Assembly: GCF_947623445.1 (NCBI RefSeq)
Contig: NC_135246.1
Coordinates: 14,615,856 to 14,679,855, forward strand
Origin: Clavelina lepadiformis
Taxonomy: Eukaryota; Chordata; Ascidiacea; Aplousobranchia; Clavelinidae
Direction: 5' to 3'
DNA: 64,000 nucleotides
This document shows, piece after piece, positions 1 through 64,000 of this stretch (position 1 is the first letter of the stretch; each line of letters starts with the position of its first letter). Position numbers and translations under genes: made by a program. The notes beneath the pieces were generated by a model. The model worked only from the letters and a program-made list of their open reading frames with translations. It did not search any database and was not told the origin of the DNA.

Positions 1-766
1 GGCTACATGATCATAAATAAAATCCGTAAAAGGTTTCTAATGCTAGTTATACGCGTTGTGAAATGGGCCTGTAACGGTAAATAGCAAACCAGAAGCAGAT
101 TTTATTGAGAGTTTATTGTACAATATATATTATGCTGCTAAACACTCATTTGTTATTTGAACCAAAGTTGTACCTTTGGCTACTTAGTTGTTGTATGCAG
201 CGACACAAAAAGGAAAATGGTATCCAACATCAGAGATAGTGTTAAAACCTTTTTATATAAAATGACATGTCCGGCACATTAATCTTGTCTCCAATTAAAC
301 ATTCTCATTATTGATCATGTACATTAAGATTTTTGGATGCTGAGAACAGAATTTCAAGCTTGTCAAGATTTATTAACGTAATAGCCTCGGGCCTTGAACG
401 TGAAGAGTTGTTACATATATACATTAAGACATTTATGGCGAAACACGTAATTTGTCTGCAACAACTTCGAAGATATAAAAGGAACTGTCTAGGCAAAAGG
501 GAGCAATCAAAGAATGAAAAATTAAAAATTTACAAAATCTTACATCAAAGATAGAATTGTATTGTACAGTATTCCATTGTGTATCAAATCAAATAGTACA
601 AGCGTACATTGTACGAAGGTTTGTGTTCGTTCGGTCAGGTCAAAAACCTAGAACTTAGCCTACTAATATTTTAATGTACTAATTGGTATATGTTAGACAG
701 ATTAGATAGAATAGTATATACTCTTAAAGATAATGTTATAAGAAAGATAAATAAGAAGAAAAAAAC
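1..766. other. intergenic / upstream region
   Basis: No convincing exon is seen here. The short open frames around 308-554 have no recognisable family features and no good flanking splice signals. The stretch just upstream of 767 is A-rich and forms the 5' leader of the ZP-domain gene. Confidence 0.5.
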
Positions 767-3596
767 ATGAAAACAACGTTGATATGCGTGATACTTAGTG
801 GATGTTTGCTTTTAGTGACAGGTGAGTCTTGCTATTATACTTATGCAGAAATGATGCCAGTTTACTTTTTGAGACAGTTCGTATGAGAATGCACAATGAA
901 TCTGGGAACACATAAAATGTAATAATATTAAATGAAAATACATGTTACGAGCATGAGACGATCATTGTTCATATTATCGTCACACATGTTACAAATTTTC
1001 AACACCTACAACATTAAAAAATTTTTCTCTAGCGTCGCCTTGCGAACCGAATCCATGTGAAAACGAAGGTGAATGTTTTGAAGAATCGTCCAACGGGAAA
1101 TTCACTTGTTTGTGCACGGAAAATTACGCCGGACTTCGCTGCGATCTTCGTGAGTTTACGAATGCATTGTTACCAAATTACTATCAATGACTTCAAATGC
1201 TTGACTCTGACAATTATCGTAATTTTAAACGTAAAATTAAGATCTGAAAGTATAATCACTGTCAGCCTGTCTTCATACTCAGCGTTTCCTGGCATTACAT
1301 GCGGTAACAAGAGCATAGAAATAACAATCGACAAGCGGATGGTGACCGAACTTGGCCTGGACGACGACACTGGCTTGGTCTACTTTGAAGGCTGGTCGGG
1401 CTGTATAGCGGTGGATAGAAATGGACAATATCACCTTCAAGTGGATGCTCCCTTCACGGATTGTGGGATAAAAATGAGGGTAAAGTAACAAATGAAACTG
1501 CTTTGCCTGCTACGTTTAAACAGCATTAGGAAAATCCCAGCGACATCGTGGTTGATTTGACTATTTTAGGCTTTTGCGAAATAACAAACGGTGCTTGATG
1601 TTTGCCTTTGTAACTTGTAATTTATAACTTTCACTGTCAGTAGCATAAATATATTTTCACTAAAAATCGAATGAACTTCAATTTCTTTTTAGCGAGATGA
1701 AACCCATGGGTATCTCTTCAAACAGAATATTGTTTGGAACAAACGGGATGAAAACATCGAGAGGAAACACATCTTAGTTGACTTTCAGTGCAACTACACC
1801 GATCGTTATGAAATCATGGCTGGACCTATTATCCCCACAGTGACGTAAGAACTAAGAATGTTATCAAGGCCGATGCTGCTGTTGCGGAATTAACTACTGT
1901 AACTGTAACCTATGTCAATTAATTATCAATTTAATCTTTGATACGAACTCGGCTGATGGGTAGTATTTTCTTTACAACAGAACCATCGACTTTGAAACCA
2001 GTTATGGGACTTTCACTGTCCAGATGGATCTTTTCAGAGACCAAAGTTTTTCATCCCAGTCAAAATACGGTTTCCAACCGGTTATTGCCATCGAGGACGA
2101 AGTTTGTGTTCGTAAGTTTGCACATATTTTCAGCCAAGATCGTAAGAAACATCTTGGTAGTGAAAACTACAAATCTTGAAAATTAAAAATAAACTTTTTA
2201 GCACAAATCCATCCATTAACATATCTTTCTGTGGCAAATAAGTGGCCGCACTTTATAACTGTGTAACTTTTTTCAAAATTCCCGCGCCCATCGATCAAGA
2301 TTCAAAAACGTTTTGACATCAACCGTTCATTTAACTAAACTTGTTTCAATCAAATTTGCGTACACAAATGTGACATCTCCAACAACAATTTTTATGTTCT
2401 TTATAGAACAAAGTCTGGTGAACGTAAACCCAGAACATCTCGTGCTCACTCTGCTTAACTGCTGGGCATCGACCAAGCAGGACGGTACCGGCTTGACGCA
2501 CTCCCTGGTTTCTAACAAGTGCGTGCAACACTTTGTTTTAAAGCTAAACTGTACCTTCCGAAGGCCCCTAAAAAGTTTTAAACAAAAACATACAAAACAT
2601 CATTTTCTAAACTGTAATGTGTTGTAGATGTTCAAACGAAGAAACCACTGAGGTTGTGCAGAACGGCGAGGGTAGCGAAGCTCAATTCTGCTTTCAAATG
2701 TTCAAGTGGCAAGAAAACTTCAACGCCGTTTACGTTCATTGCCTGGTAAACGTTTGCAACGCCACTGCTTTCCCAGAGTTCTGTACTTGCCAAAACGAGC
2801 GCGTTAAAAGGTAGGATTTAAAGATGTTTGACACTTTTTTATTTTGACTAGTGCGTCGCAGAAAAACTGGCTGTATCCCAGCAAATAGTCAGTTTCGGCA
2901 ACAGTTTAGATCTAATTAACTATAAGATGCAAAAAACAAAAACTCACACTATTGCTTTAAAAACAGCCAACGGTTTATTATAAAAGTTCAGAAAATGAGT
3001 TCATTAAAACACATATGAATGTATAAAACTTAACTGGTCCACCTTTTTCTCTACTTTAGAGAGGTCTTTTCTATGACCGTGGAAAAACAGAAATCTGAGA
3101 GCAGAGTTGTGAGTTCTGAGCTTATCCGAGTTGTAAACGGAAATTATCTCGACGACTGGCTTCTCTTTTTGGAAGAGAATCCGAGTGAAGATACAATCCA
3201 GGAAAGCACCGCCGATGGTATCCAGGATTTTGATCCAAACATCCAGGACGACCAGAAAGAAAACAAAGGCAAGACAAAGATTTCTTTTTATGTATCTTTA
3301 ACACTTTGAGTTCAGTTGGATTCTCCTATTGTAGGGCATTCTTAGTCATTAGAAGAATATTTAATCTTGTTATACTTTCTATAGATTCCAAAAAGTTATT
3401 GAGAAGGTTTACCTTAATAAAACATTCCACTAAATTGTTTTGTTGTTTTGCAGGCCCAGATTCAACAGTTCTGATTGCGGTAGGAGTCGTTTTAGTCATT
3501 GCAGTCATAATTCTGGGCGTTGTTATCGGAGTTTACATTAACTTCAGTCGGGTCAGGGCTGTGACAAAGGGTGTTAATGTGTCACGTTTAACATAG
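767..3596 (+). CDS. EGF + ZP-domain type I membrane protein, 9 coding exons
   Basis: Exons 767-821, 1033-1149, 1283-1479, 1693-1844, 1981-2111, 2407-2518, 2628-2810, 3060-3268 and 3454-3596 join in frame to 432 residues. The start ATG at 767 opens a signal peptide (MKTTLICVILSGCLLLVTG). Residues about 20-57 form one EGF-like domain with six cysteines (SPCEPNPCENEGECF through LRCDL). Residues about 61-312 form a ZP domain, beginning FPGITCGNKS and rich in paired cysteines. An RVKR furin-type site follows at about 313-316, then an acidic spacer, a transmembrane helix (about 390-412, TVLIAVGVVLVIAVIILGVV) and a short basic tail. In the family, ZP modules polymerise into extracellular filaments after furin-type cleavage; that role here is inferred. 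Intron 8 begins with GC. The ZP call is strong, but the exact orthologue (egg coat, tunic, mucus) is unknown. Confidence 0.85.
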
Positions 3597-3816
3597 ATTA
3601 TATTTTAGCCAAATACAAAAATTAAGCTATAACCAAAGCTCACGAGCATTTGTAGGTATTGTTGCTATTTCACTAAATTGCTCAAAAAGTATATAGGCTA
3701 CAGCAAAAATTCTATAGAAAAGGCTTACTTGATTTTGCCAAATTCTGAATGTCACACGGTTCTTGACGCATGCCTTCTAGTATTTAATTTCTAAAACTCG
3801 TTTTTCAAACTTTTAG

Positions 3817-3822
3817 AATAAA
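3817..3822 (+). promoter_or_regulatory. polyadenylation signal AATAAA of the ZP gene
   Basis: A canonical AATAAA lies 221 bases after the stop codon at 3596, in AT-rich sequence. It is the first good candidate downstream of the ZP-domain gene. Confidence 0.55.
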
Positions 3823-6800
3823 GTATTAAATTGCTTGGTTTGAAATTTCACTATTGGGTTTTGTAATATATTTCTTTATTTTGCACTACGCTAACGCTAT
3901 ATGAACAACAAAAATCCTTTTCCGACTCTTTTCTGAAGTATTGTTTTTGTTTGCAAAGTAGTTGCTATTCTAACCTTGTGCTATTACTCTACTGCCTCTT
4001 AAAAAGCAAAAAGTTAAGTTGTATCAACGTAACGTTCCGACCTGAGTTTGAAAATGTGTGATTATTTTGCTTATTTTAAAGGAGTAAGCTCTTGACAGAG
4101 TATTTAGGAAGTGTTCTGATAAAAGACATTTTAGTAATGTAAATATAGGAAATATTACTTAAAATTAGTTTGTACGATAACTATATATTGATAAGCACTT
4201 TATTACTACACGCTGCACACGTTATATTTCAGCCGACCGTTTGTGAGCATGCCCCCAAAAAACAGAAAATTTTATTTTCGAACAATATACATCTGAGAGG
4301 TAACTGTGTTCCAAAATCACCGCTGACTGGCGCTATAAATTCATTCATTTTCTAAGATCTACCTTTAAGACTAGGCATTGTTCTCAGGAAAGAACCGCTA
4401 GGGTGAATACGTCGGTAAATACTTGGCAAAAGGAAGCTTTCATTATGTGTACAGGAAACTGTAATCAAAGTGTTGAAATAAAATACTTGAAGATTACTCT
4501 TAACAGACTTAACTGCTGTTATGCTACAGTATTATGCTGCATCTTTATACAAACAATGAACTAATGATATCACGACGCTTCATCACTGCACGTTTATTTC
4601 GATTAATGGCGTTTTTAAGGTGTCAAATATAGACGAATATGCAAAAGACTTCCTATTTTCTTGCTTGGGCAACGTGAATTTTTACGCTATATCCTTGATC
4701 GATTTTACTTCGCTTATGATTCTATCATAATTTTAAAAGTTATAAATACCGCATTATATTTTAATTCTGGGCGACCCCTGTGTTGGATTCATGTGGTAAA
4801 TTGGATCGAAGCACTTTCTAGAATCAGAATGAATTGGCAAAATAAAATTTACACCAATTGGAACGTTGAGCGTACACCTTCGTAACGTGGGCATTCAGTT
4901 TCAGTTACTGTATAACAAGATTGATATAATGCAAGTACTTCGAAGGTAAACTAAATCGAACCAGTGAGTCAGACCTCGGATTAAATTACCAAAATTTTAC
5001 TATATCTGAAAATCCGATTTCTGTTTACATTAAGCTATCAATTTTACCATGACTTCGATCAATGTCACCGTGACGTTGCTGTGACGTTTAATCAATAGAT
5101 CTCGAATTTGCTTAGGTTTATACGTAAATATTTTGTTTCAAAACTTTTGGTTATGCGGAAATATATGGTAAATATTCAGAACGACGTCACGATTATTTCC
5201 CATGGGAAAACGTATCAAGATGAGAGAAAACACAAAAATGTAAACAAGTCAAGTCTTTCTAAAAGAAGAACAATCAAATAATAAAAAATAGATATACAGT
5301 ATAAACAAATGATAATGGAGCCTAATAAATAGCTATGCTAAATACAAGAAGCGAAGCACGAACAAAGTGGAAATTGTTTTTGCCACCGATGTCGCCGACT
5401 TCGAAGCACTTCGCTCTTTATGAGGAAAGTGGTCATCATGTGCTATATAGGTCAATGACGTCACACGATTAAAAAAATAACCATTCCATTAAGTTATTGT
5501 ATGAAGAAACACAAATCGGTTGAAAATAAGTTATAGGCAGCCATTTGTTGTTCTAAATCGTTCTTTGTGTCCAGATTTATTCAAACTTTTTTACGCCATT
5601 GTCTTATAATTGTGGTATTGACTTCCTTTCCTGGTCATGGTGTCGCAACACTCAGGTTTATTTTGGCACAATCAAAACTGTTGGAAGGACAAATTTATTC
5701 TATAAATTTAGCAATATTTTGCAGACAACTTTTGACTTCCTTATTTTTAATTTGTTTGATCTAAGCTTATATGGACTGTTTATCTTAAGTTACTTGCAAT
5801 AAAATATACAATTTGTCTGGTGATAAAGGTGGTAATATTGTCTGCAAAGTTTAAAACAATTTTCTTGTTACAAATTATAATGTACAAAGATTCATAAAAT
5901 GTTTACACGTTACAGAGAAAGTTTTTTCTATAATGAACGTTTTATGTGCATATTAGCAGGCATTACAAATGCTCACGTCAATGTAATTGTAGTACTTAGT
6001 TGGAATCACCTTTGATTGACGTATCATGGCTGCTTTCCAATAATTTACAGGTAAACCTAGAAAATTGTTTTAAATTTGCGATAACATGACTCCTATCGTT
6101 GTTAGAAATTTTGCTTTCTTATTGCTCCATAAGGTAATGAGCCAAGTAGTAGACATTGTGAAAGTCGAAGAGGCGTCTGTGTAAAACGTAGACCTAAGTT
6201 TATACAGTTTCTTTCACTTCAATTGGTAAACAAAACTTCCTTTCAACACTTGTGTCAAGTATGACGCAACGTATAGCACCTGCCTTTACAGAAGGCAATT
6301 TTGCCGATGACCCCAAACCACAAGGTTCAATAACGATGGCTTTGGATACATTCCATCCGTGACCGATGAGTCAGAATGGCCTATATCATATTACCTCTCT
6401 GCCTTGTGTGTTTTGGAGATTATTGCTATAGGCCTATATTGTTCATGGACAGCGAAAAGTTGTTTACGGAAAATCCCGTAGAGTTTGTCAAGTTTCGGTT
6501 TGAAAATGAATCAACAGCGAGAACAACAAGAATCTCAACGTTGGCGTTGCACAAACTATCGCTCATGCGAAAATGCAATTGTTGCAATGATATTGTGTGT
6601 ACGGTATATAGAAACGCACCTGTGAAGAGTAAACGATGATTAACGAGGACAATTACGGCTTCCAAAATTTACAATAAGTATTGCAAAGTAATTTCCCAAC
6701 ATTTGTACTTAATAATCACGGGAAGGAAGCATTTGTAGCTTTTTATTAGTTTACAAATAGATCTGTACGGCTTACCAACAGATTTAAATGCGCAAGCTTC

Positions 6801-8018
6801 TACAAGTATATGATTAATTATCACACTAGCTATACTACAAGTAGTTCAAGGTAAGTAGCTTAATAAAACGTTAAACTGAAGGAGAAAAAAGATCCAAGTT
6901 CACACAACGCCATATATAAACCGAGGGAAAAGAACTAGAGGCAATCAGTTACCACAAGCAATCAGACGCAAAACTGAAGCGACAAGCATTGTATATAGTG
7001 TGAGACGGTGGGCAAACTACTTATAAAGAAACTTCAAAAATTCAAGTTCAAGAAAAACTTTGCCAAACTTTCTTAGAAAGGGTAAATTCTATTTTAAACA
7101 TTTAGAAAAGTTTGTAGGCTATATCGTAAACTTTGCAAACTTTTATGTTTTTCTGGTATATTGTAATGGGTGACGATCGAGTGGAAAAACTGTTAAAAGA
7201 GCAAAGTTTTGCGTTTTATCTGCGTATGGTGCGACGAAATGTATGTTTTATTTTTTTGTACTTTTATATGTTTTATCATGTTAACGTTTTTAACATTTTA
7301 TACTGAACGTATGTAGCTTGTTTACACGCACATATATGCCTGTTACGTATCTGTTTGTCGCATTATCCACTCCATGTGAAAGGTAGAAGTTTGCAAACTT
7401 TTTATTTTTGTATCTTTTTGTATATACCGATATTAAATCTAGAACACACACAGTTATGGAATGTTATTCGTAAAAGGACAAATGAAGGCATTTAGGAAAT
7501 TGTAGTTTTGGCTATTGTGATTACTGATTAGCCGTTAGTTTCGTAGGAAAGTTTCTTGGGCCTACAGGAATTTAGCGTGACAATGGTACTGTTATGGCCT
7601 ATGTGATATAAAATCGCTCAAAACTTCGCTAAACCGCACCAACTTACTTAATTTAAATTTAAGAATTATACCGAAGAAGTAAGAATGAGTGATAAGGGTG
7701 GTGCATGATTCGTAAGATCTCTTTGCTGCTTGTGAGGGTTCATCGAAAACCTTTTTAATGATCCATGTCCATTGAAATTTCATTGCGCAACTATGCGAAT
7801 GTTTTTCTCTGCACGTCAACCAATGCGTCGATCGACCAAGATACTCCGACTATGATAGGACTTTCCTGGTATAGTCTTGGTGCGCACGAATCAAGCTATA
7901 CTTGTTTTGCTGCATGCAGGACAGAACATATAAGTCGTCTACAATTAACACAGGTTGTTCGGTAAGATTGACAGACAGACAGACAGACTTATTGAAAGCT
8001 TTTATTGCTGTACAGGTC
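3823..8018. other. intergenic region with a possible TATA promoter
   Basis: No protein-coding exon could be supported. Short open frames at 4170-4355, 5567-5802 and 6376-6639 lack splice context or family resemblance. A TATA-like box near 6913 could begin a leader exon of the EF-hand gene. A short (GACA)n microsatellite lies at about 7969-7987. Confidence 0.45.
6913..6920 (+). promoter_or_regulatory. candidate TATA box, possibly of the EF-hand gene
   Basis: TATATAAA is followed about 30 bases later by a possible transcription start and at 7082 by a donor-like GTAAAT. The first coding exon of the EF-hand gene sits behind an acceptor (TGTACAG at about 8009-8015), so a non-coding first exon starting here is plausible. 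This is inference only. Confidence 0.3.
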
Positions 8019-9534
8019 ATGGATGCTCAGAAGGAAGTTATAAGAAAATATCAAAACATTTTCTACAGTTTTGTTAAAGACGATGCAGAAAAGATCACTG
8101 TCGAGGTAAAGAACTTTGATTTTGATTCAATCTTCGAATTCGTCTTTATCTGATTTAGGCATATTACTCGACAAAATTAGGATAATTCATCAATGCAACT
8201 TAGGCTACATTAAAACATTTGCGTTTTGTTTTAGGATCTACAACGCGCCGTCGCGTTTATGGGATTCCAGTTTTCAACCCAAGAACTCTGCTTGATTCTT
8301 GAGCAAGTGCTTGAAGTCTCAACGTCGAACGTTGGAAAAAATTTTGTGGAGTTTTCACACTTTTTGGTGGTGACGTCGGTATTAGACAGGGTAAGAAAGC
8401 TAATCCTGATTTAATTTTTTTCTGTCTCTAATAAACGAAAATATCTGACGTAGACTATGTTGCAAATTTTATATAAACAATTATTTGGGACACTTTTGCC
8501 TTTTGTAGAATCTCCTGTTAAATAATACATTGGTTACTTTTTTGTGGTTCCACGACAATTAAACGTGGGAAATTGACCGCGAACAAACTCACCGGGGACA
8601 ACTGACCGGGGGACAACTGACCGTGACGTAAATTTACCTAGAACCAACTGACCTTAAATCATATTATCACTTAAATCATATAATTTGAATAAACAACAAT
8701 GCTAATTTGCGTAAAAAATAAAAATAAAATGCGTAGCGGTTGATTTGTGTCGCCGGCCAATTTGTTGCCGGTCAGTTGACCACGACCAATTGTCGCCGGT
8801 GAATTTGTTCACGGTCAATTGACGTGATCCCCTTTTTTGTAGTGTTACATATCGAACGTCGAAATAATGAGAATCTTTCAAGAATTTGATAAAGATGGAG
8901 ACGGATACATCTCCCCAGAAGAACTACGCAATCTTCTGCTCAGAATCGGTGAAGATTTCACCGAACTAGACATTCAGGTGGGCGTCGTTAAAATACGTGT
9001 TGCACAAAAATTTCAGCCCTGTTTCCATTGGCATGCGATCTTTAGCGCAGCAGTCATTTGAAATTTGCACCATAATAAACTGGTGTGGAATGTTAGCGAG
9101 GTGGTTATATACCAGAAGTTTCGAGGTTTATTTGCAAAGGCGCTGGACTTTATTTTAATATTTTATTTCTCCAGGAAATGATGTCAGCGGCGGATGAAGA
9201 CGGCGATGGCTTTGTTAGTTTTAACGAGTTCGTGCAAGTGATGACGTGTTCAGAAACTTCCCAAGAAGGTCAATTTGTAAAAGAAGGCTCTGATATTGAG
9301 ACATTTCGTGATTTTTCGAGAGAAGCCTCCATAAACAAATCGATCTCCGATGATAATGTGTCCTGCTCCAGCTGCTCAACCATTACTTCTTCCTCATCAG
9401 TCGTAGAACTGAGATATCCGACGCCACGTCCGGATGCGAAGTCTTCCCAGAAGAAAAAACGTTTTTTATCAAAGGGATCTTCAAGTAAAAATCATAAAAA
9501 GCAATCTATCGCAGCTTGGTTTAAAAAATGGTGA
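8019..9534 (+). CDS. calmodulin-like EF-hand protein with Ser-rich basic tail, 4 coding exons
   Basis: Coding exons 8019-8105, 8235-8390, 8843-8977 and 9175-9534 join in phase 0 to 245 residues. The C-terminal lobe has two canonical EF-hand loops: DKDGDGYISPEE (about 97-108) and DEDGDGFVSFNE (about 133-144), with Asp at positions 1, 3 and 5 and Glu at 12. The N-terminal lobe keeps the helical spacing but its two loops have lost the calcium ligands. Residues 145-245 form a Ser/Thr-rich and then Lys-rich extension ending AAWFKKW, absent from calmodulin and troponin C. It is probably a calcium sensor with two working sites; the partner is unknown. ATG 8019 follows an acceptor by three bases, so 5' UTR exons are likely. 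Intron 2 carries a MITE that abuts the exon 3 acceptor. Confidence 0.85.
8546..8831. mobile_element. MITE, Mutator-like, in intron 2 of the EF-hand gene
   Basis: A 286 bp inverted-repeat element with no coding capacity. The left end reads GGTTCCACGACAATTAAACG and the right end, on the reverse strand, GGGATCACGTCAATTGACCG. Inside, both arms repeat GACAACTGACCG-like units. It is flanked by a perfect 9 bp TSD, CTTTTTTGT, at 8537-8545 and 8832-8840. A 9 bp duplication with long divergent terminal inverted repeats is typical of Mutator-derived MITEs. The right TSD copy is the polypyrimidine tract of exon 3, and the acceptor AG is the next two bases. Confidence 0.85.
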
Positions 9535-9725
9535 TTTTGGTTCAGGTGGAGTCAAAGTGAAAATGGAGAACGGGAGGGCAAGAAACTTTTTCAATTACAT
9601 TGCCTTATATAAGTTCTTTGTCTGATTTAACTTTCATTCAACGTATTTTGCGCTTTTCAATTTTTTATCAGTGTTAACTATTATCACGTCTCAATGCTTT
9701 CTTTGTTAATTCCGGCGAGCAACGC

Positions 9726-9731
9726 AATAAA
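9726..9731 (+). promoter_or_regulatory. polyadenylation signal AATAAA of the EF-hand gene
   Basis: AATAAA about 190 bases after the stop codon of the EF-hand gene, in AT-rich sequence. It is the nearest canonical signal. Confidence 0.55.
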
Positions 9732-11203
9732 AAGAACGTTTGTCATAAAAAGAAAAATCAATTTCGTATCATTTGAAAATACCTGCAGACAAGGTATAGC
9801 TGAAAACTTGTGGAGATTATACGAGTGAAAAGCTGATCGTTGCAAGCTTTCATAATTAGTTGCTTTCCGTATAGCCTATAGCTGTGTTTTAATACAATAG
9901 CAAGAAAAACTCTTGTTTGCTTTATTTATAATAAATCAGAGCAGCAGTAAAAAGAGGAATATTTACCGCAGGCTTATTCACAAAGATAGTATAACTACAA
10001 ATGAAAAAACTTCAGCATATGTGTTGTACAAATAGATGGCTGCATGTGAAGAAATTCAAAAGCTGCTGAAGACATCATAACAACTAGCCCAACGTGGTCC
10101 AACTTCTTTTCATCGCGGGCCAAAATCAGAAAATTTTTTATTTTGCGGGCCAATGCTTTTAAATCAGAACTGAAGAACAATGTGACATTGATATTAGAAC
10201 TGAAAAAAGTTATCTTTTTTATTAAAACTGAAATTAGAATAGTTCAAAATTTAGCTGATAAAATTTAAATGCTGATCAATGTGACATCTGCGGTCGAGGT
10301 TCTTCCTCAACAATAGCGACTATCAAAGCTGACTATCAGTTCGCGGGCCAAAACATCGGTGCTCGCGGGCCAACTTTGGCCCGCGGGCCTGCAGTTGGAC
10401 CACGCTGAACTAGCCTATACAGCCCACGTCGTACACAAATACTTTATAGGAAGAAACACAACCACAGATACACTTTCGCTCGGCTATTGAAGATGACCGC
10501 ATAAAATCCCTATAAATTTAAAACATTTTGATCCTTGCGCACGTTAACAATGGACGAATGGCAATTGTTCTTTTAAAGCAAGAGAGCAAGTTTGCATTTG
10601 GAAAGAAGAATAAGAAAATCTAAAACGTTTTCTATAAGTAAAAGAACTGGACAACCTCAAAAGCCCCAACAGACAGCTGTGTGGACTAAATACGATTCAC
10701 AGCCTTCAGTGATCGCCACAGTAGAGAAGACAGATTAATAAATAAGTGAAAATAAATAAACTACAAAACACTGCCTGTTGATGGTAGAACTGTGAACCAC
10801 ACCATATAAGGTCTTGGTCATTGTAGTAAAAACGCAAGGGAGTATTTGCCAGTGAAAAAGTGTTCATTGTGATTTATAAATTATCAGTTTGTTTCAAATA
10901 CATAGCAAAACATTTAGCAAGTTTAAAAATGTTGATGAAACTAGACTCAGACTTGTTCTTTCAACAAGGTTAAGGCCAGGGAAGAAGTTTACAAAAAACA
11001 CTGAGAACAATTTTGCCTAAACTATAAAGTTGCTCGGGACAGGTTAATAGAAGCAGTGAATCCACCTAAGCACAACAATGAGTAAAAGTGCAACCTTCCC
11101 ATAAGCTCACATCAGCATTAGATCACTAAGTGGAGGGCAGAGTTTCAAAAAAATTGAGCTAAATCGAGTATAGAATTTAAGCAAATGTTAGAGACGAACG
11201 ACG
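9732..11203. other. convergent intergenic region
   Basis: Lies between the 3' ends of the EF-hand gene (+) and the KIF17 gene (-). Apart from the hAT element at 10090-10407 it shows only AT-rich unique-looking sequence. It should hold the 3' UTR of KIF17, but I could not place that gene's poly(A) site with confidence. Confidence 0.5.
10090..10407. mobile_element. non-autonomous hAT element, 318 bp
   Basis: Terminal inverted repeats of 15 bp with one mismatch: CAACGTGGTCCAACT at the left, and the right end is the reverse complement of CAGCGTGGTCCAACT. It is flanked by a perfect 8 bp TSD, AACTAGCC, at 10082-10089 and 10408-10415, the hallmark length for hAT. The interior repeats GCGGGCCAA several times near each end, consistent with subterminal transposase-binding motifs. 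No open frame is present. Confidence 0.85.
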
Positions 11204-14200
11204 TCATAGCGGATCAAGGACCCCTTTGTTTTTCTTCTTTTTCCTATTTTTCGATGAAATGGGCCCCAAAGATTCGAGTTTATGGGGTCGGCGTGACCCT
11301 AGATCGTCCAGTCCCGGGTAGGAGGCTGGGTGGGGCATAGTAGCCGACGGGATTATGTAATCCTGGGCGTGGCCGTTGAAGGTTGGGGAGTCCGAGGTGT
11401 TGTTGTTGTTGCTGTGAAAACGTGCTGGAACTAAACGGTACGGAAAAAGGTTTAAAAGTAAATTAACATTCCCGGACAGATCTACTTGTAACTTCAAACC
11501 TACCGAAAAAGTTCTAAAAGTCTAAAGGCAGAATCTTATACATGTTAATACCTCTGCTATTTTCTGTATGGGCCGACGATATGATCTGTTTGACTTGTCG
11601 TTTTGGCATGAAGTAATTATTGACAAAACCATCGTTTGTTCCTTTTAACTTGGCCAAGTAACGATCTTCTTCGTTATTACGCTGTCGCCCAAAGCAACAG
11701 AAATAGCATTAACTCTTGTCATAAAGCTTGGCATATGACGATATAATGAGCTTATAACCCTGAGAGTACACGAATTTTTCTACCTAGCTCATAGGTCAAA
11801 TCAACAAAAAATCAATAATACAGGAACTCAATATCACAAGTCGGGAAAACAAAATCATGACTGCCGTTTGGTTAAAACGAATTATATTTGTACCTGCGTG
11901 TAGGTCTCTGCAGGGTTGGTCGGTGTCGGGGAATACCCGACGGAAGCAAGTCGCTCAGCAACAGAGTTGACCTTTTTTACGGCTTGCGGCCCTAAATGGA
12001 AAAAAATCACAGGCGGTCGTTATAAAACGTAAGCTTCGTTCAAAATACAATGCTGTGGCCCGGTAACGATCGTAGTAACCCACAATTGTCGAAAATTACA
12101 GCACGAAACTGGCATTGTACACCACATGTGTCGTTTTATACAATGCTGTCTGGCCACCGAGAAGAAAATTTTTAGTGAAATAGTATTAATGATAGCAACC
12201 TTACTTACCTTGGTATTGTAAATTTTTAAATAACCTAAGCTATAAAATCTAGCTTTTGCTAGTCGTCGTTGATAACTACAATTTACAGAGAACACATATA
12301 GCCTATAATTGTTTCCTATATCATGAATGCGATTACGCAATAATGGTCTGGTCTAGACGAAGAGTCTTTGCCCAAAATCATTTTGTTTAATTTTGCAACA
12401 AAATTTGAAAATAATGTGCAAATTTAAGAATCACCCATGACAAATTCACAAAACTGTTAATATTTTGTGATCATATTATCTTGCTATGTCAGATGGTGAC
12501 CTGTTAAGGTGCAAAACCGTCGTTAATTTATCAAAAATACGAAGTTCTGCCATAAAAGCTGGCAGCCATCAGTGGTACCAGCGAACTCAAATAATAGAAA
12601 ATTTAGTTTTATTATAACTGCTGTGAAGTATTATGCAGGCTGCTACACAGTCACTTGTTGTTGCCGGTAGTTACTGCACAGGTTTGGTGAAATAAAACTA
12701 AAGAACCGACCGGTAAAGTATAAGACAAACAACGTGAGGCCTGAGATGTTCTGTTTAAAAAGCAGGCACAATAACATCGTACGCCACAACACGTTTTAAT
12801 TAAATATTGGTTATTATGAAATATTACTGAGCCTTGTATATTAAACGATTTACCCGCATTAGGCAGCGACGTTTTCACGACGACAAGATCGGGAAGAATC
12901 CAGCGATCTTCTTCCTCATCATACCTCGCCTCCGACCTGATCCGGTCCAGGTTGCTGTAGTTACAATCACGTCGCACGGTCGGATGAATCTTTGTTAAAA
13001 TATCCTGAAAAATGTCGATATGTAACAAAGAGTGACATGTAAGCTGGTGTAAGGGTAAGCGATTTGGATCCGGATAGTCAAAACGACGAAGAGTGATGAA
13101 GAACCTGAAGTAAAGAGATTTCCCTCTCTTGTCTTCGTATCGTTGATAAATACTCGCTTCGGTCCCTTTCGAATTCGTAATTCAAATCTTCGACTTCCAT
13201 TTTTAAACCTTCAATCTGTGGTTAAATTGTGATACGCGTTTAACCTTGAGCACTTCAGAAATTCACTTAAGAAATTATTCACATTTTCTCTCCGAGACGA
13301 TAGCTAGAAAGTCTGTTTATCTGTGGTTATATTGGAAGTTTTTGTAACTAAGCATGGATGACAGAATCAATAGAACCAAGCCGTAGAAATCGAACCTGTA
13401 CCACATTAACGACAACATAAATTTGTCATCTGAGAATGAACAACAAAATCGTTCTTACTCGTTTGTTCTGCTTTCCAATAACGCGATCTCGATCTTTGAC
13501 GTCATCATGTATGCTGTCATAGACGTCCAACATGATGTCATCCTGGTCGCGCTTGGATGCTTCAGCCAATCGCCTCTTCCTTTCATCGACGTGCTTTCTC
13601 CGCGTTTGCCGCCGCTTTTTCGCCTCCTCGTCACGTGACATCTCTCCTCCCACCATGTTCTGCTGGAGCATCTGCAATCTAGAAGAGGACCAAAGAGAAA
13701 GAAGATTGAAGAGATCCTTGAGGAATAAAACTTTTCAAAAAAAATTTCAATTTCTATATAAATCAGCTCCCTGCTCCTTTCCAAGGTTGCTGGGAACTAC
13801 ATAAAAATCACTCTCTGAAATAAAATAGGTATTTCTTGACGAAAAATAATAAAATCATTTTAGATTCCTTCTTATTTTTTTTAATTCTTCACCCTAGGCC
13901 GGGAGGCCTTATACCTCTTCAAAGCTTCCTCGTGCTGAAACATGACGTCATTATGATCAACTTTTTCTTCATCGTCATAATCCAAAGCCGAGCTGACTCT
14001 GCGCTGGATCGGTTGGCTGCCGATGTACTCGGCCACCTACCCGCAAAAATTTATGATTAAAGCAATTACTGCAATTATAAAGGTTCTTATAAAAATAGCC
14101 GAATTGTTGAAATTTTAACAAAAATATATCGCATGGCGGATTAACGGTTGTAGGTGGTCACGGTCAAAGTCATTAGCGATCATCGTATTTATTATGAGTC

Positions 14201-17200
14201 GTGTTAAGTGGAACATGAAGGCATTACATAATTTAAAAAAAACAAGAGCACAATTAATTATTTCGTTAACAACATAACAACAACACTTCGATAATAACAT
14301 TTTTTAGATTAAAGTAAGCGGCAAGCCCGAAAAGACGTTTGAATCGAGTGAAAATAAAAAAGTTTCCTGTGCGCGACAAAAGTTGGTATGAAAACGAACC
14401 TAAGTGAGTAAGAGAAACGAATTGCGATAATTACGTCTAAACTAACTTATAGTTGGTGTATTCAGTAGCGGTGTATGGAGTCGATCTTTTTGGATTTGAT
14501 CCGAAACCAAGATTTTGAAAAAAAAACAACCGAATTATTGCGAGTTACTTTTCGGAAAAAGGAATTGAATTATTTAATAACAAATCAAACAAACTATAGT
14601 TATTGCAAGTATTTCTGTCGTAAAAGTGAACGAAACAGTTATAAACCGCGGCTTATGCAATTAAAGCAACACGATAGTTGAACTAAAATGTGTGCTTATC
14701 TGTAACTTGCAACATATAAGTACGTAAATGACATACTTGGATTTCGTCTTACGTGCAACATCAATTATAACTGCTGTTGTAATAGCTTTCCTGCAATGAT
14801 GGAATTTCGAGCAGGTGTCTAGAAGTAACTTATATATTCGGTTTTCGGCAGAATCTAGAAATAGATTCGGCCAAAGCCTAATTTGGGTTTTTGACCTGAT
14901 TCCGCCGAATTTCTAGTATTTATACCGCAGGAGGTAGAGTAGATGCTTAGCTAAAAATCACTGAGCTCGGTCTGGTACCGGTAACTGCCGTAATGTCACG
15001 AATGCTTCACTTGTAAGTGTGTTGTCACAACTGGTATTTAAACGCTCAAAATAATCATCACCTGCAATTAATCGCCTACCTGCGACGTCGTTTTCCATCC
15101 GAAAAGTTTAGTCACCCTATCACTACTCTCACACTTGATTCAAACGCCAGTCAACGCATATCAGCCGTAACTAGCGGAAAATTTGAAAAATGCAGTATTT
15201 TTATCAATCAGTTTTTTATCGCCACATATCACTGAAAGATGTTTTCTCCGGTATACTTACTGACAACGGTTCTTAGATAATTAATTTAAGGTCAACAGAT
15301 TTCTTGTACTTGCCCCTCGCTTTAAGAAGTGAATATAGAAAGCATAACGCCGGGTATTTATTACCTGGTTTGGTTGTTCAGGCGCGGGACCAAGCGGCGT
15401 GGTTTCGTTGTCCTGCAACAAAAAAATTAATAGTAGAAAAAATAAACAAACGAGAACCAATAAGAAACGTCCATGCAACACCGTCTTTGTACGGATCGTT
15501 ACTTAAATATTTAACAAAACCGCGCAGCGACCACTAAATACAACAGTATCAGTGAGAAGTGTAAAACTGCGACAAACACAACGATGCTCATCGCTAACTA
15601 TGTCATCACCTCGAGAGAAGATTCGTAGAAGCCGACGTCAGAAGCGGAGACCGTAGAAGAGACATGCTTGCAAAAAATGGCAACATATGTTAAAAAATGC
15701 TCACAAGTCGCTTAACTAAGATTGACAAGTGCGTTGCTAAGTCAGTTACATCAGTATCTTGTTTTTCGCTCCAATACAGAAAACTTAAGGGACGTACGCA
15801 TACGGCATTGCGGCAAGCCCAATCAAGCTGTCGACAAACAAACACGTGACGATTGACAACAAGGAATAGCGTCTCTTACTCACGACATACATTCAGCAAA
15901 ACTTGCAACAAGTCAAGGTAATCCTCGATCGTATGCATTTAAACGACAAAAACACCAGCAATGATAAAAACCGCAATTTCTAGGTTTTTTTGAAGAAGTC
16001 TAATCACTTGTGGTAACAGGGATCTCCATACTTAAAAGATTGAACAAACTGATGCGCAGAATACTGAAAGCTTGGCTTGTGAAAGGGCAACAAATCGATT
16101 GCTTCAAATGCTAAGCTGAATTTTGTTATTTAGTACGTACGGCGGTGACTGGGATGAAAACCGTAACTTGAAAGCACGGTTGACCAAAATGCAGTCGCTC
16201 ATCTTTCTTGGGTAGAAGATTTGTACTCACAATCATGCACAAACGCAAGACGACAAAATTGCCTCAGTGGCGCCACCGAACGACAAAATAAAAATTACGG
16301 GCATAAAAAATGATCAAACCCACTGCTATTTCTCTTGCAGCGCGCCTAACGCCAGAATGGCTGCGAATCGACCGCTTCACCGAAATGTCGAGTGAATGAT
16401 TATAAATTAACTCCGCAAGTTTAAGAATGAAGTTGGCAGTTTGACGATATACCAGCAAGTCCGTGTCTGATGTATTTTGCGCCGAGTAACTTGGTTGTTG
16501 TTTGACCATACCAGTCACGTGTTCAACTACGTCAGTGTCATCGTCTGAGTCTTCGAATACGGAAGACGAAGATGTTGAACATTCACTTGAGTCATCGGAA
16601 AAGGAATATATATGGACAAGCTGGATACATCTCAGTATAAATCACACCAATTTTTACATCTTTACAATGCTTATGATGCGTCGTGTTAACTGACAGAGGA
16701 GAGATGCAAAGCTATGACATATGCGTTTTATTCAATAAACGAGATTTTGCAATCTTTAAATCTTTTTCGCTGTCAAATTGGTGATAGTATTCACAGTATC
16801 AACGCATGAGACGACGTTATCCTTTTTAAAAAAGTCACGTTATACAGGAAAACCAAATTTGCAGAGGTATCATATAGAAAATTAATTTCTCAACTAAATG
16901 TGGATTTGTATGTTACGTTATCTAAAGACAGAGAATTCCACCTACTCAAAAATTGTAAATGTTTCATTAGAATATATAACCTTCAATCAAAAATTTTTTA
17001 AGCATGATAAAACAAACAATTACCTCTTGCTTTATTCTATCCTGGGTAAGAGCCGGTGCAACAGCGACACCTAAACAGAAAGATATTCATAAACAGACAA
17101 TTTAAAAACAAAAAGAAGCAGACAATTCATATACGGTATAAAGATAAAAACAACCAATTAAATTTCTATTAAACAGTAGCAAGAAATATCGGTTTGGTGA

Positions 17201-20200
17201 CAGTTAATCACGCGACACTTAATCACGCGACACATAATCACCGACACATAATCACTAGGACATTTAATCACGCGACATTTAATCACGCGACACATAATCA
17301 CTAGGACATTTAATCACGCGACACATAATCACTAGGACATTTAATCACGCGACATTTAATCACACATTTACAATATTTTTTTACATTTACAATTTACAGC
17401 AATGTTATGCATGGGAAATGTAAGCAACTGCACGAAGGTAGACTTAAATTTCGCTTGACAGATAACGGTCAACTATGTTTTGCACGCGCAGTTTCAGTGC
17501 CTTGTACCGTATTGGAATAGAAGGTTGAGTACCAGCAATTCCTTGCAGAAACGTTGCACGTTGCATTTGAATGTCTTTTTCAATTCCCCGTATGAAAGTC
17601 CACATTGTCGGGTGGTGGCATTGAAAAAGCACTTGGAGACCAAAATGCCAACCTTCGACTGCATTTGTGGTTCTTGCAATGCAACCTGCCCCGGCTTCGT
17701 AATGATTCCAACTTTCGATTGGAAAGATGGCTGAGCCGTAATGTTCACCACGTCCCGGACGTCGTCTGCCTCTGATATATGTGTGTTCGAAATACGAAAG
17801 CAGCTCAGGCATCTTCTCGTGATCGGGCATGCTATCAGCTAAGATCAGAAATGACTCGACTACGTCAGAGGAAGGGACCATGGCTAAGGCTGGTAAACAC
17901 CGAACAGCTGTTCTTAATTCGTCATCAGACTCGTAGTCACACTTCATGCCAATTTCATTCACTTTGCGCAGGACGCTTTGCGTTAGGTGAAAATAACAAC
18001 TCCTAACATTTGCTGTAGGAAATGCTGTGCGGAAAGCACTTACTGCGGCAGTCTCAAACGGATTCAAAACAATTGTCGGGGAGTTCTAAAAGAAAGACCA
18101 AGGAAGCCTTTGGCAGTCGCATCCAAGTGATTATGTGTCGCGTGATTAAATGTCGCGTGATTACGTATCCAAGTCGCGTGATTAAATGTCCTAGTGATTA
18201 TGTGTCGCGTGATTAAATGTCCTAGTGATTATGTGTCGCGTGATTAAATGTCCTAGTGATTATGTGTCGGTGATTAAATGTCGCGTGATTATGTGTCGCG
18301 TGATTAAGTGTCGGTACACCGAAATATCAAACCTTCTTGCTGAAGGTGTTGTTCGTATTGACACCTCAGTTTATTCATGTCCTCCTGAAGCTTGGCGTTG
18401 CTCATTTGTTCGGCTTCATATTGCTGTTTGAGTTCATCAATTTTTCCTTGATAATCCTGTTTCAATGAAATAAACAGTCCCAAACTAGTTCTATCTACGG
18501 GTTTGTGCTTTTTTTAAAGGAAACTAAGAAACCTCTTTCATTTTGTCAGCTTCTTCCTTCATTGACTCGTTCATTTCTTTTTTTTCCTGAGTATCTGACT
18601 TTGGCCGAGAAAGCGGTGATTGTCCCTCAAGCAGCGCTGCAAAGCACCACAAACTTTTATCAATCATTGATAACTTAATCAATTAATGTATTCTTTACAA
18701 GCATCAAGACATGTTGTGTTGTATTTTACTCTCAAGCTGAGTCTGAGCAAATCATTCATGTTGGGATAGAAAATTGGTTAAGGCCTGATTAATTGCTTGT
18801 TTTAATTATAGATGAGCGTTGAAAGATAAAACAGGTAGGAAATTGCACTAATCTAAAACATTAGCCTAAGAGCTACAGTTTGCCTTTTGACTAGAAATTG
18901 GAAGAAAATAACTGTCCAACTTATGCTTAGAAGTAGATATTTTTAGGGAAATTATTGCAAGTACCAAGCCCTTAAGCGTTGCAGTTTTCAGTAGCAGATT
19001 AAATACAGTATAACATTGTTAAAAATAACACGTAGCATTGATATTCAAGAAAACAGAATTACTAAAAAATTATTATTCTTTTTGCTATGCTATTAATGTA
19101 ATATATATGATAATATCTTTAACACAATTAAGCTTGCTCATTGCTGTATGATTCAACTTGATCAAGATTACATTTAAAACATCACTGAAAGACGCGCTGT
19201 CATCATAAAGCAGTAATACTCAAGCATGTGTAAAGCAATGCTTTACACTTAAAGCGCTATATGAAACCACAACCGTTTGAATGAATACCTTCCGAGATAT
19301 GACCACTCTGCTCAAGAGCTAAAAGTGAAAAATGATGATAATGAAATGCGTGCTAATAAACAAACAAACGCTGGCTGTGTGCAGTGCAAAATGATGCTAA
19401 AAATAACTTCCATCAATGGACAAAATAAATCACACTAAAATCCGTTCTTTAAATAATTATCAATATTGGATAGTTAAGAATATGATAAGTGCTGTTTCTC
19501 AAAATGTGAAATAGAATCGTGCACATATTGGCTATTCCTTATTTATGTGCTTTGACATTTTGAACAATGCAAACAAATATACCTTTTATACCATCCGGAC
19601 CCAGTTGTCCAACAAGCAGCCCTCGCAACTTCTTGATCTCCTCCTGATACTCACGCAAGAGCGCATCTTTTGGGTCTTCATTGATGTGCGGTTTGTTCTT
19701 AATATTTTTGGCACGATTGGCATACCTTAAAAACAGCAAGTGCAAAAACACACATTATTTTCAGTGCAAAAGTGTCCTAAAAGCTTAGGCTTTAGGTTAA
19801 AACACTCCAGCTTCAAGAAACACAAGTCGTGTGGCATGTAGTTGCTGCTACTGGCTATATACTATACTCTAAACATTGCTCTATAAATTTGTGCTGTGTT
19901 TGGTAAAATAAGTTTTATCTCACTCTTACCTCAATGTGCTTAAAGTCTCATCATAGTTGTTATCAGCAGGGGACAAACAAGCGACCATCAAAGTTTTTGT
20001 GTTCCCACCCAGGGAATCTTGCAATAACCTGGTAAGCTTGGAGTCACGATATGGAATATGCTTTGATTTGCCATCGACAAGAGCCGATATCACATTACCT
20101 GCAGCACAAAATTAAGATGAAAGACATCAAACTGTCGAATGTCAAAACAAAGTCAACCTTTGAAACTCCCCATATAACCACATAATGCATTGTCTAGCTG

Positions 20201-23200
20201 CAGGCAATATACGGTTCATACACAATCACAAAACCCTATAGCTGTCGTAGCTGATCACCTAATGCTGACAAAGACAAGTTAATTTTTGTTGCTTCTTTGA
20301 GTCGCTCTCCTGTTGATCCTGTTTTTGATTGTCTTTCGCTTCCTGCTAAATCAACGAGATTGAGCTTTCCTGCCCGAATATGATCTCCACCATCGATTCC
20401 TGACAAAAATGGAAAATTTAAACTTTTTGGTTTACTTTATTTCTCTATTAAAGATGATTATGGTTATAGAAAAGATATTGAATATGTTATTATCACAACA
20501 TCAAAGTTTCATTCTTCATGCAAACAGATGGAACTCCACTTAAAAGAAGACAAAAAAATACAAACTAAACAGTAACGGTTGATGGCAAGAACTGTCACTC
20601 CTCATATTTATCATTAGATGTCATAACTCAAAAATATAGATTTGTATATATTCAATGTTTCACAACAGTGACATAGCAATAAAACTTTACCTGCCCATAC
20701 ATTCGCTGATGGAAGCAGGATTGAAGTTTAAAAAATATACATATTATGCAGCTAACCACACAAAAGCGTTTGAAAATAGAAATAAAAGAAAGTTTTAAAA
20801 ACAAACCTATCTTTAAAACTAAAACTGTATGTTTGCCACCAGGCATTATTTCAATAACAAAAGGTGCTCAGCTAAGGAGTTAATTCTTTTATGAATCATT
20901 GTTTTGCAAACCCATGCGCATGAGCTTTGTCATGGCAGATTACAATACGAGAATAAGAAATAATTTTCAATTTTTTGACTAGTTATTGCTTGTATCTAGG
21001 TAATTTTATATATTTGTAGTTTCAAAAATATTTCTTATTCTCTTATTGTTATCTTCCCTGACAAAGTTCACCCACATATAACAAAAAACAACTTAGTTAC
21101 AGGAAACATACTAGTAATAAGTTTGGCAGCTTGCAAATGAATAATGTATTAAAGCAAAGTAAACAAACACAACAGCTGACAACTATTACCAGTATCGCAA
21201 GCTTCCAAATAAATGGTGAAGATAGAATGAGATCGGGATGAATCAGCATTCATTAAAGTGGCTCCGACTGCTCTGTTGCTCCAACCAGATGCCATAATTT
21301 TCTCACATTCTTCCACATTACTCACTCTCTTCATTGATAAGTCACGAACATAAACCCCTTTGTCTGGGTGCTCTTTTAACTGAAGAAGATTAATGATATG
21401 ATAGTGGTAAAGACTTGAGAGTTAATCCAAGCACAAACCGTCAGTTAAACAATAGTTAAGTGGATAAATCAGTAAAAGTGTTAGTTAAAGACCTGTTCAA
21501 CCAAAATGTAATTAAAAAGTATTACAAAACCTAATGTGTTAAAAAGTTTACATTTAATAAGTCAAGATAGAATCCACTCCACAAAAGCAAATTTTTTGTT
21601 GTCTATGTCATAATAAATAAAGTTCAAGAGAAAAATCTGAATGAACCTCAAGCTTGTCTTTAATATTTTTGCTAAGTAAATCACGAACGTCTTCATTGTA
21701 TATCTCAAGGTATGATGCATGGACCAAGTACTTGGTATTTTCAGCGACCTAAAGTAGATAAGCGAAAAAATGTAGATTTGAAAGGTATATTGGAGTACTA
21801 AACAACAACCCATGACCTAGAAATCATGGGACACTGCTATTATCCCAACATTATTCAAGTTATTATTCAACATTATTATTAATTCAAGCCATGCCAAAAA
21901 ATCTTCAGTATGTAATTATGTTTTTTTCTAAACATATTAATGAAAACTGCCAAAAATATCTCCAAAATTAAGGTGAAATTTGTATTTGTGCAGAGATATT
22001 ATACCTAAAATTATCCCATTACATAATATACAAATACTACTTTTTGTTTTCAATGTATGTTGACCTTTCATACCGAAATACTTTCAAAGATATGTTGAAA
22101 CGCTCTGGGAATAATGCCTCTTTGTGTAGGTGGATTGTCAACTCCCTGCATGCTAAACGATTTGCCACATCCAGTCTGGCCATATGCAAATACGGTTCCG
22201 TTATATCCCTCCACAACACCCTTTAAAACAAAGCAATTGAGTTTGAGTGGATCCATAAATATAAAGTCACACAAGTCAAAAATTATTATTTAAACTTCAA
22301 TGCACACGTGATACATTAAATATTTTACTAGTTAATCAATGCCATTGAGATAGATGCAGATGCTTGGCAATTGATTGTCATAACCAAGTTCTACCAAAGA
22401 AATGAGGCTAATAAACAACACCAACAAATAAAATTAAAAAAAAACTTTGACGACTATTTAATGTTTGGTTAGTAGCAGGTCCACTGGGTGATTTATTTGA
22501 GCGCCTTTTAGTGGTTGGAGAGCACTTAAGGTAGTTTGAGGGGTCTTTTGTGTGTTTTCAGATAATAAGGGTTTGATAACACTTAGACGCAACCTGCACA
22601 CATATGAACGTGTGTCTGCATGGTAACTGGTACGTCATGGTCAAACAAGAAGGTTCAGATTGGATGAGCAAGAACTTGAGATGCTTTCCACACATTCAAC
22701 ACAAATTTCATATCCAATACTGGTGTGGCGATTATGTTTGGGTTATTGCCATTACTAATAAGGCAGAATACACACTTTTGAAACATGCTTCAAACAGTTT
22801 AACTTTACTAAAATTGCTTTTTAATTTCAAATTAAGGATATCGGTTACGGTTATCTTGATAATTACGATTATCTTGACTTCAATATGGAATCAATGCAAT
22901 TAGTTATGTAATGATTACATCCACTTAAATCATACAGTTCTAATATGTTAACATATTGATACCTTATATTATTACCAGCTGACTCGTCCACATAAATAAT
23001 AAACAAACCATTGCAATCTGAACAAACAGATGGAAGAAGAAAAAAAAGCTCATTTTTACAGAATTTTTAAGGTGAGATTAGAAAAGACCACAAATTCTAA
23101 AAACTAAATTCTGCTCATAATCTGCTGAACAGTTGCAGAAATATAAAATTTGTAAGATTGTTGAAAAAATTTCTGAGACCATTCCAGTCCCTCAAAACAC

Positions 23201-24409
23201 CTTTAACAGACACTAGAACTTAGTGAAGAGTATTCATGGTATGAATAAATAATTAATGAAGAAACAAATACAAGTCGTACTCAGTATATGTTTGATATTA
23301 TGATTTGAGACAATTTTTATTAGGTTCGTATTTACATTATAAAATTTTATCACAAATGACAGAAAAAATTGTCACTTTACGACACCTTTATCATGAGCAA
23401 CATTAAATACTTCAAAATATTTATGTTAATATTTTATAATGTTTAATAGCAGCATTGCATTGCATTAACGCCAGCATTGCAGATTTACAAAAAAGCTACA
23501 CACAAACATATTGTCATGTTGCACAATGGAGAATTTTTATAACTGTTTTTTATTTTTATATATAATATTTTAGAATTTGACTCGTGGTGAAGAAAATCAT
23601 TCACTTGAATGAAACAAGATGCACAAGTTACCTGTATCAATAATTTAAGCACAAGCAGCACTACCGCCATTTTAAAAACAGACAAAAAGCAAGTAACAAC
23701 AGCATGAATAAAGATAACATCGAGGAAAAACCATGGTATTTTGCTAGCATTGTATACGCTTGACATGCATCAAGAAAAATTATAGTCAATGGATACAGGC
23801 TGTTATATTCATTAATCAAAATATCAATGAATTGTTTCAATAAATCAACTTTTATAAAAAGTAATATTTTTTTAATAAACTGTTGCTGATTATATTACAC
23901 AGCATTATCGCAATATACAAAATTCCAGTAATAAATCTAATTGAGTAGTGGGCTTACTGATGCTAATGTTACTTTGAAGAACAATCTCTGTGACAGTAAA
24001 CATATAGAGCTTGATATAACGAACTCACCTCCACCAAGGGATATGCGATATCATTATAAATTTGCTCAGTGGTGGACGACGTGTAGTACGCCCCGTCAAA
24101 TGTAAACTGCTTTGGGGCTTGTTCTTGGTTTGCATCTGGTTTTTGAATCAAACACATGCCGCGATCTTCATGCATGTTAACTATGACCTGAATGTAGGTT
24201 GCACAGAATTTTAAGGAAAAAAGCTTGAATTGTAGTCTGCTGCTTGGGCATTGTATACCAGTACAACTATTTATGATACAAAACTTTGAGTTATTGTAAT
24301 GCAAAATAGAATTTATAAAATATGATACCAACATTACCTTGCAATTGAGTTTTCGTTCACGCTCATTTAGAGGTCGACAACGAACGATTACTTTAACTGC
24401 CTCTGCCAT
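11204..24409 (-). CDS. KIF17: kinesin-2 family motor KIF17/OSM-3, 19 coding exons
   Basis: Minus-strand coding exons: 24409-24338, 24187-24029, 22220-22074, 21748-21647, 21379-21190, 20399-20259, 20098-19930, 19725-19583, 19318-19289, 18636-18533, 18456-18333, 17070-17024, 14036-13893, 13671-13459, 13215-13105, 13004-12854, 11991-11894, 11585-11552 and 11430-11204. Total 2406 nt, 801 residues, in phase throughout. The N-terminal motor carries the P-loop GQTGCGKS (about 91-98), switch I SSRSHS (207-212), switch II DLAGSE (240-245) and [16 protein letters not shown]. The neck, [20 protein letters not shown], is kinesin-2 type. KIF17-specific parts are [26 protein letters not shown] and the C-terminus [20 protein letters not shown], a basic stretch matching the nuclear/ciliary targeting tail of vertebrate KIF17. 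The family forms homodimeric intraflagellar-transport motors. It is shorter than human KIF17 (1029 aa). Three very short exons (30, 34 and 47 nt) are used. A MULE element fills most of intron 11. Confidence 0.93.
14037..17023 (-). other. KIF17 intron 12 (3.0 kb), no gene seen inside
   Basis: The largest KIF17 intron. Short open frames at 14475-14681, 15017-15235 and 16264-16693 show no recognisable domain. No transposon ends could be fixed here, although imperfect inverted repeats occur near 14840-14925. Confidence 0.5.
17191..17370 (+). repeat. left terminal inverted repeat with subterminal tandem units of the MULE
   Basis: About ten head-to-tail units built on TTAATCACGCGACA, some variant (TAATCACTAGGACA, TAATCACCGACA). 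The same array occurs inverted at 18128-18320. Such clustered subterminal motifs are probable transposase-binding sites. Confidence 0.85.
17444..18085 (-). pseudogene. MULE transposase fragment (C-terminal part)
   Basis: An open frame of about 214 codons on the minus strand, with an upstream in-frame TAG at 18086-18088 and no ATG near its 5' end. It encodes the downstream part of a MULE transposase domain: [20 protein letters not shown], which matches the conserved CxxH-like block (C-Y-F-H-L-x-Q), then a Trp-containing TTNAVEGWH block typical of MULE and related transposases. The first catalytic Asp region and the N-terminal zinc finger are absent, so the copy cannot be autonomous. It lies in the same orientation as KIF17. 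Confidence 0.8.
18128..18320 (-). repeat. right terminal inverted repeat of the MULE
   Basis: Inverted counterpart of 17191-17370, with units TGTCGCGTGATTAAA and TGTCCTAGTGATTA. The outermost 28 bases align with the left end with a few substitutions near the tip. Confidence 0.85.
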
Positions 24410-27400
24410 CTTGCCTGAAAATAAGTTGGCCGCTTTCTGTAAACCATAAAAAAGTTAAATCAATTTTTCATACATCAGTATTATCACCATCATTGTACAA
24501 CATCTGTATCCAGCAACTAGCCAACAATTTTGTTGAAGAATTATATTGTGGCTAAAAAAAAAACTTTTTGCATCCTAATCAATAGACTCCACTTGACCAA
24601 ATGCAAATTACCCTTACAACTACATAACCAAGAAAGGTTTTGGAATTTGCAATAAACAACAAAACATTACCTCGGTTGGACGTATTTTTAATGCCATGAT
24701 TCTCACAATAAACACACTACAGTTCGTCTATCATTCAGAAAGAAAACGTTACCAATAAACTACCACCCTATCTCCAGCGGAGAACAATTATTGTACTTAG
24801 CTCTATTCATCTACATCACTTTCCCACCAGAAACACCGAGTAAAAGTCTAAAAAATTTGTCCCAATACCATCCATCACAAATTATATGAACCAAGGGCGT
24901 CATTAACAGTCATAAAAACCTGTTTATAGCAGTTAAGGGCTTATCAGCTTAAACTGTCACAAAGCAACATACATATTAATAAAATTGGATAATTGAACTG
25001 GAGAGCCATAACAGTTTTTCTCTTTTCTTCAAATGAAACGTAATGATGCTGTACTTGAAAAACAAAGTACTTTTAGAGGACATTAAAATTAAAGCACTAT
25101 GTGTCAGTTACGGCAGGTGTCATTTTGAGTCGAACGGTTAGTTACGAATCCATGTAAGAGAGAATTTGATAAGAAACAAGAGTGTAACATTTGTGAAAAT
25201 GGGCCGGGGCAAGTAAGTTAAGACAAAATGTTTACATAGTTTCCTAACATAGCATTAACTAATAAAAGCGTTGTGTCATTGTTCCTAATATATATAACAT
25301 AACAAACTGGCAAACTAGCTGGTAAGGCAATTGTTAAGAAAACCTAGCCGAGTGAAATTATCTACATGCTCAATGGATTGAAACCTTAATTTGGCAAGTC
25401 TACAGATAACATGTTAGTGGAGACAACTTTGTAGAAGTGATTTTGACAGGCATTCAGTGTGTGACCATGTCTAAACTATGACTATCGCTACCAGTACAAA
25501 ATAGCTGGCAGACAATGTAAAAATAGATATATTACCATTTTGCAACCATCAAATGATACCATTTACATTCACTTAAACTTCAATCAACAATAATAACATA
25601 TTAAAAATAAGCTCTTGTTTTTGCTCCAGGTATATTTCAAACACTGGTAAACTTTTTGCTGACACCAAATACTTACCTTTATTGATAACCAAATATTGCA
25701 ATAAAATGTTTTCGTTTTTAATCCTTTTTAAAACTAATTCTCATGACGCTGTGATGTACCTGAAATAAACAACAAATGTTATGCACTGCCAAAGTTTGTT
25801 CGCCATGACGAAATTTTATGCCAAGTAATTACAAATGGCTTTTAGTAATTGTTGATTGTAATGTTTTCGGAAACCTAACCTAATCTATGTGTTATGCACA
25901 GGTTGAAAAATGTACAAAAAAACCAGCAAGTTTGTAAAGTCAGTAATTATTTTGTTAAATAACTACTAGTATGGTATGCAGATAGCAACTGTCAAAATTA
26001 TGAGCAGGTATATTTAATGGATGCACTGTATGTAAATTATTGTGCAGTTTGAATTTCATGGTAGCCTAAGGCAAAATTCTCCACTAAGATTTTGGGTATT
26101 TGGGGTTGCACAAGCTACAATATAAGCACGAACTACTATACTAACCACTTGTTAGTTGCTCAAGTACAACTTATTACAGGTCAAACATAACAGTTTCTTA
26201 ATCAAGCAAGCATGTCAAGATCTAGTACGTAGCAGCCAATAAATTTAAGCCAACTTTAATACAAAAACATAGCTTCAGAATTAAATTAAGCCAACTCTTA
26301 GACATGAGTACCTGGTCACTGATACTCTAATTTCGCATAAATGTTTCAGAGGCAGAGACCTTGCCACCTTCATAACCGTACAGATTTGTTTTTGGAATTT
26401 GATTGCAGCTACATGCATGAAATAACTTTATCTGGAAACTTTGCATTAAAGTTACTTTAGATATCAAAAATATTTACCATCTAGATAAAGGAAATATCCG
26501 GGTATTTGCATTTTAACTACTGGTTCAGCGGATGATAATCAAAAGCAATAATTTTAGGAATAAACTAACTTTGATGCAGTTTTATTATGAAAAGACCACA
26601 TATGTATACAAAAAATTCATAAATTGCTGACTGTTATTGCCAAAGAAGTACAGTAACTGTCGTTGTTCGTTTTATTTTTGCATCAACCTGAATCCTACGA
26701 TTCAAATACAAGTGTTTCTCATAACTCCTGTAGATTCTCTTAATTACGAAAAGTAATGGCATTCGATTTCAATATTTTTAGTAATTAGTAAATTCAGAAG
26801 CGTAAACTTGATCTTGAAACTATTTGACTAAATAACTGGAGAGTTTAGACTGCCCAAACCTTACCTAACGAAGCATCTGAATAAAAATAGTATGCCCAAA
26901 GGTTAAATTGAAATCCAATGGACCGCAAAGCAAGCCTAAATGTTACAGTGCAAAAAGTAAATACCATGAAGTGAGGCAATTGTGAACTTAGAGCAGTCGC
27001 ATCGGGGCTATCATAAACAGGTTTTTTTGAAAAATATTGTTGTCAATTTGACTTATTTGTATTACGTGACTAAACAACACTGTCAGTGAAATTTAGTCAT
27101 TTAAATTAGTGGTCCTTAAAAATTGTCAGTAAAAATGAGCAGCGAGTTTAAAAAGGTTGAGAATGAGAAGCACTAGTTGTCAGACTGTTTTGAAAAATAT
27201 CGGACGAAGACCTGTAGGCCAAGTAGGGCCTACAGGTTCCAATTAAACTCAGCAGGAAGTTAGTTTCTGGGAATCACTACTGTGCTTTTCTAATTGATCT
27301 ATAAACAAAATGACATGCACTGACAGCTACTGCAAGACAGGATCTAAAATATAAATAAATCAGTTTCAACTTTGAGAATGCAGTGTAGGCCTACACCGTA

Positions 27401-28010
27401 CAGTAGCACCTGATGTTTTTATATTAGCTGCCACAACGTATAATTACATACTCAATACGATAATGGTTTAGTTAATTTGATACCTTTCTAACTGTGGTGT
27501 AATCCCGCAGTTTTATTAAGTTTTCTTAACATCTTCAGCAATGAAGCTTGTGGTTCCCAGCAACAAAGCTAGTTTCCAAAGTGACGTCATCGAGAATTTA
27601 CTGACAAACAGCGACATCTCTGAAAAATAAACATTATTTTATAAAAGATAACAGGATGGAAAATTTAAGTTTACCGTTATTCCCAAAACCAACTAAAACA
27701 AAAATGTTGTACTTTTATTTGATACTTTTATTGCTTTTTAGCAATAAATGCAATAATTGCTTTTTAGCAATAAAATATTCTCCTAAAATTTAAACAGTGT
27801 ACTTCTGAAAACTGAAAATTGTTTTGTTTTTATAACAGCACTGCTTCCACTCGTAATTATGCAGACCGTGCTTTTCAAGTGCATGTTAAAAACACAAAGC
27901 CTGTACTGCGTACACCGTACACATACTACACACTTTGCAATATTTAGCTGATGTAACATCAAGGAAATAAGTAATCTTTTAATTTACTGTGGGGAAAACT
28001 GATTAAATCA
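24410..28010. other. divergent intergenic region between KIF17 (-) and the kringle gene (+)
   Basis: No coding exon was recognised in 3.6 kb. It should contain the KIF17 5' UTR and the promoters of both divergent genes. Donor-like minus-strand sites near 24670 and 25678 could belong to non-coding KIF17 leader exons, but nothing decides this. Confidence 0.45.
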
Positions 28011-30690
28011 ATGTTTCTTGTTGCAAAATCTTCTTTGTTTTTAGCTTTTTATGGTTTTACTATTTTACTTCAATTTCAGGTAATCTAAATTTGTTGATAA
28101 AATTTATCGTTGTCTTATATTTACTCACCACAACGAACTATGTTTCCAGTTGCTACTAGGCATCAAGTTAAGCCAAAACATTAAGAGTATTGTTGGACAA
28201 TGACAATGGACTTCACCAAAACATTAACAATGATTGGTGAAGCCTAATGAAAAAAGATATGTTCTAGGCCTAGACTAACTTAGCTAAGTTACTTGCTATT
28301 ATTTGCAGGAAACAAAATGTTGCCGAAGGCAGATACTTTTACAAGCGAGGCTTGTGTTTGACAAAATCTTCGGCGGAAGTAACAACGAAAAGATTAAGAT
28401 TCCGGACGATAAAGAATTAAAATTTGAGGAGTATCTTATCCCCGAAGCAAACGAAGGTCCATTTAAGAAGTCAAATTTACATCAGGAGTTCTTGAGTAAA
28501 ACGAATATATTCTTGGATTATACTGACGAAAAGGGATGTTACGAGGAAGGTCGGTAATCCTTTTATTTATGTCTGGTCTATATCTATACGGCTATTGTAT
28601 TTGGAGTTAGTGACCGTGCTATAACTGTTCTCAGCAAATTACCAAGTTACCATTATGATTTTATGTACGTTTCATACTTTTTGGCTATAACGATTTTTCT
28701 CGTGCATTAGTGCATGCATCAAATAGCACATTGTTTTTCACACAGTTTTAATGACGTAATTAAAAAATGAATAATGGATTTAAATTTAGGTAAATGATGG
28801 TCTTACTTGCCAAGGTATGAGAAGCAAAATATGCGAGAGCGTTTTTTTCTTTCAGAATACTCGCAGGAATATTTGGGGAAAGCAGCAACTACTATGACTG
28901 GCAAACCATGCGTGAAATGGTCCGAATTTACTGCTTTAATGCGCAAACAAGTAGACATAAACATCAAACGCCTTGCTGAAGTAAAACGAAATGCCACATT
29001 ACTCTCTTCGAAAGAAAGCTTTTCCGATGCAGAAGAATACGTTTCAACTTCAAACCAAACTCTTCACACTATATACGAATACGGTATCTTCCTAACCTAT
29101 TTTTTTGCAAATTCTATCGTGTTTGCTGATTTGCAATAAATAAGACTATAAACAGCAAATTCCTAAATGAATACTTTCGAAAAGTTTATAAGTCTTTCGT
29201 CGTATTTTAAAGGAGCTGTAGATCATAACTTCTGCAGAGACCCAGACTTCACTGGAAAACCTTGGTGCTTTACCTCCATTCATCGTCAGCTACTCTGGGA
29301 ACCTTGTAGCATACCTAAATGTGTACGTAAGTGTAATGAAATAAATCTACAAAGCATTTTTAAAGAAAACCGCTTGCCAGAAACATTGCCATCGAAAATC
29401 GTTTTACGCTGCTAAGTCTGCTTACAGACGCCATGCTGGAGAATGCGACAACGTGCCAGACGATTTCAATACATTAAGCAACTTTTGAACATCACCTGGA
29501 TTCCGAAATGCACACCTAACGGTTCTTTTGATAGAACACAGGTTTTATTTTGTTAAAACTTAAGTAATTTCACTTTTTTCGTCTGAAATTGAACAGTCAC
29601 ATTCTTTAATTGTAACTTAGTTTTGAAATATATTTTAAAATAAAGATATATATATTTTAAAGCCAATTGGTGAGATACTGAGTTTCGATGCCTATAGGTC
29701 GATTTCGTTTCGATTACGTGACAATTTTTTGTTTTAACAGTGTTGGAATAAGTATTGTTGGTGTTCAGATAGATACGGTATGATCATAAAAGGAACACTT
29801 ACTCGAACAGAAGATGGAATACCATTTTGCGGTTTGCCATTTTTTGTTCATATATTTGCTGACCGCAATAAAAATGTGTAATAAATTTAAGAAACTTAAA
29901 ATGAAAAGTTATAATGTCTTTGTCAAGCCGTATGCTAACTGTATTCTATACACATAGAACAACAACATTAGTCTACCAGCAGTAGATATTATAGGTAGTT
30001 TATGAACGTGTCTTGTATGTCTTTTATGTAGGTTTAAGCTATCAGACAAGACCGATCAAGTTTTCTGCAATAAGGGTCACCAAGCCTAAATCCAAAGGAA
30101 ATTTGCAACCTCGTACAAAGGGTGAAAACTTTCGAAAAGTTCCAATACCCAGAATTAGACCCAAAAGGAAACTTAATCAGAATATCTGGAATATTGTTAC
30201 ATCGCGTTGGTGGTTGATGACAAGCCCTAGCTTTAGAAAATCTAACTCCTCATCCAAGTCAAACCACACAATTAAGACAACAAAACTAAAGGTTCTTCAT
30301 AAACGAAGAAGAGTACGCAGAAAACTAACACTTGGCAGCAAGGCCTTCGAAATAGGCGAGACGTTTAAAGCAAAGGCAAAAGGTAGGCCTAACAGAAAGT
30401 ACACTTGTCGTTTTAAGTACACAACTATCAGCGTGCTGCACTGCACTGGTGACGGTGACAAGCACGCTAAACCTGGAGAAAATAAGTACCAACATGCTAG
30501 AGGTTGTTATGTACGACAAGAAAAGAAGGTTCTTGGCTGGAGGTGCACTCGCCAGTTATCAAGAAATACGTGGCATGTTGTTACATTCAGACGCGGCAGG
30601 TCGTCGTACAATTCCTCTGTGTTTTTTGGAATGAGTTTCCATTGTACAAGATTCAGAGTCCGTCAAAGAAAAAGCTTTACTACGAGGTAA
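28011..30690 (+). CDS. secreted single-kringle protein with long basic C-terminus, 5 coding exons
   Basis: Exons 28011-28079, 28309-28549, 28856-29083, 29213-29326 and 30032-30690 join in frame to 436 residues. Exon 1 encodes a hydrophobic leader (MFLVAKSSLFLAFYGFTILL), a probable signal peptide. Exons 2-4 encode one kringle with all six cysteines: GCYEE, GKPCVKW, HNFCRDPDFTGKPWCF, WEPCSIPKC. The spacing between Cys2 and Cys3 is about 35 residues longer than in ordinary kringles, owing to a Ser/Lys-rich insert in exon 3. The last exon is very Lys/Arg-rich. Its 3' third (about 30390-30640) is open in a second frame too, so its true reading frame is uncertain. No protease domain follows, so the role is unknown; kringles bind proteins or lysine residues. 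The donor of exon 2 (GTCGGT) is weak but is the only one that keeps phase. Confidence 0.7.
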
Positions 30691-32183
30691 ATTTGTTGCT
30701 TTCGAAATGATGGGTTTTATTTAAATAAACTTATCTTTTGCTGCTTAACTCGTTAACATTTTAATGGCACCTTCAGATAAAGGTAATTGTAAATTGTCCG
30801 ATAAAACACATTCTAAATGATTCAACAATTTTAGAACTCGTTACTACCAAATGGTCTTTTCTTTTGATAATGTTTTTAAATGGGACTTTGTTTTTCTGGT
30901 TTTGTATAATTTCAAAAGAGGTCGACGTTACTTAGTCCATTAACTTGACCCGGTTATGACAGGACGTATTGCTTTGTGTATCTTGTCCTTTTTGAAGAGC
31001 ATGTACAAGATAAACAAGGCTTTTATCTGATTGAATAACCTCCACATTCACAAATACCTGATCAAATACCCTCTTGAACGATCTATCATTTTGTTTCGAC
31101 ATATTGTAGGACTATACCGTCATCTGAGGTTTTGGAATATATTTCTTAGGTCGCTCTGAGAAAAGTAAGACCAGGTTTCTAGTAATTCTTTATCATCGTT
31201 TCACAGGTGCAGACGTTCCGGACAATTGGTAACGGAGATGTTTTTCAAAAGGAAAGGTCATTCGACATACGTTTGCATGAAGTCATACAAGAATAAAAAA
31301 GTTATAAAAGAAAAATGCGTCAGGATAAACACAAGCCGACAGCAAAACAAAGAAATGTTTTTTGACGAAAATGCTTTTTGATTTTTGAACGTTTATTGAA
31401 CAAAAGACTGTGAATGGAATGGTGTTTACCTCCAAAGGAGAGGCGTATTTTGCCGTAAGTTGCGTTATTTCGCATTCATACATAATTTAATGTCCGCTTG
31501 AACTGCCCTAATCCATCCCTAATGGAGCGGGAACTGGTAATAAACATCAACTGGCAAGACTTTTGGTTGTCAGATTTGTTTTGGTTTAGTGGCCATTACG
31601 ACGTAGTATATTTAGATAGTAATGGAAACAGTAACAGTGGTATATAGGTAAAGCCCGGGAGATCTTTGGCTTAGTTATCAGAAGTACTCTATCGATTTAT
31701 CGAACACGTGTTAAGTGCTCAGGAGAAACGTTAGAAATTAATGTATAATTTCTTAGTAGTTCATAATTCAATCTGATGAGGTCATTAAAATTATTTGAAG
31801 AGAAACTTTTATTTATATAAATTGGCTTAGCATCGAGCTGCGGAACTGAGAGCGACAGCAGACCCACGCAATAAACGTTTGTTTATTTGGGTCAAGCAGA
31901 AAGTTAGTCCCAATCGCAAACAGGCAATTTATTGTTGCTAACCTTATATTCTTTGTCTCTTGAAGAAAACAACTATAGATGCCTTCAGTTACTTCAGTTG
32001 TTAGGAAAAAGTAATCGATTTATGTTAGGTGATATTTCAGTCGCATTTTTGTGTTTTTAAGGATATTAGATACGCATTTTCTGTACGTCAGCTATTGCAA
32101 CGAAGAATTGAAATCCAAAGCAACTTCAAAAGTTTCAAGAAGATTTTGAGGAATTTGTAGCAAATATAAAGCTCTAAGATCAA
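30691..32183. other. intergenic region and GPCR 5' leader
   Basis: No supported exon. A TATA-like TATAAA at 31816-31821 lies about 365 bases before the GPCR start codon and may be its core promoter. Short open frames on the minus strand (31283-31483) look fortuitous. Confidence 0.45.
31816..31821 (+). promoter_or_regulatory. candidate TATA box of the GPCR gene
   Basis: TATAAA in the sequence ATTTATATAAATTGG, with a GC-richer stretch about 30 bases downstream that could hold the start site. The leader to 32184 would be intron-free. Inference from position only. Confidence 0.3.
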
Positions 32184-34777
32184 ATGCTGCTGCATGACGT
32201 GAACAACTCTACCAAGAACGTGACGATCAATATAAATGGCGTCAATGAGGGCCGAGCTATAGTATTGAGCATTCTTAGCACTTTGCTTATTTTGGTAACT
32301 ATCATCGGAAACGCTCTAGTTGTCCTGTCAATCATCATCTTCCGATCCTTGAGGACTGTCTCCAACATCTTTATCACGAGTCTTGCAGCAGCTGATTTCA
32401 TCATGGGGTGCTTCGTGCTCCCTTTGGGGGCTCATTACGTAATTGCGGACAAATGGTTACTCGGACATACCACTTGTCATATCTGGATCTCCGTTGACGT
32501 GCTAAGTGTCACTGCGAGTATTGGTACTCTGTCCGCCATAGCAATGGACCGATTTATTGCCACGGTTTTCCCTTTCCACTATCGCAGGAAAGTGACCAGA
32601 CCACGAACTCGACTGGCTATACTAGTTATTTGGTCAGTATCTTTCCTCATAGCATTTGTTCCCATCCACGCAGGTTGGTGGAAGAGCACCAATCCTATTG
32701 ATCTCGCCTGCTACAACGATCCACACTGCTGCGAGTTTTTCACCAACAAAGTCTACGCTGTGCTATCCTCTTTGGTATCCTTTTACATTCCCTTGATTAT
32801 CTTGGTCACGGCGTATTCTATTGTATTTGCTAGTAAGTAAAGCTCTTCTGTTGTTACAAGTTTATTCGTAGCAAAACGTGTAGGCTATAACTATAATTTA
32901 TGTGAACTTTTTGTTATTTGGGATTTTATCCTATTAACTAAATGACTGAACGTAGCTTACAGAAATTATGATAAATTTAATTGACAAAGTATATGCTATA
33001 CATATGAGTTAGAGTATACTTTATAATCGTTATTAAACAAATATATTTCATACAATCTTTTACAGTTGCTCATAAGCTCCAATCTACACACCCGCATGGA
33101 CAAGAAAGGAGAACAGAAGTCGTTCGCAGGGCATCAGTCGCTGAAGCTATTCATGTGTTTTGGGAAAAACGTCAGCATAGGGCTGTTCTTATGGCCAGGA
33201 TCATTGTAGGAACATTTGTTATATGTTGGCTTCCTTTCTTTGTTTTGAACGTCACTCAGGTTGGTATAGGCGTAGCAGTCTCAACAAAGCTTTTCCAATT
33301 TCTATTTGCGTTGCATTTTAGTTGCTACAGTATCTATTTGTTTGCCGTTATTTATTTACGTCATCAGGCATATGTCAAATACGTGAATTGTCACAAATCG
33401 GTTAAGTGTTGCCTATTTGCTATTTCCTACAAATTTCTTTTAATCCTGTATAGATAAATTTTCCGCGTACTGTAGGTTTGTAGATGAAGTATAACACTTT
33501 TAGTTTGATATAGAAATATTGTGACATGGGCAAGTTTAACAAAAGTTGAAGTTTAACAACAGGTGAACAAAGCTGAACATTGATTGGTTCAAAAACAGCC
33601 TAAGCTTGTCGGATTGGCTATAGGCAGGGTTGCCATACTGTCCTTATTTCTAAGATTTGTCCTTATTTTAAAGGTCCGTTTCTTAGAAAATATTTTTGTC
33701 CTTTTTTCTAAGAAATGTCCGTATTTTCACTTGCATCCTTTTTTTCGTCTCATTTTTAGGGCAGAGGTTCGTATTTTGGGTATTTTGACACCTTTAGTAT
33801 ACTATTTTGTACCAAAGAGATACAAAAATTGAGAACATGCAAATAGTATCTCGTTTTTTCATTTTTGGAACATTGATTGCTTTCTCCTGTTGTACACTGC
33901 TTAAGGTAGTATTCTTCTTTTGTTTCCTGTTCGTCCTTATTTTTGAGTCCAGACAGATGGCAACCCTGGCTATAGGTGTATGTTTGAATAATAGGCTACT
34001 CAACTACGTAAGCATACGGCGTTACTCAGCGTTCGTATTGTTGCGTCAACGTATTACAAACACACACGTTTTAGTCACCACAGCTTCTACTTTATATAAG
34101 TTATTTTACGAACCATTTTACAGTCTGTTGACCATTGTAGCAAATATTGAGTTTTACATGTGGTTATTTACTTCAAAATGTTTGTTTATTGCTGGAAACC
34201 TTTTATTTCCTTATAAGTAATCTTTTTCTTTATTGACTCTACAATCATTGCCGCATTTTCTTGTTCTTCACACAGGTGTTTTGTAATAGATGCATAGACA
34301 AGCCGGTTTATACCGCTGCTAACTGGCTGGGATACGCTAACAGCTTCTTTAATCCCTTTATATACTGTCACAGCAAGGAATTCAGACGAGCGTTTAAAAA
34401 GCTTTTGCGCGGCGATTTATGCACGCAAGGTACAAGTATATATAAAAATGTAAAACGTATAGTAAAATTTATTTATTAAAGTTATGCTCGAAAAAAACAC
34501 ATTAAATATGGTTATTTATAGTCTTATTAGGCGACACACCTTACGTGTATGCAATTAAGTAAAGAATTTTGATGAAATAAGAACATTAACTTTGCAATGC
34601 GCCATCTTAATAAAGCGAGCTCTTGTGAAACTTGCCCAAATTTCACGAATTTTTGTATTACCAGGTTATCGCATCACAAGTAGAGGAGCATTATCAGATG
34701 CAAACATATTCAACTGTAGTCCACTTACTACAAACTCCAGAAGAAATAGTAGATGGCGGACGTCAACTGTGATCTGA
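32184..34777 (+). CDS. beta-adrenergic-like aminergic GPCR, 4 coding exons
   Basis: Exons 32184-32832, 33066-33259, 34276-34429 and 34665-34777 join to 369 residues with seven membrane segments. The N-terminus has glycosylation sites NNST and NVT. Amine-receptor residues are visible: Asp105 (3.32) in WISVDVLSVTASI, the serine triad Ser195/196/199 in YAVLSSLVSFY (5.42, 5.43, 5.46), CWLPFF in TM6 followed by Asn (6.55), Asn297 (7.39) in NWLGYANS, and NPFIY (307-311). The second extracellular loop has the CY...CCEFFTNKVYA pattern of vertebrate beta-adrenoceptors. The DRY motif is DRF (122-124). The combination of 3.32 Asp, 5.42/5.43/5.46 Ser, 6.55 Asn and 7.39 Asn predicts a catecholamine ligand (adrenaline, noradrenaline or octopamine); that is inference. 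Exon 4, the cytoplasmic tail, is the least certain. Intron 2 contains a hAT element. Confidence 0.88.
33625..33968. mobile_element. non-autonomous hAT element, 344 bp, in GPCR intron 2
   Basis: The ends are inverted: CAGGGTTGCCATACTGTCCTT at the left, and CAGGGTTGCCATCTGTCTGG on the reverse strand at the right. The interior repeats TCCTTATTT-like units. It is flanked by a perfect 8 bp TSD, GCTATAGG, at 33617-33624 and 33969-33976. No coding capacity. Confidence 0.88.
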
Positions 34778-37700
34778 TTCCAATGTCATTCAGGAATCAG
34801 GATTTGAACATCAAACAAGATCATGATGTGGCGGATCACGAAGAAAATGGTTCATGGATCATGAAGAAATGGAAATAGTCCGTGATATCTCGTCATCTTG
34901 GTACTTCGATCCTTTTTGCTCTCCGAAAAGATAGGCCTATCGTTAACAGCCGATGGGATTTAGCCGAAATTACCAAAAACGTTAACTTAATAATGACTCT
35001 TGCAATCCAATATGATTAAATATAAATTCTCTTAATACTACACATATATAATGCGGCACTCCAATAACGCTGGTCATACAGTATTTTCAGGCTGTTTGTC
35101 CCAACTTGTGTTAAACACAGAATCTTGCAACGCATGTTTTTCAAATGGAAAACCTGGTCTTCGATTTTGGACGTTCGCCTTAGTACAGCCTAAACTACAC
35201 TGTGGTTGATAATCTTGTATGAGGTGATTGAACAGTGGCTAAAAGTGCGAAATGCATATTACACAGTAAGCTGTAGCGCATAATACATGTTCATTTACAA
35301 CAAACCTTCTTTCATGAGTAGTGATTTGTGTGTACGAAAGATATACAGCTAAATTACCTCCCACCGGTTAAGGACCGCGGCTTTAGACAAAGACCTGTGA
35401 CGAGACTAAAACAAAGGATTGTCAGAACTGCTGCCGTATACATAGTTTTGCGCAGATTGAAAGTTTTTTTAGGTCATAAGGTACAACAAAACGGTGAAAT
35501 AAATTTCAGCACCAGACTGTGATATTCGGTACAAGATGAAAGTCAATTTAAGATAAACACTTTTAAATAAAGTGATATTTTATGTCTTTATCATTACCAC
35601 CTTCCACAGAACGAAATTCTCCTGTCAAGATTATCCTGACGTTTATGCAAGGAAGGCTGGACCTGCACATCGTCAAACGAAATGTTTTGGTTGCAGTAAA
35701 CGCAAATACAGCTGTAACCTTGGTAGGGAAATCTGAACATTCCAAGTTTCGTATGACGTCATACTCAAGGTTCATATATGTTTTACGCCCGCCAGTAAAG
35801 CTGCGGTGCTGGGCATTCCTTTTTCGTTCGTGGTGATAGACCTTACATACATGAGCAACCACGCGTTACGAATAGCAATAGTCCGTGGATAGGTTTCATT
35901 TTGGTCCTGAACCTGTACTAGGAGTACATGTAACGTGCCTTCGTAAGATTGAACGGTGACCAGAGGCACTGTTATAACCGACAAGCGCGCTGTATGCGAA
36001 ACAAGTTGTCAGGAAGTGGGGGCTCCAGGTATTTTTGAACTGCTGTTAAAAACAACAAGTCGTTTTTACTGAGAAGCACCCGATAGAGATTTAAACCTGA
36101 TAAATGTATTAAAAGTGATAGGGAAGTGCTAAGACAAACTAACCTTTTCTGTACCAAAGAAAAGTTGTTGGTATACGGGGCAAATTATGTTTAATAATAC
36201 TTAGTGGTACAGAATATTCAGCAAGTATCGTAAAATCTATTTTGACGTCAGAACAGGTAAGTATGATATTTTGCTGGCCGAAAGGGTCATAATAACGCGT
36301 TCACAAAGTGCATGCACGCTGAACTATCGCGTAAAAAGATAGCTCTGTTGGCCGAACAGGTCATTATTATACCCAATGAAAAATTGTAAACGCGTTCGTA
36401 ATTTATGAACGTGTTGACAAAAACACGCGTTCCCAAACTGTCAATACGTTTGCAATTTGCAAACATGTATAGGTGAGCCAATAGTGACCTATTTGGCCAA
36501 CACAGCTAATTTTTGTGCACGATAATTCAGTATACATGCAATTTGTGAACGCGTTATTATGACCCTTTCGGCCAGTCAAATAATCAAACCTACTCGTTCG
36601 TAAATTGCGATTATGAACCTTTCGGCCAGGCAAAATAACTTACTTACGCTTTCATAAAGTGTGAACGTGTTCGCAATTTACAAACGCGTTGAAAGAAGCG
36701 AATTCTGATATACATGGCTAACTATAAAGGCATAGATGCTAGTCTACAGCTCATTAAGCTCAGTTTAGGGCGTTCGTTGCTATCCTAATCCAGAAATCCG
36801 GCACTTGACCGTAAAGACACGATAGCCTCACTAGTAAATATACTGTAACTTCGCACTTTTTATGCTTACAATAAACGTCACTGCAATTAATCGCAGACCT
36901 GTGTGGTTGTACACAATTCACAACTCATTAGCTAACATACAGCAATACAGATGGGAGATGCCTAATCAGACATTTACCGCCACGCTAGTTATTTTCACAT
37001 TGTGACATTAAAATTACCGCCACCTTTGTTATAATAATTGGCATTTGCGATATATATGTTTGGTAATAATGGCGTAATCATTAAATAATATTGAAAAAAT
37101 TCATCCGGTGTGCCTACAGTAATTGGCTACTGTACTTTTTTGATTTAAAACGGAACCTCACCTTAGTACTACTTGCCTCTTACTTGAAAGAAATCAGATT
37201 CGCAGTGCAGTATAAAGAAAACCAGTTTGGATCAGAAAGGTACAGAAAAAGATATCGGTTTTTATGGTGTGAGATTCACACTTTGCTCTGCCCTGTGAAA
37301 GAATATGAAGTAGCCTACTCTTGGTAACATTATGGAAACGTAGGCTAAATGGGGTAAGCATTTCATAAAATGTATTTAAGCGTCTACAATGTACGCCAGC
37401 AGAACTTGCAAGCAGTTATGTACGGTATATTCTTATTCATACAGTAAGCTTGAGTGATCATATAAACATCTTGTTGCTAACATGTTCACATGATCGAGCG
37501 TTTTCCACATCAGAAAGTTTCTTGATCGTAAATGATTAACCACATTGATATTATTTACTGTAAGCAAACAATAATATCTTATTAATATAAAACTGCAGTT
37601 CTATACTAGCGCCCACTCAGTGTGTAAGCTGTACGCTGAATATCAGAAGATTTTTGTTTGCTATGTTTAGATCGCTATTTGGGCTTTTACCTGTAGCCTA

Positions 37701-40700
37701 GCTTAGAAATGGCGTAAATGCTTACAACAATTTTAATGTGAAATATTTGCGGCTTGTTTAAAAGGGAGTGTTTCGAATTTTGAGGCGCTTGATGCTGTTT
37801 ATGGAAGAAAATATCTCAGGTAGTGCAGATAAGCTTTAAGTGTCCAGAGAATTAGCACTATAACTTCTATAAGGAACAATACGGTAGATTCGCTAAACTA
37901 AAGTATGAAAGCCATAAAAAGCTTGGACTAACGGCGAACGTAGGCAGTAAACTTGTAAGCTTTTAGTTCTGTTCAAGTTTTTGTACAACGTCTGACGACG
38001 TGAGATTGGTCACGGTAACGAAACTAACAGTGTCTTCAATAAATCATTGTTTAAAGCAAACAAAAAAGTAATAAATGTTGTTAATAACGCCTGATTTATT
38101 TAAAGTATACATCGTCATTATCACGTGACGTTGGCAAGGGTATGTAACGAACAGAGTCAGCAATATGAACAGTGGAAATTAAAGTTACCCAAACGTGAAA
38201 CACGGAGATGTCGTAATCGCCCTTTATAATTAGAATCAAAAAATGATTCATGGTCAGTCTGAAACCGAGGAAATGAATATTTTCGATTCCGTATCGTCTC
38301 ACGGCGACCAATGCCAGAATTGTAACTTAGACCTACCCAAAGCTTGTGTAAATGAACCGTGTTTATTTTACCGTTTGTGTTAGCCTTTCGAATGGCGTCA
38401 AAGTCTGTTTGTACCAGCCAACATGTTGTGTTTTCACTAGGTGGATTTTATAGCTTTGATTTCTTTGTCATACAGGTACCATTAGACCTCTATGCTTTTA
38501 TTGATTGTAATTCGCGCATGTCTTTTGATTGCTGATACGCCTTTAAAGTTTTTCTTTAATACATCTATTGTTTGATATTGAAGGCAAATTTTTGTCGCCC
38601 ATAGAATAAAACTTGCGCAATAGGGTTTCAAAAAGAGCTATAAGCTGCATATTTCAAGAAAAACACGCAAACAATATTCCAATATAAGTTATTTTGTTTC
38701 TGTCGCCCTGTGACGTTACATCAAACCTTGTCGGGCTCTTCCCATTTTACAAGAAGTCGTGTGTCAATCATTCATAATACAGTAACTTTATAGATATGAC
38801 TTAATCCAAAATATGTAACTAGAGATAATGTGGGAATCTACAGAATTAAGCTCACCTTACGTGAACCCTAATGTTACCAGGTTGATGTTTCAGATCACCC
38901 GGTCTCGGTGCCTATTTGCGGATTGGTTGATGCCACTTTGGGCTTTGCCCGCAAGGTTTTCCCGCTATCTATTGCGATAAGAAACTAATGGATCGCATTT
39001 ATTTTGCCAAGAAAATCTTTTCCGAATGAACACAACACTGTGTTTTTTTCAACAGGCATGACAATTCTTGCAGGAAATTCGAGACACTTAAAAAGTACTC
39101 AAAGCACTGCGTGTGCATAATTCACACCGGCTCCGCTCATAACTGAAATGCCTACAAAACGGAGACGTCTCTGAAACGCATTGCAGTACAAGCCTTGGAG
39201 AGCTAAGTGGTACTCGAGCTCGTTTATGATAACAAATTCCGTCGAAAGTATAGAAAAGCACGACGGGAATTTAAAAGATTACAACGACTTAATCTTGCGT
39301 GGTCTGCCTGATATCCCCTCGACTTTGCGCCAGCCTGGTAACCTTATCTTGCATTTCTAAAACGCTTCTGGCGTGCAATTATGCAGAGCCTTCTATGCAA
39401 GACAGCTACCGCACAGAATTTGAAGCAGTATGTTTATATAATTAGTAATTACGCCGTCGTGCAAGTACGCCTTTTGGCAAACCTGTTTTTGGGGTATTTG
39501 TTGAACTGCCTTGTTGTAGTTAAAAGTTGTCATTGAAACAGCGCAGAACAGAATTGGTTGAGGTAAAAGATGTTTTTATGGATAGTTTAGTTGCCTTCGT
39601 TGATTTATCGTTTAAACTTTTTTCTGCTGGTCATAATAATGTTAGCGAAGTTTGGACAGATGTACATTTTATGACGTCACAAAGATTTCGTGCCGAGGCA
39701 TTGTGACATAATCGGGTTGTTGTCCAGAAAGTTGTCTTTGTGTTTGGTTAGGTTTGTCCAGGCATTACGTTATCCCAAATAAGGTCAACACAACATCAAA
39801 ACAATCAAATCTAACGTGACTCTCTCTTTTATAAAGCCTATAAGACGTCGAGATTTTTCAATAAATCAACAAAGGCGAAGGAAAGGTAAACACCATTGGA
39901 TGTTTGAACGGATAGGTATATAAAGAAATCTTTAAAAAAACACATCACAGTATGTTTTAGCTTTATCAAGTCCGCTTCAATTGTAACGCGGCCAAGACAA
40001 GAAATGCTATGCAGCCGCACATTCCTGAATGATGACGCGACACCTTTCAGATAGTTGAACGCGATTTATCCAAAAATTGCAGATATCTTTGCTCAACGGG
40101 CTATTATTTTAATGCGTTTTCGTGTTTATATTGGTTGAACATTATTTTTCAAAACGGTTTCTTACGTTAAAGTTGTGTGAGAAAGAGTTTTCCTCACTCA
40201 TCAGGTAGAGTTTACCAAAATGCAGTTTTGCCGCAGGCTGCGAAAAGTTTTATAAAATCCAAAAATTGTGGCTTTCGTTGTGATAAATCATGAGGCAAAG
40301 TCATTTATGTTTGCCTGGAAGCAAAAGGGTGAATTATTGAAGATAGTTTATAGCGTGCGATGGTAAAATTATGAAAATTGTATATACTTGGCAGACGACG
40401 TATAATTTTCAGCATTTTTTTCATCCGGATTCTTCTGACTTTGCCAAACGGTATTTTGTACCACGCCGGCGCCAGTTTGTGACAAGCGTTTGCGTAAACG
40501 TTGCTTTGCTTTGATTGGTAAATATTTATTGCTATAAAAGTTTACTGAAAACTACCCCGCGCTGCAAAAGCGTTGTCTTAGCCAAAGCGCTCTCATATCG
40601 CATTGTAAGTTGCTGTTGCATGTATTGAACAATCAACAATAAACACCGCCACCAGAACTTTTACCCAATGCTTCTTTACCAATAGAAAGTTGTTGAGATA

Positions 40701-41093
40701 TCAGATGAACGATGCGTGGTATCACAGCCTGCGCGACCAAACATTTGATAGTGACAGTTTCAAGAGTTAACCTCAGTTGTAACTTGACTTTGAAAGCTTA
40801 TATAGTTCCATTAAGCGAGGTGTTTAACTGCGGCTGATGTTAAGAAGAGGCATATTCTATATAGAATTAAAAATATATTTGCTTTAAAGCTAATTATTCA
40901 GCAATTATTCGAAAGCGATAATACTTTTATGCGGTTATTGTGATAATTTAATCTTTTTTTTCGATACAGTGTGTAGCCCAAATTGAATTTTTGAAACATT
41001 TAAAGGCAGAGCTTCGGAAACCACAGTACTGCAGCAGTTAACGGTCGGCGGGAAGAGAAACCCAAGGTAACCTTTAAAGCTGAAACTGGCTCA
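34778..41093. other. gene-poor region, 6.3 kb
   Basis: No exon could be supported on either strand. Open frames around 35328-35984 on both strands were examined and left uncalled. The inverted-repeat complex at 36256-36690 is the only clear structure. The stretch 37.0-41.0 kb appears to be plain AT-rich intergenic sequence and presumably includes the upstream region of the claudin-like gene. Confidence 0.45.
36256..36690. repeat. inverted-repeat (MITE-like) complex
   Basis: The block TGGCCGAAAGGGTCATAATAACGCGTTCAC (about 36274-36303) recurs inverted at 36546-36576 with near-perfect identity. Weaker copies lie at 36341-36360 (direct) and 36606-36640 (inverted). ACGCGTT/GTGAACGCGTT motifs are scattered between. 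It looks like a short foldback transposon with a second partial end next to it. No clear TSD could be fixed, so the family is unknown. Confidence 0.6.
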
Positions 41094-43047
41094 ATGAGCG
41101 ACAGCAGTTATCGTCACCCAAGCGACCGGGATTACCGATCTCGCCAAAGAAGTCACCACGACCGGGACTACCACCGCAGTACAGAAGACTACACCAATAG
41201 CCGCCGGGTACCGGGACTTGTGTCCGACCCGGACGCCACCCTGGGCGACGCCAACGCTGCCATCCAGCGGGGCCAGCGAGAGACTATTGATCGATACCAA
41301 AGTGACAGGTATTCGTTGAGGAAGTCTAAGGCTGCAAAAGACACCATGTCAGCAAATTACGAGCCTAGGTCCGTGCTCACAGTGTCCCAGCCCTACTATT
41401 CAAGGAGTAAAGACTCCTATTACAGTTCCACGTCGAAGCGTCGCATGCTGCCGATCAACCCTGGCTTTTTGGCGGTGATCCCCGGATTTGTCGGCTTCGG
41501 GCTACTCATTGCGGCTATTGCAATTGTTGGTTGGCAACAAACAATCATTTTTCTCTCCGCATCAAATTTTCGGGTAAGTCGCAAACATGACACATTTTGT
41601 TTAATTTGCTTTGCAACTAGGGCTTGCGAAATTCAAGCGTTTTACAATATTACGCGAAACGGCATGAAGTGTGACATTTATTATTCAGTCTTGTGCTCTG
41701 GATTATAGGCTATGCTTGTTGCCATCGTGGTATTTGCGATGTTTAATGGCCATGACTCAAACTGGGTAATATTGTACCGAATAGACCCATATACACTGTA
41801 TAATTTGAAGTTTGAACCCAAAATAAACTGGCAATAACAGTATGTACTTACACGCCACAATACTGTGTATTTACGAATTTATTGTCTCATCTCTTTTCGT
41901 TGGTCTTTATATTTTTTAAAAAGTTACGTTTTCTACAGATACTCAATACGGGACTCTTCCAAGTGTGTCGGTACGATGTACAACCAGATACGATCGGTGA
42001 TACCTCGTGCCAATCACTAGAAAACTTCGCCAACGCAGGGACTGGTAAGACAGAAAGAAAGCGATTGTTTTCTGTTTCGGAAGATCGCTCGCATTTCATT
42101 TGCTTCATCAATGTTATCCGAGTTGCATTATAAAATCACTGTGAAATCAACCGAAAATCCTACGTTGGCCTCCAGCGCAAAGATTAATGTTTTAACTTGA
42201 AATAATATCGAACGTTTGTAGAAGCACTAAATATAAGCAATGTGTTAAGCGTCCTTTTGCACTGAATATATTATCAATAAAAACACAAGGTCCATTACCC
42301 TCCGACTCCATCATATTGTTAATTGACCTTGTTCATCGTAGCTGCAAGCCGCGAATGGCTCTCGGAACGGCGCTGTGCTGAAACGCAGTGATTTCGGGAA
42401 AAGTGTCAAGGTCATTAAGTCAAGCACACTGAACGAAGGCCTGAAGGATGTAGATATTTTACAAGTTTGCACATTTGTAAATTTTAATGCAGAGATTTCG
42501 AATTTGGAACAAGCAACGCGTGGTATGATCATTATAGCCGTTATCTTTGCTTTTGCCTCGTTGGGTGCTTCTGGGATTTTTGGTTGTCATAAATTCCAAA
42601 CAGGAAAAGGTGCTTTAGTTGCTGGTGGAGTCTATGCTTTTGCAGGTAAGCCCAAATGCTAAATAGGTAAAAACAGGGTGCGCTTCTCTGGCTATCTTCT
42701 ATAAATCATCAAACACTTCTTTAAATCATCCTATACTGAAAACAATATTTTAGTTATTCCGGTGTGATATGCTTTTCCAGGCATGCTGGTTAGCTTGAAA
42801 TTGTTTGATTTGTACTTAATGCGTGAAAGTTTTAAAAAACTATTTGTCGTACCTTCTAGCCGCATGCGCTGTCGCGGCGATGGGTTGCTACTCCAAAGTT
42901 TTGACAGACAACATTGCGGGTACCATAAGCAACCCTACCAGCAGCATATCGGCTGGAGTATCATTTTACCTTGGCTGGATTGGAGCAGGCTGTTTAATGA
43001 TGGCTTCCGTCATCTCTTTCCTGGGTCACTGCGCTCGAAAAAAGTAA
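41094..43047 (+). CDS. claudin-like four-TM protein with 130-residue N-terminal tail, 4 exons
   Basis: Exons 41094-41573, 41939-42044, 42493-42645 and 42860-43047 join in frame to 308 residues. The first ~125 residues are hydrophilic, rich in Ser, Tyr, Arg and Asp (SSYRHPSDRDYRSRQRSHHD and similar). TM1 follows (FLAVIPGFVGFGLLIAAIAI, GW), then a short extracellular loop with the claudin-family pattern GLFQVC...TSC (compare W-GLW-C-C). TM2 follows QATRGMIIIAVIFAFASLGA, TM3 has GGVYAFAAACAVAAMGCYSK, and TM4 has GAGCLMMASVISFLG before the end CARKK. Claudins seal or form pores in epithelial tight junctions; the same role here is inferred. The long N-terminus is unlike typical claudins (under 10 residues). 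No C-terminal YV PDZ ligand is present. The exon 3 and 4 acceptors were chosen by phase and homology over longer alternative frames. Confidence 0.8.
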
Positions 43048-44983
43048 AATGATTTTTTGCCACTGAGGTCAAATTTTAGCAACTCTTCAATCTTCAGTTT
43101 CATATAACGTTTTGTATTGTTCTGCTTCTATGACCTGTGGTGCTATAGTTTTTGACTGCAACAGCACTTCCAGTTAAATCCTCTTTGAAATGTATCATGT
43201 CTTATCCGCACCTGAGCCTTTATAATATACGCTGGCGCCTATCACGTCTCTAATTACTGCACCCATTTTCCTACGATGAAATGGAAATCATTATTTGAGG
43301 TATTAAGGTCACCTCTTGTTTATATACGTTTACAATTTTAAACAACTCTTACGCTTTACTATTTCCTTTTTAATTTGTGCTGCTGTCTTAAATTACACGT
43401 TTGTCTAAATACTTTAGTGTCTGAACTGAACTGTTTTACAGTATATGGTTGAAGACTATATTTTGTAACGAACTTAAACAATGTATAGGCCTACAACAAC
43501 TTATCTATGCGTTCAAACCTATAGTTTATAGTCGTTAGCTACCCCATCTATTATGTCCCCATCATTACCGTGTATAGCCTATACTGTATTAATCGGGCTT
43601 AAACTCAACTGGGTTTTTACAAGCATTAAAACCGACTATTGCCAAACCTCGGGTTGCAATATGATGTTGGAACTCTTTCCAGCTGATTCGTGGTCGTGTT
43701 TTCAGGCCAATAGCCCAAAGTAGCCGCTGTATAAAATTATTGTATTGTAGAAGTAAACAAGGTGCCCGAGCTAAAATTCCTGAATTCCATTTTGAGAAAT
43801 AATTACAGAAACAAAATGAAAAACCAAATTCATTTTTTTTCTGGGGCACTCTGTATATTTTGTTATCTGTTCTCTGTAACTAAATAATTTAATATTTCCA
43901 GGTTTAAATTTGTATCTTAATCTAGTCCGTTGACCCATTTTACTGTAGCCTGCCGATCGATTTGATTGAATTGTTTATTATTTTGTTTGATAAAAATTTG
44001 TTTTCGGTCATTTATCGCAAATAAATACTTTTAAAAAATTTTTGTCTTCTTCAAGCTTGAATTTAAGGTTAGATAATTTTTTGTTTAAGTTCCATACCAC
44101 CACATCAAAAAAGTTGACAAAATTATAAGCTGTTACTAGATGGACGGATATTTTCATGTTGTTGTTTCATTCATACTCGTCATCCATTGACCAACATAAA
44201 AAGAACATTCTAAAATGAGTTGGATCAAAAAGAATTGCTCTGACTTTTTCATTTTCTTGCGTCTTACCCTCTCATCAAATTTTTATGAATAGAATCAACC
44301 TTAAATACTGATTTAAATACCAAAACCTAACGGTTATTTATAAACTGTGCCGGATGTTTTTTGATAAAAACTTATTTTTTCTGTAGCCGTATAGTGCCTT
44401 CATTTGTTTCACTTTAGTTAAAAAGTGCAAGCTTTGCGAGAGACATGACACTGCGGTCATTGAAGTACTATCTGGACCATAAGCCTACATACCGATGCGT
44501 CTGTTGGGACCTGATTTATTTGTGACAACTCTTAGAGATCTGACTCCTAGACTAGAGGATGGTGTGTTCAAAGCAGTTTACCTCGGGAAAATGCTGCTAT
44601 AAGTGCCAACATATAGCAAAGAAAATAATAACTTCGATTTTAAAATATAAGCCTACTTATTAACTGACGAAAACAGAAGTAGAAGTGATGTTCTACTGAC
44701 GTGTGCGGTGTTGTAATTAGTAGGCTAATTCTTTATCTGAATCCATTAATGCAGACCTTTGCGTTCGTTAAACTGCCTGATTACCAAAGCTGCTTTACTC
44801 GAGTCAAGTACTTGATTCGAGTACTAATTTTGCAGGGATCAGGTGTACTTGATTGTTTTTAAAATACTTGAATTGGTACTTGTTTATCAATAATTTTTAG
44901 GGTTAATTTGTTATTGCATATTAATCTTTTTTAATAAATTTATCAAACTATATACAAGCTATCATACAGGCTACAGTATAGCC

Positions 44984-45314
44984 CAGTGGTGGGCAAACTG
45001 CGGCTCGCCGGCATGGTTTTTGTGGCTCTTCTAGTCGAATCGTAAAATTCCCAAAAAATTGTAAAGCCTACCAAGAGTACCGTTTATGATCGTTTCTCTC
45101 TTTTTCGTTTCTTTATTTAGGCCAGTATTTATGACAAGATGTTGATTATCCACAATTTAATGATATTTTTAGATTGAGGAATGCAGATATGGAACAACTA
45201 AATTACTAAACGATATAAACTATTTATGACGTCATAAGTTCTTATGACTTGGCTCGTCAGTAAAAATTTAAAAACCAATGCGGCTCTCGGGTTCAAAAAG
45301 TTTGCTCACCCCTG
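44984..45314. mobile_element. nested non-autonomous hAT element, 331 bp
   Basis: The left end CAGTGGTGGGCAAACTGCGG pairs with the reverse-strand right end CAGGGGTGAGCAAACTTTTT. A perfect 8 bp TSD, GTATAGCC, is at 44976-44983 and 45315-45322. The element lies wholly inside the larger hAT copy and is therefore younger than it. Confidence 0.88.
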
Positions 45315-45917
45315 GTATAGCCTATATCAGGGCTTTGGAAGATACTGTTTCCATTGTCTTCCAAGTTGTGTCATTATAATTAAATTTCTGATATTTACCG
45401 CGCTATTACATAACGTCATACTTGCCATAAGTTCAATCTAAGTTCACGGTATAATTGCAAACTTATCGAAGAATAGTTGATTGACAATTAGTTCCGTAAA
45501 CATGCTATCTACCTTGCACTTTTGAACTTATTGCGCTATGATAACTCCATATTTGTCATCATATTTTGCAAACATGTTATTTACATTGCATTATGAGTTT
45601 GCAGAATGCGAAATAACCCCTATGTGATTGACAACTTAATCGGTAAAAACGTTTAACTGCACGATTGACCTCGTATTAACAACATTGTTAACATAAAAAT
45701 AGACCATATTGATTGACATTTGTTTCCTTTTATTGAAAATTTCCAAATTGTAATTATCACCTGAGCGTAAAATTTCGAGTTTAAAAGTCCAAATCATTTC
45801 CTGTCTTTGATAAACGCATTGCGCCTCAAGTTGAAATTCTGTTTCTTTATTATCTCCTTCAGCGTATAAATGTATCGTTGCATGCTACTGTCAACAATAA
45901 ACAAACCAACTAACCGC

Positions 45918-46237
45918 CAGCTTCTTAAACTTTTTGGTTCTACGACCCCATTTTAGAAAGGATAATTATATGCGACTCCTTGAGTGGTAGCCTACACGTT
46001 AATGAAGTTAAAACAACAAACGTCCAATTAAAAATCTCAAGTGTTATTTTTGTCTCTGGCAAAATCATGCAAGTGCACACAATCCACAAAAGTAACTGTA
46101 CAGTGATAAAAGAATCTGGTAATGGAAACAGCAAAGCGAACAAAAAGTCAACAAAAAACAATTCAATTTATTAAAATTAAACTTGTTTTCACGACCCCAA
46201 AATTACATTTTTACGACCCACAGTTTGAGAAACCCTG
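45918..46237. mobile_element. nested non-autonomous hAT element (family shared with 47479-47829)
   Basis: The left end CAGCTTCTTAAACTTTTTGG and reverse-strand right end CAGGGTTTCTCAAACTGTGG match the ends of the copy at 47479-47829, and the interiors align almost throughout. The TSD is no longer recognisable, and the left tip is more degraded than in the second copy. It is the second insertion within the 44785-46496 element. Confidence 0.78.
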
Positions 46238-47478
46238 GCCTATATGATCGGTCATCTATCCGAAATTTTTTACACTATTACCCTTTTGATCATTATATTC
46301 GCCTACTAGCCTATATTTAAGAATGAAGGAGTTAAAGAATTGATCCGTAAGTTTTATATTACGATAAAGCACTCGAGTATATATGCTGAGTATTTGGTAC
46401 TTGCCACCTGGCCTGGCACTCGAATGTTTTTTAAACGAAGTAGGCCTACTTGTACTCGAGTACTAAATTTAGTACCGGTACTTGTATACAGCTCTGCTGA
46501 TTTCTAGCATACACTCAAGGTGCTAAACAGACGCGAGCCGAGAGTTCGTTGTTTTCAACTTACCGTAAACTGCTGCAAACTTACAATAGGCTATAGTCGA
46601 ACATAACTGGACTATAGGCCTACGATATCTGAATAAATTAAATTGAATCCAAATGAACTAGTTAAGTACATTATCGCCAACCTCATAGGCAATATAGAAG
46701 GCTCAAAGTCGGTCGTTTACTGAAGCAATTTAAATAACGCGTCTACAGGCCTAGTAAAATCAGGACCAAACTTGTAGGCCTACAACGCGTGAGAACGAAA
46801 ACGCGTAAAAACACATTCGTGAGACGGTACTAATAATATGAAAATAGCCTATTATCAGATCTTCACAATGATTCTGTGGTAGTAATAAAGGCTGATCAGA
46901 GTGTAAAATATAAAGGATTTTGTAGTTGATGGTCGACTGCTTTGGTTGGTAGACTTCACCTTTACTCATACAATAGCGAAAGAAGCCGATGAATTGCGTT
47001 GTTGCCTCGAAGTTGATAACGATGTCGTTGATTTCGGGTTAAAAGTTGTCTGACACTGTATAACAGATAAACAATTTCACACACAATGTCATGACTCATA
47101 ACTATTGACTGATTTATTCAATTTCTAAGTTTAAAGGTGAAAAGCAGTGCACAAAATGCGGAGCTCTGTCTAACTAATCAACACAATTCTCTTACATAAA
47201 TCCGGGATATAGTTTTTGTGGCCCTGACCATAGACTAATATGCTAAGACTATAAGACCATAGACAACTAAATGTTTTAACTGCCACAGATGTGTAAAGCT
47301 ACAAGCATTGCTACAAAATAAGCAAAGCTTACCGCTTGTTATGGACTGGATACTGGACAACATACGGACTCCCAACATTTCCATAAATGATGAAGTTAAA
47401 TAGAACAACTTTTTTCATGAATTTCGAAGCAAACTGAGATTACCATTGCTACACTTTGCGTTAATGTGTAGACTAGAA

Positions 47479-47829
47479 CAAGGTTTCTCAAACTTTTTGG
47501 TTCTGCAACCCAACAAATGGTTCTGCAATGCAAGAAATTTGTATGCGACCCCTTCAGCGGTAGCCTACACATTAATGATGTTAAAACAATAAACATCCAA
47601 TTACAAATTTCAAGTGGTATATTTGTCTCTGGCAAAATCATGCAATTGCACACAATCCATTGAAGTATAGTAACTGTAGCCTACAGTAATAAAAGAACCA
47701 CATAATGGAAACAGCAAAGCGAATAAAAAATAAACAAAAAACAATTCAATTCAAACAATTCAATTTATAAAAATTAAATTTGTTTCACGACCCCAAACGG
47801 GGTCGCAATCCACAGTTTGAGAAACCCTG
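47479..47829. mobile_element. non-autonomous hAT element, 351 bp (second copy)
   Basis: The left end CAAGGTTTCTCAAACTTTTT and reverse-strand right end CAGGGTTTCTCAAACTGTGG are inverted repeats. The flanks GACTAGAA (47471-47478) and GCCTAGAA (47830-47837) are an 8 bp TSD with one mismatch. It aligns with the element at 45918-46237 over its whole length in the same orientation. Confidence 0.85.
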
Positions 47830-49385
47830 GCCTAGAAGATGTTAATGAGCGCCACTGAAGCGGGAATTACGAATTACACAGTGCAGACTCTGGACTTTGG
47901 AAAACGAAAATAGGCCTAGGCAAAAGTTATCTTGCTAGGCTTATGTTGGCAGTAGTGAGTACAAGCTAGGCACTGGGCAAAAAGCTTAGCCAATCAGATG
48001 GCGTACTGACTAATGAAAAGTTGTAGACTCCATACTGTTAGCCTAAGTTATACAATAGTATAAGCTACCGGTATTTGGTAGCCTAAGGCTTCTAAAGGTT
48101 ACTGCATAGGTTCTAGGCTAAGCCTAGTTTCTAAAGGAGAACCGGTACCACGCGCACTTACTTCTATTTGGTACATACCGGTATTGATACATCAGTCAGC
48201 AGCTTATGTGGCCTAGGAGGAACTAGCCAACTGCACTCTCAAAATTGTAGCCTACTTATTGAAATGCCTGCACCCTAATTCCAACTTTAAAACACGTTGC
48301 GATCTCTAAACGAAGGATTTGGCCTTCAGGGCATGTTATCATCACCAAAATTTGCGCCCTTTGCACTCAAGACTTTTCGTTGAAAACTGTCATACTTTCC
48401 AATTGAGTTTACGACCAAAAAACAGGGCCCACAGGCTTTGCGTTTTGTCTACCTTTTATTGCTGAAGTCTTTTTGACGATACCCCCAAGGTATCGTTGAA
48501 AAGTCCAGAAAATAAAGCAGTTGGATTTTTCATCCAAAAATTTCATGAATTGGAAAATTATGAAAAGATAAATACAGTCCACCAGAAAAACAACGTACAA
48601 CTGTAGTCTATTTTTAAAATTTCAAGCAACGTCCACGTATACTTTTAAACGATAATATGTTTTAATTATTTTATTTAGTATATTGGAATTACTTTCTTTA
48701 GTATATATATAGCTTCCTGTTTCGGATATTCATATGGATTAACCTCTGTTCTGGCACATTCTGAATTTTTATTTTCTGATTTAAAATTATCCAGTTTGAT
48801 TGCTGTATAAATTAATGCAGTTTATTTGTTTCTTGTGTGTGATATTTCCAGTTTTTTATTTTTCTGTTTTGAAAGTTCCAATTTATTTAAATTTGTAACT
48901 GATATGAATTTTTATACATAGGGCCCCACTTGAGTTTGTTACAAATTGGCAGGTGCACACATGATTATTTGTCTACCAGCCTAAGATAAATATTTCTAAA
49001 TTTTCAAAAGTAATGTATAATATTATTTGTGTACTTTACAAGGCTCGCTGTCTGGTATGGACCCAAGGTGAATTTTGTGTGATGCATACACCGAAGGTCA
49101 GTTTGGTGTGCTTAACTAGTACGCCAAAGACAGTTGCAGTTGTCATGGTTTCAAGACGTGATTTGAAACAAGGCAGACATCGTTGTTGTGTTCTTAGAGA
49201 TAAACTGCGGTTTGACACCCTGATTTAGGCTATTTCAAAAGTGAAAAAAAAACATCTAGACAAGATTACCAATTTCAATTATTTTTAATACATGTATACT
49301 CTTTTAATTTTCAGGTGTAATGAATTAGCAAAAGTTTGTTGGGAAATAAATTCCCGTTAACTGGTAGGCCTATTGCTTTCAAAGA

Positions 49386-52300
49386 ATGGAAGAAAACAGT
49401 GAAAAGAAGAATGGATCCTCCAAGTATAAAGATATCCTGAAAAGAGCAAAAGAGTCTCGCAATAAGCTTGAGAAAAGTTTTAATAGCTCACAGGATCGAA
49501 GTTTCACTGCATCGGGAATTCATAAGAAAAAAAGACATCCTAAGGATGTTCTTTGTATGTTCAGTTGTTTGTAAACTTTTTAATCCAGTAGCCTAAAAGT
49601 ATCAAAGACAGATGTTATATCTAGGGCTGCATTGTTTTAACACAGGTTTTCCAAAACTTGGGATCATGAGCTTTAGTACCCTCCAAGTCCAATCAGTTTT
49701 TAACAAAATGGTTTTATATTTTTTATTGTTTAAGACTAATCTTTGACATGTGAAGTATACCACCCTCAGTTGCAAATATGAACTGCATTTTTTGTCTAGC
49801 ATTATTTGGTTACCATAATCCCTAAGTATTGCAACATCTTTTTGATGACAACAACACTATCACACCAAACAAGTCTTAAAAAATGTCCAAAGTAGTAAGC
49901 GTGAACTATTTGCTACCAGGTTGTCGAACCGGAACTGAACCTAAACATTTAAACCGGTTTGAGCGGGTGATTTTTGAAAACTGAACAGGAATCAGAACCC
50001 AATACCGGTGCATTAAATTTGCCTGAACCCAAACCAAACCAGAACTATTGAAGACTAAGAGAAAAAAATGAATCAGATTTGAACCTTTCGCAATTGTAAC
50101 CACTTGTTCAGTACAATATTTTCATCCGAGTTATAGAAAACATGTTTCCTTTGCCTATTTCCAAACGTAGAAAACCTAAACTAAGAAATACCCACTCATG
50201 ATGAAATTCCTTAAGGTAACAAACTGCTACTTGAGCAGTGTAATTAGCTAGACAATGTCATTTGAACATGGAGCGATCCTTATATTAGCAATTATAATTA
50301 AATTTCTTGCTGAACCTAAACCCGGTGCGGGATGAATGTGTGCACCCGATGCAAACGTAACCCGGAGTAGAGCGGTTAAAAAAAATTTGTAAAACCTGAA
50401 CCGAAGTTAAACCGTTAAACACTGCAGTTGTCTCCCTGTTTGCAACACAAAATATTAACTAGGTGCAATTGTTACAAAAGATAGGTCAAAGACAAAAACA
50501 TGACAAGCAAGAATTATGCCACTAAAATTAAAATGGGCAATGATATTTGCTATTGCAGTCTAGAAACCAACCAAAACTATTTTTCTTCCAGCTCAGTCCT
50601 TTGTCATGAGACAAGCATCTGCACTTTCTACTAAAAACAAACAGCTGGCATTTGCTTTGGCCCAGAGACACAAACAGGTCAGCGAGTTGGAGGAAGCAAT
50701 GGGGATTGCACAGGTTTATTGACTTACAGCTTGGACGTTTGTGTAATTAGTAGAGTTAATGTCATACGTAACAGTAATCAACTACTTGTAAAGCTTGAAA
50801 CGGTTGGATTTCCTTTTTGTATTTGAACATTTTTAACATTTTTGAACAAGACATTTTTTTGTATTTGAAAATGTGATTTGGCAGAGAAATATGATGACAA
50901 TGGGGATAAATCTAAATTCACGCGAAGTTGCATTGGATGCTACATTGCTGGAGTTGAGAAAAACAAAGGTAAACCCTGTATACAGTTATTCCATGTGCTA
51001 TCCATCAATAATTGGGTCGCCATAAATGCAAGTTTAAGGTCTGTTTTGTAATGTTATGAGCGTTTTGATTTGACAACCCCTGACGGTCATCTGTATCTTG
51101 CCTTGACTGTTATAATTATGCTTAACAATTAAAAACATAGATGTATATGTATAATTATATGTACTGTAGTTGTTCACATTTAGAGTATGTTTTTGGACAC
51201 AAATAGGAAGAACTAATAAGAAAAGATGAACGTTATCAATCATTGCGTTCAAAACTTGAAGAGTTAAAGCCAAAACTTAAAGAATTGTATGATGAACCTG
51301 AAGAAAACATATCAGCAACTCGCAATACGAGCCAGTCTAGTAGTTCTTCACTTGAATTCAGGTATGGAAACTGCGACAGAAAACGAAGATGGATAACTTT
51401 TTAGCTGGTATTGTGTGCAACGAATGTGTATGATGTTCAGAATGAAACCTCTGCTTTACAATTCAGGCAACTGTGTGTTTTAATTTTTAGCTTCCAACCT
51501 AGAAGAGTAGCTTCATCCAAAATAACGACTAGAAGGAATCATAGCTCAAAGGTAGAGAAGAAGACATTTCTCGCTCTCTATGTCATTTGCCTATGCCTAT
51601 TACAAGTCTGATTTGATTTTCACCTGGCGAGTTGTTTTAAGGATTATGTTGTTAAATTTAGTTTCATTTGTTTTTTGTTCAAGTGGCATCCCGATTTAAC
51701 AATTGTGCAGGAAACGAGTCTCAATCACTCTGACCTGGAGGAATCGCTTTCAAATTGCACAACACCATCTTCTCTCAACTCGACCATTTATCCAGACGAG
51801 TCTGAAAAGTAGGCTACATAATTGCATGTCATAGAGATTATTATTTTTCTTTATACTGTCATTTATGTGAAGGTCCCCTTTGTCTAATATCACTCTACAA
51901 ACCTGGATCAACATGACTGAAAATGATGTCGCTCCAGTGAAAAGGTTGGTATTAATTTTGAAGGCAGCAGTGAAATCATGCCGCACATTCTTGCAAGTAT
52001 CTTTGTGTTTGTAGGAAGAAGCGGCGAACATCACTCTTTTCAGATTGTAGCTTTGATCCCGACTCCTTTAATCTCAATGATCTTCCATTGGAAGAGGATG
52101 AAGAGGCAGAAAATATCAAAGAAACTGTTAATGTAACGGCTGCAATATTTATATGCTTAACTTTTAAAGTGTTCCCCGTTAACAACTATTTCTTACAACA
52201 ATGATTTTGTCTCTAGAGTCTTGCAGATTGTGGGGATGGATGTGAAGAAGAACCACAAAAGTTGACCAAGCAAAAAATAGCTCACAGTGATAAATCCACA

Positions 52301-53340
52301 AATCAGTTGGAGCAGGAAAATGTAGAAATTGTCACCAAAAAGCCTTTAAAAAACTCACAACACCCAACTTCATCAGATGAAAGCAGTCTGGATAAAACAG
52401 ATTTGTCCGTTATTTCTATGGAGCTCACTCAGCCCATTGAATCATCCATTTTCACCGGCAAGAAAGCATCCAAAAAGGTTAGATTTAAAAACAAACCCAA
52501 AAAAGCAGTGGCAAAAAAAATAAAAACTCAGAAAGAAGGGAAATCAAATAAGGAGAATACAGCTCGGAAACTGAACACGGTTGAAAGCGAATACTTTAAC
52601 TTCAGTAGTGATAGCTTTATCACCAACCCGGAGAAGAGAATTAAGGTAAATGACTTTCTTTTCTGGATCTTATGAGCACTACGTTTTGTTCTGTGATGTA
52701 AAATTTTAGGCTTTTTAATTGTAGATCCTTTACTATATGACTTTGTGATACCAATAAATTTGTGATTGTGAAACCGGCCATCATAGATAAAATATATGTA
52801 ACATATGTTCAAGCATCACTAAGTGTAAGCAACTAATCGGTAAATGGTAACACCATGACAGTTATGTTACTTACTGTTAGCCGTTCTTAAGCATTGCCCA
52901 AATTTATTTTTGACTTGTTATATTCCAGCTCTCCAACAGTGCTAATGTGGTGTTACCCATGGCCGACGTCACAAACAAGTAAGCTGGCTTCTTTTTGCGT
53001 TTTTTTTTTGTCCTAGACTTAGCAGAGATGCTTTTTAAACCCGTCACTTACATAGCTTGCAGGAAACAGTAGGTGGACGTGTAAAACGAAGAACAACCCC
53101 AGTGTCGTATGTGGAGCCAAAGCTTAACCGGTGATAATTAATCTATCATTGCGTGTTTTATTTGTTTCCTGCGCTTAAATGATATGAGAATGTATTAAAA
53201 TGATTTTACGACGTTTATGCAGTATCCTGATTATCTAATTTTGCAGCAAACTCCGACGAGGCGACAAGAATTCTGACGTAACATTCTGTAGAAGCTTGTC
53301 GCCAAAGCATGGAAGGAAGCCTAAGAAGTTAATGGAGTAG
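49386..53340 (+). CDS. SGO1: shugoshin, 12 coding exons
   Basis: Exons 49386-49554, 50592-50713, 50885-50968, 51207-51361, 51491-51551, 51711-51808, 51873-51944, 52015-52132, 52217-52645, 52929-52978, 53056-53130 and 53247-53340 join to 508 residues. The N-terminus (SKYKDILKRAKESRNKLEKS, then a heptad-rich coiled coil through exons 2-4) matches the shugoshin N-terminal dimer that binds PP2A-B56. The C-terminal basic motif RTTPVSYVEPKLNRKLRRGD (about 464-483) is the diagnostic shugoshin box that binds phosphorylated histone H2A at centromeres. In the family the protein guards centromeric cohesin against removal in mitosis and meiosis I. A KEN degron (residues 405-407) and a KVRF docking motif (380-383) are visible in the large exon 9. 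Whether it corresponds to SGO1 or SGO2 cannot be told; invertebrates usually have one. Intron 1 carries a hAT element. Confidence 0.88.
49917..50438. mobile_element. hAT-type element in shugoshin intron 1, 522 bp
   Basis: Begins CAGGTTGTCGAACCGGAACT and ends, on the reverse strand, CAGGGAGACAACTGCAGTGT. Both sides are full of GAACC/CCGGTT/AACCTAAACC motifs. The flanks TTTGCTAC (49909-49916) and TTTGCAAC (50439-50446) form an 8 bp TSD with one mismatch. The terminal repeats are weak, so the exact right end is less certain than for the other elements. Confidence 0.6.
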
Positions 53341-54004
53341 ACCAGGGAAGATACACTCAGTATGATTTCTTTTGAAGAACGAAGCTTTTGATCTGTTTTT
53401 AGTCGTTTTAGTGCCATTTGCCCTAGGCCTAGAGAATTGAATTTTCTTTCTTTTGTTCTAGACCCATTTCTCATTAGTTTACTGTCAGCTGTAGGGTATC
53501 TTCCTTAACTGCACACCAAAGAAACCCCTACGGAGTGCTTTTATTTATTGTATATAATCCTAATCTCTACAACATTCTTTTATCGTTTTTAATACTTTTT
53601 TCATGTTTCGTGAAATAAAATTGTACAAAACATTGACACACATCGTATCTCCGCCTGATCGATGTAATTGTCATTTGACTATTGACTTTTGACTCTTACC
53701 AGGTTTTAATTTAGAAAAATAGAGCCCAATAATCGTTTAATACGAGTTGTTTTTTCTTGAGGTTATTCTACTTGAAGATAAAAGTATTTAGTAAAACTTC
53801 ATCTTTGTGGTAAACTGACACCATCACTCAGCTCTCTCACTGTTCGCATATAATCTTATGCAGTTCCCTTTTAAGAAGGATAAGATCAGTAAAATATCAA
53901 GACGAACACAAGCTCATCAAGGACTGGAGTTCAGAAGGAAGCAAAGAAATAAGAATTTCGGGATTGGAAAATATATCTCGTTATTGTAGTTGCTTGCGGC
54001 GATG
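53341..54004. other. convergent 3' UTR interval between shugoshin and BCAT
   Basis: No coding exon is seen. It holds the shugoshin AATAAA at 53614. On the opposite strand AATAAATAAAAG (reverse of about 53538-53549) and ATTAAA-type signals near 53704 and 53736 could serve the BCAT gene, so the two 3' UTRs may overlap. Confidence 0.45.
53614..53619 (+). promoter_or_regulatory. polyadenylation signal AATAAA of shugoshin
   Basis: Canonical AATAAA about 275 bases after the shugoshin stop at 53340. The convergent BCAT gene ends its coding sequence at 54005. Confidence 0.55.
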
Positions 54005-56512
54005 TTAATATTCCTCAACAGTCGTATAAGCCCACTCGTGAGAAACTCTCCCGTACTAAAAAATATTGCTTTAACCGTTAGCAAAATTCTGCTACTAAGT
54101 TATTTGGTATTTCAACCAAACGTGCATTTCTATTACATTTTTAGTGGTACCACATATTCATATAGTATATGTAGGTGATGATGCTTGTAGTGAATCGATT
54201 AGTTTAGCACTAATTGCCGGGACTTTCGTCATGTAGCCTACACCGTATAATGCCCAACATAATCACAATTATCTCTGTTGAACTACAGTAAACAGTATGA
54301 AATCAATTTATTGCGTATAAGTTATATATTGATTGCGCTTTTTTTGCTTTAAAATTCACCTGTATGTCCGCCAATTCTTTGTAAAAGCGACCTGCAACGT
54401 AAGGTCCATTTTCCATAGTGGGAATGTGCAAATTTGTGTCTTTGTAAAGGATACGGTCGATAGGGCACACGACACATGCTGTTCCTGTACCAAACATTTC
54501 CAAAACCTGGAAAATAACGAAAAATCATTTGAAGCAAAATATAATCTTTTCCTTACCATCCTTCTTCGTAACCTTACGGCATAAAAGTAATCTGGTTAGG
54601 CTTTGTCATTTTTTCTTTTATGCTGACGAAAACACTAGCGAATAAAGTATAGTTTGCTCATTATTTTCATACTCGATTTTCGTTCAAGCCCATGACAACG
54701 TCATTCATCGTAATTTTTCTCTCGGTCACTTTGAATTCTCCCCATTGGCGGGCAAGATCTATGAGAGAACGCCTGGTGACACCAGAGAGCACGATTCCTT
54801 CATCCAAGGGCATGGTGGCAAGTTCTTTGTCTGTGCAAATTCACAAAAAATCTCTTGGTTAATTGCTTTTGGGTAATTTTGTTTGTTTTAGTAATTTTTG
54901 TGGTGGTAATTACATGTCTACAACGTACTTAATGTGTTGCGTTGTAGACATGTAATTTCCTGTTGGTTGATGACAACGCGGTGAGTTATATGTCTAGAGA
55001 ATGTACACGTAGAGCGCGGATTTTACGTGGTTTGGTTTCATAAAGCAACGCCAACAACATAATTTCAATATTCAAATCGAAATTAAATTTTAATATTTTG
55101 ATTGATTAAATATCAATGATTAATTGGTTTTTGATTGGTTTAGCCCGTTTAAACGCCAAAACCATTCAAGTACAAACCTCCGTTTTCATTGATCCAAAAC
55201 ATGAAAAAGTTCATCGTTCCAACCTCGGTAATTTTCTCCTCCTTCCCGTACAACCAGAGTACCTGCTGGCACCCTCTACTCGCCGCTTCTGCCTGGACCA
55301 TGATCGTTGGACCGTAATTGCTGTCGGAAAATTATCGCATTGAGATTTCTATTGTTCATAGAAGTTGACGTCATTATGATGTCAAAAATGTAAAAAGTAT
55401 TTACCTTCCCAACTTGTATGCACCGACGCCGCCTTTACCTGCCCTTACGTAACTTGGATCAGCCAACAGCGATATGGGGCTAAAGGTACCCGTTGCAAAA
55501 TAGGGACCGACTGGACACATTATGCAAAGGAACTTAGCCGTGTTTGGCCGCTTCAAAGCAAGAGAAATCTGAAAAATTAAGTAAACAACAAGCTGCTAGC
55601 TGCTATGTTGAAATCAATGTTATTGATTCTGTTGGCGCTACGTGCTCAGGTATAGACTATATACCTCGGTGCCGATCATAAACGGTCTGATGTACAAAGA
55701 TGCTTTTTGTGAATAAGGCACCCATTCTTTGTCGACTCTGACGAGCTCGCAGATGCAGTTTATTACCTCTTGCTTGTCGAATACCTGTATTGAACCCATG
55801 TTGCGTTATCCACGAAGATGATACTTCATTCGCAATTTCATTCTAACCGGTAAACAAGCTCTTTCGGCCGTATATTTCATCCGCTTCATATTTTCCATTG
55901 GTCGAAAAATGTTGATCCTATTTCTCGCGGTGCGATAAGCTTTAAGCCCTTCATATAACTGAACGAAGATTACATTGTAAGCTGATAAAGCAAGTTGGTA
56001 CTTCACATGGATAAGGTACAACGTACGATGCACTTTTAATGAAGGTTTTGTTTAAGCAGTGATTTCCACAATAGAACTAAGTAAAATATTCTTGTTGTTC
56101 TGCACGCAGAATCTTTATAGTACCTTAATTAAAAACATTAAATTGCCAATTACAGTATCACGTAATGTTCACCTCGGTGGAAAATTGTAAAACAGACGCA
56201 GCAGGATGTAAGCCCACGTCTTCGATGGGTTTGATTACGGGGATTTCCCATCCCTTGACGTCATCCCAATCCACCATAAGCATGTGATCGGTAAAGTTTG
56301 TGCCAAACTTGCAAAAATCAGAGTTGGCTGGCTTCGGTTTAGGATTCGACGTGTAGTGGTACTCGATTTCAGACGCCTATATATTTAAAAATCTAAAATA
56401 TCATTTACTTTACATCTTGATAAAAAGTGGGCACCTTGGGCACCTACATTATTTTATACATTTATATATTTTTTACCTTGAAGGAGTCCCGATGTGCCAT
56501 GCATTGCTGCAC
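54005..56512 (-). CDS. BCAT: branched-chain amino acid aminotransferase, 9 coding exons
   Basis: Minus-strand exons 56512-56477, 56376-56173, 55958-55848, 55784-55665, 55568-55405, 55320-55178, 54830-54673, 54506-54360 and 54055-54005. Taking the ATG at 56500 the product is 373 residues, near the family size. It is a fold-type IV PLP enzyme that transfers the amino group between leucine, isoleucine or valine and 2-oxoglutarate. Visible motifs are SNPKPKP and [10 protein letters not shown] near the start, [15 protein letters not shown], the catalytic lysine in GAYKLG (about Lys205), the PLP-phosphate region SGVTRR, and [23 protein letters not shown] at about 319-322 matches the CXXC redox switch of animal BCATs. 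The last exon ([16 protein letters not shown]) was found by homology. Exon 1 is open upstream, so an additional 5' exon such as a mitochondrial leader is possible. Confidence 0.9.
54908..54957. repeat. perfect 18 bp inverted repeat (hairpin) in a BCAT intron
   Basis: AATTACATGTCTACAACG at 54908-54925 is the exact reverse complement of 54940-54957, with a 14-base loop. It lies in the intron between BCAT exons 6 and 7 (minus strand). Its origin is unknown. Confidence 0.85.
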
Positions 56513-59500
56513 CTGCAAAAATAAATAAATAAAAATGCTCGCTCCTATTTATCAGTTTTGAAGTTGGATTCCTTATAAAGTGGTTTATTTATATATTTGC
56601 TTTACAGTTTCTTACCAAAGCAAATGGAGTTGACTTTGAAAACTTCAGTATTTGAACAGCTTTCATCCAAGTATACGCCATAAGGTATACGTAGTAGTTA
56701 AATCATCAAACGATCAATCTTTGTTGTGGATGAAATCGGTGATTTTCAAAGTGTCTGTACTACATTTATTGTATAGAAATCGTTATGTTATTGATAACTA
56801 GCAAAAAGAAATTGGAACTTAAGTTTTAATGTAAAAACCATTGAGCAAATTTGGGATTAGCTTGATCTAAATGTAAGCAAGCCCTATGAGGAAAAGTATA
56901 GTGTAATCAGCTTCTCACTGTCACTTGCATGAACTCATTATTTATTATCATATAGAGCGTGACAGATGATTTGCAGAAGCCGATTGGTCAACAATGTGTG
57001 ATATGTCATCGGTCACACACCCCAAACGTGCATGCAGTGTCAAGCAAAATGTTGGCGTAGACGTTACAATGCATACGTTTATCCGGTTTTATATGATTAA
57101 AAGAATAACGTAGTATCATCGTGAGTGATTGTACTGTAACCAGTTAGAAAACAAAGGGTGGATTAACCTAAAAAATCTGGTGGATGTTCTTGCAACCAGG
57201 CCAGATAAAAGATGCTACAACTTGTTAGATGTGCACGCATTCTACGACCGAAAAAAAACGGAACTCTAGCATCGGTAATATACTTTAATAAACGGTAAAA
57301 TTACCCATTATCCTTGCAGTTTGTGAATATTACTTTAAATCTAAGAGTTTTGCCTTAGTCTAGTAAAAATCAAGGAGTTTGATGCCGCTGGTTGCTGGTA
57401 ACAAATATTACTTATCGCTTTATCGGAATTTGTGCAGTTTTATTCTCAAGATTTAACCAGGCGACATCGTACCAAACGTAGTGTGCAAATACTGTCAAAG
57501 TATACGAGTAAGGTAGCATCAAACTTGGTCAGTTTAAATTAAAGTATTCAAAAACAAGATAGTGCCCACAAAAATGTAGGCTACTACAGTTTCAAAGATC
57601 TTCAAGTCAGACGAAAGGCTTGGGTATAATGACTGTTAAACATTTACTATTGATGTTTAGACATAGTTATACAGGGTGATATGACGATAGGACTGGAGCA
57701 CTACACCTTTCGTAAAACTACCTCCGAAATAAAAGACAAAGAAAATTAAATGATTTCTTACATTTAAAAAAAATGTCAGCTACACGAACGTTTGCTTTTA
57801 TTTTTTTGCAAATACTTCCTGATCAGGTTTTGATTATTAGCGAACAATGTTTGTCATATTACGTATAGAAGTCATACAATCACGAAGAATTAACCTTATA
57901 TGGCGATGACAATATGTTTGCATAATTGGTCTGAAGAAAGCCACAGCAAAAAGAAAAAGGACTGAAAACTAGGCAAATTTTCCAAAACATTTTGGTTTAA
58001 CTGGTGAACGAAAGCCTTTTAATTGCGCTATGCTTACCTTTTTTGGAGTCTGCAGGTGTAGACCCACTGGTTTTTGTAAAGACTTGACTTAGCCGTGTTA
58101 ACGTGAGAATCTCGATTACATTGACTCTAGTTGCAACCCAAATTAATTCAAGTCGTCATAAAATCATTTTTAATATTTGTAAAATACTTTCTTTAAACAT
58201 CAATATGTAACATAATCTATATTGAACGTGCAAAAACGTCATAAATGGTTAAAATTGAACAGAGTGGCTATTTCGTCGTAAGTAGGTCACGCAGCCCTTT
58301 GTTAAAGATGGGGGATTAAGAGAATGGGTATATGCAAAAAGTCGATTTAAGGTATTTAGGGTTTAGTTGAATTTAGATTTAGATTAAAAGGAAGATTTAC
58401 TTTAGGTTACTATGCTAAAAGATTTGCGTTAGGTTAACAAGAAGCCATAAAAAAACAGTTGAATCGCTGTGCCACCAGTGTCTGAAGTACAGCTTAGTCA
58501 CTACGTATAACAAAAAGTTGATCGTAAATAACAAGGCAAGACTCGGTGAACATGGCCGACTTGATTTGATTCGACATGCTATTGTAATTAAAATGACTTG
58601 ACTTGACTTGACTCGTAAGCGTAAGCATACGCTTGCGATGTTAGTGACTTGATGTTCTGCACAACCATTAAGACGTGTTGACCATCAATACTGTTTTATA
58701 TCCTTAGAAGATCCGGTTTGACCCTAGATCATCTTTTTCCTAAAATTCGAGCTGTGGTTAGACAGGGGTCGACAACATAATGTCAACTACGATAACGTAC
58801 TATTGTTGGCCACGTTTTTAAGCAGAGTTTAAAAATAGTACTTCGAAATATTTCCTGGATTGGATAGAAAGTAGGTCAACATAAACTGTATTCAAGTCAT
58901 TTGCACATGACCGCTACGGCCTCGTAAAGTCATATCCAAAGCGAAGAGTTCCGGTAGTTAACTTTTTAACGCAAGTGTACATTCTTGCTTTTTTCGGTTC
59001 CAAACAAAAGGCTAGCACAAATTATTATAACACAATTAGGAAATCTGTTTTCATAATGTGACTCAACTCGAAACTTCTTTTGTTTGTCTGTTCTGACAAG
59101 CATGCGATGCAAATTTAAAAAACTGTAAGATGTAACTCTGTACCCTGTAAGATAGGCTAATGATGAAATTGCGTGTCACCAAAAACTTAGAAGGACTTTT
59201 ATGTTTTTTGCGTGTCACGCGCAAGACATTGAACAAACCAAAAAAGTAAAATCATTACAGTATCATACATAGGGCACTGTTAAGTCGAGTAAAAAGACCC
59301 TACACCAATAAAGCTGAAAGACATATCAATGACCCAGATTCTTGAAAAAAAAACATTGCTTATATTAAAGCAATAGAGGCCTATAGTTTCCTAGACATAA
59401 AAGAATCAACAACAAAGGCGACATACTTTAATTCTGAATGGCATTATCGTAATTTTGTGTTGAAGGTTGACCTTGTACAATTATAATAACAATGAATCAA

Positions 59501-59830
59501 GCTTAGGTTGTTTTTCGTAGATTTTCGAAGTACTTGGTACAGGCAGGAGTGTGGTGCTGTCGGTGCGCTGCTCCGACACTTCTGCTATATAGGCGACACC
59601 TATCCTATAAACACGAAATGTGACATATATTAAAACAGTATAGGAACCAGCGGGCTTCTTTCAGACCCTACAGAGCCGCGGTAGGCTACCTGCAAACGTG
59701 GCAAAAATCCCCTGGGTACAGGTAGACACGTGCCTGATGGTCTCCTCTCGATGTGCAACACTCTGCATACCATTAAATATACAATAAAAAAGCCACTTGA
59801 TTTAAAACGTAGAAATTTTTATTTTTGCAG
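56513..59830. other. divergent intergenic region between the two BCAT genes
   Basis: No coding exon was recognised in 3.3 kb. It should include promoters and possible 5' exons for both BCAT genes. A short (GACTT)n array is at about 58595-58613. A hAT-like tip (CAGGGGTCGACAAC) sits near 58750 without a recognisable partner. Confidence 0.45.
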
Positions 59831-62800
59831 ATTCAACCTCACAGGACTCATCTTTCATTCAAGGTAAGTCGAATTTAATTCAAATAGAAACTTTTATGGA
59901 TGTTTAATCAAACGTTTCATTGAGTTTAGTTGCATAACAATGCACATTCACGATGGATGTTCATGTTCATGTAGTGGTCATGGTCATGCTTCAGAAAAAA
60001 ACACCTATAATAGTGATAAATCGATAATAAAATCAAATTCTCCGCAATTACACTGTGCTTTGTTACAATTGAACTCTTTTTGCTACAACAGTTGATATCA
60101 CTTTGGTATGAGTGGCATATTCACGGCCAGTTAAGTTATAACAATACAACATTGCCAGAAAATGTAATAAAAGAGCCTTGCCAGTATAAGTTATATAATA
60201 TATATAGTCACACGATCTTTTATGAATGGCGAAAAATATAGGAAATTTAACTACTTTTGGAACAAACTGATAGGCACTTCATCCACCCAATATGAGCTGA
60301 TAAAAAGAACTTAGGTAAAAAAAGTAAGAGGATCTTATAAGAAGTGCCTTGCCCTTGTGTGCACAAAATGACAAAATACAGCCTAGTTAGATTTAGATAA
60401 CAATGCGCGTGACAACGTCACAGTGTTTATGCGTAAAGAAATTAAGGTTAATGAAGCGTTATCTGATATACATATATATAGATAACTGTATCTCTGATCA
60501 TCAAACTAAACAAATCCAAACATTTTTTCTGTTAGCTTTACGAGTTTTGAGCAGAATAAACAAATTTTGCATCCTACGATTTGAACCGCTAACTACAACT
60601 TACTAAAATGTTTGAGTATTAAGCCACAAATTTCTGCAATTAAACTACTCTATGTGACTAAATGTCCTTAATTTTCGTATAGTTTAAAGTACTGTATCTA
60701 CCTTGTTTTGACTGAACTAACACAAAGTCAGCTTTGAGTATTGTTAAGTACCTGTTTTGTTTTGTCAACGTATAGGCTTCCGATCTGACGTATCGATTAA
60801 CTTCACATCCGAAGCCGAAACCTGCAAATCCGGAAGAATGCGCTTTCGGCTCACACTATACCGATCACATGCTGTCGGTGAAGTGGGATGAAGAGAACGG
60901 CTGGGGAATTCCCTGTATTAAACCTCTAGAGAACCTAAGTCTACACCCCGCCACATCTGTGTTTCATTACGCAATAGAAGTATATAAGATATGTTTTATT
61001 GACATGTTTTGGTCTTTGTCTTATCAACCTGCACCTACTTGCTTTAATCTGGTATTTTATTTGCTATTTTGGGATAAATGAGATGATTTTTAAAGAGTTA
61101 TTATTTTTCGTTATGATAGTGTAATTGTTAATCTCGATTTTAGACTTTCCGTTATACTACAGTTTTGGTTAAAATTTTTTATATATTCCTCTTAGTTATT
61201 CGAAGGTATGAAAGCTTTCCACACCGAAGACAACCGAATTGCAATGTTTAGACCAATGGAGAACATGAAGCGGATGTATATGAGCGCGGAAAGATCTTGT
61301 TTACCGGTAACTGCAAAATACTAAACTAAGAGCAAACTTTAAAGGTAATAGGGATAATGATGTAACTTAATTGCGAAAATAAAATGTTATTTTTATTTTA
61401 ACATTGTTCACTGGGACCTTTCCCATTTTGGAAAGGCATCGTTTTATCCTTTGACAAAATCCCTTGTGATTATATTTCAACTACATTAGTTCTTCCCCAC
61501 TGGTGGCCTAAGGTTGGGGGTACCCGAGGCAAGGTATGGCGCGACTTAACTTTGGGGGGCCTAAAATAACGGGAGACGCAGCAATCTATCTTAATTTATC
61601 TTAACATTTTGAATTTACATGGTACATCGCACATCATTGTCGATGTACCAGAGAAGTTTCCATCTTGCATCGAGCAGTATTGTCATGACGTCTTCCAAAG
61701 ATTATCATTGGTGTGCATTCTTGCTGTACAAACTAGGGCTATTCAACAACGCCCTTCTTTAGTGCTGTGGCCATCAGAAACCGGGCTGTTGTCCGGGATG
61801 GGTTTTCTTTTACAGTGGGTTTCTTTTCCCATCCACTGATGTACAGCATTGAAGCAATTGTCATTCATTAGTTGCTTGGATCACCACCTGTTGTTCGTCT
61901 GCTTAATTTTCGCTTTTTCAACTTATGTTTTATGGTTTTAACTAATCATAGGTTTAGTGGCTGTGCTAGTTGTTACCAGCAAATGTTAACGTTATTTCTC
62001 TTGAGCACGTTATTAAGCCTTTTGGGCTTTGCAACTTTTTCCTGTTCATTGGCGCGTGTTGGTAACAACTGGTTTGAGTTTTCGTCCCCACTGCGCTTTT
62101 GACGAAAAATAAAACGATAGAATGATTGGTCTAACTCTAAGATGTATAAAATTTTGCTTTTCTTTCAAAAAACAAACTGCCTGAAGTTTGTTTGTGCATT
62201 CCTTTTCAGTTTATGATTCCTTAAATCTTCCTCTATGGCCCTTAAGATCTTACACCGTTCATTTGTTTGTTGCTACCGAGCGCTTAATACCTCAGAGGTT
62301 TGCCAGCAGATGACACAACTTTTTCTTCGTTTTGGCGTTTGAGCGTTTGAGCATCAAACTATTATAAAAGAAATCTCAAAGCAGGAGGGGACCAATTAAC
62401 ACGGAGATTCGATTCACACAACCTATTCTAAATAAAATTTATACAGCTAATTAGTATGAAACAGTAAATGACTCCTGTCCTGAAAAAGTGCGACTAGTTA
62501 AAAATATCCGTATGCTAATGTTTATTTTTAAAGCGCGTATACTGAAATAGGGGACGGGGTGGCTCCTTGGAGAGGGGCCCGAGGTGACCACTTCGCTCGC
62601 CTCACCCTAAAGCCACTACTGTTCTCCCCAATACATAAGCATTACAAAAATTCTGGAATTTTAGAAGATTCTTAGTTTTCAGAATAATGTCATGCGGGAT
62701 ACAGTTGCCTATGGAAATTGATCATCAGGAAAAACGTCACACAAACCTGTTCGCTATACACGTGGTTGGTTTTTCACATCTTTTCTGCTGCAGAAAATGC

Positions 62801-63268
62801 AATTTGTGTATATTCATTTAGACATTTGACCAAAAGGAGTTGCTAGATTGCATCAGCGAATTAGTTAGAGTGGATCAGGACTGGGTGCCCCGCTCCAACA
62901 AAGCGTCGCTTTACATACGGCCTACAATGATTGGCACAGAGGTATATACAGTCAGTAATAACAAACTAATCATATACGTTGACTTGCACTTTGAATGCAA
63001 TTTTAGTGGTGCTTGCAAAGTTGCAATAATAAAAATTTGAGTAAGTTGTTAAAAACGTCTTTTCAGTCAAATTAAGCTTCTATTTTGTATTACCTTTCAT
63101 ATAGCCCAGTCTTGGTGTTCAACGAAGCTTGTCAGCTCTTCTATATTGTATCCTGTCTCCTGTTGGGCCCTACTTCAAAACGGGTACCCTCAATCCTGTT
63201 TCGCTGCTTGCTGACCCAAAATACATCAGGGCAGCTGAAGGTGGCGCCGGTGCTTACAAACTGGGAAG
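59831..63268 (+). CDS. BCAT: second BCAT paralogue, first five recognised exons (3' part outside window)
   Basis: Exons 59831-59863, 60776-60979, 61196-61306, 62822-62941 and 63105-63268 encode the N-terminal half of a BCAT. Exons 2-5 have exactly the same lengths (204, 111, 120, 164 nt) and phases as the corresponding exons of the minus-strand gene, so the two are duplicates. Motifs seen are [60 protein letters not shown] and the catalytic lysine in GAYKLG. The sequence PSLGV before SPVGPYF is closer to ordinary animal BCATs than the minus-strand copy. No later exons occur up to 64000; they must lie beyond the window unless the gene is truncated. Exon 1 has no ATG, so an upstream exon is expected. 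Intron 3 carries a 1.1 kb hAT element. Confidence 0.85.
61498..62621. mobile_element. hAT element, 1.1 kb, in intron 3 of the second BCAT gene
   Basis: The left end CACTGGTGGCCTAAGGTTGG and the reverse-strand right end CAGTAGTGGCTTTAGGGTGA are imperfect inverted repeats followed by GGGGGCC-type GC-rich stretches. The flanks TTCTTCCC (61490-61497) and TTCTCCCC (62622-62629) are an 8 bp TSD with one mismatch. Two open frames (61609-61839, 61872-62102) lie inside but show no transposase motifs. Confidence 0.72.
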
Positions 63269-64000
63269 GTACAGCAGCTTAATGTTGGTTGTTGCAGTGG
63301 TCAGTAAGAGGTGCAGTTGCATTGCTTTTAAGTTATAACCGTTCCACTCGATTTTAATCTTACCAGTTTAAAATCTGTTTGAGAAAAGGTTCACCTATAA
63401 TACGCGGTGATCAATGACCGAGAGATGTAAACACAAAGACCTGAAAGCGGGCTAAGCAGATGTTCCTGCTGCCCTTCTATCAAGTGTTGTATCAAGTATA
63501 TTCTATCAATTCAATCCCAATCCACTTACAGTCGGTGGATATTTGGCTACAGCCCTAACTTATGCTCTTGTCAAAGCTTCCAATAAAGTAAACTTTGAGT
63601 CTATATCCTGAACCTGTTGGCGATGCACTCTACCTATTTGTATTAAAGAGCGCATAATAAAACTATCCGTCTTACCGCCAAAGGGTATTAAACCTTTTCA
63701 AATAGGAATAGAAAACATGGTAATTGATCGCTACAGGACTGTAGGACTATGTGTTTTAATAAGGCGGCTAAGTACATATCTATTGCAATGAAATAAAGGT
63801 AACGCGTTCTCCAAGTTTTCTTCATACAGTATCATGCAATCCGATTACACATTTCTAATTTCTGAGCTCTTGAATGTTATAAATAACGCCCTAATAGGCT
63901 TAAATGACTTTTAACTTAAGCTAAGAAAGACCACGCTTTGATAATTAATATGTTGCATTAACAACCAAAGCTAATTTCAGCAGTAACAAGGTTGGTTACA
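63269..64000 (+). other. intron of the second BCAT gene (continues past the window)
   Basis: Follows the donor after exon 5. I searched for the next conserved BCAT exon (NYGPT...VLWLYG) and did not find it, so this is intron to the window edge. Confidence 0.5.

Follow-up and report, generated by a model that had tools for sequence, protein, structure and literature searches.

Several elements of the arrangement described here are already known from other systems, namely branch points used after transposon insertion (PMC7969005), splice sites derived from target site duplications (TSDs; PMC9860276), and insertion at an acceptor, as in the merle pattern of dogs (PMC7349775). In canine merle a SINE with a 15-bp TSD is described at the acceptor of PMEL intron 10, where it puts branch point and acceptor further apart; with a long tail, splicing goes to a cryptic site, while with a short tail the original site is used. 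Approximately 90% of human branch points are reported to lie 19-37 nt from the 3' splice site (PMC7969005). In the same report every MIR insert placed 3' of the branch cluster, with the exception of MIR15, repressed splicing, and in the MIR15 construct additional branch points were mapped, including a UAA motif common to several MIR clones; in a reporter, inserted UAA but not UGA induced splicing, although in other introns both motifs performed equally. Introners are described as non-autonomous DNA elements with TSDs and terminal inverted repeats (TIRs), whose ends or TSDs join in splicing (PMC9860276). Among Mutator-like elements (MULEs), the Phantom group is listed with a TSD of 8-10 bp or none indicated, with no additional domain or a FLYWCH or SWIM domain, and with hosts that include Tunicata (PMC6446971), and Muta1 of Aedes aegypti is described as an active animal MULE whose 8- or 9-bp TSDs show no evident preference for particular sequences (PMC5225508). 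In the titles and abstract openings of the open-access literature we recognised no report of a MITE that separates a branch site from its AG and has the pyrimidine tract as its TSD.

The window, by which we mean the whole stretch of 64,000 nt analysed, comes from contig 7 of the 209-Mb Clavelina lepadiformis genome and contains a gene with such an insertion in its second intron. The gene and the insertion are made up of the following features:

8019-8105, forward strand: coding part of exon 1, 29 codons, ending in phase 0 with donor GTAAAG (100% protein match there)
8235-8390, forward strand: exon 2, 52 codons, ending AGG/GTAAGA in phase 0 (open frame 8235-8414)
8391-8842, forward strand: intron 2, 452 nt now and 157 nt without the insertion
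8537-8545, forward strand: left TSD copy, CTTTTTTGT, from repeat comparison
8546-8831, forward strand: Mutator-family MITE of 286 bp, from copies elsewhere and ends common to the MULE element at locus L117
8832-8840, forward strand: right TSD copy, the present pyrimidine tract adjoining the AG
8841-8842, forward strand: 3' splice site AG, from the reading frame and a paralogue
8843-8977, forward strand: exon 3, 45 codons, with the EF-hand FDKDGDGYI (frame, profile match and paralogue)
9175-9534, forward strand: exon 4, with the second EF-hand and the stop (frame and profile match)

The four exons, the first of which (MDAQKE...TVE) lies within the open frame 7875-8153, join in phase 0 into one open frame of 245 codons, and the resulting protein of 245 amino acids has two EF-hands whose profile matches far exceed the Pfam cut-offs. 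The best PDB matches were to calmodulin constructs, with the best alignment to the C-terminal lobe of calmodulin, and the gene appears to be a calmodulin-like EF-hand gene. A paralogue (L118) on the same contig, at a distance of 1.2 Mb, matches the gene in the positions of introns 1 and 2, both in phase 0; its exon 3 can be aligned with that of the window, is likewise 135 nt in length, and agrees in phase and end, while the acceptor of its intron 3 was not found. Elsewhere in the genome, EF-hand matches at C2:2788641-2794806 form three pairs in tandem, repeating about every 2.64 kb.

The position of the acceptor matters for everything that follows. Since the codon preceding 8843 is an in-frame stop (TAG, 8840-8842), 8843 is precisely the first base of the open exon 3 frame, and all upstream acceptors in intron 2 read into a stop, either this TAG or one located 7 or 14 codons into exon 3. 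Together with the equal length and phase of exon 3 in the paralogue, this agrees with the exon 3 start that had been proposed from the sequence beforehand, and the acceptor at 8841-8842 appears well supported. Were the gene a pseudogene, or were another acceptor used, nothing would hinge on 8841-8842; given the single 245-codon frame, the strength of the EF-hand matches, and the matching phase-0 introns and equal exon 3 end of the paralogue, we consider such a mis-call hardly credible. An introner-like origin of intron 2 was also considered. It was rejected because the intron predates the insertion: 146 nt separate the donor at 8391 from the TSD downstream, and a phase-0 intron occupies the corresponding position in the paralogue.

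The element at 8546-8831 is non-coding, in that none of the 42 listed frames of at least 50 amino acids between 6000 and 12000 lies inside it. Its ends were set by full-length copies elsewhere in the genome, and the two copies of the TSD CTTTTTTGT, which start 295 bases apart, are identical over all nine bases. The acceptor AG follows the right copy directly. The preliminary description had read the locus as a MITE with a 9-bp TSD that is itself the pyrimidine tract and that is followed, in its right copy, by the acceptor AG, with the original branch region displaced by about 295 bp; each of these statements was borne out, the displacement being exactly 286 plus 9. As the sequence shows, the 9-bp staggered insertion duplicated the tract: one copy stayed next to the old branch region and the other stands directly before the AG, so that both acceptor and tract were retained.

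We compared the window element with its relatives across the genome. Full-length copies numbered 57 in 80 sequences (79 loci and the window), and in the remaining 23 the copies were partial or interrupted. A perfect 9-bp TSD was present in 51 of the 57, the window copy included, with 46 distinct flanks, and these TSDs have an A/T-rich middle without a fixed motif. The best 40 places, a scored subset of 750 first-look candidates that includes the window, were 96.5-100% identical, and 38 of them had a perfect TSD. Genome-wide, 129 near-perfect right ends (at most one mismatch) were found. A majority sequence was taken from 41 copies measuring 284-288 bp, and the window copy differs from it at one of 286 positions; eight of the 41 are identical to it and two differ at 35. 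By this measure the family is young and the window insertion recent.

Some copies have evidently been multiplied as passengers. Loci L043, L045, L047 and L115 have one common flank (GACTTTTTG...GGCATGA), the MITE being nested in another repeat and copied along with it, and L009 holds a MITE copy amid four more partial ends in both orientations, a nested or foldback-like cluster. The segment C3:883487-1078809 holds 20 of the 100 right-end matches listed, on both strands and with in-register spacings of about 70, 82 and 97 kb, and reflects either redundancy in the assembly or a large tandem segmental duplication.

A search of the genome for the MULE transposase domain gave 141 matches. One of them lies in an element of 2,178 bp (L117:986-3163) that has both ends of the MITE at approximately 94% identity and its own perfect 9-bp TSD, GTTATAAAT. 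Its reading frame is broken, with a frame of 312 amino acids over the MULE match and a separate frame of 176 amino acids containing a FLYWCH finger. A shorter relative of 1,650 bp (L116) also has both ends (92-95%) and a frame of 345 amino acids matching PF10551; a TSD was looked for at its ends and none was found. An intact FLYWCH-MULE frame of 472 amino acids is present at L119, in DNA 94.6% identical to the interior of the L117 element; in the stretch examined there, the left end is unlike the outer 18 bases of the MITE and a right end was not found. The transposase assignment rests on Pfam matches to PF10551 and PF04500.

Judged by these relatives, the MITE is a non-autonomous Mutator element, because its ends are common to a 2,178-bp element with a 9-bp TSD and with FLYWCH and MULE transposase pieces. 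The 9-bp TSD of the MITE copies and of the L117 element falls within the 8-11 bp of MULEs, and the family is short, non-coding, and present in many near-identical copies, as befits a MITE. The TIRs are imperfect, the arms 8571-8611 and 8780-8820 being 83% complementary, and in the predicted fold the outermost 25 bases on the left and 11 on the right are not paired together. From the common ends and the TSD length we infer that the MITE may be mobilised in trans by the transposase of another element. The genome also contains many MULE frames of about 519 amino acids with identical scores (for example L050-L059), and five tandem MULE-domain matches with identical scores and a period of about 8.5 kb occur at C9:2577932-2612116. 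No match to the window MITE was found in loci L048-L067, as far as these loci reach, and the frames of about 519 amino acids probably represent a second, recently active family.

The precise placement of the window copy raises the question of a preference for acceptors, and such a preference in the family as a whole was not supported, insertion next to AG not being enriched. An exact right end followed by nine bases and AG occurs at five places genome-wide, a number that can be set against the 129 right ends as a guide only, since those were counted with a slightly different pattern. The reverse arrangement (CT, nine bases and an exact left end) occurs at 14 places; nine of these have just two flanks (CTGCAAACGAC six times and CTGCTTTTTTC three times), so they represent insertions multiplied inside other repeats. 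Counting each flank once gave 46 perfect TSDs, of which four, including that of the window, have AG after the right copy and five have CT before the left copy, and the eight cases besides that of the window had no frame of more than 33 codons after the AG. In four of the five right-end AG places, C7:19929517 being left out, a pyrimidine-rich TSD together with a long open frame was seen only at the window. A rough base rate, which assumes about 100,000 introns, gives 0.06 to 0.4 exact acceptor insertions genome-wide. With hundreds of copies, one acceptor insertion per genome is unremarkable, and the MITE family does not appear to aim at acceptors.

To describe how the insertion changed the 3' end of intron 2, these further features are needed:

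8507-8508, forward strand: upstream AG after CACTTTTGCCTTTTGT, a potential cryptic acceptor that reads to TAA 8560-8562 inside the MITE
8516-8525, forward strand: likely branch region before the insertion, TGTTAAATAA (A8521, then at -26), a prediction only
8571-8820, forward strand: main stem of the predicted fold-back hairpin, enclosing the AGs at 8640, 8735 and 8774
8776-8842, forward strand: AG-free stretch 8776-8840 (MITE plus TSD) and the acceptor AG
8808-8812, forward strand: TTCAC, alternative candidate branch site (A8811, -31), present in 57 of 57 full-length copies
8819-8823, forward strand: TTGAC, candidate branch site (A8822, -20), present in 56 of 57 full-length copies

Before the insertion, 37 AG-free nucleotides preceded the acceptor AG, and the adenine with the best U2 pairing was A8521 at -26. 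After it, more than 300 nt separate the old branch site from the AG, with the AGs at 8640, 8735 and 8774 in between. Because of these three AGs the long AG-free zone of a distant-branch-point exon is not found here, the zone being 65 nt; the MITE contributes its last 56 nt, which end in TCCC and thereby extend the tract to TCCCCTTTTTTGT. According to the rule that the first AG after the branch point is used, which has exceptions (PMC1431707), splicing to 8842 would place the branch point within 8776-8830, all of which is MITE. The TTGAC of the MITE end had been proposed beforehand as a good branch candidate at the right distance. Its adenine does lie at -20 and ties with the best old site, and TTCAC scores equally: A8822, A8811 and the old A8521 all reach 4.0 of 6 in a U2 pairing count (Watson-Crick pairs 1, wobble pairs 0.5), a level reached by 6.3% of the adenines in the window in what is a generic U2 match that may differ from the branch consensus of the host. 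A branch motif derived ab initio from acceptors in the window was uninformative, only five sites having passed the filter.

A branch point supplied by the MITE, at A8822 or A8811, would be the simplest way to keep intron 2 spliced. We therefore weighed an account in which a young MULE insertion left the intron spliced to 8842 by way of a MITE branch point, and hold it at somewhat short of an even chance. The position of the two adenines, at -20 and -31, and their tie with the best old adenine speak for it. Against it, the predicted hairpin occupies the TT of TTGAC and the flanks of A8811, and TTGAC is a UGA motif, the class described as failing to induce splicing in the reporter of PMC7969005.

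The MITE RNA has a predicted fold of -95.2 kcal/mol (z -6.44), and none of 200 shuffles was as stable. The stem 8571-8820 recurs in four minimum free energy folds of different extent. Within it the TT of TTGAC (8819-8820) is paired and A8811 is predicted to be bulged alone between pairs, so that U2 would have to open the stem. Folded alone, the MITE leaves 8821-8831 unpaired. When 8500-8860 is folded, 8821-8825 and 8838-8841 pair with exon 3, including A8822 and the A of the acceptor, and in the longer folds (8391-8977 and 8391-8860) part of 8824-8840 pairs with the upstream intron at 8477-8493; in the larger fold the pairing probability of A8822 was 0.10 at 37 C.

The same hairpin offers the intron another route, in which it would hide the three AGs and bring the old branch site and the left tract to about 41-43 nt from the AG, the MITE giving the hairpin only. 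Because the left TSD copy still trails the old branch region as a tract, use of the old branch site by such looping out is conceivable, and the stability of the fold and the recurrence of its main stem are consistent with it. In the structures sampled, the median path length between A8520 and the AG was 43 nt at 37 C and 41 nt at 18 C, with no exposed AG, and stems between branch point and 3' splice site are described in 21 of 88 yeast introns (PMC12350175). However, the distance fails to discriminate: 24 of 60 dinucleotide shuffles also reached a median of at most 45 nt and at least 10 of 60 exposed no AG, and since so many shuffles do equally well the distance argument is retained as a possibility only. 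In the two longer folds the MITE 3' tail and some of the right tract pair with 8477-8493, and in the 8500-8860 fold the acceptor A is paired; both count against looping out, as does the distance of more than 300 nt when the RNA is unfolded, and the folding of naked RNA leaves out proteins and co-transcriptional binding. On balance we regard this route as unlikely. Nevertheless, with the three AGs enclosed in the hairpin, use of the old site is conceivable, and the earlier claim that the MITE end must now provide the branch point is too strong, given that a second MITE adenine, looping out of the hairpin, and damage to splicing are all possible.

The last of these, damage, is a substantial possibility, to which we would give less than even weight. 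The insertion would then have weakened the acceptor, leading to skipping of exon 3, use of the AG at 8507-8508, or intron retention, and the window would carry a young, perhaps polymorphic, allele that is mildly or strongly deleterious. At 135 nt, exon 3 can be skipped in frame, a good pyrimidine tract precedes the AG at 8507-8508, and the window copy is just one difference in 286 from the family consensus. Precedents point the same way, in that the merle SINE with a long tail diverts splicing from the acceptor to a cryptic site (PMC7349775) and nearly all MIR inserts 3' of the branch cluster were repressive (PMC7969005). On the other side, tract and AG are intact, the only three AGs in the MITE all fall within the predicted hairpin, and the merle allele with short tails uses the original site (PMC7349775). 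The gene also has no visible frame damage, but with an insertion this young the intact open frame says nothing about surviving function or splicing. The gene has probably been spliced differently or badly since the insertion.

The scarcity of AG in the MITE extends to the family. The window copy has three AGs where 19.2 would be expected from its composition, a number as low as this occurring in none of 2000 mononucleotide shuffles, and eight CTs where 15.6 would be expected (p 0.008), although these significances are overstated because the internal repeats are not independent. Of 1275 windows scanned, the two lowest in AG both overlap the MITE. The eight full-length copies checked, of 57, are all AG-poor (3-5, with 16.6-20.8 expected), and seven long variants had 12-23 AGs with 29-47 expected. 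In the 2,178-bp element at L117 the depletion is mild, AG and CT being 0.80 and 0.89 of expectation, as compared with 0.91 and 0.93 for the window as a whole. Among MITEs, depletion was measured in this family alone, against its own composition, and the AG poverty is most simply put down to the make-up of the MITE, in which one AG-poor unit is repeated. It is tempting to speculate that the family has been shaped so as to go almost unnoticed by splicing, being AG-poor on both strands, with a hairpin that hides the AGs and with TTGAC and TTCAC in an AG-free 3' end, but we consider this quite improbable. If it were true, an insertion even within a pyrimidine tract would cancel its own effect, since the tract is copied and a branch point comes with the element, and if the AG poverty had been selected it would show a transposon lowering its own cost inside introns.

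Returning to the MITE branch point as the account we prefer, the sequence of events would be as follows. A very young non-autonomous MULE element inserted in the pyrimidine tract of intron 2 of an EF-hand gene; the intron would still be spliced to 8842, with a branch point in the MITE 3' end at A8822 or A8811; and the replacement component would have come from the MITE by chance, without adaptation. The locus is a clean natural experiment, in which one step parted the branch region from the acceptor, doubled the tract, and spared the exon.

Set beside the systems described above, the MITE family resembles Phantom in its 9-bp TSD and in the FLYWCH and MULE transposase of its long relatives (PMC6446971), but the window copy is a 286-bp non-coding derivative, and the likeness is one of description. 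Likened in the same way, by description, the family and Muta1 (PMC5225508) are alike in TSD length and in having no evident target motif. Introners, as described, create a new intron (PMC9860276), whereas intron 2 of the window gene existed beforehand, has its own donor, and is common to the paralogue. The OGDH distant-branch-point MIR inserts are like the window MITE in lying between branch point and 3' splice site, with additional branch points used in one construct, but they are engineered minigenes with SINEs and were mostly repressive, while the window has a natural MITE known from sequence (PMC7969005). As described for merle (PMC7349775), a transposon and its TSD lie at the acceptor and the path from branch point to AG is lengthened, with an outcome that depends on length; the merle element differs in being a retroposon with a poly(A) tail and its own cryptic acceptor, in contrast to the AG-poor DNA transposon found here, whose TSD is the pyrimidine tract itself.
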